A stretch of DNA of 64,000 nt, from contig JAFXZY010000076.1 of NCBI GenBank assembly GCA_017541025.1, positions 56,654 through 120,653 on the forward strand. The letters run 5' to 3'. How positions within the stretch are numbered: the first letter of the stretch is position 1; every line of letters starts with the position of its first letter. Source of the stretch: Bacteroidaceae bacterium (lineage in GTDB: Bacteria > Bacteroidota > Bacteroidia > Bacteroidales > Bacteroidaceae). The translations under genes and the position numbers were made by a program. The notes beneath the pieces were generated by a model that saw nothing but the letters and a program-made list of their open reading frames with translations, made no database searches and was not told the DNA's origin. Below are positions 1-64,000 of the stretch, piece after piece.

Positions 1-212
1 TAAGAGAGCTCCTTCTTCTCCCCACCCTCTTCGGCCCTTATCCAATAGGCATGCACAGGGTTCTTGAGGTCCAGCTTTCCATCCTTAAGATTTATATCGT
101 AGCAGATATAGTTCTTGTTGGTGCTGCGCTCGAAAACAAACAGCCTTTCTGCAGTACAAGAATATGAAAGAATGAAAAATGAAAGAATGAAAAATATTAA
201 TCCCCTTTTCAT
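1..212 (-). CDS. DUF4833-family secreted protein (C-terminus beyond window)
   Basis: Only the first 70 codons are in the window. The reading starts MKRGLIFF, has a hydrophobic signal segment ending near a Cys (SYSCTAE, possible lipoprotein), then FERSTNKNYICYDINL and PVHAYWI, which resemble the DUF4833 family. Function is unknown. The signal segment contains a 15-base tandem duplication giving FFILS twice. It follows the FabG gene by 55 bases on the same strand and is probably the next gene of the polyene operon. Family call is from memory of the motif pattern; the rest of the gene is outside the window. Confidence 0.6.
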   Translation of the reverse strand, partial: MKRGLIFFILSFFILSYSCTAERLFVFERSTNKNYICYDINLKDGKLDLKNPVHAYWIRAEEGGEKKELS

Positions 213-267
213 GTTTTTAAGTTAATGAGCATTTGCAACTTTTTAACCTTTTTACCTTTAACCCTTG

Positions 268-1002
268 TCAAGTATAAAGTCCTCCGTTAATGGAGATAAC
301 GTTACCCGTAACATATCCTGCCATGGGAGATACCAGGAAGGCTACGGCTTCGGCAACCTCTTCGGGTTGGCCGAAACGACCAGCAGGAATGGTCTTCTTG
401 AGTGTGGCTTCGTCTAAGCCCTCTACCATATCGGTCTTAATAAAGCCAGGAGCCAGGGCATTAACAGTGACGTTCTTCTTGGCAACTTCCTGAGCCAAAG
501 CCTTGGTGGCTGCAATGATTCCACCCTTGGCAGCTGAGTAGTTGGTCTGACCGGGCAAACCCTTTATACCGCTTACGCTGGCCATATTGATGATACGACC
601 AAACTTGTGGAACTGCATAGCGGGCAGCAGGGGCTGGGTAACGTTAAAGAAGCCCTGCAGGGTGATATCTATAACGCGAGTGTAGTCCTCGAAAGGCATG
701 AGGGCCATAACACCATCACGTCGAATGCCGGCATTGTTAACGCAGACCTCAATGTACTCATCATTGTCTTGATGAGCATCTTGCCAAGCCTGAATAGTAG
801 CAGTTGCCTTTTCACGGTCAGCCACATCGAAGCACCACAACTCACCATCGGTACCTGCCTCGCGAACGAGGCGCAGCGTCTCCTCGGCTGCAGCGGTATT
901 ACCAGCGTAATTGATAAGAATATTATAACCCATCTGGGCTAAGCGGACAGCAATGGCGCGACCCAAACCGCGACTTGCTCCTGTTACTAATGCGTACTTC
1001 AT
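268..1002 (-). CDS. fabG: 3-oxoacyl-ACP reductase (FabG-type SDR)
   Basis: A 244-residue short-chain dehydrogenase. The Rossmann motif TGASRGLG is at residues 7-14, NNAG at 89-92, and the catalytic set is Ser142, Tyr155 and Lys159 (YSAAK). It should reduce 3-oxoacyl-ACP with NADPH in the cytoplasm. As the gene lies in an operon with a ketosynthase, ACP and dehydratases, it probably serves polyene chain elongation rather than housekeeping fatty-acid synthesis. A 115-base gap with heptamer repeats separates it from the upstream DUF5686 gene. Family assignment is firm; the pathway role is inferred from context. Confidence 0.9.
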   Translation of the reverse strand: MKYALVTGASRGLGRAIAVRLAQMGYNILINYAGNTAAAEETLRLVREAGTDGELWCFDVADREKATATIQAWQDAHQDNDEYIEVCVNNAGIRRDGVMALMPFEDYTRVIDITLQGFFNVTQPLLPAMQFHKFGRIINMASVSGIKGLPGQTNYSAAKGGIIAATKALAQEVAKKNVTVNALAPGFIKTDMVEGLDEATLKKTIPAGRFGQPEEVAEAVAFLVSPMAGYVTGNVISINGGLYT

Positions 1003-1010
1003 ATTTTTTT

Positions 1011-1038
1011 GTTTACTGTTTACCGTTTATTGTTTACT
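1011..1038. repeat. Heptamer array, GTTTAYY class (4 units)
   Basis: Four consecutive 7-base units: GTTTACT, GTTTACC, GTTTATT, GTTTACT. They lie between the FabG gene and the DUF5686 gene and are one of several 7-base arrays in the window. Confidence 0.85.
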
Positions 1039-1095
1039 TTATCCCGATGACAGAATTGTCGGGCACACAAGTTTTATTTTAGGTTTTTGTAAATC

Positions 1096-1116
1096 TCATT
1101 CTTCACTCTTCATTTA
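1096..1116. repeat. Heptamer array, TCAYTCT class (3 units)
   Basis: TCATTCT, TCACTCT and TCATTTA in register, just past the DUF5686 stop codon. On the minus strand this is the AGTGAAGA-like class also seen at 36055 and 62687. Confidence 0.7.
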
Positions 1117-1117
1117 T

Positions 1118-3760
1118 TTAGAAGCTTGCTTCGAAGTAGAAGCGGAAGCCCCACTTCTGGGTGTCGTCTTTGATATAGGTGAAACGATGGGTGTACTCGA
1201 AGGAGAGGAATTTAAGGATGTTGTGAATACCTACGGCTGCCTCGATATATGGCTTCCAGCTGTTCATTGGCTCAGTGTAGTTTACGTATTGGTTACGCAA
1301 AACAGAACCCTCGTAGTGATGCTTCCACTCGCCGGGGAAACGGTAGAGGAAATCATCGTTACGATTGGCTTCAATCAAGGGGTTGTTCTTATCGGTGAGG
1401 TATCCCCACATGCAATTAAGCGCCAAAGACTCGCGCCACTTGAGTTTCCTGAACAGAGGAATGCGGTTGAAGAGCTTTCCGTTAAGGTCCCAGCGCCACA
1501 TGGTGGTTACGGCACGGTCATGAAGGAACTCCATATTGCCCACAAGGTTAAAGGTGTTACGGCTACGGATGTAACTGAGGTTAGCCTCGGGAATCACAAG
1601 CAGAGGAAATGGAACCCGGTTCCACTGGAAGGAAGCGTGGATGTTGCCGTCGATACTACCCCATGAATTCAACCAGAAACGTTTGCTGAACATGAACTCG
1701 GTCATGTTATAGTTATAATCGCCACCTAAGAAGCCCTTGATACCTACGGTGTGCTGAAAAGCAATCTTGGGAGCTTCGAGGTTAGAAAGGTAACGCTTGG
1801 TACGTGTATTCAGCACCTTAAGACCGGGTTGATATGAAGCACCGAAGCTGAACTCGGTATAAGTGACGGTATTGGATTCTACATCAGTAGGCATTAGACG
1901 GTCGTTCTGGATAGAATTTTCAATATTATTCCATTCCTTGTTGGTAAGGAAATAGAGGTCGCCGGCTCCTGTGTTCCACTCGCGGTTGAAACGCGCATTC
2001 AAAGCCAGACCATACTCATACTCAAAGACGGCCTCTACACGATAACGCTCGAAGTAACTCTGCAAGCGGGTCTTGTGCCAGGCAAAAGACATGAAAGTAT
2101 TATCCTTATCGTACTGCAGGAACTTATCTGAGGGACTTTGGATATCGCGGGTATAGCTGAAGGAGATATCCTTACGGGGATAGGCTATGAGGTCTTTCTC
2201 CTTCTCGTTGAACGAATAGGCAATCCGGGTCTCACCTTTTACCTTATGGTCCTTGAATCCGTATTTTATCCATCCGCCGAGGAACCAGTGCTTGTTGAAA
2301 GCCCCGGTGGTCTGAGCACCCAAACGCAGACGGAAACCTTCTACCCAGTTACTACCGAAAGTAGAGAAGAAGGGACCGATGTCCACCTTACTTGGCCGGT
2401 TGGGGTCGACGCTAGTCTCGAGGTAGTTGTCGAGGAATACCTTAGCTGCATACAGCACGCCACGAACAATAGGCTGGTCCGTGAACCGACGTTTCAACTC
2501 GGCAATATGCTGCTGACCGTGCGAGAGCGTATCGGGACGATATTGAGCCCAGAAGACTTTGTCGCGATGCTTTGCTCCCTTCTCAACCTTCTCGTCGCCA
2601 GCGAAACTGACATATTCATCTGGGAAAGGCTCGTTGCTGATATTGGTGTAACGTGCAAAATGATCAACGTGCAACTTGTTAATCTTATCGGTAAGCACCA
2701 TCTGCATAATCATACGGTTACTGGTGCAGAACTGCTGTCCGCCAGGCAGACTCTGGAACTCCTGATCCAACGAAAGGTGTCGGACAAAGTTCACACTGTT
2801 GCCCATGGGCATACCCATACGGGCTCGCTTAATGCGGTAGGTGCTGTCGTTCATGACGTAGAGGTCACCATTCCAACCAAAATCCTGCTTATTGGCGGGC
2901 TGAAAGTTAACAATGATGCACGAGTCGCCGTCGCAATCTACCGTATCGGCAATGGCATAGTGGTAAAAACGAAGAGCAGCTGCACCTCCGATAGGACTGA
3001 TGAAGTTATGTTGGAAAATAACGGTCTGGTCTTTATAGATATCAACATCCACCAGATTGTCTTTTATCTTGCTTTCTACAAAGTCTGTTGCCGACAAGAG
3101 GTCAAGCAAGCTCTCTTTATTTTCGCCCAAGACAATGCTCTTGCGTCGGTCGCCAGACTTACGATAATACTCCTTGGTAATACGTTCCTCGAAGCTGATA
3201 GGAAGAATCATCTTACCCGTTGCGGGACAATATTCGGCATACTCGGCAGAGAGATTCGCCTTCTTATAATTCTCATCGTCAAGCGTGGTAGTATCCACAT
3301 CGTTAATAGCCATTGTGGTGCTAACGTATCTATCGAAACTGGCATATTCGGCATCGTGGATATCGGCACTCTTACGGGCATCTATCACCTTCTGCATCAG
3401 TTCTACGGCAGGATTACCCTTGCGGACATACTTCTTTTTCTCTGCCTTGACTGTAACGGTCCCCATATCACTGGCGTTCATAGAAAGTTTTATGTCAAGT
3501 GAGCGTGCTTTCTTAACAACTACTTCTACATCCTTATAGCCAAAATAGTGAAACACCAAAGTGCCAGGACGAAAACGTATTTTGTAATAACCATTCTCGT
3601 TGGCAACTATCTTCCCAGTAGGGCGGTCTTTATACCATACCTGTGCTCCTTCAAGTGGTTCGTCATCTAATGAATCAAAGATTCTTCCATAAACCATCTG
3701 AGCATAGGATGGGACAGCCAATCCTAAAAGAAGCATAAAGAGTATTATCTGACGTTTCAT
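1118..3760 (-). CDS. DUF5686 outer-membrane protein with carboxypeptidase-like N-domain
   Basis: 880 residues with a signal peptide ending around SYAQ (residue 21). Residues about 22-95 form a carboxypeptidase-regulatory-like beta domain (VYGRIFDSLDDEPLEGA). A long DUF5686 region follows, and the C-terminal half is rich in alternating aromatic strands ending in FYFEASF, as expected of an outer-membrane barrel. Function of the family is not established. It starts 15 bases after the CrtI-like gene on the same strand and so is probably co-transcribed with the polyene genes, where transport or surface anchoring of the product is a possible role (inference). Confidence 0.85.
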   Translation of the reverse strand: MKRQIILFMLLLGLAVPSYAQMVYGRIFDSLDDEPLEGAQVWYKDRPTGKIVANENGYYKIRFRPGTLVFHYFGYKDVEVVVKKARSLDIKLSMNASDMGTVTVKAEKKKYVRKGNPAVELMQKVIDARKSADIHDAEYASFDRYVSTTMAINDVDTTTLDDENYKKANLSAEYAEYCPATGKMILPISFEERITKEYYRKSGDRRKSIVLGENKESLLDLLSATDFVESKIKDNLVDVDIYKDQTVIFQHNFISPIGGAAALRFYHYAIADTVDCDGDSCIIVNFQPANKQDFGWNGDLYVMNDSTYRIKRARMGMPMGNSVNFVRHLSLDQEFQSLPGGQQFCTSNRMIMQMVLTDKINKLHVDHFARYTNISNEPFPDEYVSFAGDEKVEKGAKHRDKVFWAQYRPDTLSHGQQHIAELKRRFTDQPIVRGVLYAAKVFLDNYLETSVDPNRPSKVDIGPFFSTFGSNWVEGFRLRLGAQTTGAFNKHWFLGGWIKYGFKDHKVKGETRIAYSFNEKEKDLIAYPRKDISFSYTRDIQSPSDKFLQYDKDNTFMSFAWHKTRLQSYFERYRVEAVFEYEYGLALNARFNREWNTGAGDLYFLTNKEWNNIENSIQNDRLMPTDVESNTVTYTEFSFGASYQPGLKVLNTRTKRYLSNLEAPKIAFQHTVGIKGFLGGDYNYNMTEFMFSKRFWLNSWGSIDGNIHASFQWNRVPFPLLVIPEANLSYIRSRNTFNLVGNMEFLHDRAVTTMWRWDLNGKLFNRIPLFRKLKWRESLALNCMWGYLTDKNNPLIEANRNDDFLYRFPGEWKHHYEGSVLRNQYVNYTEPMNSWKPYIEAAVGIHNILKFLSFEYTHRFTYIKDDTQKWGFRFYFEASF

Positions 3761-3775
3761 ATATCCTTCAATCTT

Positions 3776-5158
3776 TTATTCTATAATTTCTTTTGTTGTA
3801 TACATTGCGGTCATTGTAACACCGTGAAGTCCATGCAACATAAGGCTTTGACCGGTTAGTAATAAGTTGGGAATACTGGTGCGGGGCGAGAGAACCGTCA
3901 AAAGCGGAGCTGCTGCATCCTTGCGTATTCCATAAGCACTGCCCTCGGGAGACAAATTGTAATCTCGATACGTTAACGGTGTGCTGGTATGAATCTCCTG
4001 CACATATTCATGCAGATTAGGCAGAAACCGTTCAGCTACGGCTATGCATCGTTGCGCTTTCTGCGCCTTGAATCGCATGTATTCCTCTCCGCGATGCATG
4101 GGCAAGCTATTTGTCCAAGCTGCGCATTCGCTTATATTCATTGGCGTGAGAATGTCAATCTGACGGGCATATGCGGAGCCATCTTCAGGAACACGACAAC
4201 TTACCATATAACCGAGTCCGTCCCACGCTTCGAGTCCATCATACAGGAACTCATTATAATTAAAATATGGAACCTTATCCGGCTTCAGCAACAACTGAGC
4301 CGTAAACATTCCATTTGTATTTACTAAACTGTCAATTCTACGACGATACACCTTTTTTAGCAACTGACTCTCTTTTACCAAAGATAATGTTACAGAAGGA
4401 TGAGCGTCGCTTATGAAATATCGTGCCTCATAAATCTGGCCATTCTTACAAACAGCTTTACAAATAGCACCATTTTCTTCCACCAATTCCTCTACCTCAG
4501 CATCACAGATAAGTACTCCACCATGACGGGTATAGTTTTCTGTGAGTTTATGTACAATCATGTTGCCGTCTCCTCTAAGTCGCCAACTGCTTTCTATAAA
4601 AGGTGCATTCCCATGTACGTAAGTAAAGAGGGGCAGCGTGTCACGTTTTAACTCCATCTTTAAACATGCACCGCTTAATACACTCAGAAGCAAGGGATTA
4701 GAAATGATACTACTCAAATATTCATAGGCATTTGTCTGCTGCATCCACACTTCATCTGTACATTGCATCAACAGGATGTAGCGCTGTAAACTCTCTCGGT
4801 CTTCGGGAAAATCCTTGGCCAATGTTTCCAGAAAATTGTCGTAACCTTCTGCAAAGCGATACTCACGGTCGCCAATCATAATACGGTCAAAACCATTGGT
4901 ATCCAACTTCTGCCAAGGCAGTGACAAAAGATCCAACTCTTTAAAAATATCATGCAAAGGCTGTCCTTCTGCCAAGCCACCTACATAGTGAAGACCAGTA
5001 TCGTACATCATACCGCCTCGTCGATAGCTTTGTAAACAGCCTCCAGGCTGATGCTGGCGCTCCAGAACGAGCACCTTCATCCCTTTCTTGCTGAGCAAAT
5101 TGGCACAAACCAACCCACCCAGACCGCTTCCTATGATAATAACGTCATACACCTTCAC
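3776..5158 (-). CDS. CrtI/phytoene-desaturase-like FAD oxidoreductase
   Basis: 460 residues. The N-terminal dinucleotide motif is IIIGSGLGGLVCA (residues 7-19), followed by VLVLERQHQPGGCL, and the C-terminal FAD-contact segment LLLTGQSLMLHG is present. This matches the amine-oxidase/phytoene-desaturase superfamily. Related genes sit in Bacteroidetes flexirubin and aryl-polyene clusters, where a redox step on the polyene is assumed. The start codon overlaps the end of the upstream dehydratase by 14 bases, indicating translational coupling. The exact substrate cannot be read from sequence. Confidence 0.82.
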   Translation of the reverse strand: MKVYDVIIIGSGLGGLVCANLLSKKGMKVLVLERQHQPGGCLQSYRRGGMMYDTGLHYVGGLAEGQPLHDIFKELDLLSLPWQKLDTNGFDRIMIGDREYRFAEGYDNFLETLAKDFPEDRESLQRYILLMQCTDEVWMQQTNAYEYLSSIISNPLLLSVLSGACLKMELKRDTLPLFTYVHGNAPFIESSWRLRGDGNMIVHKLTENYTRHGGVLICDAEVEELVEENGAICKAVCKNGQIYEARYFISDAHPSVTLSLVKESQLLKKVYRRRIDSLVNTNGMFTAQLLLKPDKVPYFNYNEFLYDGLEAWDGLGYMVSCRVPEDGSAYARQIDILTPMNISECAAWTNSLPMHRGEEYMRFKAQKAQRCIAVAERFLPNLHEYVQEIHTSTPLTYRDYNLSPEGSAYGIRKDAAAPLLTVLSPRTSIPNLLLTGQSLMLHGLHGVTMTAMYTTKEIIE

Positions 5159-5510
5159 CTTTGAAGGTCATATACTGCCGTTTCTCGTCAGAGATGATGG
5201 CAATAATAGAATACTTTCCTCCTGATTCACTCACCTCAACTTCTACATCTACCTCTGGACAAACCATTGGGGTTGCAATTGCTGTGAGTAAGCATTGTTT
5301 GATTGACAAAATACGTAGCTCTTTACCAACCAACAATGAAGTACACTCCTTGATAGTCTGGATATTACAAACTCCTGGACAGACAGGATTACCTGGGAAG
5401 TGTCCCTCGTAAACGCTACAATCGGGCAAGATGGCTATATGGTAAACTGCTTTTTCTTCGCTATCCTTGCGCGCGCGCAAAACCTTGTAATATTTATTCT
5501 CCAGCAACAT
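5145..5510 (-). CDS. Hotdog-fold 3-hydroxyacyl-ACP dehydratase (FabA/FabZ-like)
   Basis: 121 residues with the FabA/FabZ-type motif GHFPGNPVCPGVCNIQ (about residues 36-51), including the catalytic His. It should dehydrate 3-hydroxyacyl-ACP to enoyl-ACP, leaving double bonds in a chain with no enoyl reductase in the visible operon. It overlaps the upstream hotdog gene by 17 bases and the downstream oxidoreductase by 14, so all three are coupled. Assignment to a polyene pathway is from context. Confidence 0.8.
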   Translation of the reverse strand: MLLENKYYKVLRARKDSEEKAVYHIAILPDCSVYEGHFPGNPVCPGVCNIQTIKECTSLLVGKELRILSIKQCLLTAIATPMVCPEVDVEVEVSESGGKYSIIAIISDEKRQYMTFKGEGV

Positions 5511-5910
5511 AAATCTTCATTTGTGTGGTAGCAATAGTCTCCTCCCCAGAGACGGTCTCGCCTGTAATAATAGTAACACCGTTAACGGTGGGCCCCATTG
5601 TAATGGTAGTAACTAATGTTTCGCCTTTAACTGGCCTACGGTTCAGTCTGAAACGCTTCACTTCACCAATATATCCGACAGGCGGTTCTGTTGCTCCGGC
5701 TTGCATAGCATTATAGCCGGCAAAAGCAGATGCCGACTGTGCAATATGTTCTATTACACCCGGTTCAGCTATAGCACCGTCTGATTCAAGGAAGAAATTA
5801 TCATCCCTAATGTTAAGGCTGGTGCGAGCAATATCATCATGAGCCTCTAGCAACTCGTCAACCATCATGATTGGCGAGCGCTGAGGTATGAGATTTTTGA
5901 TATCTGTCAT
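5494..5910 (-). CDS. Hotdog-fold dehydratase of ApeP type
   Basis: 138 residues beginning MTDIKNLIPQRSPIMMVDEL, the IPQR-P-MVD signature of ApeP/beta-hydroxyacyl-ACP dehydratases in aryl-polyene clusters, followed by AEPGVIEHIAQSASAFAGY. It probably pairs with the hotdog protein encoded immediately downstream (17-base overlap). The upstream ACP gene ends 9 bases before this start. Family call is good; whether it is catalytic alone or only as a heteromer is not decidable here. Confidence 0.8.
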   Translation of the reverse strand: MTDIKNLIPQRSPIMMVDELLEAHDDIARTSLNIRDDNFFLESDGAIAEPGVIEHIAQSASAFAGYNAMQAGATEPPVGYIGEVKRFRLNRRPVKGETLVTTITMGPTVNGVTIITGETVSGEETIATTQMKIYVAGE

Positions 5911-5919
5911 GCGGTTTGA

Positions 5920-6162
5920 TTAAGCCATATGGCTCTCAATGTAATCGTAAAGATTACCAAAGGTCTTCACATTTGGCAGATCCTCTGCGGGTATCTTAAC
6001 CTTAAAAGTGTACTGTACAACAGCTACCAGGTCAACAAGACTCAGGCTGTCGAGATGCAGGGTTTGATAAATGGGGGCGTCCTCGACGATTTCTTCCTCG
6101 TTTACGTCAAACTCGTCTGTCAAAGTCTCGATTGTCTTCTCAATGATTTCTTCTCTTGTCAT
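5920..6162 (-). CDS. Acyl carrier protein
   Basis: 80 residues, acidic and helical, with the phosphopantetheine attachment motif LHLDSLSLVDL; the modified Ser is residue 39. It would carry the growing acyl chain for the neighbouring ketosynthase, reductase and dehydratases. The pathway-specific location argues against it being the housekeeping ACP. Confidence 0.92.
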   Translation of the reverse strand: MTREEIIEKTIETLTDEFDVNEEEIVEDAPIYQTLHLDSLSLVDLVAVVQYTFKVKIPAEDLPNVKTFGNLYDYIESHMA

Positions 6163-6219
6163 GATCTTAAATAGTTATTTGTAAAAATGAAATAAAAAAA
6201 TTATACTCTCTATTATTTA

Positions 6220-7440
6220 TTATTTAAAGTCTTTTACAATAAGTGTACTGTTTGTTCCACCAAAGCCAAAGCTGTTGCTAAGGAACATATCAAAGCCTGT
6301 TTCGATGGTCTGGGGAATGACATTCACGCAGGCTGTCTCCTCATCGGGAATTTCAAAGTTCAAGCTACCAGCAATGAAGCCATTCTTCATCATCAATACA
6401 GAATAGATGCACTCGCTGGCACCGGCCATCCACATCTCATGTCCTGTCTGGCTCTTGGTACTTGTAACAGGGACCTTGTAGTCGCCAAAGCACTGAGCAA
6501 TAGCCATTGCCTCTCTACCGTCACCAGCATGTGTACTAGTAGCGTGAGCATTTACATAACCAATCATACGGGGATCTATACCACCATTCTTGAGAGCCAG
6601 CTCCAAAGAACGGGCAGGTCCGGCTACGTTAGGAGTAGAAATATGGTCACCGTTACCACTGAATCCCCACCCTACTATCTCTGCAATGATGGGAGCGCCA
6701 CGCTTAACAGCATGCTCGTAGCTTTCCAGAATCAGAGTTGCAGCACCACCACCAGGAACTAAACCGTCACGGTCGCGGTCGAAAGGACGACAAGCCTTAG
6801 TAGGCTCATCCTCACGTGTCGAGAAAGCCTGAATACCATCGAAGCTAGCAACGCAGTACATATTTGCCTCCTGAGCACCACCACAGATAACACAATCCTG
6901 CAAACCTTCCTTGATAAGCAAATAAGCATTACCAATAGCCAGAGAGCTGGAAGCACAGGCAGCAGATGATGTCAGGTTGATACCACGCAGCTTGAACAGA
7001 CAAGCCAAATTCATGGTTACGGTACTGTTCATACTCTGGAAGATGGCACCGCTACCGCAGGCAGAGGTGTCCTTGAACTCACGGAACTTATCCAAAGCTA
7101 TCATGGTACTCTCGGCAACAGAGTCATTACCATAGATAATACCTACCTCGTGAGCATCCAGAAAATCCTGATCAATCTTTGCGTTCTCCAATGCCTGTAA
7201 TGTTGCGACGTATGCATACTGAGCTTCCTCAGGCATAAACTGACGGACATTACGCGATAAAAGTTTCTTAATTTCAACAGCGGGTACATCTGCGCACAAT
7301 GCAGAACGGAATCCTGCATCCTTTCTCTCCTGGCTAAAGATGATACCACTCTTTCCTTGGTAGAGTGCATCACGTACATCGTCCAATGTCTGTCCCAGAC
7401 AGGACCAAATACCCATACCTGTTATTACTACTCTATTCAT
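6220..7440 (-). CDS. Beta-ketoacyl-ACP synthase (FabF-like)
   Basis: 406 residues with a complete Cys-His-His active site: Cys162 in SSAACASSS, His299 in NAHATSTHAGD and His334 in KSQTGHEMWMAG. The C-terminus has the usual NSFGFGGTN. It elongates acyl-ACP by decarboxylative condensation with malonyl-ACP. Because all catalytic residues are present it is a true elongating synthase, not a chain-length-factor partner. It is the second gene of the operon, followed by the ACP. Confidence 0.92.
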   Translation of the reverse strand: MNRVVITGMGIWSCLGQTLDDVRDALYQGKSGIIFSQERKDAGFRSALCADVPAVEIKKLLSRNVRQFMPEEAQYAYVATLQALENAKIDQDFLDAHEVGIIYGNDSVAESTMIALDKFREFKDTSACGSGAIFQSMNSTVTMNLACLFKLRGINLTSSAACASSSLAIGNAYLLIKEGLQDCVICGGAQEANMYCVASFDGIQAFSTREDEPTKACRPFDRDRDGLVPGGGAATLILESYEHAVKRGAPIIAEIVGWGFSGNGDHISTPNVAGPARSLELALKNGGIDPRMIGYVNAHATSTHAGDGREAMAIAQCFGDYKVPVTSTKSQTGHEMWMAGASECIYSVLMMKNGFIAGSLNFEIPDEETACVNVIPQTIETGFDMFLSNSFGFGGTNSTLIVKDFK

Positions 7441-7464
7441 AACTAAAATTTATTCTTCTGTTTA

Positions 7465-8601
7465 TTATAGTTCTATAGTCTTAATCCAACATCTTCTACG
7501 TTTTTGAATCTTGGGATTTAAAGGTTTCCACTGCGACAATTCCTTCACGTTGTCCTCCAACTGGGGACCTGTCTCAGCATACTTGTACCCTTTCCGGTTG
7601 TAAATAGGAATCAGGTCGTCAAACACCAAAGCATTCACACCCAGGCCTTGCATATCGGGTCGTACAGCAATAAGCATCATATTGGCAGTATCCTCGTTCT
7701 TGAAGAAAAGGGTCTTCACGAAATGCACCCAACCAAAGGGAAACAACTTACCATTTGATTTGCGAAGTGTATGCGAAAGGCTTCCCGTTGTTACGGCAGC
7801 ACATACCATCTCTCCTTTTTCATTTTCGACTGTCGTAATGAGATCTGGGTCAAGGATAGGGATATATTTCTTAATCAAATCTGTCACCATCTCTTCCGTC
7901 AGGTCACTATACCCGAAAATCGGAGCATAAGCTTCGTTCATCAGGCGGAAGACACGCTGACCATATTCGCCCAGAATTTCCTTGCGGTTCAATTTCCTTA
8001 CCTTCAAGCCAAACATTTCCTTCGACAAGTTAGCTACTCTGGCATATTTTGCAGGAACTTCCTTGGGTATCTCTACGCGAACCTGCAACCAGTCGACTTC
8101 TTTCTCATAGCCTAACTGTTCCATGTGCTGAGGGTAATAGGGAGGGTTGTAGATATCTATCATGCTACCCATGAGGTCGAAATCCTCTACCAGCATACCT
8201 TCCTTGTCAAAGTCGATAATACCCATAGGTCCCTGAATCTGCGTCATTCCACGTTCGGCGCCCCATTGTTCAACAGCCTTCAGAAGAGCTTTGGAAATAG
8301 CTATATCGTCCTCAAACTCTATAAGCCCGAAGCGTACACAACTCTGCTTCCAACGTTCATTGGCATTTCTGTTGATGATTCCAGCAATACGACCGACAAC
8401 CTTTCCCTCACGGTAAGCTAAGAAGGCTTGGATTTCAGCATACTTGAGTGCAGTATTTTTCTTAGGATTAAACATATCTTGGATATCGCTATCCAAATCG
8501 GGGACATAATATGGGTTGCCCGCATAAATTCTTTCGGGCAACTGAACAAAATCTTTCATCTGCCTGGAATTTACAACTTTGACAACTGTAATTTCACCCA
8601 T
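7465..8601 (-). CDS. YghO-like GNAT-fold N-acyltransferase
   Basis: 378 residues resembling the YghO-like acyltransferase family, with an N-terminal segment (FVQLPERIYAGNPYYVPDL) and a C-terminal GNAT-like part (MMLIAVRPDMQGLGVNALVFDDL). The Q-x-x-G-V/L-G acyl-CoA loop is recognisable as MQGLGV. The substrate is unknown. It is the first gene of the minus-strand polyene operon, with its own promoter upstream, and so might load or tailor the polyene head group (inference). Confidence 0.7.
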   Translation of the reverse strand: MGEITVVKVVNSRQMKDFVQLPERIYAGNPYYVPDLDSDIQDMFNPKKNTALKYAEIQAFLAYREGKVVGRIAGIINRNANERWKQSCVRFGLIEFEDDIAISKALLKAVEQWGAERGMTQIQGPMGIIDFDKEGMLVEDFDLMGSMIDIYNPPYYPQHMEQLGYEKEVDWLQVRVEIPKEVPAKYARVANLSKEMFGLKVRKLNRKEILGEYGQRVFRLMNEAYAPIFGYSDLTEEMVTDLIKKYIPILDPDLITTVENEKGEMVCAAVTTGSLSHTLRKSNGKLFPFGWVHFVKTLFFKNEDTANMMLIAVRPDMQGLGVNALVFDDLIPIYNRKGYKYAETGPQLEDNVKELSQWKPLNPKIQKRRRCWIKTIEL

Positions 8602-8652
8602 TATAACCCTACATTAAAATATCCGAAAATCACGTTCTTTCTAAATCGTGTG

Positions 8653-8682
8653 CAAAGGTACAACAATTTATCGGATTACCAA
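8653..8682 (-). promoter_or_regulatory. Bacteroidetes promoter of the polyene operon
   Basis: On the minus strand the -7 box TACCTTTG (8653-8660) lies 19 bases from GTTG (TTG at 8680-8682). It leaves a leader of about 45 bases before the acyltransferase ATG at 8601. All downstream minus-strand genes to the window edge could be read from it. Confidence 0.75.
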
Positions 8683-8749
8683 CTATTTTAGCAGGCTAAA
8701 TTTCAAAAAATAACATAAGTTATCATTCTCAGGTACGTAAGGATGACCT

Positions 8750-10624
8750 TTAATCAACAATATAAAGAACAGCATCAGAAAGCTTAAGCTTATTATCAGG
8801 GCACTCTATAACGTTGCCCATATAATCATAAACTATTGCTTTGGATGATTTTTTGTAAGTATAACTAGTATTTTGATAAGGCGACCAAATAGCACGTACT
8901 ACATGCTTGTCAGGAGTCACCCATTGTACACGAAAAATATTGTCATTACTCTTGAGAGTAGGCCGTGTACTTCCATCAGGACAGAACTTAGTGAGCGTAC
9001 GGAAAGCTTGCATAGACGGCTTGTCAGAAAAATCGGCATGAATAAATCCAAAACAGTCCTCTTTCTCGCTCATATTTGTCTCCCTTGAGCGAAAATTGTA
9101 CCAGAACACCCTATCTATACCATAGGCAAAGGACAGCAGGAAAATGCGCGCTACCCTTCGTGCTTGTTCTTCTTCCTTGTCAGGAATGGGATGTGCATAC
9201 ATTCTGGTCTGGAAAACAATGTTGCCGGACAGGTCGTCGGAGTTTAATTTATAAATTCCAGCTACGGCGCCTTTTATGCGTTCTGTACCTGCGGATATTA
9301 AGGTTATTAATGAATCGCCAGGATGCAAAGCTTCATCGCTGAGATAACGACCCGGATGTGCGGCTGTTATAGGAAATACGTATTCAAAATCAGCATCGGC
9401 ACAGCGGTCCACAAAAGCTGGCACGTCACCTAACGACTCATTTGTAATGGGGTCGTAACGTTTATTCAATGGCGACATGTGAAGTATAGGGTATAACTTA
9501 GTGTGAAGAACATGCAATTCAAACCACGCTTTTGAGGGCAAAGAAGAATTATAATAAAAGGGCATACCTTGTGCCAACACTATAGTTCCACCTCGTTTCA
9601 CATAATCTACTAGTAAAGGGAAATAGTCAAGTGGGAAGTATTCGTCGGTAGTGGCTATCAATACAGGAATATGTGAAGGATTAAGACCTCGAAGATGTAG
9701 AAAATCAACGGCAACTACATTCCTTGCTTTAGGCTTTAGATAGGTTTCCACCTGCGCATCATTCAGGGTCCTGTAGCCTGTCGTTCTGTCTCGCAAATAC
9801 CCTACAGTAATCTGTTGTTCATAGATGCCAAGACGTCTCAGAGCAGCTGGCAGGAAATCTGTATAAAAACCCTCTGACGTCTCTTTCTCCTCGCTAGTAC
9901 TCATACCGCATTCTGTCAGCCATACTGGCTTTCTGAAGTCGTAATGTTCCATCAGCCTAGCTATTTTTTCAAAACATGGAATTAATTCCTCAGGACTGAA
10001 GTATGAATGAAAATTCATTACATCATAGTAGTCATGCGCATTCAGCTTACACAACTCCTCAAAGAAGTTGCTTTGCATCTCTGCCAGTCCGCTAAGCACT
10101 ATTTGATTCTGAGGACTACGATCTTTAAGACGATCATAAACCTGCTGAAGACTCTTCACATATTGCTCGGGTAAATTCTTTATTCCACGCATCAAATTAA
10201 CTTCATTGAGCATCTCCCAATATCTGATTCTTCCATTATAATGAAATGCCAAAGTATCAATATAAGTTGTATAGTTAGGGTCATCCCACGGATATTTCCC
10301 AAGACAAGTCAGGATTCCCAGCAGTTGAAGTTCTCTTTCCTCACCACATTTCAATACATTATCAAAGACTTTCGGGAAAAAATTATACGGGCTACTAGAA
10401 AATACTGTACCGAAGTCCAAATCAGAACGAAACCATCCAACTCCAGCCTCATGAAGCATATCCAGCTCGCGATCACGAATTTCATAGTCCCAACCCTTCC
10501 TTGTAAGATGTGTACAGACCCCATAAGGGTTCTGTAATGTTTGTGTACATGGAAAAAGCACTTGCCCTGACAATCCTGTCTGGGTCAATAATATTGCTAT
10601 TAAAATGGCAATCAGCTTTTTCAC
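8750..10624 (-). CDS. Secreted GH39-like clan GH-A glycosidase
   Basis: 624 residues starting at GTG, with a signal peptide (to about residue 20). A TIM-barrel glycosidase core carries the acid/base Asn140-Glu141 (YWEMLNEVN) and the nucleophile Glu238 (VWLTECGMS), the arrangement of clan GH-A enzymes such as GH39 beta-xylosidases. Residues from about 310 to 380 look like an alpha/beta amidotransferase-like accessory domain, and the C-terminus is beta-rich. Substrate is unknown; xylan-related chemistry would fit the other enzymes in the window. It is monocistronic and divergent from nnrD. Confidence 0.7.
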   Translation of the reverse strand: MKKLIAILIAILLTQTGLSGQVLFPCTQTLQNPYGVCTHLTRKGWDYEIRDRELDMLHEAGVGWFRSDLDFGTVFSSSPYNFFPKVFDNVLKCGEERELQLLGILTCLGKYPWDDPNYTTYIDTLAFHYNGRIRYWEMLNEVNLMRGIKNLPEQYVKSLQQVYDRLKDRSPQNQIVLSGLAEMQSNFFEELCKLNAHDYYDVMNFHSYFSPEELIPCFEKIARLMEHYDFRKPVWLTECGMSTSEEKETSEGFYTDFLPAALRRLGIYEQQITVGYLRDRTTGYRTLNDAQVETYLKPKARNVVAVDFLHLRGLNPSHIPVLIATTDEYFPLDYFPLLVDYVKRGGTIVLAQGMPFYYNSSLPSKAWFELHVLHTKLYPILHMSPLNKRYDPITNESLGDVPAFVDRCADADFEYVFPITAAHPGRYLSDEALHPGDSLITLISAGTERIKGAVAGIYKLNSDDLSGNIVFQTRMYAHPIPDKEEEQARRVARIFLLSFAYGIDRVFWYNFRSRETNMSEKEDCFGFIHADFSDKPSMQAFRTLTKFCPDGSTRPTLKSNDNIFRVQWVTPDKHVVRAIWSPYQNTSYTYKKSSKAIVYDYMGNVIECPDNKLKLSDAVLYIVD

Positions 10625-10646
10625 AACGTTGTTAATTTGAGATACA

Positions 10647-10678
10647 CAAAAGTAAGTATTTTATACTAAACAGCCAAA
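10647..10678 (-). promoter_or_regulatory. Promoter of the GH39-like gene
   Basis: Minus-strand TTTG (10675-10678), 20-base spacer, TACTTTTG (10647-10654), 23 bases before the GTG start at 10624. Confidence 0.75.
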
Positions 10679-10694
10679 CTTATTGTACGTTATC

Positions 10695-10725
10695 TTGTAT
10701 ATTTTACAAAAAAAACATACTTTTG
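10695..10725 (+). promoter_or_regulatory. Promoter of nnrD, fixing its start codon
   Basis: TTG (10695-10697), 20-base spacer, TACTTTTG (10718-10725). A possible upstream TTG start at 10723 lies inside the -7 box and cannot be in the message, so ATG 10741 is the start. Confidence 0.75.
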
Positions 10726-10740
10726 TGTTCAAAAGAAACA

Positions 10741-11583
10741 ATGACGAGAATGCTACCTATAACAGAAAACCTTATTTCGAGATGGTTGAAAACTCGAGAC
10801 CCTTTCAGCCATAAGGGTGATTATGGCCGTGCTTCTCTCGTTGCCGGGAGTGTTGGAATGGTCGGTGCTGCCATTCTGTCTGCCCGTGCCTGTATGCGAA
10901 GCGGCGTTGGCTTGCTCACCGTACATGTCCCAGAATGCGGATACAGCATTATCCAGCAAAGTGTTCCCGAGGCAAAATGTATTGCCGACGAACATTACAC
11001 ACACCATACTATCATAGAGATTCCCCTATATACAGACGTGATAGGGATAGGTCCTGGCATTAATCAGCACATACAGACCCATTGGGCTTTGCACAGCCTG
11101 ATGCTAAATTACCCCAAGGTCCCGATGGTTTTCGATGCCGATGCACTGAATATCTTGGCGTATAACCAGCACTGGTATCCACAGATTCCCAAAGGAAGCA
11201 TCCTCACCCCCCATCCTGGCGAGATGGAGCGACTGGGTTTAGAGCCTCAGGAAATGGCAGAAAAGTACGGTGTAGTTGTGGTGCTGAAGGGGCATCATAC
11301 TCATATCTATGTGCCAAAAGATGGTGAGGTTCTGGTTTACGAGAACACACTGCACGGAAACGCAGGGATGGCCGTAGGTGGCTCAGGCGATGTGCTAACG
11401 GGTATCATTCTGGCTTTGATGGCACAGCATTATACAGCAGAGCAAGCAGCCGTTATGGGTGTATGGATTCACGCCTTATCGGCCGACCTGGCTCTTGCCG
11501 ATGGAAACAGTATGGAATCGCTGCTTCCGTCTGATATTATCGCCCACTTGGGAGCTGCTTTCAATGCTTCCCGTTTACAATAG
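10741..11583 (+). CDS. nnrD: ADP/ATP-dependent NAD(P)H-hydrate dehydratase
   Basis: About 280 residues. Features are KGDYGRASLVAGS near the N-terminus, the DADALN motif, TPHPGEMERL and the ribokinase-like nucleotide loop NAGMAVGGSGDVLTGII. It repairs the damaged nicotinamide cofactor (6S)-NAD(P)HX in the cytoplasm. In many bacteria this domain is fused to the epimerase NnrE; here only the dehydratase half is present and no epimerase is visible nearby. The 3' end overlaps the convergent pdxT by 23 bases. Confidence 0.9.
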   Translation: MTRMLPITENLISRWLKTRDPFSHKGDYGRASLVAGSVGMVGAAILSARACMRSGVGLLTVHVPECGYSIIQQSVPEAKCIADEHYTHHTIIEIPLYTDVIGIGPGINQHIQTHWALHSLMLNYPKVPMVFDADALNILAYNQHWYPQIPKGSILTPHPGEMERLGLEPQEMAEKYGVVVVLKGHHTHIYVPKDGEVLVYENTLHGNAGMAVGGSGDVLTGIILALMAQHYTAEQAAVMGVWIHALSADLALADGNSMESLLPSDIIAHLGAAFNASRLQ

Positions 11584-12121
11584 TTTCAAGCCAATACCGG
11601 TGTACCCTCGTATCTTCGGTTAGTTCAGGATGGAAAGAGCAAGCCAACATATTGTCTTGCCGCACAGCCACTACATGATTATCCAACGTTGAAAGAATCT
11701 CTACCCTACCACCTACGCGCTCTACATAAGGCGCACGGATAAAGACCATAGGCACTTCACCTATACCTTTTATATTATGAAAAATCTGGAAACTCCCCAA
11801 CTGCCTGCCGTAGGCATTACGTTTTACCGTTATATCCATACAGCCAAGATGCTGATCGTCCAAAAGAATCATTCCAGCGCAAGTGCCAAAGACTGGAAGT
11901 CCGTTTCTGATGACCTTTTGGATTGGTTCGAAGAGTGATTCATCCTTCATCACCTTCATCATAGCCGTACTCTCACCACCTGGAAGAATAAGACCGTCAA
12001 AAGGCTGCTGCCAGTCGCTCAGATTGCGTATTAAAACACTCTCCACACACAACCGCTCCAATACCTGACAATGTTCCTCAAATGCTCCCTGCAGGGCTAA
12101 TATTGCTATCTTCGTTTTCAT
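11561..12121 (-). CDS. pdxT: Pyridoxal 5'-phosphate synthase glutaminase subunit
   Basis: 186 residues, class I glutamine amidotransferase. [10 protein letters not shown] is at the N-terminus, LPGGEST follows, the catalytic Cys sits in FGTCAGM, and the His/Glu pair is in FHPELTED. It supplies ammonia from glutamine to PdxS for de novo PLP synthesis. The start overlaps the pdxS stop by 4 bases (ATGA type), so the two are translationally coupled. Confidence 0.95.
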
Positions 12122-12990
12122 TTCCCTCTCTCTGCCATCAGCAACTCTATCTCCTGCTCGTTGATGCCGACCATTGCTTCACCTAAATCTTCACTCAATT
12201 CGGCCAGAATCTCCGGGTTGTTGTAGTTGGTGACAGCCTTCACGATAGCTTGTGCACGTTTGGCAGGATTGCCACTCTTAAAAATGCCGCTTCCTACGAA
12301 TACGCCTTCGGCACCCAACTGCATCATCAGGGCAGCATCGGCAGGCGTTGCCACACCTCCTGCAGCAAAATTCACAACGGGCAACTTGCCGTTCTCGTGA
12401 ACAAACTGCGCCAATTCGTATGGAACGCGCAGTTGCTTGGCAGCCTCATAGAGTTCATCCTCGCTCATACTTACCAACCTACGGATCTCGCTCTGCATCA
12501 TACGCATGTGTCGTACCGCCTGAATGATATCACCTGTACCGGGTTCGCCTTTTGTACGAATCATCGTTGCACCCTCGTTGATACGACGCAATGCCTCGCC
12601 TAAATCTTTTGCTCCGCAGACAAAGGGAACCTTGAACTTACGCTTATCAATGTGATAGACATCATCGGCAGGAGAAAGCACCTCGCTCTCATCTATGTAA
12701 TCAATTTCGATAGCCTCTAGTATCTGCGCCTCTGCGAAATGGCCAATACGACATTTTGCCATCACAGGAATGGTTACAGCCTCCTGTATTCCTTTAATCA
12801 TTTTAGGATCGCTCATGCGACTAACACCACCTGCTGCACGTATGTCGGCAGGTATTCGTTCCAATGCCATTACAGCACAGGCTCCGGCAGCTTCGGCTAT
12901 CTTTGCTTGCTCTGGGGTTGTTACATCCATTATCACTCCGCCCTTCAGCATCTGTGCCAGGTTGCGGTTCAATTGCGTTCTATCTTCCAT
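12118..12990 (-). CDS. pdxS: Pyridoxal 5'-phosphate synthase lyase subunit
   Basis: 290 residues from ATG 12990 ([15 protein letters not shown]), the usual PdxS length and N-terminus. Typical segments are [43 protein letters not shown] and the phosphate loop [14 protein letters not shown]. It condenses pentose and triose phosphates with ammonia into PLP. A longer reading from 13032 is possible but a TACCTTTG -7 box lies inside it, so 12990 is preferred. The gene is divergent from the kinase-AraC fusion, a likely regulator. Confidence 0.95.
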
Positions 12991-13017
12991 TTTTTTTAAT
13001 TTTTGAGTTTTCTGCGA

Positions 13018-13048
13018 CAAAGGTACACCCAAGTGTCTATGCCATAAA
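13018..13048 (-). promoter_or_regulatory. pdxST promoter
   Basis: Minus-strand TTTA (13045-13048), 19-base spacer, TACCTTTG (13018-13025). It is separated from the divergent promoter of the kinase-AraC gene by under 100 bases, so one regulator could act on both. Confidence 0.7.
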
Positions 13049-13114
13049 TAATCTCTTCCTATACGGCCAAACTTTCCTCATAAAGAAGAAATATTGTAGA
13101 AAACGGAATACTTA

Positions 13115-13146
13115 TTTGGGTAAACGAGGCATTTACATTACCTTTG
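13115..13146 (+). promoter_or_regulatory. Promoter of the kinase-AraC fusion gene
   Basis: TTTG (13115-13118), 20-base spacer, TACCTTTG (13139-13146), 19 bases before ATG 13166. Confidence 0.75.
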
Positions 13147-13165
13147 CATCGGGAAAGAAAGAAAT

Positions 13166-14242
13166 ATGAAGGCGGTACTTTGCATAAATGGTTCAGACAG
13201 TATGGGACACGCGGGCATTCAGGCAGACGTGAGAACCATCAAGGACTTGGGAGGCTACGCGGTAACAGTCGTTACGGCTGTAACCATTCAGAACTCTATG
13301 GGCATTACCAGCGTACACCAATTGCCCACCAATCTGGTATTGGGTCAGCTGAGAGCTGTTTACGAGGAAATGCTACCTCAAGCCATAAAGGTAGGAATGA
13401 TGGACAATGCCACAACCATCAGTTCTATAGCCAAGGAGATTGTCGGTTGCTCCAATATTATCTGCTCGCCTGTGATATTAGCTTCTCACGGAGGCTTGCT
13501 GATGTCCAACGATTCGCTGCAGGCATACCGCCAACACCTCTTCCCTATCTGCCGAGTACTAATTATAAAATGTACGGATGCTGAAATTCTGTTGGGCCAG
13601 CGCATCAGTACGGATGCCGATATGTCAGAAGCAGCAAATCTTCTGCACGATATGGGGCCTGAGTGGGTACTGCTTCGTGGTGGTACATTCGCCAAAGGAC
13701 GCATCAATGCATTACTTTCAGGGCCCGATAGCCAAAAGTATTTTTCTTCGGTAAATATAGAAGGATGGCAGCGTCATGGCGTTGGAGGTACTCTTTCTAC
13801 CGCTATTGCCGCCCGTCTGGCACAGGAAGACGATGTGCCCACAGCAATAACCAATGCCCACAACTACATGCACAGCCAAGTGGTTTATGCCTCGGCACAA
13901 CCCAGGTCGTTACAGCCACACAATCTGTACAATCGATTTATGACGTTACTTTCACAGCATTATGCAACAGCGCACGATGTTTCCTTCTATGCTGCGCAGC
14001 TTTCAATTTCTACGCGATACTTGTCCCAGATTACCAACGTTGTCTGTGGTCGGTCGCCCAAGCAAGTAATAGATGATTACCTGATTCAGGAGTGCGAGCA
14101 ATTACTCTCCACTACCTCGCTTACGATACAACAGATTTCCAATCAGTTGGGATTCACGACCCAGATTGCCTTTGCCAAGTTCTTTAAGAGCCGGAAGGGA
14201 TGCTCTCCGACCGTTTTCCGCGACGGTAGAATTCTTCGTTAA
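13166..14242 (+). CDS. Degenerate ThiD/PdxK-like kinase domain fused to AraC-type HTH
   Basis: 358 residues. Residues 1-240 follow the hydroxymethylpyrimidine/pyridoxine kinase fold (INGSDSMGHAGIQADVRTI near the N-terminus, VTAVTIQNSMG, IKVGMMDN). Residues about 262-350 are an AraC-type double helix-turn-helix (ISTRYLSQITN, then LTIQQISNQLGF and FKSRKGCSPTVFR). Catalytic signatures are altered. The ThiD anion-hole motif GTGCT, with its catalytic Cys, reads GVGGT at 205-209. The usual DPVM reads SPVI, and TPN-x-x-EA reads KCTDAE. Being divergent from pdxST, it is likely a regulator that binds a B6 or HMP-like ligand (inference) rather than a working kinase. Its stop overlaps the convergent S41 gene by 4 bases. 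Confidence 0.85.
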   Translation: MKAVLCINGSDSMGHAGIQADVRTIKDLGGYAVTVVTAVTIQNSMGITSVHQLPTNLVLGQLRAVYEEMLPQAIKVGMMDNATTISSIAKEIVGCSNIICSPVILASHGGLLMSNDSLQAYRQHLFPICRVLIIKCTDAEILLGQRISTDADMSEAANLLHDMGPEWVLLRGGTFAKGRINALLSGPDSQKYFSSVNIEGWQRHGVGGTLSTAIAARLAQEDDVPTAITNAHNYMHSQVVYASAQPRSLQPHNLYNRFMTLLSQHYATAHDVSFYAAQLSISTRYLSQITNVVCGRSPKQVIDDYLIQECEQLLSTTSLTIQQISNQLGFTTQIAFAKFFKSRKGCSPTVFRDGRILR

Positions 14243-17200
14243 AGTTCCTTCAATAGCTCACGTACGGCGGCCTCCAACTGAAGGTCGGTTCCCTTGACAA
14301 CTGTCTCGGGTCGGTTTAGGATGTAAACATCAGGCTCCAACTGCGTATTCTCCAGATAAGAACCGTCGGGCAACTGATAGCCAATAACAGGTACACCGAA
14401 TACCAATGAAGGATCTTGCAATGTTTCCCAGTTCACAGAACTCATGGTACCGGGAACAGGAGCACCAACCAGTTTACCTAACTTCTGATGGCTATACACC
14501 CAGGGTGTCCCGTGCGCATTGCTGTAGTTGCTCTCGCATTGCAACATAATGCTGGGATGGTTGTAACGTCTGCTAGGCATATCGCAAACTTCTCTGCCGC
14601 GAATTACTTGCGTAAAATACTTTTTTCCCGAGAACAGGATCTCTATATCCTCATGGAGACGACCGCCTCCGTTATAGCGGGTATCGATGACAATGCCCTC
14701 CTTCAGATTGTACTTACCTAAGATGTCTGAATAAACATCGCGGAAACTGGCATCGTCCATACCTTCGATGTGTACATAACCCAAACGGCCGTTGGAGAGG
14801 CGTTCCACCTCAGCTGCTCTGCTCTTTATCCAACGTTTGTACAACAGGTCTGATTCTTCGGAACGACTGACGGGAAGTACCACTTCATCCCATGTGCCGG
14901 CACTACCCTTCAGGCTTACCAGCGTCTTCTTACCTTTGCATTGGTTCAAGAGTTGGGACAGATCTGTGTCCTTGGTTATAGGCTGTCCGTTGATAGCAGT
15001 TATCATATCGCCTGCCTTAACCTTGCTTTTGGCCTTAAAGAACGGTCCCTCTTCCAACACGGCAGTAATCTTTATACCTTCTGTTGCTTCAGATAAGTCA
15101 TACAGCAAGCCCAAGCTGGCTGTAGCATCGCCCTTGGCTGGGTGACTATACCTTCCACCAGTATGACTTACGTTCAGTTCACCCAAAAGTTCGCTCAGCA
15201 TTTCGGCATAGTCGTAGTTGTTGGCAATATGAGGCAAGAAGCGAGCATAGTTCTGAACCATCATATCCCAATCGCAACCGTTATAATCGGTACGGAAAAT
15301 CTTCTTGTTTATCTGCTTGGCTATGTGGCGCAACATATATTCGCGCTCGGCAGCAAGGTCCAGTTTCATCTGGGCACTATAGGTAATGGCTGTTGTCTTA
15401 TCGCCCTTCTCGATCTTCTTCATGCTGCTGCCCAACGAGTACAGATTGCCGTCCTTATCCATCTGTAGCACACCGCTTCCGCCTTTACTGAGCAACTTGG
15501 TTTCGTGTTTGCGCAAATCCATCTTCCACAGGTCGGGCGAACCTTCAAAGGCCGAAAAGTAATACAGATTCTCCCCGTCCTTGCTCACAATGGCATCACC
15601 CAAACGGCTACTGTTTGGTGTCAGTCGGACAATGCGGTCCTCTATGTTCTCAAACTCTATTGCCAGGACCTTGGCAGAATCGGCATTCTCTTTTTTATTG
15701 TCTTTCTTCTCTTCCTTCTTGCTATCGTTATCGTTCTTCTTCTTCCCGTTATCGTTACCGTTATCGTTCTTCTTCTCATTTTTCTTTTCCAATTCCTTCA
15801 AAAGAGCATAGTCTTCTGCAGAAAGACGATAGCGGTCGTAAGCATCCTGCGTTAGGAAAGCCAGAAACACATCCATCTGACTGCCCCACGATGCGTGACT
15901 ACGCATACCATAGCGTTCGCTCTCGAAGAGGATTGCCTTGCCGTCCATAACCCAACGGGGTCTTCCACTCATATAACCACTCTGCGTAATAGGATGAATC
16001 TCACCACCTTCGGCACTAACGATTCCCTGGTCGGTATATGGGTCACGCTTATTGGCGATAAAACTAAGGACGAACCACTTACCGTCTGGGCTCCATTCAA
16101 AATCGAACCCACCGTCCTGACGATACCATTTACTACCGTCTGTTACTTGCGTAATCTTCTTGGTCTTCAGATCAACCACCTTCAGTTTGATACGATCTTC
16201 GATGAAGGCCAGCTTCTTGCCGTCAGGACTGTATTTGGGACTTTGACGCTCCACCTGAGAGAAGTCGGGCTTACCATCCAACTTCAGTTCGGGCAGTTCA
16301 GGGAAAACGCTTTCCTCCTTAATCAATGTAGCATTGGCAAAGTTCAGGTCTTCGTCTCTTACGATGCTGGCTGTATAGAGTTGCCAGTTGCCATTTCGTT
16401 CTGAAGCATAAACAATGGTACGACCATCGGGTGCAAAATCCACATCTGCTTCAGCGCCAGCGGTCTGAGAGATTCTTCTGGTAGTTGCATATTCTACGCT
16501 GGTAACAAACACCTCGCCTCTTACGATAAAGGCGATTTGCTTACCATCCTTACTTACAACTGACTGACGGGCACCACTCGAGAAAGTCAGATCAGAAATT
16601 ACAGGTTCATCGTCGCGAGTAAGGGTGATATTCAGTTTCCTGGGCTTCTCGCTCCCTTTCTGCGTATAGATTTCTCCATTAAAGGTATAGCAGAGTAAGC
16701 CGTTCTTGGCAGAACTGAGGAAACGAACCGGATGTGTCTTAAAGTTGGTAACAGCCTGAGGGTCTTTAGCTTTGGTGGCTCCTGACTGGGCAGCACAACT
16801 GTACACATTCATACTGCCGCCATTGCGCTCGCTTAAGAAATAAAGCGTCTTGCCGTCGACACTTAATACAGGATTACGGTCTTCGCCTGCATGTTCTGTT
16901 AAATTGGTGTGCTGCTGACTGGCAGCATCGTAGAACCAAATATCTCGAGTAATAGATGAGGTATGATGCTTGCGCCATTCATCTTCGTAACCCTTACGGT
17001 CCTGATAATAGAAACTCTTTCCGTCGGAGGCAAGACTTATCATTTCGGCAGGCGAAGCCAATATCTGTAACGTTCTTCCTCCCTTTACAGACACCTTATA
17101 CAACTCAGGCAAACGACTTGAGGGGAACATCACACTCTCTGCAGGATCTTGGATATTAGCACCAAAAATCACAAATTTCCCGTCTGGCGTAAAAGCCTGA

Positions 17201-17556
17201 GGAACCTCTGCCGTACTGTTATAGGTAAGACGGGTTGCTGAACCGCCTTCAGCAGACATCACGAAAACATCCATATTGCCGTGCCTATCGCTCGAGAAGG
17301 CAATCTGCTTGCCGTCGGCACTCCATATCGGTGAACATTCATAGCTGTCCTGCGTTGTCAGCTGAACAGCCGTTCCGCCTTCTGCCGATACTTTATAGAT
17401 ATCACCCTTGTAGCAAAAAAGAACTTGCGAACCATCAGGGCTCAACATAACATCTCTCAACCAAAGCGGTGTGATTGCCTCATTAGCCATCACATCTTGC
17501 GCTGCGCCAATCAACATAGTCATCAGTGCAATAGCAACACCATTTCTTGTCTTCAT
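14239..17556 (-). CDS. Tricorn-like S41 peptidase with beta-propeller and PDZ domain
   Basis: 1105 residues with a signal peptide (to about residue 24). The first 560 or so residues contain repeated WD40-like PD40 blades (SPDGSQVLFCYKGDIYKVSAEGG and related). A charged Lys/Asn/Asp/Glu linker follows (about 590-650), then a tricorn core, a PDZ domain (VKAGDMITAINGQPI) and a C-terminal S41 protease with DTRYNGGG and the probable catalytic Ser in ESNYSNAHGTPW. It likely trims peptides in the periplasm. The linker is encoded partly by 6-base repeats (NDNG units). It has its own promoter. Confidence 0.88.
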   Translation of the reverse strand: MKTRNGVAIALMTMLIGAAQDVMANEAITPLWLRDVMLSPDGSQVLFCYKGDIYKVSAEGGTAVQLTTQDSYECSPIWSADGKQIAFSSDRHGNMDVFVMSAEGGSATRLTYNSTAEVPQAFTPDGKFVIFGANIQDPAESVMFPSSRLPELYKVSVKGGRTLQILASPAEMISLASDGKSFYYQDRKGYEDEWRKHHTSSITRDIWFYDAASQQHTNLTEHAGEDRNPVLSVDGKTLYFLSERNGGSMNVYSCAAQSGATKAKDPQAVTNFKTHPVRFLSSAKNGLLCYTFNGEIYTQKGSEKPRKLNITLTRDDEPVISDLTFSSGARQSVVSKDGKQIAFIVRGEVFVTSVEYATTRRISQTAGAEADVDFAPDGRTIVYASERNGNWQLYTASIVRDEDLNFANATLIKEESVFPELPELKLDGKPDFSQVERQSPKYSPDGKKLAFIEDRIKLKVVDLKTKKITQVTDGSKWYRQDGGFDFEWSPDGKWFVLSFIANKRDPYTDQGIVSAEGGEIHPITQSGYMSGRPRWVMDGKAILFESERYGMRSHASWGSQMDVFLAFLTQDAYDRYRLSAEDYALLKELEKKNEKKNDNGNDNGKKKNDNDSKKEEKKDNKKENADSAKVLAIEFENIEDRIVRLTPNSSRLGDAIVSKDGENLYYFSAFEGSPDLWKMDLRKHETKLLSKGGSGVLQMDKDGNLYSLGSSMKKIEKGDKTTAITYSAQMKLDLAAEREYMLRHIAKQINKKIFRTDYNGCDWDMMVQNYARFLPHIANNYDYAEMLSELLGELNVSHTGGRYSHPAKGDATASLGLLYDLSEATEGIKITAVLEEGPFFKAKSKVKAGDMITAINGQPITKDTDLSQLLNQCKGKKTLVSLKGSAGTWDEVVLPVSRSEESDLLYKRWIKSRAAEVERLSNGRLGYVHIEGMDDASFRDVYSDILGKYNLKEGIVIDTRYNGGGRLHEDIEILFSGKKYFTQVIRGREVCDMPSRRYNHPSIMLQCESNYSNAHGTPWVYSHQKLGKLVGAPVPGTMSSVNWETLQDPSLVFGVPVIGYQLPDGSYLENTQLEPDVYILNRPETVVKGTDLQLEAAVRELLKEL
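15723..15776. repeat. Hexamer-type CGTTAT repeats inside the S41 gene
   Basis: Interrupted CGTTAT/CGTTAC/CGTTCT units in the coding strand complement, encoding the NDNGNDNG part of the charged linker. Same 6-base class as at 18064, 36103 and 61583. Confidence 0.7.
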
Positions 17557-17582
17557 TACTATATAATGTTAGGATTTTGCTG

Positions 17583-17614
17583 CAAATATAGAGATAAATG
17601 TGCAGACCACCAAA
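17583..17614 (-). promoter_or_regulatory. Promoter of the S41 peptidase gene
   Basis: Minus-strand TTTG (17611-17614), 20-base spacer, TATATTTG (17583-17590), 26 bases before the ATG at 17556. Confidence 0.7.
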
Positions 17615-17735
17615 CGATAAGACAAAAAACAGTAAGCCAACCATTTTCTGGTCAACTCACTGTTGTTAGTTAATCCTTTATCTACTCATTTCACTATCAT
17701 AACAGTTTCAGAAGACAAAAAGTGAAGTGATGAAA

Positions 17736-17790
17736 AAGATTATATTAATCCCCGAACACGGAACTCGTGCCGGGGATTAATGTTCACAAA
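17736..17790 (-). terminator. Terminator after the 53-residue peptide gene
   Basis: Stem ATTAATCCCCG (17744-17754) pairs with CGGGGATTAAT (17771-17781), with an inner CACG/CGTG pair. On the minus strand it is followed by ATATAATCTTTTT. It closes the transcription unit of the peptide and the LamG protein. Confidence 0.85.
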
Positions 17791-17811
17791 TATCTAACCA
17801 AAAAGGTATGG

Positions 17812-17973
17812 TTACTCCTTGTCGTCAGACCAGATTTCCCAATTACTTTCTTTTGTCAGTGCCTCGCCACCATCTACTGTGGTGGTACCATCAATTACCA
17901 GGCTCTCTGCCAACATGTTGACAACCTCGGCCTCTTCTACCCGGAGGGCAGGAGTGATATACAATTTATTCAT
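17812..17973 (-). CDS. Small peptide coupled to a T9SS-type surface protein
   Basis: 53 residues from ATG 17973 (MNKLYITPALRVEEAE...), ending in an acidic Trp-containing tail (NWEIWSDDKE). The ATG lies one base past the stop codon of the upstream surface protein, so translation is probably coupled. It has no signal peptide or membrane segment. The layout Y-x-x-P followed by a hydrophobic/acidic segment with MLAES resembles unannotated short Bacteroidales peptides that I recognise only loosely. A longer start at 17997 would overlap the upstream gene. Function unknown. Confidence 0.6.
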   Translation of the reverse strand: MNKLYITPALRVEEAEVVNMLAESLVIDGTTTVDGGEALTKESNWEIWSDDKE

Positions 17974-17974
17974 A

Positions 17975-20900
17975 TTATTTAAGAACTTTTTTTCCATTAA
18001 TAATATAGATGCCCTTCTGAGCTTTGCTTACACGGCGACCGTTAAGGTCATAAACAACTCCCTCGTTGACGTTAACGTTAGCGTTGACGTTTTCAATGGC
18101 AGTTTCTGCTTCCTCGTTGAAGTAGAAAGCCTTAACCAGTGGACCAGTATTGGAATTACCCTCCAAGTAAGCCTTGCCTGCCTTGATTTTACCAGTCTCT
18201 GCCAGATAGAAGCCTACGGGTTTGCCCTCGGGCTGAGCCAGAACATAGTTGCCAGCTGCCTCAATTTCTTCGGCAGTACCCTTAAGATCATTCTCAATAA
18301 GTGGAAGACCCACTACGTCATTAGCAATGGTAAATGCATAAGTGCCTGGAGCGCCCTTCAGTACAACAGGAGTTTTAGCCGGAACTAAACTATTCAGCTT
18401 GTTCAGTTTCAGAACGTCGTCTTGAACAATACCTGCGAAGGCTTCCACGCCAGTTGATTCAGGAGCCTTTGTACCAGCTGTTCCAAGAGCAAAAACCTGC
18501 GAAGTGGTAAGTGCCTTGTCCCATACACAGATTTCGGATGCTATAACATCTGTTTCCTCTCCATCCTCGTCGGCAAAGAAGTATGCAATTGGATCCATAG
18601 CCCATCTAAGGTCAGCTTTTGTAGCCATAGCAACTTGCTCGCCATCAAGATAAACTGTTGGAAGTGCATCTTCGACTACGAATACAACACGATGCCAATT
18701 GTTAGCTACGACTTCACCAGCATAGCCAACACCATTATAATTGACACCGACCTTACCCTTATTTACAAAGAGTTCTCCGTCGTTGTAGTTGTCAACGTTT
18801 GTCTGGAAGATAGATGTATAACTTGTTACATCTGCCAACTTAATATCCACCATGAAGGTAAATGTGCGGAGTTCGGTTGTGTTAAGATTGTGCGTCATCT
18901 TCAGGCTGGCACCCTTGGGAATGAAGATTGCACCGTCTCCGGCAGCATATCCTTCAGCAGCTGTGATATTAGCATCTGCAAGAGACTCTACATCAGTAAT
19001 GGTCTTCTTTGTGTCTAAAAGCGGATATTCTATTGCAGGCTGCAATGTGGCAATACCCTTACCAGCCAACAGGTCGTCTGCATTATCAAATGTCCAAGCG
19101 CCAACAGGTTCGGGAATTGCGTTGGGAGCATCGACAAATGCGGGAACAGGAACATACATAGTAGCATAGCCGGTATCGCCGATTGTCCACTCGAATGAAG
19201 TGGGAACCGCAGAGATACGGAAGGTTGAACCGTTGTCGGTGGGTGAATTAGCGCTGTTCCAGAACTTCAGCGGACCAGAGGCACCACCACTTTGATTGAT
19301 GCAGTTATAGTCGGTACCTGTTTCCTTCAATGTGAAACCGTCGGCATTCTTGCCAATTGTCCATGTATATTGACCTTCGCGCATTACAGCAGCATCACCG
19401 TCCTTTGTAAGTGTATAGCCAAATCCCCTTGCCCTACTGAAGACCTTGATACCTGTATAGGCGTTACCGGCAAATGCCCACTGATACTCATAATCTGCCT
19501 TCTGGAAGGTGGTAGCTGTCTTGGGATAATAAGGTTCTTCTTCTGCTACGAATACATTATAGTCTGAACGGATAGTCATATTGTACCACTTAGCATCCTC
19601 ATCGCTTGTTGAGAGCTGGAAAGGACCATCCCATGTAGCGGTAAACTCAACAGTTGTCTGCTCTTCGGTAATAATTAGATTTACATCATTATATGAACAG
19701 AATGGACGACGATATACTTCGGGTAATGAAGAAATAACGGCACCCTTTCTTGTCGGAACAGCATCACTCTTGAAGATTTCATTGCCAGCAGCATCCTTAA
19801 CTACGTACGTGATAAAGTATGTGGGATGGAAGAAATCATTCAGTGCACCAATAGCTTCTGTTGCATCAAAGTCACCAGCCTCAACCATATAATACAGGTT
19901 GCCAGGATCAGCATTCATCCAAGTATTGATGACATATCCATAAGGATCATTGCCATTGGTGTTCAGACCATTGTTTGTGCCATTAATTACAAAGTAACCA
20001 AGGAAATAAGGATCTGTCTTTGCATCCAACTTAATAGCATCACCTGTACCATTAACAAGCAGAGCTGACAAAGAACCATTGTTTGTGACAAACTTTTTAT
20101 CAGGTATGCTGTACAGATAATAGTTATCTTCGTAGTTGATGACAGCAAAGTTAGAAGGATCGGCATCAGTAAGAGAACTGTGTGCTGTTGATGCCAGATA
20201 TCCGTTCTTGGTGAGGAATGCACCACGATCACATCCGATGGTATAAGCCTTAGAATTGCTAAGGTCGGCCAAAGCATGAGCAACACCAGCCTTGAAGGTA
20301 CGTACAACTTTGATTTCGCTATCTGTATTACCAATGGTGCCAGTAACGTCATAGTCATACACGTAGTTGTTGAGCATGCTTGCAGGAACATTAGCTGCAC
20401 TGTTAGACTCTTGCTTTACTGTTACGGCATTGCCAACTTGTGTGGTTCCGTCAGACTCATAGAGTTTGTATGTAACATTAACAGATGTGATTGGGCCATC
20501 CAGTTCCCAAACGTAAGTTGCATCGTAGGTATAGCAAGGAGTTGCCACTTCTCCTATTGAATAGGTCCAGAAGGTTCTACCTGCATCACCCCAACTGCTG
20601 GTGGCTGGCTGTGTGTTGCAAGAACGGATAGCATACTTGCCTTCTTCGTTCAAGAAGAATACTTGCCTTTCCCAATCAGCGCGGTCGTTATTATTAGAAC
20701 GTGAAAAACTGCCTGGGTTCAGATTAGCAACATTGTTGCTCAAAGGAGGATTAGTGAATCTTTCTGTTCCTGTGTCGATTCTAACGCCGACTGGTTTAAA
20801 TGCTCCTCCTTCAGTCTTTGTAAGAGTAAAGACTCCGGCATTGTCTTTAACGCTTGTCAGACCACCGGTTAAGGTAACATAATAAACAGTGCCTTTCACA

Positions 20901-21883
20901 TCAGTCTTGATGCGGTATACGCCACCTTCTGTTATAGAAGCCAATGCTGCTTCATATTGTACATTCGATTTTGTCTCAGGATCGAGGAAGTCCACCAGTA
21001 CGGGATAGCTGCCTTCCTTCATATCGCAGTACCATGCTTTGGAATCCCATGCTACAACCTGCTTCTGCATATCAGCAAAGTTGGTTCCGTCATAGTTGAT
21101 GATTCCGTCCAGAGTCTCACCTTCACGAGCGGGACCGAAGTTCTTCTCGGTATTGTTCCACACAGCTACATTCTTGTAGGTGCCCAATGCTGTTTCATCC
21201 TTGAAGCCGCCGCCTATGATACCACCACCTTGGTTGATGCTACCGGCTGCATAAACATTGGTCATAATAACCTTTTCACGAACACGACCGATGATACCAC
21301 CAGTGATATTGCTCTCACCTGTTACCTCTACGTTGGCATAGCAGTTGGTGATGTGGCTCTCGTTGGCAATATTACCAAACATACCACCACAGTAGCCGCT
21401 TGCACTTAACTTACCTGTTACCCAGACGTTCTCGACATAGCAGGTCTGACCATATTGGCTATGGCCCAGATATCCGGCTATAATGCCTGTGCCACCAGTA
21501 CATGTAACGTCGGCATTCTTCACGCCCAAGTTGCGCACATTGCCGCAAAGCACACCGAAAAGGCCACAGTAGTCATACTGTCCATCCGTTTTGGAAGTGA
21601 GGTTGCTAATGACATGGCCCTTACCATCGAAGTCAATTTGAGGATAAGGATTCACATTGTTGAAAAGAGGAAACCAGTCCTTGATGCCAGCCATATCGAC
21701 ATCGTTTTCCAAAACCACGTAGTTCATACTTTCAGGAACAAGCAGGTTACGTAAGTTGTTTAGGTCGTCAGCCGTTTTCACTACGAACGGGTCATTCTGA
21801 GCACCCGTGCCCGACTGCGCCATTACACCCGTCCATGCTAACATTGACAGCAGAGCGGTAAAGAGAAGTTTGATTTTTCTCAT
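17975..21883 (-). CDS. Large secreted GLUG/LamG surface protein with T9SS-like tail
   Basis: 1302 residues with a signal peptide ending at VMAQ. Residues about 30-300 contain GLUG-like repeats of a right-handed beta structure (IDFDGKGHVISNL, CGLFGVL, IIGRV). The middle is a set of beta domains with repeated aromatic motifs. A LamG/concanavalin-like domain lies at roughly 990-1170, and the C-terminal tail YDLNGRRVSKAQKGIYIINGKKV matches the short Prevotella type IX sorting-like tail. It is likely exported to the surface and may bind glycans. The stretch before the tail (NVNANVNVN) is encoded by 6-base repeats. Confidence 0.8.
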   Translation of the reverse strand: MRKIKLLFTALLSMLAWTGVMAQSGTGAQNDPFVVKTADDLNNLRNLLVPESMNYVVLENDVDMAGIKDWFPLFNNVNPYPQIDFDGKGHVISNLTSKTDGQYDYCGLFGVLCGNVRNLGVKNADVTCTGGTGIIAGYLGHSQYGQTCYVENVWVTGKLSASGYCGGMFGNIANESHITNCYANVEVTGESNITGGIIGRVREKVIMTNVYAAGSINQGGGIIGGGFKDETALGTYKNVAVWNNTEKNFGPAREGETLDGIINYDGTNFADMQKQVVAWDSKAWYCDMKEGSYPVLVDFLDPETKSNVQYEAALASITEGGVYRIKTDVKGTVYYVTLTGGLTSVKDNAGVFTLTKTEGGAFKPVGVRIDTGTERFTNPPLSNNVANLNPGSFSRSNNNDRADWERQVFFLNEEGKYAIRSCNTQPATSSWGDAGRTFWTYSIGEVATPCYTYDATYVWELDGPITSVNVTYKLYESDGTTQVGNAVTVKQESNSAANVPASMLNNYVYDYDVTGTIGNTDSEIKVVRTFKAGVAHALADLSNSKAYTIGCDRGAFLTKNGYLASTAHSSLTDADPSNFAVINYEDNYYLYSIPDKKFVTNNGSLSALLVNGTGDAIKLDAKTDPYFLGYFVINGTNNGLNTNGNDPYGYVINTWMNADPGNLYYMVEAGDFDATEAIGALNDFFHPTYFITYVVKDAAGNEIFKSDAVPTRKGAVISSLPEVYRRPFCSYNDVNLIITEEQTTVEFTATWDGPFQLSTSDEDAKWYNMTIRSDYNVFVAEEEPYYPKTATTFQKADYEYQWAFAGNAYTGIKVFSRARGFGYTLTKDGDAAVMREGQYTWTIGKNADGFTLKETGTDYNCINQSGGASGPLKFWNSANSPTDNGSTFRISAVPTSFEWTIGDTGYATMYVPVPAFVDAPNAIPEPVGAWTFDNADDLLAGKGIATLQPAIEYPLLDTKKTITDVESLADANITAAEGYAAGDGAIFIPKGASLKMTHNLNTTELRTFTFMVDIKLADVTSYTSIFQTNVDNYNDGELFVNKGKVGVNYNGVGYAGEVVANNWHRVVFVVEDALPTVYLDGEQVAMATKADLRWAMDPIAYFFADEDGEETDVIASEICVWDKALTTSQVFALGTAGTKAPESTGVEAFAGIVQDDVLKLNKLNSLVPAKTPVVLKGAPGTYAFTIANDVVGLPLIENDLKGTAEEIEAAGNYVLAQPEGKPVGFYLAETGKIKAGKAYLEGNSNTGPLVKAFYFNEEAETAIENVNANVNVNEGVVYDLNGRRVSKAQKGIYIINGKKVLK
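18064..18093. repeat. Hexamer array CGTTRA in the LamG gene (5 units)
   Basis: CGTTGA, CGTTAA, CGTTAG, CGTTGA, CGTTTT in register. Translated on the minus strand this gives alternating Asn-Val/Ala just before the C-terminal tail. Confidence 0.85.
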
Positions 21884-21947
21884 AATAATGATTTAATTGG
21901 GTTAATAATTGTTTTTATAGTATAACTGTTTTTGGTTATCTTTGGGG

Positions 21948-21979
21948 CAAAAATACACCTTATATATTATATATACAAA
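21948..21979 (-). promoter_or_regulatory. Promoter of the GLUG/LamG gene
   Basis: Minus-strand TTTG (21976-21979), 20-base spacer, TATTTTTG (21948-21955), giving a leader of about 60 bases. Confidence 0.7.
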
Positions 21980-22026
21980 TTATTTGCATTGTAATTTTAC
22001 TTTTCTACCTATTTCCGTTCTTTTTT

Positions 22027-24864
22027 TTACTTTAAAGTTTTCCGATTGTTCCTAATTATTATTCCTTTATAACCTTTTCCGACATGCTGGCCCGAAATAC
22101 TGTAACTTTTTGCAAATGGATTCAGGGAAACATTCTGTATAATCGGGCGAATGGGCGTAGCCGTGTCTAAAGAGAATGAACTTCTCTTACTGTCGAGGGG
22201 AAGCCAGCATGAGAAAGGAGCAAGCGTTCGGGCTGTGGATGCACGATAGAAACTATTGTTCTGCAGACAATATCCCTGTCCTGCATTCAATTCCTTGGAT
22301 GCATAGGAGCCTGCCAAGAGATTATCCGTAACAGATACAGCACGACTGACAAGTTCGGGAGCTGCCGGTGTGAGGGCGAATTCTGCTTTGGCTGCCGGAC
22401 CCTGAAGGACAACAGCCGCTCCATGAGGCAGCACTTCCCCACCCTCTGCTACGGGTAACAGCAGAACGGACGATGCGGAAATATCGCGTACTATATATGC
22501 GGTATATCCCTCAGGCACAACAGTAGCAAAAGGAACACAGACGGCTGCAAAACCTTTAGCATTGGTTGTGAAGGAAAGTGAAGGGTGATGCATTGCCTGG
22601 GAAAGTACAAGTGCATCTTTGTCCGAAACAGACCTTCCGTAAACACGAACGGCGGCAATCTTCCCAGAGAAGGGATATGAGCCTGTCGAGGTTGAAGAAC
22701 TGTAGAGTCCGTTAGCATCTCCGCCTATGGCTAACCATTCTGCAGGCGCCCAGTCGAAGTGTATTGCTTCCTTATTGTTAATGACATTATTTAAGGCAAG
22801 CTGACCATCTATATATAGCCGCGAGAAATTCTTCTTGCGATCATACACAATAAGATAATGGGTATATTCGTCTGTAAGCGTTCCTGTCTTGGTCTTATGC
22901 CATATTTTCTTGGTTACATTTCCTGTACTATTATAACCGGCAGTTGCTGTGGAATAACCTACCTCGCCATTCAGCATCATCTGCAAACCTGTACCGTAAT
23001 TATTGGGACTACCTACCGGTCGTATCTGTGCCTTGGGTTTTGCACTTTCTGCCTGGCAGAAAACCTCGACGGTGTAGGCATCGCTCATGAGGTTCATTGC
23101 TGCAGGGCTGTTGCCGAGGAAATACTTGAAGAAATTTGACTTATCTCCCTGAAACACAGCTTCGAACGAATGGATATCCTCGTTCCACTGAAGGGGTACA
23201 TTACCCACCATTTCGATGGGTGTATCGCGGAAGTTTAAAGCATAGTTTACGGCTCCGTCTGAGGTGAATCCACAGTCCATAACCAAATCGTCTGACAATG
23301 CCGGAACAGGTTCCGTGAACTGTTTTACATAGGGTGTATATAGTGCTCTGGCTGCTTTATCCGTAAGTGCTCCGTCATAGATTCGGGCGAAGACGAAGGT
23401 GCAAGCAGAACTGTTCTCGCAATTGCTGATACTGCTATTAACCGTACAATCACCGCCCAGACAAATCCACAGACCACGTTTACCAGCCGATGAGCCGCGC
23501 TTAGGCATAAGTATGTCTGAGCCGCAACGGGTACTGGTGTGTACTAAAGTGCCATTAATAAAATAACGCATAACATGACTGGTACGGTCCATTGTCATTA
23601 CTACATGATAGAACTTTCCAGGAATCATAATAGAGTCGCCTGTGAGGTTCTTGGCACTACTCTGGTATTTTGTCGTGTGAGTATATGTAAAGGTATTGGC
23701 ATAACGAGAATTATGGAACGACCAACCGCCTTCCTGATCGGTACTGAAGTAGCAAGTACGGTCGCATGCACCCTGTACATCAGCAAGTGACTCCAGGCGG
23801 ACTAACGCCTCCCATGTTACACTATTGTTTAAAGCATCTGTAAGCTCTGTATCGCTGTCGTAGTTAACGTAAAAGTAATCTGACGCGATGGCACGTGTAC
23901 AACCTAACCACGTATCGTGTTCGGAATCATATAGTGTTGTTGCTTTGCCATGTGCGCCAATCTTGGTCTCGTATGTTCCTTTATTGACAATACCCTCGGC
24001 ATCGAAAGAAAGATCGAGCAACGGTTGCGCCTCTTCTACCTCGTTGGACCGAAGGAGGTCTGATGTTATCACACCGGCTTTTAACAATCCCTTCCGAATA
24101 CAATCTGCAAGTAGTGTACAACCAGCGGGGCGAGGATGCAGTTGGTCTATGGTGTACTTACCCCAGTCTGAACTCCATGCCACATTGGTGCAATCTATAT
24201 AGTAACATCCAAAATCCTCTGCTATCTTCTTGATGCTGACATTACCTTGTGCCATAGTCCAACCTTGGGAATTAGTTGCGGAGAATCCCTGTGAACGGGG
24301 AAAGATGCTTAGACAAACTATCTTAGCATCAGGATACTTCTGTTGGAGACGGAAAAGCATCAGGGCATATCCGCCACGGAAAGTAACAGAGTCCTTATAA
24401 AGCGGCCCCGTGCTGTAATTGCCAAGTTTGCAACGAGCCCAACCCCAGTCATTGGTACCGCCGGCAATAAGAATCACATCAGGCTTACCGAATCTGCCGA
24501 TTGAGGTTACACGATGTGTACTCAGAAAGGGCGAAACGGCCTCTCCGTTATCAGAACTGACACGCGAGCCGCTCCATGAGGAGTTAACGAGGAACGTCAT
24601 TCCCGTGTTCCGGCTTAACTGCATCCAATATGTGTCTCCCAATTGCATACCAACCTCTAACTCTCTGTCTGCAGAGTAATAAACAGCATAGCCCGAGGGC
24701 AGGAAGTCGTGGTACGTGCTGATGGAATTACCATATACGGCAAAGGTTACAGTATCCCTTGACTGCTCCTGTGCTATTGCAGGCAGAGACAGGAGAAACA
24801 GTATACCCCATCCCAGCCTTATTAGGCTGAGACAGGGAGTATGTAGTTTTTTTATGTGTTTCAT
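22027..24864 (-). CDS. SGNH hydrolase with LamG domains and T9SS-like tail
   Basis: 945 residues with a signal peptide. The SGNH/GDSL blocks are GNSIS (Ser47), GGTND and DQLHPRPAG, giving a Ser-His-Asp esterase site in the first 250 residues. Two concanavalin-like LamG regions follow (about 280-520 and 530-770), then a short tail domain ending SYSISGQHVGKGYKGIIIRN. It is probably a secreted carbohydrate esterase (deacetylase-like), inferred from its place 18 bases downstream of a GH2 gene in one operon. Confidence 0.8.
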   Translation of the reverse strand: MKHIKKLHTPCLSLIRLGWGILFLLSLPAIAQEQSRDTVTFAVYGNSISTYHDFLPSGYAVYYSADRELEVGMQLGDTYWMQLSRNTGMTFLVNSSWSGSRVSSDNGEAVSPFLSTHRVTSIGRFGKPDVILIAGGTNDWGWARCKLGNYSTGPLYKDSVTFRGGYALMLFRLQQKYPDAKIVCLSIFPRSQGFSATNSQGWTMAQGNVSIKKIAEDFGCYYIDCTNVAWSSDWGKYTIDQLHPRPAGCTLLADCIRKGLLKAGVITSDLLRSNEVEEAQPLLDLSFDAEGIVNKGTYETKIGAHGKATTLYDSEHDTWLGCTRAIASDYFYVNYDSDTELTDALNNSVTWEALVRLESLADVQGACDRTCYFSTDQEGGWSFHNSRYANTFTYTHTTKYQSSAKNLTGDSIMIPGKFYHVVMTMDRTSHVMRYFINGTLVHTSTRCGSDILMPKRGSSAGKRGLWICLGGDCTVNSSISNCENSSACTFVFARIYDGALTDKAARALYTPYVKQFTEPVPALSDDLVMDCGFTSDGAVNYALNFRDTPIEMVGNVPLQWNEDIHSFEAVFQGDKSNFFKYFLGNSPAAMNLMSDAYTVEVFCQAESAKPKAQIRPVGSPNNYGTGLQMMLNGEVGYSTATAGYNSTGNVTKKIWHKTKTGTLTDEYTHYLIVYDRKKNFSRLYIDGQLALNNVINNKEAIHFDWAPAEWLAIGGDANGLYSSSTSTGSYPFSGKIAAVRVYGRSVSDKDALVLSQAMHHPSLSFTTNAKGFAAVCVPFATVVPEGYTAYIVRDISASSVLLLPVAEGGEVLPHGAAVVLQGPAAKAEFALTPAAPELVSRAVSVTDNLLAGSYASKELNAGQGYCLQNNSFYRASTARTLAPFSCWLPLDSKRSSFSLDTATPIRPIIQNVSLNPFAKSYSISGQHVGKGYKGIIIRNNRKTLK

Positions 24865-24882
24865 AGTCTAAAAGGTCAATGA

Positions 24883-26688
24883 TTATTTTTCGATGCTGAT
24901 AATGCTTGGAATCTTCTCGAATATTGCCTTCCATTTGGCAACATCGAACTTGGGACGACGGTCATAATAGTAAACGCCATTCTTCTCTTGCTCTACATCA
25001 GTAATCTGAGTATAGCAGAAACCTACTACGTTCTTGCATGCCTTGATTGCATCCACTTCTTTCTCGAGAATCTGGAAGAACTCGTCTTCTGTCTCTATCT
25101 GTGCACCATAGCCCCATGAATTACTGCGCTGGTCCTTAGGAATCCAGCCTAAACCGCCAAATTCATCAATCATATAGGGTTGGCCCTCATAGTCTGCCAG
25201 GAAGTCTTTCCCTGACATATTACGGTAGTGCGGAAGACCATCCTTGAAAGTGTGGTTCTCTACCAGTCTTTCATACTCGCGACTATAATCGTGTACGCTC
25301 CAAATATCAGTTTTCACATGACCGTCACCACTGGCATCATTAACGGGACGGGTTGGGTCGATAGCCTTTGTAAGGTTATATAAATCCTGAACGAAACGCA
25401 CATAGGTGCCAGCCTGTGCTCCCCAAGTTTCGTTCAGAGGAGTCCAGGTAACAATACAGGGATGATTACGATCGCGTACCACAAGTTCTGTCCATTCGCG
25501 TAAGAAGTTTCCTGTTGCTTCCTGATTATTGACGTTCGTTCCCCAAGATGCCTGCTCGCCCCAGCAGATATAACCCAACTTGTCGGCCCAATAGTAGTAA
25601 CGCTCCTCGAATGCTTTCTGATGCAGACGGGCTCCGTTAAATCCGACAGCCTTACTCATCTCTATGTCGTGCTTGAGATCTGCGTCGGAGGGAGCTGTCC
25701 AAATGCCGTCGGGATAGAATCCCTGGTCCAAAACAAGGCGCTGGAAGTAAGGCTGATTATTAAGGTAGAAATATCCGTTGGCACAATGAATCTTACGCAT
25801 TCCTGCATAAGAACTAACCTCGTCTATTACTTTTCCTGCAGCATCTTTCACAATGTACTTTACATCGTAAAGATTAGGATTCTCGGGGCTCCATAATTTA
25901 GGATTCTTGATGGGCAGAACAATATTTGCGCCATTAACCGCATTGGCAGTTTTTGCAGAAACCACTTTCTTGCCATCAAATACCTGGACGGTTAGCGTGT
26001 TGCCGTTTGCCTCTGTATAGAATTCCGGACGGACAACCAACTGCTGCTGGTCGATATCGGGAATAACAAATACATTCTTTAATCCCTGTGAACTAACGGG
26101 CTCCATCCATACAGTCTGCCATATACCGGTGGTACGGGTATAGTCGCAACCACCTGAGAAGTAGTTCCAGCATTGTTTTCCACCAGGCTGCATACCGCTA
26201 CGCAAGTTGTCCATTACACGAACAACCAGGTTGGCACTTTTGCCTGCAGGAACAAATTTGGTGATGTCCATCTCGAAACTGCTTCCTGTTCCGAAGTGTT
26301 GCATAACTTCCTTACCGTCTATGTAAATGGTAGCTTCGTAATCTACGGCACCAAAGTGTAACAGGACTTGACTGCCTTCCCATTCCTGGGGTACGCTAAT
26401 GGTACGTTGGTACCACATGCAATTGATGAAATCTGTGTTCTGAACTCCACTGAGTTTACTCTCGGGGCAGAAAGGAACCAGGATCTTCCCGTCAAACCCC
26501 TTGCTGTTTCGGAAATTACGGTTAACGCCAGACTTACCAAAGTCGAAGGTGTAAGTCCATGTCCCGTTTAGGTTCTGCCACTGTGCGCGCTCGAACTGAG
26601 GACGCGGATATTCATTACGAGGCGTATCAGCCTTTATGCCTATAATACCGGAAAGGCATAATGCAATTAAAAGGAAAAACTTTTTCAT
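24883..26688 (-). CDS. Secreted GH2 beta-glycosidase
   Basis: 601 residues with a signal peptide (to about residue 20). Sugar-binding, Ig-like and TIM-barrel domains are in the usual GH2 order. The acid/base is Glu420 (TWTPLNETWG) and the nucleophile Glu509 (YMIDEFGG). It hydrolyses a terminal beta-glycoside in the periplasm; galactosidase, glucuronidase or another GH2 activity cannot be separated by eye. At about 600 residues it is a short GH2. It lies between a WYL-type regulator and an SGNH esterase. Confidence 0.85.
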   Translation of the reverse strand: MKKFFLLIALCLSGIIGIKADTPRNEYPRPQFERAQWQNLNGTWTYTFDFGKSGVNRNFRNSKGFDGKILVPFCPESKLSGVQNTDFINCMWYQRTISVPQEWEGSQVLLHFGAVDYEATIYIDGKEVMQHFGTGSSFEMDITKFVPAGKSANLVVRVMDNLRSGMQPGGKQCWNYFSGGCDYTRTTGIWQTVWMEPVSSQGLKNVFVIPDIDQQQLVVRPEFYTEANGNTLTVQVFDGKKVVSAKTANAVNGANIVLPIKNPKLWSPENPNLYDVKYIVKDAAGKVIDEVSSYAGMRKIHCANGYFYLNNQPYFQRLVLDQGFYPDGIWTAPSDADLKHDIEMSKAVGFNGARLHQKAFEERYYYWADKLGYICWGEQASWGTNVNNQEATGNFLREWTELVVRDRNHPCIVTWTPLNETWGAQAGTYVRFVQDLYNLTKAIDPTRPVNDASGDGHVKTDIWSVHDYSREYERLVENHTFKDGLPHYRNMSGKDFLADYEGQPYMIDEFGGLGWIPKDQRSNSWGYGAQIETEDEFFQILEKEVDAIKACKNVVGFCYTQITDVEQEKNGVYYYDRRPKFDVAKWKAIFEKIPSIISIEK

Positions 26689-26722
26689 AATGTTGTTGTT
26701 TACTGATTATTTCTGTCAAAGG

Positions 26723-27418
26723 TCAAAACATTTCCCCAAAAAGGTCGCCTTGCACAGGCTTAGCAGTTTCGGCTGCTGTTTCTTTTTTATATATTTTCTG
26801 CAACTCGTTAATGGTACGACGAATCTTACTACGGAAAGACACAGGACCTAAAACCTCTATCTCGGTGCCATAAGATAAGACTATACGCTCAATATCATCG
26901 CTCATAGGAACTTTAACCTGTATGGTTACATTCCCATCCTGAGTGTTGGTTTGTCGCTGTTTTACCTCGGGATTCTGCAGACGAGTCAGAAAGGCTGCCT
27001 CTAAGTTGGTGGAAATACGTACATTTATGGATGTAACAGGTCCGTCTGCAAGAGGCGGCAAAACAAAGGAGTCTTCCGAGTCGCGGGCCACATCCAATCC
27101 AAGTGAAGTACGTAACAATGGGTTTTTCCATTCCAGGTTAATGTAACGAAGAATACGCTTGTGCCCGCGACGGAAGCTGGGCATCAGACGGGCACCTTTC
27201 TTTTTGAAGAAAACGACATCGTTCTGGAGCATACGTTTACTACAACTCCAGTCGCGGTTTACTTCCTTTAGTCGTTTATTTACATAATAAATAAGACTTC
27301 GGGTATTACCCGTTTCATTGGTGGCAGTTCGCTCACCCATAAAAAACTCCAAAACAGGGTCGCGCAGCGCTTCATCTAAGAATTGCCAGCGTAGTCTCTG
27401 TAAATCATTCTGTATCAT
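26723..27418 (-). CDS. Short WYL/WCX-type transcriptional regulator
   Basis: 231 residues. The N-terminal third is helical and basic (RLRWQFLDEALRDPVLEFF, then YYVNKRLKEVNRDWSCSKRMLQNDV), compatible with a winged helix. The C-terminal part (VTIQVKVPMSDDIERIVLSYGTEIEVLGP...) resembles the WCX domain of WYL regulators. The protein is shorter than the usual 310-330 residues, and the central WYL core is hard to see. It sits in the middle of a glycosidase operon (15 bases after the GH78-like gene, 34 before GH2), so autoregulation of that operon is plausible. Confidence 0.6.
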   Translation of the reverse strand: MIQNDLQRLRWQFLDEALRDPVLEFFMGERTATNETGNTRSLIYYVNKRLKEVNRDWSCSKRMLQNDVVFFKKKGARLMPSFRRGHKRILRYINLEWKNPLLRTSLGLDVARDSEDSFVLPPLADGPVTSINVRISTNLEAAFLTRLQNPEVKQRQTNTQDGNVTIQVKVPMSDDIERIVLSYGTEIEVLGPVSFRSKIRRTINELQKIYKKETAAETAKPVQGDLFGEMF

Positions 27419-27433
27419 AGTTTACTTAATTTG

Positions 27434-28546
27434 TTATAATTTCTCGTTTTCTGCAACAGGCAGAAGCCTCAGTATCCATCCTCCGTTTCCTAAGAAAAGA
27501 TTACGTCCTCCTTCATCATCAGCATAGCCTTTGGGATATTCGACATGGGCCTGAACACCTACGGGAATCTGTATCTCCCATGAGATAACTCCGTTCTCGT
27601 CCCTGTTCCACTCACTTCGGATGGTCCCATAAGGACTCTCGTGAGATACTGTATCCTTGTCTTTGCCGACAAAAGAAGGAATGGAAATCTCTATCCTATT
27701 GTATGCAATGCTGGAAGAAGTTTGCCTAATAACTCCTCTGCACCATGATGGTTCGTTAGTATAGAGCCAATATGGCTCATACGTTGTGGAATCTCCCTGA
27801 AGACGACTGTATTCTAACACATCGGCTTGTAGGTTTTGCTTTTGTGCCAGCTCCGTCATTATGCTTATTAGTCCTGTGCTTACTGAGCTATGACTGTCGT
27901 ATTGGTATTTCATCCACCGTCTGACCATACTGTAATAATCATAGACTGCCTTCAGATCGCCTTCGTCTTTGTATAGGCTGTATAGTACTGCAGCAACACT
28001 ATCAACGGGAAGTGCCAACGTGTCGTCAGGAACCGGCTGGAAGAGTTCACCGCTGTCAGCCTGTGTCATCTGTAATGTATGCAGCCAACGCAGATAATAG
28101 AAATAGTCATGCTGAACATCTGCCTTTGTAACCGGAGAGTCATTCCAATCTGAACCTCTTTTGCCCGTCTCGATTTTTTGGACAGGACTCTGCAAATGCT
28201 CGTCGTTGCTCAGCCAGACTTCCAGTTGCCAATAAATTGTGCTGTCATACGGGAATCTGCGTCCCTGGTAAAAAATTTGTACCATGTCGGGACTCTCGCG
28301 CCTTTCGCTGTCCCACATTAGAGCAGGTCCGCCCTTCAGTCCTTCGGGGGTGCTGGCTACCTTAATATGATATGCCAACTGACGTACCTCGTTTCCTTCC
28401 GTTATTACCTGCCAACTGAATTGCCCTGTGCGAACAATACCACGAGGTTCCAGCATTCTGTTAACCTTAAGATTTGTAAGTTCGGAGGCATAACAGAATA
28501 CAATATTCAGCGAATAAATCAGCAATAACTGCAGGAAGCACCTCAT
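27434..28546 (-). CDS. GH78-like rhamnosidase lacking its catalytic core
   Basis: 370 residues with a signal peptide. Residues about 22-125 match the N-terminal Ig-like domain of GH78 alpha-L-rhamnosidases (FSWQVITEGNEVRQLAYHIKVAS, MWDSERRESPD, YWQLEVW). The last 90 resemble the C-terminal beta domain (WCRGVIRQT...GTIRSEWNRDENGVISWEIQIPVG). Between them is only about 150 residues with short traces of the (alpha/alpha)6 barrel (DSVAAVLYSLYKDEGDLKAVYDYY). Normal GH78 proteins are 700-900 residues, so most of the catalytic barrel is gone, yet the frame is open. It is first gene of the operon continuing to WYL, GH2 and SGNH. Activity is doubtful. Confidence 0.6.
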   Translation of the reverse strand: MRCFLQLLLIYSLNIVFCYASELTNLKVNRMLEPRGIVRTGQFSWQVITEGNEVRQLAYHIKVASTPEGLKGGPALMWDSERRESPDMVQIFYQGRRFPYDSTIYWQLEVWLSNDEHLQSPVQKIETGKRGSDWNDSPVTKADVQHDYFYYLRWLHTLQMTQADSGELFQPVPDDTLALPVDSVAAVLYSLYKDEGDLKAVYDYYSMVRRWMKYQYDSHSSVSTGLISIMTELAQKQNLQADVLEYSRLQGDSTTYEPYWLYTNEPSWCRGVIRQTSSSIAYNRIEISIPSFVGKDKDTVSHESPYGTIRSEWNRDENGVISWEIQIPVGVQAHVEYPKGYADDEGGRNLFLGNGGWILRLLPVAENEKL

Positions 28547-28570
28547 AAGTTTCTAATTCAATCAGCGGCA

Positions 28571-28578
28571 CAAAGATA
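28571..28578 (-). promoter_or_regulatory. -7 box upstream of the GH78-like operon
   Basis: Minus-strand TATCTTTG 25 bases before the ATG at 28546. No TTTG is seen at the proper distance, so this is a weaker call than the others. Confidence 0.45.
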
Positions 28579-28640
28579 GCAATTTATTTCCAAATGTAAA
28601 CTCTTTAATGAAAAGAAGATAAAGAAAAATCAGAAAATTT

Positions 28641-28671
28641 TTGTGGTCTCGAAGAAATGATATACCTTTGA
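28641..28671 (+). promoter_or_regulatory. Consensus promoter of the Fur-family gene, near-leaderless
   Basis: TTTG (28641-28644), exactly 19 bases, TACCTTTG (28664-28671). The ATG is at 28681, only 10 bases from the end of the -7 box, so the message should have almost no 5' leader. Confidence 0.85.
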
Positions 28672-28680
28672 AGAAAAAAA

Positions 28681-29085
28681 ATGGAAACCAATCTGATAGA
28701 ACATCTACAGGAACATGGCGTTAAACCCACATCAGTCCGAATCCTTGTCTGGAAGGAATGTAGTAAATCTCATAAAGCCTTCACATTACAGGATATGGAG
28801 GAGCGTATGCCACAGATGGACCGTTCAAGCATTTTCCGTACACTTAGGCTTTTTGCCGAGCATCATCTTTTACACGAGATAGATGATGGAACAGGTTTCC
28901 AAAAATATTGCGTCTGCCGATGTGAAGGCGAACAACATCTTAATCATATACATTTCTCATGCAAGAAATGCGGTCGTACTTACTGCTTGGAAGAATATAT
29001 TATTCCAGTAGTATCTCTTCCAGAAGGCTATTATATGGAAGAAGCAGAATATGTTGTTAAAGGTCTTTGTCCTAATTGTCGATGA
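28681..29085 (+). CDS. Fur-family metal-dependent repressor
   Basis: 134 residues. An N-terminal winged helix (LQEHGVKPTSVRILVWKEC, SSIFRTLRLFAEHHLLHEI) is followed by a metal-binding half with HLNHIHFSCKKCG and a final LCPNC, which form the structural zinc CxxC pairs. It resembles Fur/Zur regulators controlling metal uptake. Which metal it senses cannot be told. No metal transporter is adjacent, although a TonB receptor lies 14 kb away. Confidence 0.88.
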   Translation: METNLIEHLQEHGVKPTSVRILVWKECSKSHKAFTLQDMEERMPQMDRSSIFRTLRLFAEHHLLHEIDDGTGFQKYCVCRCEGEQHLNHIHFSCKKCGRTYCLEEYIIPVVSLPEGYYMEEAEYVVKGLCPNCR

Positions 29086-29174
29086 ATAATTATGCTATAA
29101 AACAGCACAAAAAGTGTCTCTGGATAGTCTAAAACCACGATTTTCCCATTTTTCTTCATTTTTTTTATACAAAT

Positions 29175-29206
29175 GTTGTGTTGTATTATTAATATTTGTA
29201 CCTTTG
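29175..29206 (+). promoter_or_regulatory. Promoter of the H1-like gene
   Basis: GTTG (29175-29178), 20-base spacer, TACCTTTG (29199-29206), about 30 bases before ATG 29237. Confidence 0.75.
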
Positions 29207-29236
29207 CGCTGTTTACAAACTTAAAGTAAAAGGTAT

Positions 29237-29410
29237 ATGAAAGATTTACTCAATCAGATTGCTGCCGCATACGGCGCATTCGCAAAGGACGCTGCTGCTC
29301 AGGCAGAGAATGGTAACAAGGCTGCAGGTACTCGTGCACGTAAGGCTTCTCTTGAGATTGAGAAGGCAATGAAGGCATTCCGTAAGGCAAGTCTTGCTGC
29401 TGCTAAGTAA
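29237..29410 (+). CDS. Histone H1-like small basic protein (Hc1-type)
   Basis: 57 residues, MKDLLNQIAAAYGAFAKDAA..., rich in Ala and Lys and containing KAAGTRARKASLEIEKAMK. It matches the short Hc1/H1-like nucleoid proteins conserved in Bacteroidales. It probably binds DNA non-specifically. It has its own promoter and a strong terminator, consistent with high independent expression. Confidence 0.85.
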   Translation: MKDLLNQIAAAYGAFAKDAAAQAENGNKAAGTRARKASLEIEKAMKAFRKASLAAAK

Positions 29411-29436
29411 TTTACAAACAACACAAAAGAAACAGA

Positions 29437-29473
29437 AAAGGGACAGTGTTTTACACCGTCCCTTTAGTTTTTT
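29437..29473 (+). terminator. Intrinsic terminator after the H1-like gene
   Basis: AAAGGGAC and GTGT (29437-29449) pair with ACAC and GTCCCTTT (29453-29465) around a TTT loop, followed by AGTTTTTT. It may also serve the convergent BlaI-type gene. Confidence 0.9.
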
Positions 29474-29511
29474 ACTCATATTTGGCTTTATATGCAAAGA
29501 ATGATAGGATT

Positions 29512-29862
29512 TTATAAATTCTTTATGGTTTCAATCATCTTATCTTTATCACCTGCAAAGTAGTCTGCTAATGCATACTTCATAGCAAGCTCGGCATAAG
29601 CCTGACGAGAAATCTTAGACTTAATGAAGATTATTACGCCATTCTTAGTAGAAGCAGCATATTTTTTAGCGACCAAAATCTTTATGAAAGTAGCCAGTGT
29701 AGTATAAGCCATGCTTGAGCCATCTTCTTTAAAGAGTTCCAAGATATCGCGAACCTTTGATTGTTTAGCACCAGACTCTTCAAGAGTCCATAATTTTAGC
29801 ATAATCTCATGCTCTTTGGGAGTCAACAACTTCCTTTTTTCTGCTTTCTTCTTATTTGCCAT
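29512..29862 (-). CDS. BlaI/MecI/CopY-family repressor, orphan
   Basis: 116 residues. The BlaI-type winged helix starts LLTPKEHEIMLKLWTLEE and continues VRDILELF and MAYTTLATFIKILVAKKY, followed by a short C-terminal dimerisation helix region. In BlaR/BlaI systems a membrane sensor protease is encoded next door; none is present here, so its signal is unknown. It has its own consensus promoter and is convergent with the H1-like gene. Confidence 0.82.
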   Translation of the reverse strand: MANKKKAEKRKLLTPKEHEIMLKLWTLEESGAKQSKVRDILELFKEDGSSMAYTTLATFIKILVAKKYAASTKNGVIIFIKSKISRQAYAELAMKYALADYFAGDKDKMIETIKNL

Positions 29863-29913
29863 GGTTAATCCTATTAGTTATTCTGTTTTACAAATAATAA
29901 ATTATAAACAGTG

Positions 29914-29945
29914 CAAAAATATTTAGAATTAAATGTTTATCCAAA
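29914..29945 (-). promoter_or_regulatory. Promoter of the BlaI-type gene
   Basis: Minus-strand TTTG (29942-29945), 20-base spacer, TATTTTTG (29914-29921), 51 bases before ATG 29862. Confidence 0.75.
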
Positions 29946-29997
29946 TTATTTATCTAAAAGTAAGCCACATTTAACAAATTTTAAACGAACAATGCCG

Positions 29998-31956
29998 TTA
30001 TTCCATCTGTCTACGCAAAGTTTCCAACCTTAAAGCACATGGCCATGCTATTAGGCGGTCGCTAAAACGATTCTTTAGCACAACAGGCGGAACTACCTCA
30101 TTCAGAGCACGAGAGAACCACGTAGAGCTATAATAAGCATCATTCTGTGAACCAACGGGAAGAATGTGCCCATTCACTTTCAGGGTACCATCACCCACCA
30201 ATTGGCAACAGTTACGCCAGATAGCCTCTGCTTTCTCACTCCATTGTGAATCGTCCGTAAGTTTTGCTAACTCACGCCAGTCATTTACCCAACGGCATGC
30301 AAACGTATCAAAATAATGGCGTTGAGTACTTACACTGGTTGCACCCAAGGTTTTGTATCCATATTGCTGGAACACATCGCCTACAGCATAGTTAACATTA
30401 TAATGCCAAAGCCAAGTACTCAGATAATAAGATACATCAACGGCATCATTCAGGTATGAATCATCCTTCGTTATTTTGTAGAGTGCTATAGCTGCAGTCA
30501 GCAAGGGGTAAGCTGATTCCCTGTCGATACAACGTGTATCAAGTGTGCCATCCGTACTAAAGCCGTTCTTCTTGAAACTGCTAATATAATATATGTACGC
30601 ACGTTGAGCACTCTCAAGATACTTTCTATCGTTGTAGAATTCGTATGCTTTCAGCATGGGTGTAATAAGATAAGCACCTACCCCACCTTCACGCTCTACG
30701 CAGCGTCCATCAGTTGTCCATCCTCTTCCATAACAACCATTACGCTGCTGGTCAGTCAACATAAAGTTACAGATACCCCACGCAGCTCCAAGATAGGCAG
30801 TTCGTACTAAACGCAATTGTTTTATTATGCGATCTGCCTCGAAGAACTGCAATGCAGCCGTACCTAAATTGCAGGCATCCATTATGCAGTTGCTTTTTCT
30901 AATAACAGCATCATATTGGGTTATGAAAAGGCCATTGGGCAACTGGCAGTTGTCTGCCCAGGTATCCAGCGTGGCAATACCTTGGTCTATGTCAACATGA
31001 TTACCAGTCTTATTGAAATCATGCAGAACGCTAACAGCCAGACTAATATTCTGTCCCAACCAGCCTGCTTCATAACAGTTACGGGTAATTTGCTGCCATT
31101 CGCCTTTCTCATTTAAGTTCAGGCCCAGTAGGTAGCCCATGTAGTCGTCATTCTCTATCCATAGGGAATGATGACAAAACTCTATACTCTGCTGCCAAAG
31201 TTTTTCTCCATCGGGTTCAGGCAATTTCTCAGGTTCAGCCATCAGCCAAGCCATGTCCAGCATGTGACGGTATGCATTATGGTTAGTTTCTTTTCGAGCT
31301 ACAATCAGGTACATGCTAAGTTTGCGAGTCTCGCCTTGCTTCATATTATGCACGCGCTGCCATCCCGGAGCATACTGGTCTTGAGCGCAATACGTAACAG
31401 GCATTTCCTCTTCCGGCCAAAGCAACTGATGAGTAATGATGTTGGGCTCAGGCTGTATGCCACAGGAGTAATCGTCTTCTGGATTCTCAGGAACATTACC
31501 AAAGGTTGCAATGGCAAAATCCTCGCCTTCGCTATAGATAGCACCAGGGATGGGAGTGCGCTTATACGAGAAAGTATACCATTGTCTATCGCGCTTCTCC
31601 CCTTTAGGTTCCAAACCACGACTAAGGTGATTTCCATTATAAGAAACAGCAGGAATCATCCACCACTCGGGCTTTGACACATGTTCAAAACTGGCTGTAA
31701 GACGTACATTGGGAATATCGCGTTTAGCTGTGAATGTCCAGGTAATCTCCCACGTATTTTCACTAACCAGTTCTTTTTCACATTTCATCTTCACATCTAA
31801 AGGAGCTGTAGCATTGACGGTACCAATAAGTTTGTTGTCGCCAGAAAGTAACCACTCATCCTTCCAATGGATGTTCTCTAAGAAAGCAACCTGAGCCAAT
31901 CCTTCAACCTGCCATTCGGCAAGGAATACAATTAAAGCTATTCTGATAAATTTCAT
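29998..31956 (-). CDS. Secreted six-hairpin glycosidase-like protein
   Basis: 652 residues with a signal peptide (to about residue 21). A beta-rich N-terminal half to about residue 230 is followed by an (alpha/alpha)6-type region (MDACNLGTAALQFFEAD, REGGVGAYLITPMLKAYEFY, DRESAYPLLTAAIALYKIT). This is the six-hairpin glycosidase fold; I cannot assign a GH family or name catalytic residues. The ATG shares one base with the stop of the upstream Lys/Glu-rich gene (TAATG), so they are coupled. Confidence 0.65.
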   Translation of the reverse strand: MKFIRIALIVFLAEWQVEGLAQVAFLENIHWKDEWLLSGDNKLIGTVNATAPLDVKMKCEKELVSENTWEITWTFTAKRDIPNVRLTASFEHVSKPEWWMIPAVSYNGNHLSRGLEPKGEKRDRQWYTFSYKRTPIPGAIYSEGEDFAIATFGNVPENPEDDYSCGIQPEPNIITHQLLWPEEEMPVTYCAQDQYAPGWQRVHNMKQGETRKLSMYLIVARKETNHNAYRHMLDMAWLMAEPEKLPEPDGEKLWQQSIEFCHHSLWIENDDYMGYLLGLNLNEKGEWQQITRNCYEAGWLGQNISLAVSVLHDFNKTGNHVDIDQGIATLDTWADNCQLPNGLFITQYDAVIRKSNCIMDACNLGTAALQFFEADRIIKQLRLVRTAYLGAAWGICNFMLTDQQRNGCYGRGWTTDGRCVEREGGVGAYLITPMLKAYEFYNDRKYLESAQRAYIYYISSFKKNGFSTDGTLDTRCIDRESAYPLLTAAIALYKITKDDSYLNDAVDVSYYLSTWLWHYNVNYAVGDVFQQYGYKTLGATSVSTQRHYFDTFACRWVNDWRELAKLTDDSQWSEKAEAIWRNCCQLVGDGTLKVNGHILPVGSQNDAYYSSTWFSRALNEVVPPVVLKNRFSDRLIAWPCALRLETLRRQME

Positions 31957-33056
31957 TATTCCCCTTCTTTCTCTGCTTTTTCTTTAGCTTTCTGTTCAGC
32001 AACAGCTTTGGCGCGCTGATCACGAATGCTATATTTCTTTTTCGACTCTTTCTCCTGCAGCTTAAGATCCTTTTGCTTGGCTTTATCTTCGGCTGCCTGT
32101 TCTGGAGTCTGTTTTAGCTTCTCTACTTTTGGCTTTTCTTCCTTAACCTTTTTTGCGTTGGCAATCTCTTTATCTGCCTTTGCTTCAACTTTTTCAGAAG
32201 CCTTGTCAACAGTCTTGTCTACCTTTTCCACTTTTTTCTCCACCTTTGCTTCAGCCTTCTCAGCAGTCTTTTCTATTTTCTCTGCCTTCTCTACTTTGTC
32301 TTCTTTCTCAACTTTCTCGATAACTTTTTCTTCCTTCGGAGTTTCTGTCTTAGGAGTCTCTGCCTCTTTTTTCTCAGCCTTCGGAGTTCCTGCCTTGGGA
32401 TCTTCAGTTTTATCAGCAGGAGTCTTTACTTCCTCTTTCGCCTCCGCGGCTTCAGTTTTCACCTCTTCTGCCTCTGTTTTCTTGGCGTCAGTTTTTGCAG
32501 CTTTAGCCTTTAGTTTATCCTCTGCAGCTTTTTCTTTTCGGCGTTGTTTTTGTTGTTTGGCTGATGCACGCAGTTCTGCCCTCTCTCTGGCACCGCCCGT
32601 CTTGCTCATAATCTTAGCTTTCTCTGCTTTCTGCTTAGCTTCAGTTTTGGCAGCCTGAACTTTCTGCTTTTGCTCTGCTTCCAATTTAGCGCGTTCTTCC
32701 TTGCTCATATTAGGCTGTGCGTTCTCCACATTCTGGTTCTTCAGCTCAGCCGGAACGTAGGGTTTTGGTTGATAGAACTTTCCGCTCTTCTGGGCAGCCT
32801 TCAGGCGCTGACGGTCCTTGATAGCTTGCGCACGTGACTTCTCAAGGTCACGTTGCAAGGTGCGCATTTCCTTATCTACAGATTTCAGCGCATCTCTAGC
32901 TTCTTTTTGCCTTGCCTTAGTCTCGGAAATACGTTCCTTCAGGTACTTCTGAATACTTTCTGCATTATAAATATTAACCTCCTCCTGAGCATAGGAAGCC
33001 AGTGAACCAACAAGCAAACAGATCAACAAAAATAATCTCATAATTTTCATTATCAA
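31956..33056 (-). CDS. Secreted Lys/Glu/Ala-rich coiled-coil protein
   Basis: 366 residues with a signal peptide (to about SYAQ). Residues 28-95 are predicted coiled coil (ERISETKARQKEARDALKSV). The remainder is low-complexity Lys, Glu, Ala and Thr with repeating EKVEK/AEKAE patterns and few hydrophobics. Probably a periplasmic, partly disordered protein. The start could also be the Met two codons in. It precedes the six-hairpin gene with one shared base. No known function. Confidence 0.65.
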   Translation of the reverse strand: MIMKIMRLFLLICLLVGSLASYAQEEVNIYNAESIQKYLKERISETKARQKEARDALKSVDKEMRTLQRDLEKSRAQAIKDRQRLKAAQKSGKFYQPKPYVPAELKNQNVENAQPNMSKEERAKLEAEQKQKVQAAKTEAKQKAEKAKIMSKTGGARERAELRASAKQQKQRRKEKAAEDKLKAKAAKTDAKKTEAEEVKTEAAEAKEEVKTPADKTEDPKAGTPKAEKKEAETPKTETPKEEKVIEKVEKEDKVEKAEKIEKTAEKAEAKVEKKVEKVDKTVDKASEKVEAKADKEIANAKKVKEEKPKVEKLKQTPEQAAEDKAKQKDLKLQEKESKKKYSIRDQRAKAVAEQKAKEKAEKEGE

Positions 33057-33081
33057 ATCACACGTATGTTTATTATGGCCG

Positions 33082-33089
33082 CAAAGTTA
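33082..33089 (-). promoter_or_regulatory. -7 box of the coiled-coil/six-hairpin operon
   Basis: Minus-strand TAACTTTG 25 bases before ATG 33056. A CAA/TTG lies near the -33 position but with 17-base spacing. Confidence 0.5.
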
Positions 33090-33159
33090 CGAAAATTTCG
33101 ATTACGCAAGAACAGATTAAAAAAAATTTATTTGTCGAGTGTAAGAAATTAAATATCTT

Positions 33160-34215
33160 TCACTTCTTAACAACCTTGCGCATTCTTCCGTTTTTTTGTT
33201 TAATGATACTCACGCCAGGCTGGTTAAGTTTACGAACCCGTCCATCTGTACCGTATGTCTTGATATTCTGCTTGTCATCCTGAACGCTATTAGTCAAAAT
33301 ATTCTTTATTTTGGTGACACCATTATCATAACTAAAAGGAATATCCTTCTTCTCGCCCCAAATGTAATCTTCCAGACCGGGGTAATCGATAAACGGGTTA
33401 CGGTTCCTCTGAATCAGATAGACGGCATTATTGCGATTAATCTCTTTCTCGCTTACAGGGTCATTCTTTGCCCATTTCATCAGCATTTCCAGTTGCCAAG
33501 GGCTAAGACCTGGATAGGTATTGCCGTCGAGGGTAGCTAAAACTGCGTTTTTTGTTTCACCGGAACCACTGACGCCGTAATACATATACCAGTCAGGCAA
33601 TTTCTCTTCGTAACATGTAACCATATAAAAATATGTACGTGCAAAATCGCCTTTGTACTCGTCATTGGGTTCGAAAACGATGCCGTTATAGCCCGGATAG
33701 GTACACTTGCCCAGTTTGCTGAAATTGTTTGCCGACTTATAACTCTCGCCGTTAGTTTCGCCAAAGGGATGGTTCGAGCGTTTGTTGTTAACAACCTTAT
33801 CTGTTGGATACATGTGGTGAAGGTCTGTGTACATCGGCATTACCTTAGCACCAAACCAACTATTTGGCATTGAGTGTTCGCGGTTGTAGAACTGACCCTC
33901 TTTGCTTCCGCTGCCCGTGTCCTGATCTATGCCAAAAGACATTTCGCGCAGATTTGAGTACATGTCCCAAACCTTTCCATTTGGTCGGGAATCGGTGCTT
34001 TGGAAATGAGTCCACAGCGCCTTGTAAGCTGAATTGAGATTACCACCTTCATCACGGTTGTAGATGATACCGCTGAGTGCGGTTTTCAGTTCTGCACCTT
34101 TTTTCCCGTCTGCATTTATATAATATGTACCAGAATTGTTGGGTCCTTGTGCCCAAAATGTTTCGGCCAATGTCAGCAGAAATATCGTTATTAACAGTTT
34201 TCTGTTCCTAATCAT
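33160..34215 (-). CDS. Secreted endonuclease I family nuclease
   Basis: 351 residues from ATG 34215 (MIRNRKLLITIFLL), with a signal peptide ending FWAQ. The Endonuclease_1 signature is clear: YNREHSMPNSWFG, DLHHMYPTDKVVNNKRSNHPFGE and later NRNPFIDYPGLEDYIW. It degrades DNA outside the cytoplasm, perhaps for nutrient salvage or biofilm turnover. A longer reading from 34245 would begin in the -7 box at 34235-34242 and is rejected. The C-terminal 60 residues include a short tail (YGTDGRVRKLNQPGVSIIKQKNG cut short here), resembling a T9SS-type tail. Confidence 0.88.
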   Translation of the reverse strand: MIRNRKLLITIFLLTLAETFWAQGPNNSGTYYINADGKKGAELKTALSGIIYNRDEGGNLNSAYKALWTHFQSTDSRPNGKVWDMYSNLREMSFGIDQDTGSGSKEGQFYNREHSMPNSWFGAKVMPMYTDLHHMYPTDKVVNNKRSNHPFGETNGESYKSANNFSKLGKCTYPGYNGIVFEPNDEYKGDFARTYFYMVTCYEEKLPDWYMYYGVSGSGETKNAVLATLDGNTYPGLSPWQLEMLMKWAKNDPVSEKEINRNNAVYLIQRNRNPFIDYPGLEDYIWGEKKDIPFSYDNGVTKIKNILTNSVQDDKQNIKTYGTDGRVRKLNQPGVSIIKQKNGRMRKVVKK

Positions 34216-34234
34216 TCCCTTTACAATTTTTCTG

Positions 34235-34265
34235 CAAAGATACAATTAAGTGAGAGAAGAACAAA
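34235..34265 (-). promoter_or_regulatory. Proximal promoter of the endonuclease gene
   Basis: Minus-strand TTTG (34262-34265), exactly 19 bases, TATCTTTG (34235-34242), 20 bases before ATG 34215. It is part of a 36-base repeat unit. Confidence 0.8.
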
Positions 34266-34317
34266 ATAAAGGCATTTATTTTTTCTTCCGAACAAGAGTA
34301 TCTTAGATGCTGAGCGT

Positions 34318-34348
34318 CAAAGATACAATTAAGTGAGAGAAGAACAAA
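34318..34348 (-). promoter_or_regulatory. Distal duplicate promoter of the endonuclease gene
   Basis: Minus-strand TTTG (34345-34348), 19 bases, TATCTTTG (34318-34325). Identical to the proximal copy. Confidence 0.75.
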
Positions 34349-34388
34349 ATAAAATTTGTCTAAAAACACATATTTTCCCCGTTTCTTC

Positions 34389-34418
34389 TTTGTAAATAAA
34401 TATAAATATGTATCTTTG
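34389..34418 (+). promoter_or_regulatory. Possible upstream promoter before xylE
   Basis: TTTG (34389-34392), 18 bases, TATCTTTG (34411-34418). It would start transcription about 160 bases upstream of xylE; only a 7-codon ORF (MSDPQMP, 34442-34465) follows before the main promoter. Confidence 0.5.
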
Positions 34419-34518
34419 TAGCTGAATCATAAACAAACGCCATGTCTGACCCACAGATGCCATAGGAATCACCATGCGAATAATGAAGAGATAATAATCA
34501 AAAAAAGTCAAGTTTTCT

Positions 34519-34549
34519 TTTGCAGTTTGCAAATATTATACTACCTTTG
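34519..34549 (+). promoter_or_regulatory. Main promoter of the xylE-xylB-xylA operon
   Basis: TTTG (34519-34522), exactly 19 bases, TACCTTTG (34542-34549), 33 bases before ATG 34583. Confidence 0.85.
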
Positions 34550-34582
34550 CGGAGAAATCTTCAATATATAACTTAAACTAAC

Positions 34583-36058
34583 ATGAATCAGCCACAGCAA
34601 TCTGGCAGCAAAGCCTATTTGTTTTCCATTGTTCTCGTAGCCGTTTTAGGCGGATTACTCTTTGGTTATGACACAGCCGTAATTTCAGGTGCAGAAAAGG
34701 GCCTGCAGGCTTTCTTTATGGAAGCCAAGGATTTTGACTACACTGATCACTGGCACGGATTTACTTCTTCCTCGGCATTGATAGGCTGTATCCTCGGATC
34801 TGCGCTTTCCGGTTTCCTTGCCACGAATCTGGGCCGTAAGAAGTCGCTTGTCATTGCCGGTCTGTTATTCTTTGTCTCCGCATTGGGAAGCATGGAACCA
34901 GAGTTCCTTTTCTTCAAGCACGGTGAACCGCTCTTTACATTGCTTCTTACTTTCAATATCTATCGTATTATCGGAGGTATCGGTGTAGGTCTGGCTTCAG
35001 CCATTTGCCCGATGTATATCGGAGAAATTGCTCCTTATAAAATCAGAGGTATGCTTGTGAGCTGGAATCAGTTTGCCATCATTTTCGGTCAGTTGGTAGT
35101 TTACTTCGTGAATTTCTTCATCCTTGGTGACCATATCCAGCCTATGGTGGAGGAGATGGGTAAAGGAATAGCAGCTATCCATCCTGATGCTCAGTGGACA
35201 GTTACAACAGGTTGGCGTTATATGTTCGGAAGCGAAGCAATACCTGCCGGACTATTTGCCCTGCTTATCTGTTTCGTGCCCGAGACACCACGTTATCTTG
35301 TTTCCATAGGCAAAGACAAAGAGGCCTTCGATGTTCTCGCCAAGATTAACTGCAGTAGCGAGAAGGCCGCGATAATCCTTCCGGAAATCAAGGAGTCGAT
35401 GACGGTTAAGACCGAGAAGTTACTCACCTACGGCTCTATGTGTCTCTTCATCGGCATTATGCTCAGCGTGTTCCAACAGGCTGTCGGTATCAATGCCGTA
35501 CTCTACTACGCACCGAGAACCTTCGGCGATATGGGTATGCAAGACCCCATGATGATAACCGTAATTATGGGATTCATCAATATCATGTTCACCCTGGTGG
35601 CTATCTTTACTGTTGAGAAATGGGGCCGCAAGCCGCTCCTCATCACAGGTTCTCTTGGTATGGCAATTGGTGCTTTTGGCGTTGCTGCCACATTCGGTCA
35701 CGAAGGACTCGAGATAATAACATGCATAAGCCTTATGCTTTATGCCGCATGCTTTATGTTCTCGTGGGGTCCTATTTGCTGGGTGCTCATTGCCGAGATA
35801 TTCCCCAAAACCATCCGAAGTAAAGCAGTTGCCATCGCTGTTGCAGCACAGTGGATTAGCAATTTCATTGTCTCCAGTTCGTTCGTACCGATGTTTAATA
35901 TGCACCTGACAGAAGGTGACGACTTCGGACATTGGTTCACCTATGGTCTGTATGGTATCCTTTGCCTGCTAGCAGCTCTCTTTGTATGGCGACTTGTACC
36001 AGAGACCAAGCGCAAGACTTTGGAAGAAATGACAGCGCTGTGGAGACAGAGAAAGTGA
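34583..36058 (+). CDS. xylE: D-xylose:H+ symporter (MFS sugar porter)
   Basis: 491 residues with 12 predicted membrane segments. Sugar-porter signatures are LFGYDTAVISGA, GRKKSLVIAG, VPETPRYLVS, QQAVGINAVLYYAP, WGRKPLL and VPETKRKTLEEM. It imports xylose across the inner membrane. As the first gene of an operon with xylulokinase and xylose isomerase, the substrate assignment is well supported. The family size and start are normal. Confidence 0.92.
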   Translation: MNQPQQSGSKAYLFSIVLVAVLGGLLFGYDTAVISGAEKGLQAFFMEAKDFDYTDHWHGFTSSSALIGCILGSALSGFLATNLGRKKSLVIAGLLFFVSALGSMEPEFLFFKHGEPLFTLLLTFNIYRIIGGIGVGLASAICPMYIGEIAPYKIRGMLVSWNQFAIIFGQLVVYFVNFFILGDHIQPMVEEMGKGIAAIHPDAQWTVTTGWRYMFGSEAIPAGLFALLICFVPETPRYLVSIGKDKEAFDVLAKINCSSEKAAIILPEIKESMTVKTEKLLTYGSMCLFIGIMLSVFQQAVGINAVLYYAPRTFGDMGMQDPMMITVIMGFINIMFTLVAIFTVEKWGRKPLLITGSLGMAIGAFGVAATFGHEGLEIITCISLMLYAACFMFSWGPICWVLIAEIFPKTIRSKAVAIAVAAQWISNFIVSSSFVPMFNMHLTEGDDFGHWFTYGLYGILCLLAALFVWRLVPETKRKTLEEMTALWRQRK

Positions 36059-36082
36059 AGAATGAAGATGAAAAGTGAAGAA
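36055..36082. repeat. Heptamer array, GTGAAGA class (4 units)
   Basis: GTGAAGA, ATGAAGA, TGAAAAG, TGAAGAA directly after, and overlapping, the xylE stop codon. Confidence 0.7.
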
Positions 36083-36102
36083 TTAAATTCTCGATAAAAA
36101 AG

Positions 36103-36126
36103 TTATCGTTGACGTTAACGTTAGCG
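36103..36126. repeat. Hexamer array TTRNCG (4 units) between xylE and xylB
   Basis: TTATCG, TTGACG, TTAACG, TTAGCG in register, 18 bases before the xylB start. Confidence 0.85.
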
Positions 36127-36143
36127 TTTAAAAATAATATTCA

Positions 36144-37664
36144 ATGAAAAAGAATTATTTACTTGGCTACGATGTGGGTAGCTCCAGTGTGAAAGCATCT
36201 TTGGTAGATGTAGAGAGCGGAGCCTGCGTAGCATCAGCCTTCTATCCTAAGACTGAAGCCCCCATAAAGGCTGTTCGTGCCGGTTGGGCAGAGCAAGACC
36301 CTAATGCATGGTGGGAGTATCTGAAATCCGCCACAGCTGATGTGCTAACACAGAGCAATGCAGTTAAAGACGAGGTTAAGGCCATTGGCATCTCTTATCA
36401 GATGCATGGCTTGGTATGCGTAGATAAGGACCTAAAGCCCTTGCGAGATGCCATCATCTGGTGCGACTCACGTGCTGTTCCCTATGGTCAGAAAGCATTT
36501 GACACTTTGGGTAGCGAGCAATGTCTAAGCCGTCTTCTAAACTCCCCAGGTAACTTCACAGCCGCTAAACTGGCCTGGGTACATGAAAATGAGCCCGAAA
36601 CCTTCAATAAGATATATAAGGTAATGCTACCAGGCGATTATATTGCCTGCAGGCTATCCGGAACACCTTCTACTACAGTAAGCGGACTATCCGAGGGTAT
36701 GATGTGGGACTTCAAAGAAAACCGTCCTGCGCAGTTCTTGCTGGACTTCTACGGCATCCCTGTTTCTATGTTGTCAGATATCGTTCCGACCTTCGGCATT
36801 CAGGGTGAGGTTAATGCAGCTGCAGCAGCGGAGTTAGGTCTTGCTGAGGGCACACCCATCACCTATCGTGCTGGCGACCAACCCAACAATGCCCTTTCAC
36901 TGGATGTCTTTGAGCCTGGCGAAGCTGCAACCACAGCCGGTACCTCTGGCGTAGTATATGGCGTGCTGGGCAATGTAGCTTACGACCCACTGAGTCGTGT
37001 CAATACCTTTGCCCACGTTAATCATAACCCCCTCCCAACCTCCCCGAGGAGAGAAACAACAAGACTGGGCGTTCTCTTGTGTATCAATGGTACAGGAATT
37101 TTGAATTCTTGGATGCGTCGTATCGTTGCATCCCCCCTCGGAGGGAATGTAGAGGGATCTTATGCCGAGATGAACGACTTGGCAGCTCGGGCTCCCATTG
37201 GTGCCGCAGGTCTATCCATCCTACCCTTCGGCAATGGTGCCGAACGCGTGCTCTGCAACAAGGAAGTTGGTGCCAGCATTCACGGCATCAACTTCAATAC
37301 CCATACGCAGGCTCATCTGCTACGTGCTGCACAGGAAGGCATCGTATTCAGTTTTGCCTATGGTATGAAAGTCATGCAAGAGATGGGTATGAGTCTGAAG
37401 ACCATCCGTGCAGGCAAAGCCAATATGTTCCTGAGTCCTATCTTCCGCAACACATTAGCTGGCGTAACGGGCGCCACTATCGAACTCTGCGATACTGATG
37501 GCAGCGTAGGTGCAGCCCGTGGAGCAGGTATAGGTGCAGGCATTTATGCTAACCATAAAGAAGCCTTCGCTGCCCTGAAGAAACTGGAAGTAATAGAGCC
37601 CATAGCTAAAGATCAGGCAGCTTATCACGAAGCCTATGAGCATTGGCTTACATTCCTCCCATAA
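36144..37664 (+). CDS. xylB: Xylulokinase with two in-frame repeat insertions
   Basis: 506 residues, FGGY carbohydrate kinase. Key segments are LGYDVGSSSVKASLV, ISYQMHGLV, IIWCDSRA, the catalytic Asp in RAGDQPNNA, AGTSGVVYG and LLCINGTGILNSWMRR. It phosphorylates D-xylulose to xylulose-5-phosphate. Two stretches look foreign to the family: NPLPTSPRRETT (about residues 295-306) and ASPLGGNVEGS (about 329-339). Both are encoded by the C-run/G-run palindromic element and keep the frame. Activity is probably retained because neither hits the catalytic motifs. Confidence 0.93.
   Translation: MKKNYLLGYDVGSSSVKASLVDVESGACVASAFYPKTEAPIKAVRAGWAEQDPNAWWEYLKSATADVLTQSNAVKDEVKAIGISYQMHGLVCVDKDLKPLRDAIIWCDSRAVPYGQKAFDTLGSEQCLSRLLNSPGNFTAAKLAWVHENEPETFNKIYKVMLPGDYIACRLSGTPSTTVSGLSEGMMWDFKENRPAQFLLDFYGIPVSMLSDIVPTFGIQGEVNAAAAAELGLAEGTPITYRAGDQPNNALSLDVFEPGEAATTAGTSGVVYGVLGNVAYDPLSRVNTFAHVNHNPLPTSPRRETTRLGVLLCINGTGILNSWMRRIVASPLGGNVEGSYAEMNDLAARAPIGAAGLSILPFGNGAERVLCNKEVGASIHGINFNTHTQAHLLRAAQEGIVFSFAYGMKVMQEMGMSLKTIRAGKANMFLSPIFRNTLAGVTGATIELCDTDGSVGAARGAGIGAGIYANHKEAFAALKKLEVIEPIAKDQAAYHEAYEHWLTFLP
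37026..37054. repeat. Palindromic C/G-run mini-element, copy 1 (in xylB)
   Basis: CCCCCTCCCAACC followed by TCCCCGAGGAGAG. The reverse complement has the common layout: C-rich arm, short loop, G-run, about 5 bases, second G-run. It is translated in frame. Confidence 0.7.
37129..37155. repeat. Palindromic C/G-run mini-element, copy 2 (in xylB)
   Basis: CCCCCCTCGGAGGG followed by AATGTAGAGGGA. Same layout as copy 1 in the opposite orientation, about 100 bases away in the same gene. Confidence 0.65.
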
Positions 37665-37714
37665 TACCTATAAGACTAATAAGACCATATTAGAAACCAA
37701 TAATTTATAATTTT

Positions 37715-39022
37715 ATGAAACAGTATTTTCCGGAAATTTCCGCCATCAAGTTTGAGGGCGTAGAGAGCAAAAATCCATTGGCTTACCGTTATTACGATAA
37801 GGACCGCGTAGTTATGGGCAAGAAAATGAGTGAGTGGTTCAAGTTTGCTATGGCCTGGTGGCATACATTGTGTGCAGAAGGTTCCGATCAGTTTGGTGGT
37901 GGTACCAAGTCGTTCCCATGGAACACTGCTGCTGATCCCGTTCAGGCTGCAAAGGAGAAGGCTGACGCAGGTTTCGAGATTATGCAGAAACTGGGCATCG
38001 AGTACTATTGCTTCCACGATGTTGACCTCGTAGCAGAGGCAGCCACTGTAGAGGAGTATGAGAAGAACCTGAAGGAAGTGGTTGCATACCTGAAGCAGAA
38101 GCAAGCCGAGACAGGAATCAAACTCCTTTGGGGTACAGCCAACGTATTCAGCAACAAACGTTACATGAACGGTGCCAGCACCAACCCTGACTTCGACGTT
38201 GTAGCCCGTGCTATTGTTCAGATTAAGAACGCCATCGATGCAACCATCGAGCTGGGTGGTACCAACTACGTATTCTGGGGCGGTCGTGAAGGTTATATGA
38301 GCCTCCTCAACACTGATATGAAGCGCGAGAAGGAGCACATGGCTATCATGCTGACGATGGCTCGCGACTATGCTCGCAGCAAGGGCTTCAAGGGGACCTT
38401 CCTCATCGAGCCCAAGCCTATGGAACCTAGCAAGCACCAATATGATGTAGACACAGAGACTGTTATCGGCTTCCTGAAGGCACATAATCTGGACAAGGAC
38501 TTCAAGGTGAATATCGAAGTGAACCACGCTACTCTGGCTGGTCACACATTCGAGCATGAGTTAGCATGCGCTGTTGATGCAGGTATGCTGGGCAGCATTG
38601 ATGCCAACCGTGGCGACTATCAGAACGGTTGGGATACTGACCAGTTCCCCATCGATCATTACGAACTTACTCAGGCCATGATGCAGATCATCCGAGGCGG
38701 CGGCTTCAAGGATGGTGGTACCAACTTCGATGCTAAAACTCGTCGTAACAGCACCGACCTTGAAGATATCTTCATTGCTCACATCGCAGCAATGGATGCT
38801 ATGGCTCACGCCCTGCTCTCTGCAGCTGAGATTATTGAGAAGTCTCCCTTGCCCACCATGTTGAAGGAGCGTTACGCAAGTTTCGATGCAGGCGAAGGCA
38901 AGAAGTTCGAGGAAAGAAAAATGACACTCGAGGAGGCTTATGCTTACGGCAAGAAGATTGGCGAGCCCAAGCAGACAAGCGGCAAGCAAGAGCTTTATGA
39001 AGCTATCGTAAACATGTACTAA
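37715..39022 (+). CDS. xylA: Xylose isomerase
   Basis: 435 residues. Typical segments are [33 protein letters not shown] (catalytic His), [31 protein letters not shown] and [18 protein letters not shown] with the metal-binding residues. It converts D-xylose to D-xylulose in the cytoplasm. Third gene of the xyl operon, 50 bases after xylB. It is full length and unremarkable. Confidence 0.96.
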
Positions 39023-39046
39023 TCTTTTTACCTAAATAATTATGCC

Positions 39047-39085
39047 AAGGGAGGCTCCTCGTCATTGAGGGACTCCCTTTTCTTA
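39047..39085 (+). terminator. Intrinsic terminator of the xyl operon
   Basis: AAGGGAG (39047-39053) pairs with CTCCCTT (39073-39079), with inner CCTC/GAGG pairing, followed by TTCTT. It lies 25 bases after the xylA stop. Confidence 0.8.
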
Positions 39086-39121
39086 GTATCATAAATAGAT
39101 TTAGAGTTTAACAGATTCAAA

Positions 39122-39151
39122 ACGATGACGATGACTATAACTATTATTATT
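39122..39151. repeat. Hexamer-type array ACGATG/ACTATA
   Basis: ACGATG, ACGATG, ACTATA, ACTATT and ATT runs in 6-base register between xylA and the SUI1 gene. Apart from this and the terminator, the 260-base gap holds only the SUI1 promoter. Confidence 0.6.
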
Positions 39152-39232
39152 ATCATGAACATAATTATTTGTAACTTCCAACCCAAAATCTGCTATCCTT
39201 AATGGGTGTGACAGTTTTTTATGCTTTTTTCT

Positions 39233-39263
39233 TTTGTATTTCAATCACTTAATAGTAACTTTG
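39233..39263 (+). promoter_or_regulatory. Promoter of the SUI1 gene
   Basis: TTTG (39233-39236), exactly 19 bases, TAACTTTG (39256-39263), 20 bases before ATG 39284. Confidence 0.8.
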
Positions 39264-39283
39264 TGGTATAAAAAACAATTTAT

Positions 39284-39625
39284 ATGGAGGATTGGAAGAG
39301 TAAACTTAGCGCCTTAACAGGAGTTCCTGTACCGGAAGCTACGGAAACTATCTATGAGGAGGACGCTGATACTATACAGACGTTGCCGAAGAAGCAGCAG
39401 AAGTTGCGCCTGGCTATGGAAAGGGCTGGCAGAGGTGGTAAGACCGTTACTGTTATCAGAGGATTTGTCGGGTCGGAAAAGGACATGAATGACCTTTGCA
39501 AATTACTGAAACAGAAATGCGGCGTCGGAGGAACAGCCAAAGACGGCGAGATAATCATCCAAGGCGATCACCGCCCTCGTTTGCTGGAAATCCTGAAAGC
39601 AGAGGGATATACGCAAAGTAAATAG
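39284..39625 (+). CDS. SUI1/eIF1-like translation factor (YciH family)
   Basis: 113 residues. The C-terminal 80 form the SUI1 fold (LRLAMERAGRGGKTVTVIRGF, LCKLLKQKCGVGGTAKDGEIIIQGDHR). Bacterial YciH proteins resemble eIF1 and affect start-codon selection, though the role in Bacteroidetes is unproven. It is a single gene with its own promoter. Confidence 0.9.
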   Translation: MEDWKSKLSALTGVPVPEATETIYEEDADTIQTLPKKQQKLRLAMERAGRGGKTVTVIRGFVGSEKDMNDLCKLLKQKCGVGGTAKDGEIIIQGDHRPRLLEILKAEGYTQSK

Positions 39626-39742
39626 ACAATAAATGCAAGATGTTAAGAGTTCTTAAAATCACAATGTGAGATGTAGGTTTCAATGCCATCTGTATGTCTT
39701 ATAATAAAGGTTTATAGAACATCATTTTACAAAAAAAGAAAA

Positions 39743-40648
39743 ATGAAAAAGATTCTCATCTTCGCGATGCTGGCTCTCGTCTCATTTACGAGCCAAGCAC
39801 AACTTTTGTACAAAATCTCTGGTAATGGGCTGAAAGAGCCTTCTTACGTCATTGGCACCTATCATTTAGCAAAAGTCTCGTTTGTTGACTCAATTCCTGG
39901 CATTCGTAGGGTGATGAACGAGTGCCAACAGACATACTGTGAGTTAAGAATGCAGGATATGTTTATTCCAGACAGTTTGGCCATCATTCAGAAAGCTCAG
40001 CTCTTGCCAGAAGGAACGACATTAGACAAAGTTCTCTCGGCAGACGAGATGACACGCCTGAATGCCTATATGAAAGATTTATTAGGTGCAGATATGACAA
40101 ATCCGCTGGTAGCCGAACAAATGGGGAAGATGACTCCTGGTGCTATTGGCGTTCAATTGAGCTTGGCTAATTTTATCAAGAAAGAAAAAGACTTTGATAT
40201 CAACAATCAGTTTGACACCTACTTCCAGAAGCAGGCAATTGCCCAAGGAAAGAATATCGGTGGTTTAGAAACCATTGGCTTTCAGGTTAAAACGTTATAT
40301 CAAGGAAAGTCGATAGAGCGTCAGAAGGAAGAATTGATGTGCCAAGTGGACAATGCCGACTTTTACGATACTATGACGGATGCCGTTATCCAAGCTTTCT
40401 ACAATCAAGACCTTGCTGCAGTTAAGGACGCTTTTGACACGAAAATGCACAACAGTTGCGACCCCACCCCTGAAGAAGAAGCCCAACTTGTATACAACCG
40501 CAATGCCGACTGGTTAACAAAGATGCCAGCCGTTATGGCACAGAAGCCGACTCTCTTTGCTGTTGGAGCGGGACATCTGGTTGGGGATAAAGGTGTTCTG
40601 AACCTGCTTCGCCAAGACGGCTATACTGTCGAAGGGGTTACCGAGTAA
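39743..40648 (+). CDS. TraB/GumN-family secreted protein
   Basis: 301 residues from ATG 39743 (MKKILIFAMLALVSFTSQAQ, a clean signal peptide). The TraB/GumN pattern is visible: YVIGTYHLAKVSF near the N-terminus, GGLETIGFQ in the middle and AVGAGHLVGDKGVLNLL at the end, the His-containing motifs proposed to bind metal in the erythromycin-esterase-like fold. Exact role unknown. An in-frame start at 39683 would add 20 residues before the signal peptide and is less likely. Confidence 0.85.
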   Translation: MKKILIFAMLALVSFTSQAQLLYKISGNGLKEPSYVIGTYHLAKVSFVDSIPGIRRVMNECQQTYCELRMQDMFIPDSLAIIQKAQLLPEGTTLDKVLSADEMTRLNAYMKDLLGADMTNPLVAEQMGKMTPGAIGVQLSLANFIKKEKDFDINNQFDTYFQKQAIAQGKNIGGLETIGFQVKTLYQGKSIERQKEELMCQVDNADFYDTMTDAVIQAFYNQDLAAVKDAFDTKMHNSCDPTPEEEAQLVYNRNADWLTKMPAVMAQKPTLFAVGAGHLVGDKGVLNLLRQDGYTVEGVTE

Positions 40649-40682
40649 ACATTAAATGCTATTCCAGGCATAGATATTAATA

Positions 40683-41735
40683 ATGATAAAGAAAACCATC
40701 CTGAATATTCTCTTTGCCCTATTGTTCCCTGTTGTACTCTCTGCGCAGGAAGCAACGCTTTTTAAGCAGCACAACATGAAACGATGGGGCATTCCGGCAG
40801 GAAACTATAGTGGCATAACCAATATAGGAGACGGACGCTATGCACTTGTCAGTGACAAGCAGAATGAAGACGGATGGACAGAAGTGAGCATCGGCTTTCT
40901 TCCTTCTGGTGATATAGGGAAAGGCCTCTTTACAGATAATATTCTAAGCAAGAAATCATTAAGCAAATCACGGGATTGCGAAGGAATTGCCTACGTTCCG
41001 GAAGGACATTTCTTCGTAGCTGCAGAAAGCAGTCAGCAGATCCTGGAACTATCGCCCAACGGCGAGCCAACCAACAGGACCCTTGCAGTTCCTGCTTGTT
41101 TCAGTAAGAATAATATCTTTCCCAACTATGGGTTTGAATCTCTTGCTTATAATAAGGTAAAAGGAATATTCTGGACGACAACAGAACAAGGATTAAGAAC
41201 GGATGTCTCTGCACCTTCATCACCAGAGAACCGCACACCTACCCTACTTCGTCTGCAATCCTATAACGCCAACCTGAAACCGCTGCATCAGTATGCCTAT
41301 AAAACAGATGCACCTATAATAAAGAAGTCAGGCAGACATTATGCCTTTGGCGTTTCAGAAATACTGGTGGTAAACGACACCACCCTATTGGTAATGGAGC
41401 GCGAACTGAACATTCCCCAAAACTACAATCGTGCCAAGTGCCACATCCGCATCTATAGCGTAAACCCTGAAAGGCAACAGCCATTAACAGATACATCCAA
41501 ACCACTCTCCGAGCTAGATGCATCTGAATTCATACCCAAGAAACTGGTTTGTACCTTCAGCACAGGTTCCCGCATAATCGGAAAGAAGAACTTTGCCAAC
41601 TACGAAGGAATGTGTTTAGGGCCGATTTCAGAGGACGGCTCTCAAACAATCCTGTTGGTTTGCGACTCGCAAAATCGCGCAGGAAAATCATTCTATCACC
41701 TGAAAGATTATATAAGGGTAATCAAATTTCCCTAA
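40683..41735 (+). CDS. Phytase/esterase-like beta-propeller protein
   Basis: 350 residues with a signal peptide ending LSAQ. Segments SGITNIGDGRYALVSDK, DCEGIAYVPEGHFFVAAE and NYGFESLAYNKVKGIFWTTTEQG match the family annotated as esterase-like activity of phytase. Predicted to be a periplasmic propeller, perhaps a phosphatase or esterase. It starts 34 bases after the TraB-like gene and may be read with it. Confidence 0.75.
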   Translation: MIKKTILNILFALLFPVVLSAQEATLFKQHNMKRWGIPAGNYSGITNIGDGRYALVSDKQNEDGWTEVSIGFLPSGDIGKGLFTDNILSKKSLSKSRDCEGIAYVPEGHFFVAAESSQQILELSPNGEPTNRTLAVPACFSKNNIFPNYGFESLAYNKVKGIFWTTTEQGLRTDVSAPSSPENRTPTLLRLQSYNANLKPLHQYAYKTDAPIIKKSGRHYAFGVSEILVVNDTTLLVMERELNIPQNYNRAKCHIRIYSVNPERQQPLTDTSKPLSELDASEFIPKKLVCTFSTGSRIIGKKNFANYEGMCLGPISEDGSQTILLVCDSQNRAGKSFYHLKDYIRVIKFP

Positions 41736-41744
41736 AAATGAGGA

Positions 41745-41775
41745 TTGCGTGAATAAGCAGAAAGCGGTACCTTTG
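41745..41775 (+). promoter_or_regulatory. Promoter of hemG, near-leaderless
   Basis: TTG (41745-41747), 20 bases, TACCTTTG (41768-41775). The ATG at 41784 follows after only 8 bases, so the transcript should begin almost at the start codon. Confidence 0.75.
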
Positions 41776-41783
41776 CAGCCGAA

Positions 41784-43190
41784 ATGGCAAACCAACCAAG
41801 GATAGAACATACAGAGGTTACCGTAGTCGGTGCGGGATTGACTGGCCTGAGCACAGCCTACTGGCTGAAGCGGGGAGGAATAAATGTACACGTTGTTGAG
41901 ACGGACAACCGCATAGGGGGACAGATACAGACACAGCATTTCCAACATTATACTTTTGAAACAGGACCATCTACAGGTGCCGTTTCTACCCCCGAGGTGG
42001 CAGAACTTATGAATGACCTTGCTGTAACATCTGAAGGACGTTGTCAGATGGAAACGGCTCCTGATTCAGCCAAACGCAGGCTGATATGGAAAGGTAATCG
42101 TTTTCATGATCTTCCATCTGGCCCGCTTAGTGCTATCACAACGCCATTATTCCGTTTTTCAGACAAAATACGTATTCTCGGAGAGCCTTGGCGAAAACGT
42201 GGAAATAATCCTGATGAAACTATTGCTTCCCTGACGGCACGCCGATTAGGGAAGTCCTTCTTGGATTATGCTGTTGATCCTTTCATTTCTGGTGTCTATG
42301 CAGGAGACCCAGAGAAATTGGTTGTTCGCTTTGCGTTGCCGAAACTCTATGCCTTGGAACAAACTTATGGCAGTTTTATACGAGGAAGTATTGCCAAAAA
42401 GAAAGAACCAAAAACAGAACGCGACCGTTTAGCAACAAAAAAAGTATTCTCGGCGTTGGGTGGTCTTAGCCATATACCAGAAGCCGAAGCCAGCTATATC
42501 GGAGAAGATAATATCTCTTTGGGAGTCAGCAAGGTATGTATAACAGTTGAAAGTGATGGTTGGAGAACAACATTCTATGACTCAAAAGGCAATGAACAGC
42601 ATCTCCTAAGCCGTTGGGTGGTAACCACATGCGGAGCATACAACCTGCCACAGTTGCTGCCATTTATTGATACGGAACGCATGAATGCCATTGCAAAACT
42701 AAGATACGCACCTATTATTGAAGTCAATGTAGGCATGTCTGAAACATTTGGTGGTGACTATTGCGCATTTGGCGGGCTGGTACCAACAAAAGAAAAAAAA
42801 CAAGTTTTGGGAATTCTGTTTCCGTCAGCCTGCTTTTCCCAACGTACTCCTCAAGGTGGAGTTTTATTCTCTTTCTTTCTTGGTGGTATTAAACATCCCG
42901 AAATAATGGAAAAAAATGATGACGAAATTCGTTCCATTGTAACACAATCCCTGCATTCAATGTTGAAATTTCCTATTGAAGCCAAACCGGACTTCATCAA
43001 CATATCTCGTCATTTACGTGCTATACCGCAATACGAAGAAGATAGCGAAAATCGCCTTCAAGCCGTTATTTCGATAGAGAAACAATACCCCGGCCTTATC
43101 TTAGGAGGAAACCTAAAAGATGGTATTGGTATGGGACATCGCATAACCCAAGCGACAAACATTGCAAGCATAATCATTAATTCAGAATAA
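41784..43190 (+). CDS. hemG: Protoporphyrinogen oxidase (HemY-type FAD enzyme)
   Basis: 468 residues. FAD-binding VTVVGAGLTGLSTAYWL is at residues 12-28, then VVETDNRIGGQIQT, and the C-terminal GNLKDGIGMGHRI FAD segment. It oxidises protoporphyrinogen IX (or coproporphyrinogen III) in heme synthesis; several Bacteroidetes proteins of this type are annotated hemG. The TonB receptor follows after 21 bases, which suggests a shared role in tetrapyrrole or iron supply. Confidence 0.85.
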   Translation: MANQPRIEHTEVTVVGAGLTGLSTAYWLKRGGINVHVVETDNRIGGQIQTQHFQHYTFETGPSTGAVSTPEVAELMNDLAVTSEGRCQMETAPDSAKRRLIWKGNRFHDLPSGPLSAITTPLFRFSDKIRILGEPWRKRGNNPDETIASLTARRLGKSFLDYAVDPFISGVYAGDPEKLVVRFALPKLYALEQTYGSFIRGSIAKKKEPKTERDRLATKKVFSALGGLSHIPEAEASYIGEDNISLGVSKVCITVESDGWRTTFYDSKGNEQHLLSRWVVTTCGAYNLPQLLPFIDTERMNAIAKLRYAPIIEVNVGMSETFGGDYCAFGGLVPTKEKKQVLGILFPSACFSQRTPQGGVLFSFFLGGIKHPEIMEKNDDEIRSIVTQSLHSMLKFPIEAKPDFINISRHLRAIPQYEEDSENRLQAVISIEKQYPGLILGGNLKDGIGMGHRITQATNIASIIINSE

Positions 43191-43211
43191 CAAACACCAA
43201 AAATAACAATA

Positions 43212-45590
43212 ATGAGAAGAATAATCCTCACGACATTGCTTTTTTCCATAGCCGTTTTCGTAGCAAAAGCAGAGAACGAGTCGCTGGCTGACACATCACG
43301 CGTTTATAACCTGGACGAAGTCGTTGTGGCTCCAAGAAACAAAGAATTCTTGAGCCTTCGCCTTCAGCCCATTAGTTCAACTGTTATGACAGGAAATGAA
43401 ATAAGTACTCATGGATTGCGTGACCTCCGTGACATCTCCAGCTATGTACCGGCATTTGTAATGCCTGACTATGGAGCTCGATTTACATCATCTATATATG
43501 TACGCGGCATCGGTTCCCGTGTAAACAGTCCTTCAATGGGCATTTATATAGATGATATACCCCTTATGAACAAGTCTGCCTTCAACAGTCATATATGGCA
43601 GTTGGACCGTGTTGATGTTCTGCGTGGCCCACAGGGTACCCTTTATGGTATAAATTCCGAAGGTGGACTGGTACGCCAATACACAAAGAATCCATTACGT
43701 TATCAGGGTACAGATGTGAACCTTAGTTTAGGTACCCATCTTTATCGTAATGCTGAGGTTAGCCATTATAATAAGGTTAATGAAAAACTGGCTTTCTCGG
43801 TAGGTGCATTCTATAATGGAACCAATGGTTTTTGGAGGAATACTTTAACTGGCGAACGTGCCGACAATATGGACGAAGCTGGTAGCCGTCTGCGTCTGAT
43901 ATATCAGCCAACAGACAGACTCTCGTTCGACTTGATGGCCGACTATCAGTATGTGAATCAGCATGCCTATCCCTATGGGATTTTGGAACCCGAAAGCGGA
44001 AAAGTACTGACAGAACCCGATCAGAATCATCAGGGAAAATATAAGCGTAATATGGTCAACACAGGCCTTGCCATCAAATATAAAGCTCAAGGTTTTGATT
44101 TTCATTCGAATACCAGCTACCAATACCTGAAAGATAACCTGTTGATGGATAACGACTATTCTTCCCTCGACTTTATTGTCGTGGATCAGTCACAGTTGAG
44201 CAATGCGCTGACACAGGAGTTTTCCTTCAAGAGCAACCACCATAGTCGTTGGCATTGGACCACAGGTGTGTTTGGTTCTTACCAATGGTTGAGAACCGAT
44301 GCACCCAATACCTTCGGCAGTTATTTCCCACAAATGCTTGAACAGCAGATTTCGGGTGCTATGATAAAGAGTATGACTGCCAGAGGTATGACTAACGAAC
44401 AGGCGGCTGCAGCTATTGCAGCACGTGGCGGCATTAACATAGATATGGCGATGAATATTCCTTGTCTGTTCCACACACCACAATTCAACTTAGGTGTATT
44501 CCACGAGTCGAACTACGATTTGACGGACCGGCTGACAGCGACGGTGGGTTTACGCTACGACTTCACTCATTCAAAGATTGACTTCGATGCACGCGGTATA
44601 AGCTATAACCCTGTTTTTTCCATCATGGGTGCAACCATCTCTCCTGCTAAGATATATACTGATTACATCGGTGCAGATAAAGCCAACTTCAGTCAGTTGC
44701 TGCCCAAGTTTGGACTGACGTACAAAACGGACAATGGCAGCAACATTTATGCAACAGTCACAAAAGGTTATCGTGCTGGCGGTTTTAACATTCAGATGTT
44801 TGGCGACATTATCCAGAACGACCTGCAAACAGCAATCGGTATGCTGCAAGGCGGAACGCCCATGACTGAAGTCGTACTTGAACACCACGGTGAAGATTGT
44901 GCACCCATTCAAGAAGGTATCAAATTCAAACCAGAAGAGTCATGGAACTACGAGTTGGGTACACATGTGAATCTCTTTAATAACCTGATTCATGCAGACT
45001 TGAGCGTGTTCTATATGCAAATACGAAACCAACAATTGTCAGTCTTTACCGAAGACTACGGCTACGGACGCAAGATGGTGAATGCAGGAAAAAGTTATAG
45101 TTGTGGCTTGGAAATGACTTTGCGAGGAAGTGCCATAGACAATCATCTGGCATGGTCGTTGGGCTACGGTTACACACATGCAGCCTTCAAAGAATACAAG
45201 AACCGTGCTTCAAAGAATGCTGCAGAAATAGACTATAGCGGAAAGAAAGTACCTTATGTACCGGCACATACGCTGTCTGCAATGGCCGACTATACTTTCG
45301 ATACAAACCTCTCATTCATGAAAAGCCTGACCGTCGGGCTCAACATGAACGGACAAGGAAAAATATGGTGGGACGAAGCCAACACCTATGCCCAGAAGTT
45401 TTATGCAGTACTGGGTGCACACCTTGTTGCCGACTTTGGTTTATGCAAACTCAATCTGTGGGCACGTAACATCACAGACAGCAAGTACAACACCTTTGCC
45501 TTCTCAAGCAAGGCTACAGGACGCGAAGTCTTTATGGCTCAGCGCGGTAACCCCTTCCAATGTGGTTTTGATTTAAGTTTCCATTTCTAA
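43212..45590 (+). CDS. TonB-dependent outer-membrane receptor
   Basis: 792 residues with a signal peptide ending AKAE. The TonB-box region is VYNLDEVVVAPR, the plug domain has DLRDISSYVPAF, YVRGIGSRVN and DVLRGPQGTLYG, and a 22-strand barrel ends in FDLSFHF. It lacks the N-terminal carboxypeptidase domain of SusC proteins, so it resembles iron-complex or porphyrin receptors. Ligand unknown; the adjacent hemG argues for a heme precursor or iron chelate (inference). Confidence 0.88.
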   Translation: MRRIILTTLLFSIAVFVAKAENESLADTSRVYNLDEVVVAPRNKEFLSLRLQPISSTVMTGNEISTHGLRDLRDISSYVPAFVMPDYGARFTSSIYVRGIGSRVNSPSMGIYIDDIPLMNKSAFNSHIWQLDRVDVLRGPQGTLYGINSEGGLVRQYTKNPLRYQGTDVNLSLGTHLYRNAEVSHYNKVNEKLAFSVGAFYNGTNGFWRNTLTGERADNMDEAGSRLRLIYQPTDRLSFDLMADYQYVNQHAYPYGILEPESGKVLTEPDQNHQGKYKRNMVNTGLAIKYKAQGFDFHSNTSYQYLKDNLLMDNDYSSLDFIVVDQSQLSNALTQEFSFKSNHHSRWHWTTGVFGSYQWLRTDAPNTFGSYFPQMLEQQISGAMIKSMTARGMTNEQAAAAIAARGGINIDMAMNIPCLFHTPQFNLGVFHESNYDLTDRLTATVGLRYDFTHSKIDFDARGISYNPVFSIMGATISPAKIYTDYIGADKANFSQLLPKFGLTYKTDNGSNIYATVTKGYRAGGFNIQMFGDIIQNDLQTAIGMLQGGTPMTEVVLEHHGEDCAPIQEGIKFKPEESWNYELGTHVNLFNNLIHADLSVFYMQIRNQQLSVFTEDYGYGRKMVNAGKSYSCGLEMTLRGSAIDNHLAWSLGYGYTHAAFKEYKNRASKNAAEIDYSGKKVPYVPAHTLSAMADYTFDTNLSFMKSLTVGLNMNGQGKIWWDEANTYAQKFYAVLGAHLVADFGLCKLNLWARNITDSKYNTFAFSSKATGREVFMAQRGNPFQCGFDLSFHF

Positions 45591-45610
45591 CAAACGAGAA
45601 GCTACAAACA

Positions 45611-47788
45611 TCATTCTACCAGTTCGAAGACGGGAATATAAGACTTATCTACGGGGGTGGTTACATATTGGCCGCCCCTGTATTTTTCTCCCGTGCGACG
45701 GTTCTTCCATTGTCCCTTTATCTTAGGAAGATATGATTTCCAAGTGGTAACTCCAGGCTCGGTAACCGGACAGATAAGCAATCGGGGACCGAACATATAT
45801 TCGTACTTTTGTTGCAAGGCAACAGGATCGTCAGCAAAATCAAATACCAATGGGCGCATCAGGGTGTATCCTTCTGTTGAGACACGACGGGCACATTCTT
45901 CCAAATAAGGACGTAGCCGTTCACGTTCTAACAGACACTCCTTAATGATGCCCTTAGCCTCATTGCCGTAGTTCCAAGGCTCGGTATTACTCATGTACCC
46001 ATGAACGCGCATCAAAGGCAGATAAACAGAAAGTTCTATCCAACGAAGCATACGCTCTATGTAATCCTGATTGGTATATTGGTCGCCTGGACGGAAGAAT
46101 CCTCCCGCATCGTATGTCCACCAGGGAACACCTGCAGCCTGAACCCCAAGGCCAGCAGTTATCTGTCGTCTTAATGTTTCCCAATCATTCCCCACATCAC
46201 CGCTCCACAAGGCTGATCCATAGCGTTGGATACCTGGGAATCCACAGCGAGTTAGTATAAAGGGTTCTGTGCATCCACTTGCTATAAGCCCTTCATATAC
46301 TGTCTTATTAACTAGTAAGGGATAGATATTCCTTACCTGTTCACCTGCCCATTTCCCGTTGTTTACACGTCTGCCTGCCAAATCATCGTTTTCGGGTTCT
46401 GTAGCATCCTGCCACCAGGCATCGATACCTAAAGGAACAAGGCGTTCTCCGAATTGTTTCCAGTAGGCTGCTGCTGCATCGGGATTAAAGAAATCAATCC
46501 AGTCGGTTCCGGGAATATAATAATCCGATGCCTTCATCATACGGCCAACCTCGGAATTCTTGTCTATTTTCGACCACACACTTACCATCAGCCTGACGTC
46601 CATCTTGTGCAACGAATCGGTAAGGGCTTTGGGATCGGGATAGAATTGTTCATCGAACTGCATAGCGTTCCATCCATATTTACCCCAATATTGCCAGTCC
46701 TGCACAATCATGCTGAGTGGCATTCCTTCTTGGCGAAAGCGATTAGCTGTCTGTAGAATCTCGTCCGACGAGTGGAATCTTTCCCGGCAATGAATATAGC
46801 CCATTGCCCATGAAGGAATAAGCGGGCTGTCACCAGTAAGATGGCGGTAGGAAGCGATAATCTCATCAGCAGAACCGACAAAAACCGTATAATCAACACT
46901 TGTTGCTACGGGCGAAGAGAAAACTGTCTCGTCCTTTACTTTGTGGTAATAGACAACTGGAGCATCATTGCGCGTCAGTTCGGCTCTTAATTTGTGCTTA
47001 CCAGCTTCCAGGTGAACAATCTGTGAGGCTGTTGGCGGCAACCACATATTCTGCATATTGATGACTGTCTGCCCGTCGATAACAAGATTATGCCGCCTTG
47101 CCATTTTCTGCCCGACATCCAGTAATAGAGAATAGTCTCCTGTTTCTGTAATATCAAGGGTGGCTTCAAAGAAGTTATGCTCACGGACCTCACGTTTTCC
47201 GCCTTCTGTCGAGGTTACGTCCACCTCTTCACGAACACCTCCGTCATTCCCTTTCGTCAGTTTGACGAACTGGTCAGATGGGTTGTATTCTGTCATTCCA
47301 CAGTTGTTCCACAATATACCATATCCTTTGCTGGAGAGCAGCATGGGAAGACTTATCTGTGTGTTCACCTGAGTCAGCCTACGGGAGAGACCGCGTACAT
47401 TGCTATATCCGTCTTGGAATTGTCCCAAGCCATACAGGCATTCGTCTTTGGGTGAAGAGATAGCCAATGTGGCCTTTCCGTTTTGCATCTGATGCCGTGT
47501 TGCAACAAAAACCACTTTTCCTCGGGCATCCTTTATCTTCAGACATTGTCGCTTTTTTTCAACGCTTACTTTCAGGTTGCAGTCCTCAACCTCATCGTTA
47601 CGGACATAAATCCATTCAGGAAGTGTGTTTTGCACATTACCTTCTGCATACTGAACACGTACAGCATTTCTCGCCACAGGTTTTATTGTTATGGAACCAT
47701 CAGAAAAGCTTGTCATTATTGTTTCAGCCTTAATACTAAAGAATACAGACAGAAATGCAATAAATAAAAAGAAAAGTCTATTTTTCAT
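45611..47788 (-). CDS. Secreted GH31 alpha-xylosidase-like enzyme
   Basis: 725 residues from ATG 47788 (MKNRLFFLFIAFL, clean signal peptide). GH31 order: beta-sandwich, a PA14-like insertion (about residues 190-295), then a barrel with nucleophile Asp461 (WWQDATEPEN) and acid/base Asp531 (LWSGDVGND). The PA14 insertion and IVQDWQYWGKYGW are typical of xyloglucan/xylo-oligosaccharide alpha-xylosidases. Upstream ATG 47815 would overlap the previous gene by 11 bases. Last gene of the GH30-GH43-PagL-GH31 operon. Confidence 0.87.
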   Translation of the reverse strand: MKNRLFFLFIAFLSVFFSIKAETIMTSFSDGSITIKPVARNAVRVQYAEGNVQNTLPEWIYVRNDEVEDCNLKVSVEKKRQCLKIKDARGKVVFVATRHQMQNGKATLAISSPKDECLYGLGQFQDGYSNVRGLSRRLTQVNTQISLPMLLSSKGYGILWNNCGMTEYNPSDQFVKLTKGNDGGVREEVDVTSTEGGKREVREHNFFEATLDITETGDYSLLLDVGQKMARRHNLVIDGQTVINMQNMWLPPTASQIVHLEAGKHKLRAELTRNDAPVVYYHKVKDETVFSSPVATSVDYTVFVGSADEIIASYRHLTGDSPLIPSWAMGYIHCRERFHSSDEILQTANRFRQEGMPLSMIVQDWQYWGKYGWNAMQFDEQFYPDPKALTDSLHKMDVRLMVSVWSKIDKNSEVGRMMKASDYYIPGTDWIDFFNPDAAAAYWKQFGERLVPLGIDAWWQDATEPENDDLAGRRVNNGKWAGEQVRNIYPLLVNKTVYEGLIASGCTEPFILTRCGFPGIQRYGSALWSGDVGNDWETLRRQITAGLGVQAAGVPWWTYDAGGFFRPGDQYTNQDYIERMLRWIELSVYLPLMRVHGYMSNTEPWNYGNEAKGIIKECLLERERLRPYLEECARRVSTEGYTLMRPLVFDFADDPVALQQKYEYMFGPRLLICPVTEPGVTTWKSYLPKIKGQWKNRRTGEKYRGGQYVTTPVDKSYIPVFELVE

Positions 47789-47804
47789 ATTTTTAAAGTT
47801 TTTG

Positions 47805-48998
47805 TTAGAATCCATATCCCAACGACCATTCTAAAGCGTACGAACGGTCAAACTGATGTGCATGAAGGTCTAAACCTGCAAAAAGACCTTTTTGCTTGCC
47901 AAAGTGATAGCGTATGCCTATCTTCTCAAAGGTGGTACTCACATCCTCTGTCAGTCCGCAGCGTTTAAAGATATATACGCCTGCAGCCACATGGATAGAG
48001 ATACGCCTGTACCAGAACTCTTGCTTCAAGTATGCACCAAAGCGAATTGGCGAGTAGCCGCTGGGATCTTCATTGCCTGTTAGCAGAAGGTCTGTCTGAC
48101 GGTAATTATTGGCATTATAATCCACTTCCAATCCTAAACCGGTTCCAAAAATGGGGTGATAACGCCATATTGTTTCTGCAGCAATTAATCCACAAAAACG
48201 TGCAGGAGCCAGACGAGAAGGGTTGTCCGATACGAGAATACCGTCCAACTCAGTAGGACAACTATGCACGCCTGCAGCAGCAAATACATTCCAGTTCAAT
48301 CCCTTCTTGTAATCTGGTTTCTCAGGAGCTTCAGCTAACTTGGGGCTGTTAGCATGCGGTGCCAGATAATGACGAACACCCAACCCAAAAGAAATCTCAT
48401 TGATACCAAGGTTCGGCGAACGTGTCATGCCATTGGAATGATGAGTCAGATATACACCTCCCTGCAACTCCCAACGCGGAGAGAAGAGCCATTCGGCATG
48501 CAATCCTATACCTAATACTGCAAAGACCTTAGACCCGATAAAGGTGTTCTTGGGATTAGTATTATAATCATAAATCTGACCAGAAAAAGCCAGACCCAAT
48601 TCCAACAATGGTCCAAACCGAATATGCTTTTTGCGAACCAGATTAAACTCTGCGAATCCATACAGATTCACAATGTCTCCTAACTGTGAAATACCCTTAA
48701 AATCGAGCGTGCCAAGTCTGGCATAAGACAACCCTAAACCAAATGTGGGGTAATTCAACGCTCGTTCAAACCATCCACCATCTTCTGGTCGTGTGGACAA
48801 GCCCATTGTAGCATCAAAAGTGCAGAAATTATGGCTGTCAATTAGGTCGCGATAAATATTGTGTCCATCCAGAACGTGGCTGTACCTTCCCCTTACGCCT
48901 ATGCTGAGGTGCTCGCGGTCAATGCGTTGTGCCTTACAGACTGTTATGCCAGTCAGCAGGAAAAAAAACAGAAACAATATGCGAGTCTTCTTCAACAT
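47805..48998 (-). CDS. PagL-like outer-membrane lipid A deacylase
   Basis: 397 residues with a signal peptide ending CKAQ and a beta-barrel-like remainder ending SLGYGF. LTHHSNGMT carries the His-x-Ser-Asn pattern of PagL/acyloxyacyl hydrolases, preceded by WELQGGVYL. The protein is about twice the usual PagL size and looks duplicated, with a second barrel-like half from residue 230. It would remove an acyl chain from lipid A. Placement inside a xylan-degradation operon (30 bases after GH43) is unexpected. Confidence 0.65.
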   Translation of the reverse strand: MLKKTRILFLFFFLLTGITVCKAQRIDREHLSIGVRGRYSHVLDGHNIYRDLIDSHNFCTFDATMGLSTRPEDGGWFERALNYPTFGLGLSYARLGTLDFKGISQLGDIVNLYGFAEFNLVRKKHIRFGPLLELGLAFSGQIYDYNTNPKNTFIGSKVFAVLGIGLHAEWLFSPRWELQGGVYLTHHSNGMTRSPNLGINEISFGLGVRHYLAPHANSPKLAEAPEKPDYKKGLNWNVFAAAGVHSCPTELDGILVSDNPSRLAPARFCGLIAAETIWRYHPIFGTGLGLEVDYNANNYRQTDLLLTGNEDPSGYSPIRFGAYLKQEFWYRRISIHVAAGVYIFKRCGLTEDVSTTFEKIGIRYHFGKQKGLFAGLDLHAHQFDRSYALEWSLGYGF

Positions 48999-49028
48999 AT
49001 TTCAAATATGCGATTGGCGCGTAGATTC

Positions 49029-50360
49029 CTATTTATCGGTTGGGATGGTCCAAAAATCTATGTTAAAGAGATTCTTGCCTACAGGGCCTTTGAATACAAG
49101 GTAAAGATCGTGTATCCCTTGAGGATTGCTGATGTTGCCTGTGAAATCACGGAAGGTCTCGGCATTGCCTGTGGAAGAAACTTTAAGAGAGCCGATCAAT
49201 TTACCTTCGGGACTATCTATATGAAGTTCAATTTTACCACCAACAGTAGCGGCGCAATTAGCAGAAAATCTTTTGATTTTACGTGTTCCGAAATCCACGC
49301 CACGCAAGAGAATGTACTCTCCGTTGTCCACATCAGTAACATAAATATCCTTTATACCACGCTTTACAGTCTTCAACCCAAAACCCCAAGCCATTGTTTC
49401 GGCTTCGATACGGGGACGGTAAGGATTGAAGTTCTCGATTTGTTCCACCTTTACATCCTTGAAATAAGGCGATTCCTGAATGGTGCCGTCTGTACGGTAG
49501 GTTATGTTGAATGCTCCTACACTACGGCGCTCCTTATGCTCTTTTATGGTGATATTCTTCAGGTCGTAATTCAAACCGAAACCATACCATTTACCTTTAT
49601 ACTGAATAATACCGGGATGGTTGCCGCGCGTACGGTCTGTCGGTGCCATCAGATAACCTCGGAATGTATAAGGCCCCAATGGATTCTCGCTCATGGCATA
49701 TCCCAGACCTTCTGGGCAACATGTCGAAGCAAAGCCCAGGTAATACTTACCGTCCTTCTTCCATGCCCAAGGTCCTTCCTGATAGTGCTCAGGTGTTCCG
49801 TGCATCCGCATGGCATCGCTCTTCAACGAGATCATATCTTCGTTCAGCAAAGCTACATACAAATGTGGATTACCCCAGAACATATAAGCCTGACCGTCAT
49901 CATCAATAAGGATGGTGGGATCTATGTCCTCCCAATGCTCACGCTGCCAAACCAGTGGATGACCAATGGGATCGTGGAAGGGTCCGTAGGGACTGTCGCT
50001 GACCAGCACACCTATGCCATGACCATGAATGGGACAATACATATACCATTTCCCGTTGCGCTCGATGACCTCTTCTGCCCATGCTCCGTTCTTGCCCTCG
50101 TACCACTTGAAGTCATCCAGCGATGCCACAGCACCGTGATCAGTCCAGTTGACCATATCGGTAGAAGTATAAAGCAGCCAGTCGAACATCTTGAACCCTT
50201 CTGCATCGTCCTTGTCATGTGTGGTGTACAGATAGATAGTATCGCCGTGCACATACGGCGCAGGGTCGGCTGTGTACTTGGTAGAAACTATGGGATCCTG
50301 AGCCATAGCAAAGCTCGTGCTCAAAGCCATGAGCGTAAGACAGGAAATAATCTTTTTCAT
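49029..50360 (-). CDS. Secreted GH43 arabinofuranosidase/xylosidase with CBM6-like domain
   Basis: 443 residues with a signal peptide ending AMAQ. The five-bladed propeller has the three acidic residues of GH43: Asp32 (TADPAPY), Asp147 (DIDPTIL) and Glu195 (YQEGPWAW). Residues about 315-440 form a CBM6-like beta-sandwich (NPYRPRIEAETMAW...). Probably removes arabinose from arabinoxylan, or acts as a xylosidase. It starts 11 bases after the GH30 gene. Confidence 0.88.
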   Translation of the reverse strand: MKKIISCLTLMALSTSFAMAQDPIVSTKYTADPAPYVHGDTIYLYTTHDKDDAEGFKMFDWLLYTSTDMVNWTDHGAVASLDDFKWYEGKNGAWAEEVIERNGKWYMYCPIHGHGIGVLVSDSPYGPFHDPIGHPLVWQREHWEDIDPTILIDDDGQAYMFWGNPHLYVALLNEDMISLKSDAMRMHGTPEHYQEGPWAWKKDGKYYLGFASTCCPEGLGYAMSENPLGPYTFRGYLMAPTDRTRGNHPGIIQYKGKWYGFGLNYDLKNITIKEHKERRSVGAFNITYRTDGTIQESPYFKDVKVEQIENFNPYRPRIEAETMAWGFGLKTVKRGIKDIYVTDVDNGEYILLRGVDFGTRKIKRFSANCAATVGGKIELHIDSPEGKLIGSLKVSSTGNAETFRDFTGNISNPQGIHDLYLVFKGPVGKNLFNIDFWTIPTDK

Positions 50361-50371
50361 GTGTATGATGT

Positions 50372-51910
50372 TTATCTGTTCATATATATTTTTTTGCCAT
50401 TCTCGATGTAAATACCTTTGGGTAATTTACCATTTACCATTTTACGCCCAGAGAGGTTATATATGGCTCCATCGCTTTTGGGGAGGGTTGAGGTGAGGTT
50501 TCTTATCGCTGTTGGTGCCATCATAAAGATGTAAGTGTTCAGGCTGCGGGCAGGCATGCTGACGATAAGTTCCTGTGTAGGTTCATCGATAGTGATCGGA
50601 ATATTCTGACAGAGGTTGGCCGTCTCATTACCTGTTGACAGCAAATGCGTTCCGCTCTGCACCTTGAAAGGCAGTTTGATTTTCAGGTCGTAGGCTGTTG
50701 TAGTAGTATCGATAGCCATAACAATAATCGAATCACCTTTGGTATAGGCAGAATACTCAATAGGTGCTTCTGTGCTTTCGCCGGCTGTGGACTTAACCCC
50801 TACACGGGTAGAACCGGTAACATGTTTCGAGAAATGGGACATAACGAAAGCACGCGGTAACAACTTGTTCTTGACATTACCGGGAATGGTAAATTTCTTT
50901 CCGTCAAGTTCTACCGCCTCGCCTGTGCCCACGAAAGCCCAATGTGCGCGCATATACCAATATATATATCCTGTACATCCGGACAGCATACACTCGTTAA
51001 GTTCCTCTGCAAAAAGCAACTGCTCGTGCCAGGTAGGCAAATGATCAATATGGTCTGTCGAGGAATGTTCTGTCATCCACACTTCCTTATTATATTTGGC
51101 TGCCAGGGCAGAAGAAGACTTCATGTTTCCCAAGGGCGGATGTCCGTAAAGATGACCGGCAATTATGTCAATCTGTTCACGTGCTGTCGCATCATTCAGA
51201 AGCATATTGGAGTACTTGGGGTCGAAACCCAGAGGCTCGGCACTGATAAGACGGACATTAGGGAATTTTTTCCTGTCAAGCATGTGTGCATAATTCTTAA
51301 CCAGTTTCAACTGTTGCTCGGGTGTATATAGACAACCTGAATAGTTGACCCACCAGTCGGGCTCGTTCTGAATGGACACAGCATCAACAAGCACTCCCTT
51401 AGACTTCATATACGTTAGAAACTGATTGATCCAAGGGAAGAATTTATCGTAGCAGTCTTCGCGAAGGCGGCCTTCTTGTCTTGTTGAAACATCATCAGTC
51501 TTACCGCCGGAAGCAGAACCGTTGGTCTTGTATTCGCCTGGAGGCGACCAAGGCGTGCCGAAAACAATTCCACCACGCTGTTTTACAATCTTGGCCGAAG
51601 GGACAGAACCTTGCCAGTCGTATGGAGAATCATAATTGCCCCACTCAGGAACAATGATATCACCCTCAAAGTTAGGTGATATCTCCATACGCATAATATT
51701 CAGTCCAATCTTAGAAGTTGGTCCATAAAGGAGTTTAACAGGCTGAGTATCTGAACCATACGGGCACATAGCACCATCGCAGCAAGCTGCGCCGAAACCC
51801 GTAACCTTCTGATAACGTGTATCGTTCACTATAACAGTAAGAGTCTTCGCATTTACTGCTGTAATTACAGGCAGCAGATATAGGAATAAAAGGGACTTTC
51901 TCGTTTTCAT
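50372..51910 (-). CDS. Secreted GH30 endo-xylanase-like enzyme with T9SS-like tail
   Basis: 512 residues with a signal peptide. The TIM barrel carries acid/base Glu183 (SIQNEPDW) and nucleophile Glu281 (VWMTEHSS), then the GH30 beta-sandwich. The C-terminus YNLSGRKMVNGKLPKGIYIENGKKI is a type IX-like tail. GH30 subfamilies include glucuronoxylanases, fitting the xylan operon. NLTSTLPKSDG (about residues 471-481), just before the tail, is encoded by a C/G-run mini-element. First gene of the minus-strand xylan operon. Confidence 0.88.
   Translation of the reverse strand: MKTRKSLLFLYLLPVITAVNAKTLTVIVNDTRYQKVTGFGAACCDGAMCPYGSDTQPVKLLYGPTSKIGLNIMRMEISPNFEGDIIVPEWGNYDSPYDWQGSVPSAKIVKQRGGIVFGTPWSPPGEYKTNGSASGGKTDDVSTRQEGRLREDCYDKFFPWINQFLTYMKSKGVLVDAVSIQNEPDWWVNYSGCLYTPEQQLKLVKNYAHMLDRKKFPNVRLISAEPLGFDPKYSNMLLNDATAREQIDIIAGHLYGHPPLGNMKSSSALAAKYNKEVWMTEHSSTDHIDHLPTWHEQLLFAEELNECMLSGCTGYIYWYMRAHWAFVGTGEAVELDGKKFTIPGNVKNKLLPRAFVMSHFSKHVTGSTRVGVKSTAGESTEAPIEYSAYTKGDSIIVMAIDTTTTAYDLKIKLPFKVQSGTHLLSTGNETANLCQNIPITIDEPTQELIVSMPARSLNTYIFMMAPTAIRNLTSTLPKSDGAIYNLSGRKMVNGKLPKGIYIENGKKIYMNR
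50475..50502. repeat. Palindromic C/G-run mini-element, copy 3 (in GH30)
   Basis: CGCTTTTGGGGAGGG followed by TTGAGGTGAGG; G-run, short spacer, second G-rich run. In frame in GH30. The weakest match of the six. Confidence 0.5.
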
Positions 51911-51964
51911 TGATTAGTTTGTAATATTTAACTGCAAAAATACAGAAAAATCGATAATTATTAC

Positions 51965-51972
51965 TATCTTTG
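51965..51972 (+). promoter_or_regulatory. -7 box of the GH127 gene
   Basis: TATCTTTG 41 bases before ATG 52014. No good -33 TTTG. A facing minus-strand TATTTTTG at 51935-51942 could serve the GH30 operon. Confidence 0.45.
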
Positions 51973-52013
51973 CAAAAAAATGTACATTTATTGACAAATT
52001 TTTACTCAAAACT

Positions 52014-53978
52014 ATGAACATGAAAACAATATTCAGTCTTTTGGCAGCCTTATCTCTACCCCTGTTAGCCATTAACGCTCAACAAAACCAAGGGTACCCA
52101 ATTAACCCCGTTCCTTTTACCTCTGTGAAGGTCACTCCATCTACATTCTGGGGGCAGAGACTGGAGGCCAGCAGAAACGTAACCATTCCTCTGGCATTCT
52201 CAAAGTGTGAAGAATCAAAGCGTTATGCAAATTTCTCTAATGCTGCGATTCATCTTAAAGACCCTTCCAAGGTCTTTGAAATAAAGAAAGGGACTTTCCC
52301 TTTCGATGATACAGATCCCTACAAGACCATCGAGGGTGCCAGCTATATTCTTCAGACATATCCTGATAAGAAGTTGGCCGCTTATATCGACTCTGTTCTG
52401 AACGTCATAGCCTCTGCCCAGGAACCCGACGGATACCTGTATACAGCCCGGACACAGAACCCTCAGCATCCGCACGACTGGTCGGGAATGACACGCTGGA
52501 GCAGCGAGGAACAGGGAAGCCACGAGTTATACAATCTTGGCCACATGGTCGAGGGTGCCGTTGCGCATTATCAGGCTACAGGGAGCCGTAAATTCCTGGA
52601 TATTGCCATCAGATTTGCCGACTTGGTCTGCAAGGAGGTGGGACCTAATCCAGGACAGGCGTGTGTAGTACCAGGTCATCAGATTGCCGAGATGGCCTTG
52701 GCAAGACTCTATCTGGCAACGGGTGACAAGAAATATCTGGATGAAGCCAAGTTCCTGCTTGACTATCGCGGAAAGACAAAAGTAAAGCAAGAGTATTCCC
52801 AAAGCCACAAGCCCGTTGTGGAACAGGATGAAGCGGTAGGTCATGCCGTTCGCGCCGCTTATATGTATGCAGGAATGGCCGATGTGGCTGCCTTGACGGG
52901 AGACAAGGATTACATCCGTGCCATAGATGCCATCTGGGACAATATCGTCACCAAGAAGCTGTACATCACCGGTGGTATCGGTGCTACGGGCAACGGTGAG
53001 GCCTTTGGCAAGAACTACGAGCTGCCCAACATGACAGCCTACTGCGAGACTTGTGCCGCTATCGGCAATGTATATGTCAACCACCGCCTGTTCCTGTTGC
53101 ACGGCGAGTCTAAATATTACGATGTATTGGAGCGCACGCTCTACAACGGACTTCTCAGCGGTGTTTCATTAGAGGGTAACGGTTTCTTCTACCCCAACCC
53201 GCTGGAGTCTGAGGGTCAGCACGAGCGCCAGCCTTGGTTCGGCTGTGCCTGCTGCCCCAGCAATATCTGCCGCTTCATCCCGTCGCTGCCAGGCTATGTC
53301 TATGCCGTTAAAGAAAAAGCGATCAATAATACGCCTGCTGTCTATGTGAACCTTTTCCTGTCGAACACATCCACGCTGAATGTAGGTGGCAAGAAGGTCA
53401 GACTGAGCCAGACAACAGATTACCCTTGGAACGGCGATATCACGCTGAAAATCGAGGAGAACAAGGCAGGCGAATTCTGGCTCAATATCCGCCTCCCTGG
53501 CTGGGTCTATAACCAAGTCGTCCCCTCAGACCTCTACACCTACGCAGATGGCAAGAAGCCCAAATTCAACGTCAGCGTAAATGACTTTCAACATCAATTT
53601 TTCCCCTCTAATATAGAATCTGCAAACGGATATATAGCGATGGGTGGTAAGTGGAAGAAAGGCGACGTGATAAAGATCCACTTCGATATGGAGCCCCGTA
53701 TCATCCGTGCCAACGAGAATGTAGAAGCCGACCGTGGCATGCTGTGCGTGGAGCGCGGTCCGCTGGTTTACTGCATCGAGCATCTGGATAATACCATTAA
53801 TATCAAGGAAGCAAAGATTAGCACCGATACGCAGTTCAAGACCGGCAAAACAAAGATTGCCGGCACACCCGTCACCACGCTTATCACCAAGGACACAGGT
53901 CTGACACTCATCCCCTACTATTCCTGGTGTCACAGAGGAAAAGGCAATATGCGCGTATGGATACCAGAAAAGAAATGA
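52014..53978 (+). CDS. GH127 beta-L-arabinofuranosidase
   Basis: 654 residues with a signal peptide ending INAQ. The GH127 zinc and catalytic residues are visible: Glu345 and Cys347 in YCETCAAIGN, and Cys413-Cys414 in GCACCPSN, the second Cys pair acting with zinc as in characterised GH127 enzymes. It releases beta-L-arabinofuranose. The start may be the second ATG two codons in. It is divergent from the GH30 operon and completes an arabinoxylan/arabinan set. Confidence 0.9.
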   Translation: MNMKTIFSLLAALSLPLLAINAQQNQGYPINPVPFTSVKVTPSTFWGQRLEASRNVTIPLAFSKCEESKRYANFSNAAIHLKDPSKVFEIKKGTFPFDDTDPYKTIEGASYILQTYPDKKLAAYIDSVLNVIASAQEPDGYLYTARTQNPQHPHDWSGMTRWSSEEQGSHELYNLGHMVEGAVAHYQATGSRKFLDIAIRFADLVCKEVGPNPGQACVVPGHQIAEMALARLYLATGDKKYLDEAKFLLDYRGKTKVKQEYSQSHKPVVEQDEAVGHAVRAAYMYAGMADVAALTGDKDYIRAIDAIWDNIVTKKLYITGGIGATGNGEAFGKNYELPNMTAYCETCAAIGNVYVNHRLFLLHGESKYYDVLERTLYNGLLSGVSLEGNGFFYPNPLESEGQHERQPWFGCACCPSNICRFIPSLPGYVYAVKEKAINNTPAVYVNLFLSNTSTLNVGGKKVRLSQTTDYPWNGDITLKIEENKAGEFWLNIRLPGWVYNQVVPSDLYTYADGKKPKFNVSVNDFQHQFFPSNIESANGYIAMGGKWKKGDVIKIHFDMEPRIIRANENVEADRGMLCVERGPLVYCIEHLDNTINIKEAKISTDTQFKTGKTKIAGTPVTTLITKDTGLTLIPYYSWCHRGKGNMRVWIPEKK

Positions 53979-53986
53979 TGTTCCTT

Positions 53987-54021
53987 TGATAGTTGACAGG
54001 TGATAGTTGACAGGTCACAGA
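53987..54021. repeat. Heptamer array, TGAYAGK class (5 units)
   Basis: TGATAGT, TGACAGG, TGATAGT, TGACAGG, TCACAGA in register, 9 bases after the GH127 stop. Confidence 0.85.
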
Positions 54022-54024
54022 TAA

Positions 54025-54055
54025 AGGGCGCTTGCTTTCGCAAACGCCCTTTTGT
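54025..54055 (+). terminator. Terminator after GH127
   Basis: AAGGGCG and TTGC pair with GCAA and CGCCCTT around a short loop (about 54025-54051), followed by TTGTT. Confidence 0.7.
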
Positions 54056-54075
54056 TAAGGAATAACGCCTAATGT

Positions 54076-54177
54076 CTAGAGTCCTCCCATACAGCTGGTA
54101 ACGCCCAGGCTGGTCAGAATAGCCGTCAGAATAGCTACTATCGTCTGAATAATAAATTTCCAAGTTTCTTTTTTCAT
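54076..54177 (-). CDS. Smalltalk-type small membrane peptide
   Basis: 33 residues: MKKETWKFIIQTIVAILTAI, then LTSLGVTSCMGGL. This matches the Bacteroidales family named smalltalk protein (KKxTW start, single hydrophobic helix, GVTSC end). Function is unknown; the C-terminal LGVTSC could be a lipobox-like or membrane-anchor end. In other Bacteroidales it is commonly found next to an HU-type gene, as here (305 bases away, same strand). Confidence 0.85.
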   Translation of the reverse strand: MKKETWKFIIQTIVAILTAILTSLGVTSCMGGL

Positions 54178-54348
54178 CTTAGCTTAGTAGTTTAATAGGT
54201 TAATAGATTTTTCTTGAGAAGTTAAAGAAGTTAAAGGAGTTATCGGCCTTGCGGCCTGAGAAGTTAAAGCCGATAGTTATACACGTGTAATGGTAATGGC
54301 TTAACTACTTAACTTCCGAATTCTTAACTACTGAAATAATTCTCTATT
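54178..54348. other. Non-coding repeat-rich gap
   Basis: No gene seen. It holds two AAGTTAAAG 9-mers followed by GAGTTATCG (near 54220-54246), a GC-rich CGGCCTTGCGGCC hairpin (near 54244-54256) and AT-rich sequence leading into the long heptamer array. Confidence 0.6.
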
Positions 54349-54453
54349 GGTTAGAGGTTAGCGGTTAAAGGTTAGAGGTTAGAGTTATAAACCGTAAACT
54401 GTAAACCGTAAACTGTAAACTCTCTAAACTCTAAACTATCAACTCTAAACTCT
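54349..54453. repeat. Long heptamer array (15 units in strict register)
   Basis: Five GGTTARM units, GTTATAA, four ACYGTAA units, then ACTCTCT, AAACTCT, AAACTAT, CAACTCT, AAACTCT, all with 7-base spacing and no slip over 105 bases. The unit sequence drifts along the array. Confidence 0.9.
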
Positions 54454-54479
54454 AAAGAGGGGCCCGAAGGCCCGCTCTT
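54454..54479 (-). terminator. Terminator of the HU-like gene
   Basis: On the minus strand AGAG and GGGCC pair with GGCCC and CTCT around TTC, then TTT. It starts at the end of the heptamer array. Confidence 0.75.
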
Positions 54480-54481
54480 CA

Positions 54482-55030
54482 CTAGTCTTCATCCTCCCCG
54501 CCCTGGTTAGGGTTCACGTTGGTTCCACCTCCGTTCTCGTTCCCCTCGCCATTGGGAGAGGGGTCAGGGGTGAGGCTGTTGTCTTCGTCTTCAACCGTTC
54601 CTGGGTCGCTGGAGGTTACACGCTTCACTTCGTCGCCGTTGCGGTCGTAGCAAGTGATTTGGATGGCAGTGTTTGCCAGTTCGTCCTTCAGGTCAACATC
54701 GGGCGTGAAGATGATACGGCGACTGCGAATCAGGGAGGTCTTTACCTCGTTCACGTTGGCAACGCTCTTGGCACGGAGGCCGAATCGCATACTGCCCAAG
54801 CCGGGGATGGCTACGCTGTGGCCTTCGGTGGCCCAAGCCTTGATTACCTCGCCAGCTGCATCCCAGCAGGCCTGCATCACGCCTTTGCTCACTCCGCTGC
54901 GTAGGGCAGCCTCCTTGATAACCTTCTGTTGGGTCAGCGTGGCATACAACTCGGGTGCCATCACATAGCGGTAAGTACCTTCGTACTTGCCAATCTTGAT
55001 TTTCGTTTCGTTTGCTTTTACTTTCAACAT
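54482..55030 (-). CDS. HU-like DNA-binding protein with disordered tail
   Basis: 182 residues. Residues 1-125 follow the Bacteroidales HU-like fold (KIGKYEGTYRYVMAPELY, ALRSGVSKGVMQACWDAAGEVI, VAIPGLGSMRFGLRAK). From about residue 140 the tail is acidic and Asn/Gly-rich. It includes SLTPDPSPNGEGNE, which comes from an in-frame C/G-run element. Probably a nucleoid or locus-specific DNA-binding protein. Its promoter lies about 140 bases upstream. Confidence 0.85.
   Translation of the reverse strand: MLKVKANETKIKIGKYEGTYRYVMAPELYATLTQQKVIKEAALRSGVSKGVMQACWDAAGEVIKAWATEGHSVAIPGLGSMRFGLRAKSVANVNEVKTSLIRSRRIIFTPDVDLKDELANTAIQITCYDRNGDEVKRVTSSDPGTVEDEDNSLTPDPSPNGEGNENGGGTNVNPNQGGEDED
54540..54574. 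repeat. Palindromic C/G-run mini-element, copy 4 (in the HU-like gene)
   Basis: TCCCCTCGCCATTGGGAG followed by AGGGGTCAGGGGTGAGG. Encodes LTPDPSPNGEG in frame, a peptide I recognise from unrelated Bacteroidetes proteins. Confidence 0.75.
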
Positions 55031-55175
55031 AGCTTTGTGTTTGTTTTGTAAATAAAATTTTTAATACTCACTTTGAACCGGTTCTTTGTCGCCACTTAGG
55101 GAGAAAATTCCGTTTAGTTAGGCAGTTTTTGCCGCCTAGTTAGCGGAGCAATTCCTCACTTTGTTTTTGACACTG

Positions 55176-55208
55176 CAAAGGTACGACATAAAAAGGGTGG
55201 TGTCCAAA
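55176..55208 (-). promoter_or_regulatory. Promoter of the HU-like gene
   Basis: Minus-strand TTTG (55205-55208), 21 bases, TACCTTTG (55176-55183). The leader of about 140 bases contains an imperfect inverted repeat (CTAACTAGGCGG and CTGCCTAACTAAACGG). Confidence 0.65.
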
Positions 55209-55298
55209 TAATTTGCACCATTCGCCTGATAAAACGTATTTTTCGTGCTCAGTTTTTCGCACTTCGTTTTTAGGACACACGTTTTATGGCCCCAACTT

Positions 55299-55428
55299 GA
55301 TACAGTATACAGTATACAGTTTTCCAAAAATGATGGACAAAAGTCTTATTATATTATTATTTATAATATATAATAAGCACTAATTCCGTTTCTCAAAAAA
55401 AACTGTATACTGTATAACTGTATACTGT
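55299..55428. repeat. Heptamer arrays forming inverted arms
   Basis: Left arm 55299-55319: GATACAG, TATACAG, TATACAG. Right arm 55403-55428: CTGTATA twice, one extra A, CTGTATA, CTGT. The arms are reverse complements around an AT-rich middle of about 80 bases. Located between the HU-like gene and the antitoxin. Confidence 0.85.
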
Positions 55429-55464
55429 GCAGCTGGAAAATGTACATAAAAAAGTACACGTTTG

Positions 55465-55496
55465 TTTGGAAGTCTCGAATTAAAGCTATAACTTTG
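55465..55496 (+). promoter_or_regulatory. Promoter of the antitoxin gene
   Basis: TTTG (55465-55468), 20 bases, TAACTTTG (55489-55496), 26 bases before ATG 55523. Confidence 0.75.
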
Positions 55497-55522
55497 CAGC
55501 AGAACAACAAGAATATAGGATT

Positions 55523-55777
55523 ATGACTTCACTTACATTTACCGATTTCAGAAAGAACATGGCCAGTTCGTTTGACCTTGTAGATGCTGGCGAACATGTG
55601 TTCATCAACAGAGGGAGCAAAAGGATGTATGCTATCATCCCCATAGAAGATGATGACCTGACAATTACCCCCGCATTGGCTGCTAAAATAGAGAAAGCCA
55701 GGAGGGAGTATAAGGAAGGAAAAGGTGTGTCCCTAAAAACTCACGAAGATATTGATAAATATTTTGAATCGCTGTAG
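55523..55777 (+). CDS. Phd/YefM-like antitoxin
   Basis: 84 residues. The N-terminal half (SLTFTDFRKNMASSFDLVDAGEHVFINRGSKRMYAIIPI) matches the Phd/YefM DNA-binding fold, and the C-terminal half is charged, as in toxin-wrapping antitoxin tails. It likely represses its own promoter. The toxin gene that should follow is only a remnant. Confidence 0.8.
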   Translation: MTSLTFTDFRKNMASSFDLVDAGEHVFINRGSKRMYAIIPIEDDDLTITPALAAKIEKARREYKEGKGVSLKTHEDIDKYFESL

Positions 55778-55778
55778 T

Positions 55779-55883
55779 ATGTACGAGGTTAATGCGGCTC
55801 ATGACCGTATCATCTACGACATTTACGACGAGACTTTGGTCGTATTAGTCATCGAAACCGAGGGGCATTATAATGACAAGTAG
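55779..55883 (+). pseudogene. Truncated Txe/YoeB-type toxin remnant
   Basis: 34 codons starting 1 base after the antitoxin stop: MYEVNAAHDRIIYDIYDETL and then VVLVIETEGHYNDK. This is the C-terminal part of Txe/YoeB toxins, with the conserved DRIIY and final GHYxDK, but the first 50 or so residues, including a catalytic Glu, are absent. The antitoxin-toxin spacing suggests an internal deletion. Unlikely to be an active ribonuclease. Confidence 0.75.
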
Positions 55884-56512
55884 ATTGCCAGTCATACCAC
55901 ACCCCAAAAATAACTATTCGCCGAAGTCTGTTTGGCAGAAGCCTTCCGGTAAAAAGACATATTAATACTTCGCTTTCTGCACCCTTTTTTATGTCATTTG
56001 CAAGGGAATCCAGCAAAATTGATTACTTTCTTTAATATTTCATGCTGATTGTTGCACTTGTATTAGAAAAAACAACTATATTTGCTTTCGACTCTTGATG
56101 ATTGCACCTCTTTTGGTAATGTGAACGTGTTCATGGAACCATAATGTCAGGCATCACCCCATCTGAACGTTGGGGCAAAATGAGAGTCACTACATATTGG
56201 AAAGGCGTTTACTTAACGCATGTCTTCTACTCTTCAAACGTCGAACACTTGAAGAAACTCTGTAGAAGTTATGCAACAGTAGATGTCCGTGGGATGTGTT
56301 TATATGCGTTCCCTCTTTGAGGAATACTATATTCATATCGGCGTGGGCTTCGAAGTTGCTTATCTTTCAGAGTTAGGCAAGTTCGACGGCCTGAAGAGTG
56401 AGATAAGTAACAAGTACGGATCTCACGCTTTTATTGTGTAGTTAGCATTATCTAGTATCAAGAACCGTTCTTATTTGAGGTCGTAGGAACAAACTTTTAT
56501 TATAAAAAACTT
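55884..56512. other. Decayed accessory stretch with short ORF fragments
   Basis: About 630 bases without a convincing gene. Two overlapping plus-strand ORFs, 56180-56320 (46 codons, MRVTTYWKGVYLTHVFYSSN...) and 56304-56441 (45 codons, MRSLFEEYYIHIGVGFEVAY...), could be one frameshifted coding remnant. I do not recognise either. The rest is AT-rich. Confidence 0.4.
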
Positions 56513-58849
56513 ATGGATAAGGGCCAAAATGTATTGCGCTATTTCAAGTTTTCAAATTTCAAGCAATTTATAAGTGTGAAAGGATTATTCATACCTTTAC
56601 TTGTTTTAACAACAATGCTTATGCCTATGCAGTTGTGGTCACAATACCATGACGAATATGTTGTCGGTACCGCCCATGCTAGCCGATTAGGACAGTCAAT
56701 AACACTGACCGTTCCTACTAAATGGCAAGAGTATTACAACTCGCACAATGGATATGATGGGTACAGCTGGCAGGCTGTCGGAAAAGGTGTTTCTTTACAA
56801 GGTGGAAATTCTAAATCCACCACACAAGGCATCTATGTTGATATAGAAAAACTGAGCAGCAGTGCACAAGTGTGGTGTACGTTACACTATTATCTTGGCG
56901 GGCAGTATGGAACCCCTTGGTATACCACACTGATTTGGAATATAGCTCCTCCCATATACGTGGAAAGCATCACGCTCAGCCAAACATCAAAGTCTTTGAA
57001 TGTTGGTGAGACCCTACAGCTCAATGCCCAAGTAAATCCGTCAGATGCAGAAATACAAAGAGTTACATGGTCGTCTTCCAACGAGAGGGTAGCTACTGTA
57101 TCTGACGATGGACTTGTAACTGCTCTGAAAGCGGGTAGTGCCACCATCACCTGTACTGCGGTTGACCAAGCCAAGAATGCCAAAGCTTATTGCAGTATTA
57201 CTGTTACTGGAGAAGATGTAGTAGAAGGTGATTGGTCAATGAGTGGTAACTATGATATAAAATGGTATAATAAGAATCAGGATGAGTTTACTCTTTCAAC
57301 AAATAAAGAATTGGCGGGTATGGCCTATCTTATTAATAATGGATACACAAAATTTGAGGAAAAAACTATCAAACTGACAAATAACATAGACCTCAGTGGA
57401 AAGAAATGGGTTCAGTGTAATGACTTTAAGGGTGTATTTGATGGGCAGGGGCATACTATATTTGGAGTGTATATAGGAAATGACGAATATCAGCAGACTA
57501 AATTTGGTTTTTGGAAAAATATTACTAATGCAACCATAAAAAGTATAAATTTACAAGGCATTGCAGATGTCAAATACGAGTATAGTAATACATATTTAGG
57601 TGCATTGGTAGGATATGCTAATCAAAGCACTATCCAAAACTGTACTGTTGATATGGATTTTTTTTATGATAGGGATGAAAAGACTTCATATTCAGGAAAT
57701 AATGCTTATATCGGTGGGATTTGTGGTTATGGTGGCAAAATTTCCAATAGTATCTTCATGGGGAATTTCACATGTGATGCTTCAACATCTAATCTTATTA
57801 TAGGAGGTATTGCAGGTAGTTCTAATAGTATTGAGTATTGCGAATCATATATCTATAAAATATCTGCAAAAACTAAGCGAGTATTAGGCGTAAAGTGGAC
57901 TGTATGTGGAATAGGAGAAAGCAACGTAATATGTTGTTGCAGCATTATTGGTGATATTGATATTGCTTGTGGATGGACTGGCTCCGGGGCTGCAGAAGAC
58001 AAATACTATATTGGAGGTATAACAAGTTCCTCCGCCACAAACTGTTATTCTTCTGTTAAAAAAATGGTATGCACCTCAAATTATGCCCCACGCCTCTTTT
58101 TTGGTGGAATTAGTTCTGGAAAATCAGTCAACGCATGCTTCAGTAATTCAGATGTGGAGGTGGATGTTAAGGGTAATGCTGTGTTGAATAGAATGTATGA
58201 TGGCACAACATTAACTTCTGAACAGATGAAGAGCAGTGCATTTTTGGATGAACTAAATGTGTATCCTATTCTGGAAATGGGTGGTCCTGTATGGAAACAA
58301 AAAGACGGAGATTATCCCTATATAAATGACATTTGGGATGATGAACCCGTTTCGCATGACGAAAAATGTGCCACACCAACTATCGGCTATGCAAACGGGA
58401 AATTAACGTTTCAGAGCGAAACAGAAGGGGTGGAATTCCATTCCTCTATCACGGACACAGACATAAAAGATTACATTACAAGCGTCATAGATTTGACCGC
58501 AACCTATAACATAAGCGTTTACGCCACAAAAGAAGGCTATGAGAATAGCGATACTGCTACTGCCACCCTTTGCTGGATTGACGCCGAGCCCTTTGCTGAG
58601 GGAACAAAGGAAGCAGAGGACAATGTTAAAGAAGTAAAGGCAATGCCTGTTTTGATACAAGCCAACAATGGAGTATTGAACATATCAGGTGCCCCAGATG
58701 GTGCAGATATTTTTGTTTATGACACTGGTGGCAGACAGCTTGGCACCACAAAAGCGATAAATGAAACAGCAAAGATAGTAATATCCCAAGTGCCCCAGAT
58801 AGTAATTGTAAAGATAGGTGACAAAGCAGTTAAAGTACATATGAAGTAA
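56513..58849 (+). CDS. Secreted BIG2/GLUG surface protein with T9SS-like tail
   Basis: 778 residues. A long N-terminus with a hydrophobic signal segment (GLFIPLLVLTTMLMPMQLWSQ, cut after SQ) precedes a beta domain, then a BIG2 Ig-like repeat (about residues 150-232, with SLNVGETLQLNAQVNPSDA and VTALKAGSATITC). GLUG-like repeats follow (FDGQGHTIFGVYI, GALVGYANQSTIQNC, IGGICGYGGKISNS). The C-terminal 70 residues (GVLNISGAPDGADIFVYDTG) look like a type IX sorting domain. It is more AT-rich than its neighbours, hinting at transfer. Function unknown, perhaps adhesion. Confidence 0.75.
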   Translation: MDKGQNVLRYFKFSNFKQFISVKGLFIPLLVLTTMLMPMQLWSQYHDEYVVGTAHASRLGQSITLTVPTKWQEYYNSHNGYDGYSWQAVGKGVSLQGGNSKSTTQGIYVDIEKLSSSAQVWCTLHYYLGGQYGTPWYTTLIWNIAPPIYVESITLSQTSKSLNVGETLQLNAQVNPSDAEIQRVTWSSSNERVATVSDDGLVTALKAGSATITCTAVDQAKNAKAYCSITVTGEDVVEGDWSMSGNYDIKWYNKNQDEFTLSTNKELAGMAYLINNGYTKFEEKTIKLTNNIDLSGKKWVQCNDFKGVFDGQGHTIFGVYIGNDEYQQTKFGFWKNITNATIKSINLQGIADVKYEYSNTYLGALVGYANQSTIQNCTVDMDFFYDRDEKTSYSGNNAYIGGICGYGGKISNSIFMGNFTCDASTSNLIIGGIAGSSNSIEYCESYIYKISAKTKRVLGVKWTVCGIGESNVICCCSIIGDIDIACGWTGSGAAEDKYYIGGITSSSATNCYSSVKKMVCTSNYAPRLFFGGISSGKSVNACFSNSDVEVDVKGNAVLNRMYDGTTLTSEQMKSSAFLDELNVYPILEMGGPVWKQKDGDYPYINDIWDDEPVSHDEKCATPTIGYANGKLTFQSETEGVEFHSSITDTDIKDYITSVIDLTATYNISVYATKEGYENSDTATATLCWIDAEPFAEGTKEAEDNVKEVKAMPVLIQANNGVLNISGAPDGADIFVYDTGGRQLGTTKAINETAKIVISQVPQIVIVKIGDKAVKVHMK

Positions 58850-58934
58850 TAGAAAAAGGGAATACTCCGTACATGTACGAAGACTTGGCAAGAAAGTGCT
58901 GATTATGCATTAATCAGAGGTTAACAGATACTTT

Positions 58935-58970
58935 AAAAGGCTCCGACTTCATAAAAGTTGGGGCCTTTTT
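58935..58970 (+). terminator. Terminator after the BIG2 gene
   Basis: AAAGGC, CC and ACTT pair with AAGT, GG and GCCTTT around a short loop, followed by TTTT. Confidence 0.85.
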
Positions 58971-58991
58971 ACAAACAAATAAGACAAGGCG

Positions 58992-59022
58992 TTGGCTACC
59001 TCATTATTATTTTATACCTTTG
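58992..59022 (+). promoter_or_regulatory. Promoter of the HIRAN-like gene, fixing its start
   Basis: TTG (58992-58994), 20 bases, TACCTTTG (59015-59022). A TTG start at 58992 would lie in the promoter itself, so ATG 59049 is used. Confidence 0.75.
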
Positions 59023-59048
59023 CTTGCCGAAAAATTGGCCTATCGAAA

Positions 59049-60248
59049 ATGACGGTAAAAAGATTGCACATAGTTGCACTTCCATATTACGAGGTTGGCG
59101 AGTGTCTGGACGAGTTTCTTGCCCAGGCGCCAGGACTTGCCATGACGTTGCGACCTGAGCCCAAGAACAGGGTGGATGCTAATGCCATCTGCGCCTACGA
59201 CTGGCAAGGGCGTAAGGCGGGCTATGTGGCTGTGCATGACCAGCAGGAGGCGTGGCAGATGTTGCGTGGCAGTGGGCGCCGCTCGCTGAGAGGACGCATA
59301 ACAGAAGTAAACGCAGCGCATAAGTGTGTCGTTTTCGAGTGCCATGTGGAAACGATGGGCGAGGTGGAAGAACTGTTCCCCGAGTCCACACTTCTGGAGT
59401 GGTCGTATAGCGGGCCTGAAATGGCTCCCACACAGGAGTTGATGACGCTGGAGTATATGATGGACGAGATAGGTGAGCGGTTAGACGAGCATGAAAGCTG
59501 GGACGAAACAGAGCGCGAGGCCTTTGTAATGCTTACACAAAAGTTCTGTACATTATCGAAATACGACCTGAGCGGCGAGATGTGCGATTACCGTCGCAGG
59601 CTATGTCTGCGGTTGCTTGCAACGAAGGACAGTGCGTTGCAGCCACTGGCAGATGAACTGAAAATGACCTATGGTCGGGCAGGACGCGAGTCGCTGGGCG
59701 GCGATGTGCTGGACTACTGGCAGGGCGTTTTCGCAGACCCCGAAATGATGAGTTCTCTTCTGGTCCACCGCAAGGAGTATGATGTGGAGCGGATTAGGTT
59801 GGAACTGGAGCAGTTCCCCGAAGCAATGTATCTGGTATGGCAGGAAGACCGCAGACATTTCGCAGCCAAACTGCTGTATTTGCATGTGCCAAGAAAGGTA
59901 TTGTGGCGTCTTATTTCGGGCATTGCCTTCTGCGAAGCAGTAGAAAAACGCGACAAGGTTTACAAGGCCATAGCTGGAAAAAATATCTGTATCGAAGATA
60001 TGAGAGGGTTCCTGGACGAAATAATAGAGATTGCTCTAACGCTCACAAACGATGAGATAAAGGGGCTTCTGCTGACGCTGGGGAATCTGAACATGAAATA
60101 CGAACATGCCTTTGACGAACAGCTCTTTAAAATGTATGACAAACTGGGTATTCCAAGGTCAGAGATCCAGAACATCTTTAAAACAGGCAGCAACTGCCAA
60201 GTATTCAACGGACTGACATCTGGTGAATTCGGTAAACAATTACAATAG
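59049..60248 (+). CDS. HIRAN-like domain protein with C-terminal GSNCQVFNG motif
   Basis: 399 residues. The N-terminal 100 resemble a HIRAN domain, a DNA-end/3'-end recognition fold: RLHIVALPYYEVGE, TLRPEPKNRVDANAICAYDW, KAGYVAV. The rest is helical with many charged residues, no enzyme motif seen. The last 25 residues contain FKTGSNCQVFNG, repeated near the start of the next gene. The next ORF begins 6 bases after this stop. Function unknown. Confidence 0.6.
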   Translation: MTVKRLHIVALPYYEVGECLDEFLAQAPGLAMTLRPEPKNRVDANAICAYDWQGRKAGYVAVHDQQEAWQMLRGSGRRSLRGRITEVNAAHKCVVFECHVETMGEVEELFPESTLLEWSYSGPEMAPTQELMTLEYMMDEIGERLDEHESWDETEREAFVMLTQKFCTLSKYDLSGEMCDYRRRLCLRLLATKDSALQPLADELKMTYGRAGRESLGGDVLDYWQGVFADPEMMSSLLVHRKEYDVERIRLELEQFPEAMYLVWQEDRRHFAAKLLYLHVPRKVLWRLISGIAFCEAVEKRDKVYKAIAGKNICIEDMRGFLDEIIEIALTLTNDEIKGLLLTLGNLNMKYEHAFDEQLFKMYDKLGIPRSEIQNIFKTGSNCQVFNGLTSGEFGKQLQ

Positions 60249-60253
60249 GAATT

Positions 60254-60853
60254 ATGGAGGAGGAAAATAAAAATAAGGGAGTGGTAAACCACTTTGAGGC
60301 TGGTTCAAACTGCCAAGTGTTCAATGGTCCGATTACAGGATGCGTGTTTGCTATGCCCGGATCTACGGTTACTCAGCATCCGGCAGCTGCACCCGCAGGA
60401 CCTGCGAAAGAAGAGAAACGCTATGAGCGTCAGCCATTGTCGGCTAAACGCAAAAGGCTTCTGAATGATTTGTTGTCCTTGGCAGAGAAAGGCGAATGGC
60501 ACATGCCGTTGACAGACGAGGACATTAAAGCAATGATGCTTCAGGTGCTGAATCAAGGCGGGGAGCTTTTGACGGAAGCAGATTTAATGCTTTCGGAATG
60601 CCTTTGGTCGCTACTGGAGAATCGCAGAGGCGGAGACGCGCTGCGTATTACGTGGCAGAACATGATTGGCTACCTTGACGAGAAAGGCAGCTTCTGCCAT
60701 CATCAGGGTTCTCCGTCGCTCAACAAAATGTTTTTCGGCACAGAAGATGGATACACCAATATAGACAAGGGTAGACCCGGCAAAGGGGCCATGCTGCCCG
60801 ATTTCCTGTCGATACTCCCCTTGTTGGATAAATACTATCCCACTACAGAATAA
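60254..60853 (+). CDS. Unknown protein starting with GSNCQVFNG motif
   Basis: 199 residues. The N-terminus has FEAGSNCQVFNGPITGCVFA followed by MPGSTV, a Pro/Ala-rich linker (HPAAAPAGPAKEE), then a helical domain of about 130 residues (LSAKRKRLLNDLLSLAEKGEWHMPL...). I recall similar N-terminal motifs in unannotated Bacteroidetes accessory proteins. Co-transcribed with the HIRAN-like gene. No function can be assigned. Confidence 0.55.
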   Translation: MEEENKNKGVVNHFEAGSNCQVFNGPITGCVFAMPGSTVTQHPAAAPAGPAKEEKRYERQPLSAKRKRLLNDLLSLAEKGEWHMPLTDEDIKAMMLQVLNQGGELLTEADLMLSECLWSLLENRRGGDALRITWQNMIGYLDEKGSFCHHQGSPSLNKMFFGTEDGYTNIDKGRPGKGAMLPDFLSILPLLDKYYPTTE

Positions 60854-60880
60854 TCTCAGATAATCTGAAGTAATCTGAGC
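60851..60880. repeat. Short direct repeats TAATCTSAGA
   Basis: Three 10-base units, each beginning TAATCT, directly after the stop codon at 60853. Confidence 0.6.
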
Positions 60881-60886
60881 CTGTTT

Positions 60887-60934
60887 GCGGCTAAATCTCA
60901 ATACATCTTTTTTGAGGTTTAGCCGCTTTTATTT
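60887..60934 (+). terminator. Terminator after the HIRAN-like pair
   Basis: GCGGCTAAATCTCA (60887-60900) pairs with TGAGGTTTAGCCGC (60913-60926), followed by TTTT. Confidence 0.88.
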
Positions 60935-60994
60935 TTCTCATTTTCAGCGAGTTATTTTTCGTTTACATTTTTTAACATCGAATCTGAATTCAGA

Positions 60995-61025
60995 TTTGCA
61001 TGGTTTTTCAGCTCATCTACCTTTG
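60995..61025 (+). promoter_or_regulatory. Promoter of the 163-residue unknown gene
   Basis: TTTG (60995-60998), exactly 19 bases, TACCTTTG (61018-61025). It sits inside an otherwise possible longer reading from 61000, so ATG 61096 is taken as the start. Confidence 0.8.
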
Positions 61026-61095
61026 CATCGTCAAACAAAACAAAACGCGTTTGACAGAGATAATAACATTACTAATTATAAAAAGGTATTACATT

Positions 61096-61584
61096 ATGAG
61101 AAAGACAAAAAAGAGACTGAGAAAGGAAATGTCGGTAACATTGAAAATCAGAAAAGACGAGCAGAGAGAAATCGAGTGTCTGTATGACGCCAAGGTTACA
61201 CTTGCCAACACGTGCACAGAACTTAAACATACCAGACAGAAGCTGGAAGAGGTCAGGAAGGATAACCAAACATTGCTGCCTCTCTGCGACAAAGCAGAAA
61301 ACATATTGCGTGTGCTGTTGGAGAAATGGATTTCGAAGGAAACCCGGAAGAAGGTGGCATTAACAATAAGGTTCTACCATAGGAACGAACGACTGGAGAT
61401 GTATTACGCTATGTTGCAGTACGTGATGACGGGACGTAAGACAAGGTTCGACAAGCCAGTCATGCAGTGGCACTTCCGGCTGTTTGCAGAGATGGTCGAT
61501 GAGGATCGCTACACCGTTCCTTCGAACACGCTCCTCAAACGCCTGTGGAAGAAAGTGGGACTTGTTGAAGGGATTGGAAATTAA
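61096..61584 (+). CDS. Unknown basic coiled-coil protein
   Basis: 162 residues from ATG 61096. The first 75 are very basic and coiled-coil-like (KKRLRKEMSVTLKIRKDEQR, LKHTRQKLEEVRKDN). The rest is helical with YYAMLQYVMTGRKTRFDKPV and NTLLKRLWKKVGL. Possibly a nucleic-acid-binding accessory protein of the primase-like locus; no family recognised. The stop codon touches a hexamer array. Confidence 0.55.
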   Translation: MRKTKKRLRKEMSVTLKIRKDEQREIECLYDAKVTLANTCTELKHTRQKLEEVRKDNQTLLPLCDKAENILRVLLEKWISKETRKKVALTIRFYHRNERLEMYYAMLQYVMTGRKTRFDKPVMQWHFRLFAEMVDEDRYTVPSNTLLKRLWKKVGLVEGIGN

Positions 61585-61612
61585 CGATAACGTTAACGAT
61601 AACGATAACTTT
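61583..61612. repeat. Hexamer array AACGAT (5 units)
   Basis: AACGAT, AACGTT, AACGAT, AACGAT, AACTTT immediately after the stop codon. Confidence 0.88.
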
Positions 61613-61651
61613 ATTTAAACGATAACAAATTAAGCGCCTCTGATAAAAGTA

Positions 61652-61683
61652 CTCCCCCAAAGGGGGGAGCGGAGAGGGGGCCT
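61652..61683. repeat. Palindromic C/G-run mini-element, copy 5 (intergenic)
   Basis: CTCCCCCAAAGGGGGGAG followed by CGGAGAGGGGGCC. The clearest hairpin of the set and the only intergenic copy. Confidence 0.8.
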
Positions 61684-61763
61684 AACCTGAGTTGAAGTGA
61701 GGAACTTCACGTGAATAAGCTGGCCAGCAATTCCAAACTTCGCCTCACATAAATCAACTCATT

Positions 61764-62138
61764 ATGAAGAAAAATATTAAGAAGAAAACGAGCAAGGAGA
61801 TTAATTATGAGGGGCTTGTTTCCCTTGGAGAGTTACAAAACGGTCTGCGTACAGCAAACATCGTCAGCTGGGAGGACTTGGAGATAGAACCCCTTAACAG
61901 CCGTTGCAAGGTGCAGATTATGCGCGACGGGAATATCTACATCACACAACTGCCCAAACGATTCAAGAACCGACCCATTTTCCGTGAAGATAACTGCTCG
62001 CTATCATTGGGGCGCGACGGGAAATACTACTTTGTATTCACAATGCCGGAACAATTGGTGGAAGAATTGCCCCGTGAATTGGTTCGTCAGGCAAGCACCA
62101 TCGCACAGAAGGTGGCTCGTCTAATTCATAATTATTAA
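61764..62138 (+). CDS. Unknown 124-residue protein upstream of primase-like gene
   Basis: 124 residues, basic N-terminus (KKNIKKKTSKEINYEGLVSL), then a beta-rich domain (CKVQIMRDGNIYITQLPKRF, LSLGRDGKYYFVFTMPEQL) and a C-terminal helix. I do not recognise it. It lies 38 bases before the primase-like gene and may be part of the same unit. Confidence 0.6.
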   Translation: MKKNIKKKTSKEINYEGLVSLGELQNGLRTANIVSWEDLEIEPLNSRCKVQIMRDGNIYITQLPKRFKNRPIFREDNCSLSLGRDGKYYFVFTMPEQLVEELPRELVRQASTIAQKVARLIHNY

Positions 62139-62154
62139 TTCTTAATTTTTAATT
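62134..62154. repeat. Heptamer array, YTTAATT class (3 units)
   Basis: ATTAATT, CTTAATT, TTTAATT in register across the stop of the 124-residue gene. Confidence 0.65.
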
Positions 62155-62176
62155 TAAGAACGAAGTGAGTGTACAC

Positions 62177-64000
62177 ATGATATATTACAAGGATGGGGTG
62201 AAGATGATGAACCCCGTCCTGACGAAAGAAGAGTATCTGGCCATCCGTAATGGCGGTGAACAACGCGACCGCGTTAAGCGTATACGTGAGGGCGAAGAGG
62301 CACTGAAGCACAAACTGGTGCAAATGAACTACAGCTGCCTGCCCAACGATGACGGGACGCTGAAAGGCTCCACCCGCATAAGCACTACCGTAGGTATGGA
62401 CATCGACCATATCCCTAAAGAAAATATGTCATTAGTCAGGAGTCGCATTCTTGCCAAGAAAGGAGACTTAGGTTTGCTGATGCTGGAGGAGAGTGCCCGC
62501 GGTGCTGGTTATCACTTGGTCTTTAAGCGTCGCCCCGAATTCTCGCAAGAAGATAACCTAAAATGGGCCAGTGAGCTGTTAGAGGTGGAGTACGATGCAG
62601 GGGCAAAGGACATTACAAGGGTGTTCTTTACAACGACTGCTGCGCAACTCATTTATCTCGACAACGCAGTTTTCGAGATAAATGAAGTGAAGAGTGAAGA
62701 ATGCTTCGCAAGTGAAGAACGAAGAGTGAAGAGTGAAGAATCAAAGATACCGAACTCTGAGCCAAAATTCCCTACGGAGTTCAAGGGTATTCCTTATTCT
62801 CAGATTATTGCAGAGTACTGGAACAGAACGGGTGGCGAACCCAACGAGGGCGAGAGGAACAAACGATTGCACCAACTGGCTGTCAACCTGAGGGCCATCT
62901 GTGATAATAACGAGGAGTGGCTGCTGGAGGTGATACCTCAATACGGCCTTTCCGTTCAAGAAATGAAGTGCATCATTCATTCCGCCTGCAAGGAGCCAAC
63001 CAAAGGTTCAAAACTAATGGATCAAATCGTCAACGAAATATCTCTCCCTCCTCGGGGGGAGTCGGAGGGGGGCTTGGCTCCTGAGATGCCGAAGAAATTA
63101 CCAAAGTTGATTAACCTTCTGGTCTCTAAAACACCCGACATCTACAAGGCGGCGGTGGCGCATGCGGTATTCCCTGCTTTGGCTACGCACCTGTGGCGGA
63201 CGCGGTTCCGATACATTGACAACAAGCTGCACGAGGCTACGCTGATGAATGTGCTGATGGCGGGAACGGGAGCGGGAAAGGATTGTATCTCGGAACCCAT
63301 CGACCATATTATGGCAGACATTCGCAGAAACGACGCGGAGAACATGAGACGCGAGAAGGAATGGAAGGACGAGGTGAACGCCAAGGGTGCCAATAAGGAT
63401 AAGCGGAAGCGTCCCGAAGGGCTCGTTATACAAGAGATTGACGCGGATATGACAAACCCTGCCTTCGTGATGCGTATGGCCGAGGCGGACGAGCATTTCC
63501 TGTATGTGAAACTGAACGAGATAGACCAGTTCGATGCCTTAAAGGGCAATTGTTCGGGCGGTCAGCAGTTCAGGATTATGTGTCTGGCCTTCGACCCCAA
63601 CAACCGCTACGGTCAGACCCGTATCGGCACGCAGAGCGTCACAGAACGCGTATGTATCCGCTTCAACTGGAACGCTACGACGACCATTCAGAAGGGACAG
63701 AAGTATTTTGCCCGTGTGCTGACGGACGGCCCGCTATCGCGTATCAATTTCTGTACGATTCCTGAAAGGGAAATAGGCGCTGAGATTCCCGTCTATGGCG
63801 AATACGACAGCAGCTTCGATGAAGAGTTGAAGCCTTACATTGAACGTCTTTGCGCCGCCCGTGGTGAGATAGATTGTCCGCAGGCATTTAAACTTGCCAA
63901 GAAACTGAATGAGGAATGTGCGGAGTTCTCGCGTCTCAGCCAGAGCCGCACGTATGAGAATTTCACCTTCCGCGCCAATGTAATCGCCTACCTGAAAGCC
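62177..64000 (+). CDS. VirE-N/BT4734-type primase-like protein (C-terminus beyond window)
   Basis: 608 codons are open to the window edge. The N-terminal 190 residues match the VirE-N/BT4734 family (MIYYKDGVKMMNPVLTKEEY, MNYSCLPNDDGTLKGSTRIS, MDIDHIP, SARGAGYHLVFKRRPEFSQE). After a linker comes a region typical of DUF3987-like helicase or primase proteins with a glycine-rich nucleotide-binding loop (MAGTGAGKDCISEP). The linker contains a 7-base-repeat insertion (KSEECFASEERRVKSEE) and another C/G-run insertion (LPPRGESEGGLAPE). Such genes mark Bacteroidales accessory loci, often with smalltalk and HU-type genes. Confidence 0.8.
   Translation, partial: MIYYKDGVKMMNPVLTKEEYLAIRNGGEQRDRVKRIREGEEALKHKLVQMNYSCLPNDDGTLKGSTRISTTVGMDIDHIPKENMSLVRSRILAKKGDLGLLMLEESARGAGYHLVFKRRPEFSQEDNLKWASELLEVEYDAGAKDITRVFFTTTAAQLIYLDNAVFEINEVKSEECFASEERRVKSEESKIPNSEPKFPTEFKGIPYSQIIAEYWNRTGGEPNEGERNKRLHQLAVNLRAICDNNEEWLLEVIPQYGLSVQEMKCIIHSACKEPTKGSKLMDQIVNEISLPPRGESEGGLAPEMPKKLPKLINLLVSKTPDIYKAAVAHAVFPALATHLWRTRFRYIDNKLHEATLMNVLMAGTGAGKDCISEPIDHIMADIRRNDAENMRREKEWKDEVNAKGANKDKRKRPEGLVIQEIDADMTNPAFVMRMAEADEHFLYVKLNEIDQFDALKGNCSGGQQFRIMCLAFDPNNRYGQTRIGTQSVTERVCIRFNWNATTTIQKGQKYFARVLTDGPLSRINFCTIPEREIGAEIPVYGEYDSSFDEELKPYIERLCAARGEIDCPQAFKLAKKLNEECAEFSRLSQSRTYENFTFRANVIAYLKA
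62687..62746. repeat. Heptamer array, GTGAAGA class, inside the primase-like gene
   Basis: GTGAAGA twice, ATGCTTC plus 4 bases, then GTGAAGA, ACGAAGA, GTGAAGA twice and ATCAAAG. It is read in frame as a charged linker. Confidence 0.85.
63043..63075. repeat. Palindromic C/G-run mini-element, copy 6 (in the primase-like gene)
   Basis: CTCCCTCCTCGGGGGGAG followed by TCGGAGGGGGGC. In frame, encoding LPPRGESEGG. Confidence 0.8.

Follow-up and report, generated by a model that had tools for sequence, protein, structure and literature searches.

Here we describe a protein of 358 residues that joins a ThiD-fold kinase domain to an AraC-type HTH, and that is most likely a vitamin B6 sensor and gene switch encoded beside the B6 synthesis genes. 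Its gene occupies 13166-14242 (+ strand) of a 64,000-nucleotide stretch (the window) of contig JAFXZY010000076.1, from a Bacteroidaceae bacterium (assembly GCA_017541025.1). We consider it probable that the protein is a one-component regulator of PLP synthase, which acts through its AraC HTH at a predicted, phased site of about 17 bp and uses as its B6 sensor a ThiD-type kinase that has lost catalysis. That retired enzymes can become regulators is a familiar theme, and the B6 sensors that we found described are aminotransferase-like MocR proteins.

The domain make-up is clear from the reading frame, its translation and Pfam. At E ≤ 0.001 the only families matched are Phos_pyr_kin (residues 11-242, 13196..13891, E 9.9e-58), HTH_18 (residues 275-353, 13988..14224, E 1e-17) and HTH_AraC, which confirms the fusion of a kinase-like domain to an AraC HTH proposed in the first-pass annotation. 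The HTH_18 match reaches 64.6 bits against a cut-off of 33.6, so that the C-terminal double-HTH domain of AraC/XylS proteins is present. Neither the GntR HTH nor the class I aminotransferase-like domain that make up MocR/PdxR proteins was found in the regulator at the same Pfam threshold. The kinase-like domain had been called ThiD/PdxK-like; the first half of that label stands and the second does not. By sequence and by fold it is of the ThiD type: NCBIfam scores place it closest to ThiD rather than PdxK, and the structure comparison with both that had been suggested ranks ThiD first. On these scores and this ranking, a PdxK-type (COG2240) ancestry was set aside. A region near-identical to the window is found on contig CADCIP010000002.1 of an uncultured Bacteroidales metagenome-assembled genome.

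In the window the regulator is transcribed away from the two PLP synthase genes on the minus strand, pdxS for the synthase subunit (12118..12990; Pfam SOR_SNZ E 9e-109) and pdxT for the glutaminase subunit (11561..12121; Pfam SNO E 4.8e-54). The list of open reading frames extends pdxS to a TTG at 13032. Because the conserved start, which was checked, is the ATG at 12990, the regulator and the synthase operon do share a short intergenic region, as first noted, namely the 175 bp of 12991-13165. On the far side of pdxT, and convergent to it, lies a gene for NAD(P)H-hydrate dehydratase (Carb_kinase, 10723-11583) whose reading frame overlaps that of pdxT by 23 bp, and a gene for a large protein, protease-like by eye (14239-17556), converges on the regulator with a 4-bp frame overlap.

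The kinase domain carries changes at the positions normally associated with phosphotransfer. The altered GTGCT, DPVM and TPN motifs reported earlier (GVGGT, SPVI and KCTDAE) all proved real when checked on the translation and against solved ThiD. The catalytic loop reads HGVGGT (residues 204-209, 13775..13792, +), with GVGGT for GTGCT at residues 205-209 and Gly208 at the catalytic position. Among 119 distinct fusions this position is Asn in 65, Gly in 42, Ser in seven and Ala in five, and Cys or Asp in none, compared to Cys in 36 and Asp in one of 37 standalone homologues. The DPVM position reads SPVI (residues 101-104, 13466..13477, +); the DPV Asp, replaced by Ser101 in the window protein, is present in 45 of the 119 fusions versus 37/37 standalone proteins. 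At the TPNxxEAE position, which reads IIKCTDAE (residues 133-140, 13562..13585, +), the Asn has become Lys135 and the motif Glu a conservative Asp; across the family, 77 of 119 fusions have Lys or Arg at the Asn position and a single one has Asn, as against Asn in all 37 standalone proteins. Since these positions are dead family-wide, the changes in the window protein are not due to chance. The kinase-dead look first remarked on thus extends to the whole family: judged by its residues, with the catalytic one absent from every collected member, the family is dead as a kinase.

Some features would suit an active B6 or HMP kinase that also regulates, a bifunctional protein like NadR: the long form of the fusion has an intact fold, the regulator scores 191.7 with TIGR00097 (ThiD/HMP(-P) kinase), near the cut-off of 204.95, and the DPV Asp survives in the 45 fusions mentioned above. 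We nevertheless rejected this explanation as highly improbable because of the losses of the catalytic residue, of the TPN Asn and of a whole lobe of about 60 residues (the TPN/KGG lobe), which is absent from 55 of 120 fusions. Furthermore, the same genome encodes a second Phos_pyr_kin protein, a standalone homologue (L094, at G000:C88:69128-69823) whose catalytic loop reads GTGD.

The substrate side of the domain is retained. The motif GSDSMGHAGIQAD (residues 9-21, 13190..13228, +) is near-invariant: G9, S10, D11, G17 and D21 are each conserved in 118 of 119 fusions, with the one other sequence having a gap there. K75 of VKxG (13388..13390, +) is also kept in 118, H204-G205 in all 119 and Q42 in 101. 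These residues presumably line the HMP or pyridoxal pocket, an assignment that we take over from ThiD structures. Two pocket positions have changed within the family, A16 to Ser in 87/119 fusions (Ala in 37/37 standalone proteins) and M78 to Leu in 61/119 (Met in 36/37). In one subclade (L069, L070, L075, L083, L084 and L085) the loop with Q42 is deleted and the regulator has no upstream motif of the kind described below.

A domain that decays at its catalytic and TPN/KGG-side residues, and of which nearly half of the members have dropped a lobe, might be a pure dimerisation or structural scaffold without ligand, the regulator being constitutive or sensing nothing through it. However the decay is selective, sparing the substrate side, and comparison with near relatives shows similar conservation in the kinase and HTH parts (80/81, 75/78, 80/77 and 68/61 %); we therefore regard a scaffold as quite unlikely and retain the sensor reading. 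The fusions analyzed were gathered by genome search, by a scan of named genomes (80 loci kept, of which 50 are fusions) and from fetched pdxS loci. In the tree they form one clade, separate from standalone ThiD, within which the TPN/KGG lobe has been deleted repeatedly.

The genomic neighbourhood ties this family to B6 synthesis. Of 399 genomes sampled from the window's family, 86 have pdxS, and 75 of these carry the fusion. For 63 of the 86 the fusion lies within 800 bp of pdxS, a genomic link to pdxST that is also a MocR/PdxR trait and that bears out the suggested tendency of homologues to neighbour pdx genes. The divergent arrangement of the window, described correctly at first, is not the layout of the family: 60 of the 63 close loci have both genes on the same strand and three, including the window, are divergent. 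The fusion is absent from 11 pdxS genomes, some of them 84-91 % complete, and no MocR gene was evident by eye beside pdxS in nine of these 11 loci. No fusion came to light among the 313 genomes that lack pdxS, where inspection one by one covered the 14 with at least two profile matches. Both the first scan of the family sample and the scan of an order sample scored the best five candidates per genome, and later scans of the family sample scored all candidates. Among the best five candidates per genome, full-length fusion matches were all in pdxS genomes. In the order sample of 393 genomes, the best five candidates of each yielded nine further genomes with ten fusion loci, seven of the ten with pdxST. 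Fusions next to B6 genes come from rumen, oral and gut Bacteroidales. In the assembly of Hoylesella enoeca JCM 12259 (L123, 6993-7744), pdxS is apparently split into two reading frames.

There are exceptions to this linkage. In Palleniella the fusion is separated from pdxST and lies roughly 3 kb away from a gene for pyridoxamine kinase, and six of the 19 fusion genomes searched via their loci are without pdxS. Nine short fusions (L134, L135, L136, L139, L147, L148, L282, L304 and L312) have no pdxS in their locus; six genomes with such pdxS-unlinked loci lack the gene. The unlinked fusions look like one subgroup, in which four together with L282 form a clade in the tree and the rest are placed by sequence only. 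Two of the 75 genomes above, G384 (by tree) and G407 (by sequence), seem to have a member of this subgroup as their sole fusion. Where read, the catalytic loop of these short fusions is HGRCNE, HGMCNE or HGRSNE, and the neighbours at seven of the nine loci show no common theme. The unlinked fusions may control B6 salvage, or something else.

The same context bears on HMP, named in the first-pass annotation as an alternative ligand. If ThiD specificity had been kept, HMP or another thiamine precursor would be sensed and B6 synthesis coupled to B1 status; the ThiD descent of the sensor domain and the retention of Q42 favour this, and the HMP and B6 pathways are metabolically close. Genome context nonetheless makes it unlikely. 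The fusion is linked to pdxST, and among 16 chosen fusion genomes thiC was found in ten and not in six, which include the window genome (84 % complete) and two close relatives. Where present, thiC is either on a different contig from the fusion or separated from it by more than 300 kb. In six of the ten, a standalone ThiD match lies about 1 kb from thiC; in these six, the standalone copy is associated with thiamine and the retired one with B6. The change of A16 to Ser in most fusions also argues against an HMP pocket.

A candidate operator for the regulator comes from the upstream DNA of the fusion genes. De novo search of 105 of 119 regulator upstream regions, near-duplicates having been removed, returned TTTTnTTTGTCAAAAnGGGAACAttATTTT with a log-likelihood of 670, compared to 102-108 for shuffled sequences; at equal effort the values were 654 and, for dinucleotide shuffles, 131-151. 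The motif (TTTGTCAAAAnGGGAAC) lies upstream of the regulator at a constant spacing from the promoter's -7 box, boxes being read with what we take to be the applicable -7/-33 consensus. Counting five of six matches to TAnnTTTG as a -7-like box, such a box is found at an offset of 50 or 51 in 56 of 63 distinct regulator-upstream sites and in 22 of 31 pdxS sites, whereas the next best pair of offsets accounts for 14 and seven sites, respectively. We infer that the motif is the operator of the regulator.

In the window, the predicted operator facing the regulator (13088..13117, +; core 13093-13109) ranks first in the intergenic region and starts 51 nt from the -7 box TACCTTTG at 13139..13146 (+). 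The putative site facing pdxS (13047..13076, −; core 13055-13071) is weak, scoring only -0.6 (rank 2 of 156 positions), and is singled out by position: it starts at 13076 and the -7 box of pdxS, again TACCTTTG (13018..13025, −), begins at 13025, an offset of exactly 51 as on the regulator side. That box has no TTTG -33 box upstream, as would suit a pdxS promoter that depends on an activator. With a motif trained without the window's clade, the best plus-strand site of the window is at 13089 with a score of 12.0, the runner-up scoring -7.3; the top minus-strand site, 7.4 at 13128, overlaps the regulator site, and the pdxS-facing site is second on that strand at -0.8. Both sites stand at 51, with ranks 1 to 3, in five of the seven divergent loci compared, namely the window and four of its clade, in which the block is conserved. 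Divergent locus L303 has the regulator-facing site alone at 51 and L305 has neither. In L305, three motif copies scoring 15-16 lie between pdxS and the regulator (5889-5983).

The motif also follows pdxS to its own promoter in about half of the loci where the two genes are separate. Of 135 pdxS loci, 117 were classed, leaving out 12 with identical upstream DNA, five divergent and one with a gap of 51-79 bp. The classes were scored on the sense strand only; for the background (n = 499) the higher score of the two strands was taken. Among loci in which pdxS lies elsewhere or is preceded by an upstream region of its own, 30 of 58 exceed the 95 % background level before pdxS and 18 the 99 % level. 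None does at the 95 % level among 48 operonic loci, with pdxS at most 50 bp from the regulator, nor among the 11 fusion-less genomes (Mann-Whitney, separate loci versus operonic 4e-10 and versus fusion-less 0.002, uncorrected for relatedness). In several of the 28 separate loci below the 95 % level, a strong site is present upstream of the regulator instead. No site of at least 12.4 precedes either gene in 25 of 119 fusion loci; a further 15 lack one upstream of the regulator and have no pdxS in the locus. Genome-wide, the motif pattern gave 47 matches at three mismatches in the window's genome versus 44 for the reversed-pattern control, and ten genomes at two mismatches showed no clear excess over the reversed IUPAC pattern; no wider regulon is therefore claimed. 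Some matches with zero or one mismatch fall in regulator or pdxS promoters (G189, G115 and G381), and a zero-mismatch match in G319 lies about 14 kb from pdxS.

Taken as a mechanism, the sensor would be a ThiD-type vitamin kinase that lost phosphotransfer and kept its substrate-side pocket. We infer from pocket and neighbourhood that the ligand is a B6 vitamer; it would bind in the old substrate pocket, and PLP is the likeliest since it is the direct product of PdxST. The AraC HTH would bind one 17-bp site (TTTGTCAAAAnGGGAAC) that abuts the -33 region in both the pdxST promoter and the regulator's own, with constant spacing to the -7 box. By analogy with PdxR, the apo form would be expected to activate pdxST and PLP to switch the regulator off, and the sign of control could also be the opposite.

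The nearest functional parallel, PdxR, is a MocR protein whose apo form activates pdxST, with PLP as anti-activator, in several species, according to the sections available of a 2016 comparative study of B6 regulators; these treat MocR proteins and contain no mention of AraC (PMC5320631). Both PdxR and the fusion pair an HTH with an enzyme-derived domain that binds B6, as proposed for the fusion, and PdxR controls pdxST, often from an adjacent gene, as is predicted here. In PdxR, however, the sensor has an aminotransferase fold and the HTH is of the GntR type, as opposed to ThiD/ribokinase and AraC, and the two regulators are unrelated. With ThiD, the HMP/HMP-P kinase, and the ThiD2-type pyridoxal kinase, the fusion shares fold, ancestry and substrate-side residues, whereas these enzymes have the catalytic Cys/Asp, DPV and TPN and no HTH. 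An enzyme-derived sensor on an HTH is a known kind of regulator. Archaeal ThiR, an HTH with a ThiN thiamine phosphate synthase-like domain, is a vitamin regulator derived from a biosynthetic enzyme, although from another enzyme, for another vitamin and in another domain of life. ROK repressors (NagC, Mlc) and NadR are kinase-derived or kinase-fused regulators with other kinase folds, unrelated to ThiD. Full-text search of a literature library returned no description of a ThiD-AraC fusion or of an AraC-type pdxST regulator, an absence that is not proof, and the combination of ThiD and AraC for B6 seems to be new.

Putting these lines together, we lean towards a history in which Bacteroidales retired a ThiD kinase once, giving a separate class of B6 sensor that repeatedly shed the TPN/KGG lobe, converging on a minimal pocket for B6. 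This AraC-type protein, probably a single-site activator at a rigidly phased promoter, would be the main control of pdxST in Prevotella-side lineages in place of MocR-type PdxR. If true, a second and unrelated solution to B6 sensing would explain how PLP synthesis is set in common rumen, oral and gut bacteria, the missing regulon would become testable, and the natural series from full to repeatedly deleted lobe would allow one to ask which part of a kinase is required for sensing its substrate. If annotated from the kinase domain alone, the fusions would be taken for HMP kinases and thiamine pathways would be miscounted. The standalone L094 protein, of the HMP-kinase family, itself departs from the usual loop in reading GTGD and not GTGCT, and sits on a long branch in the tree.
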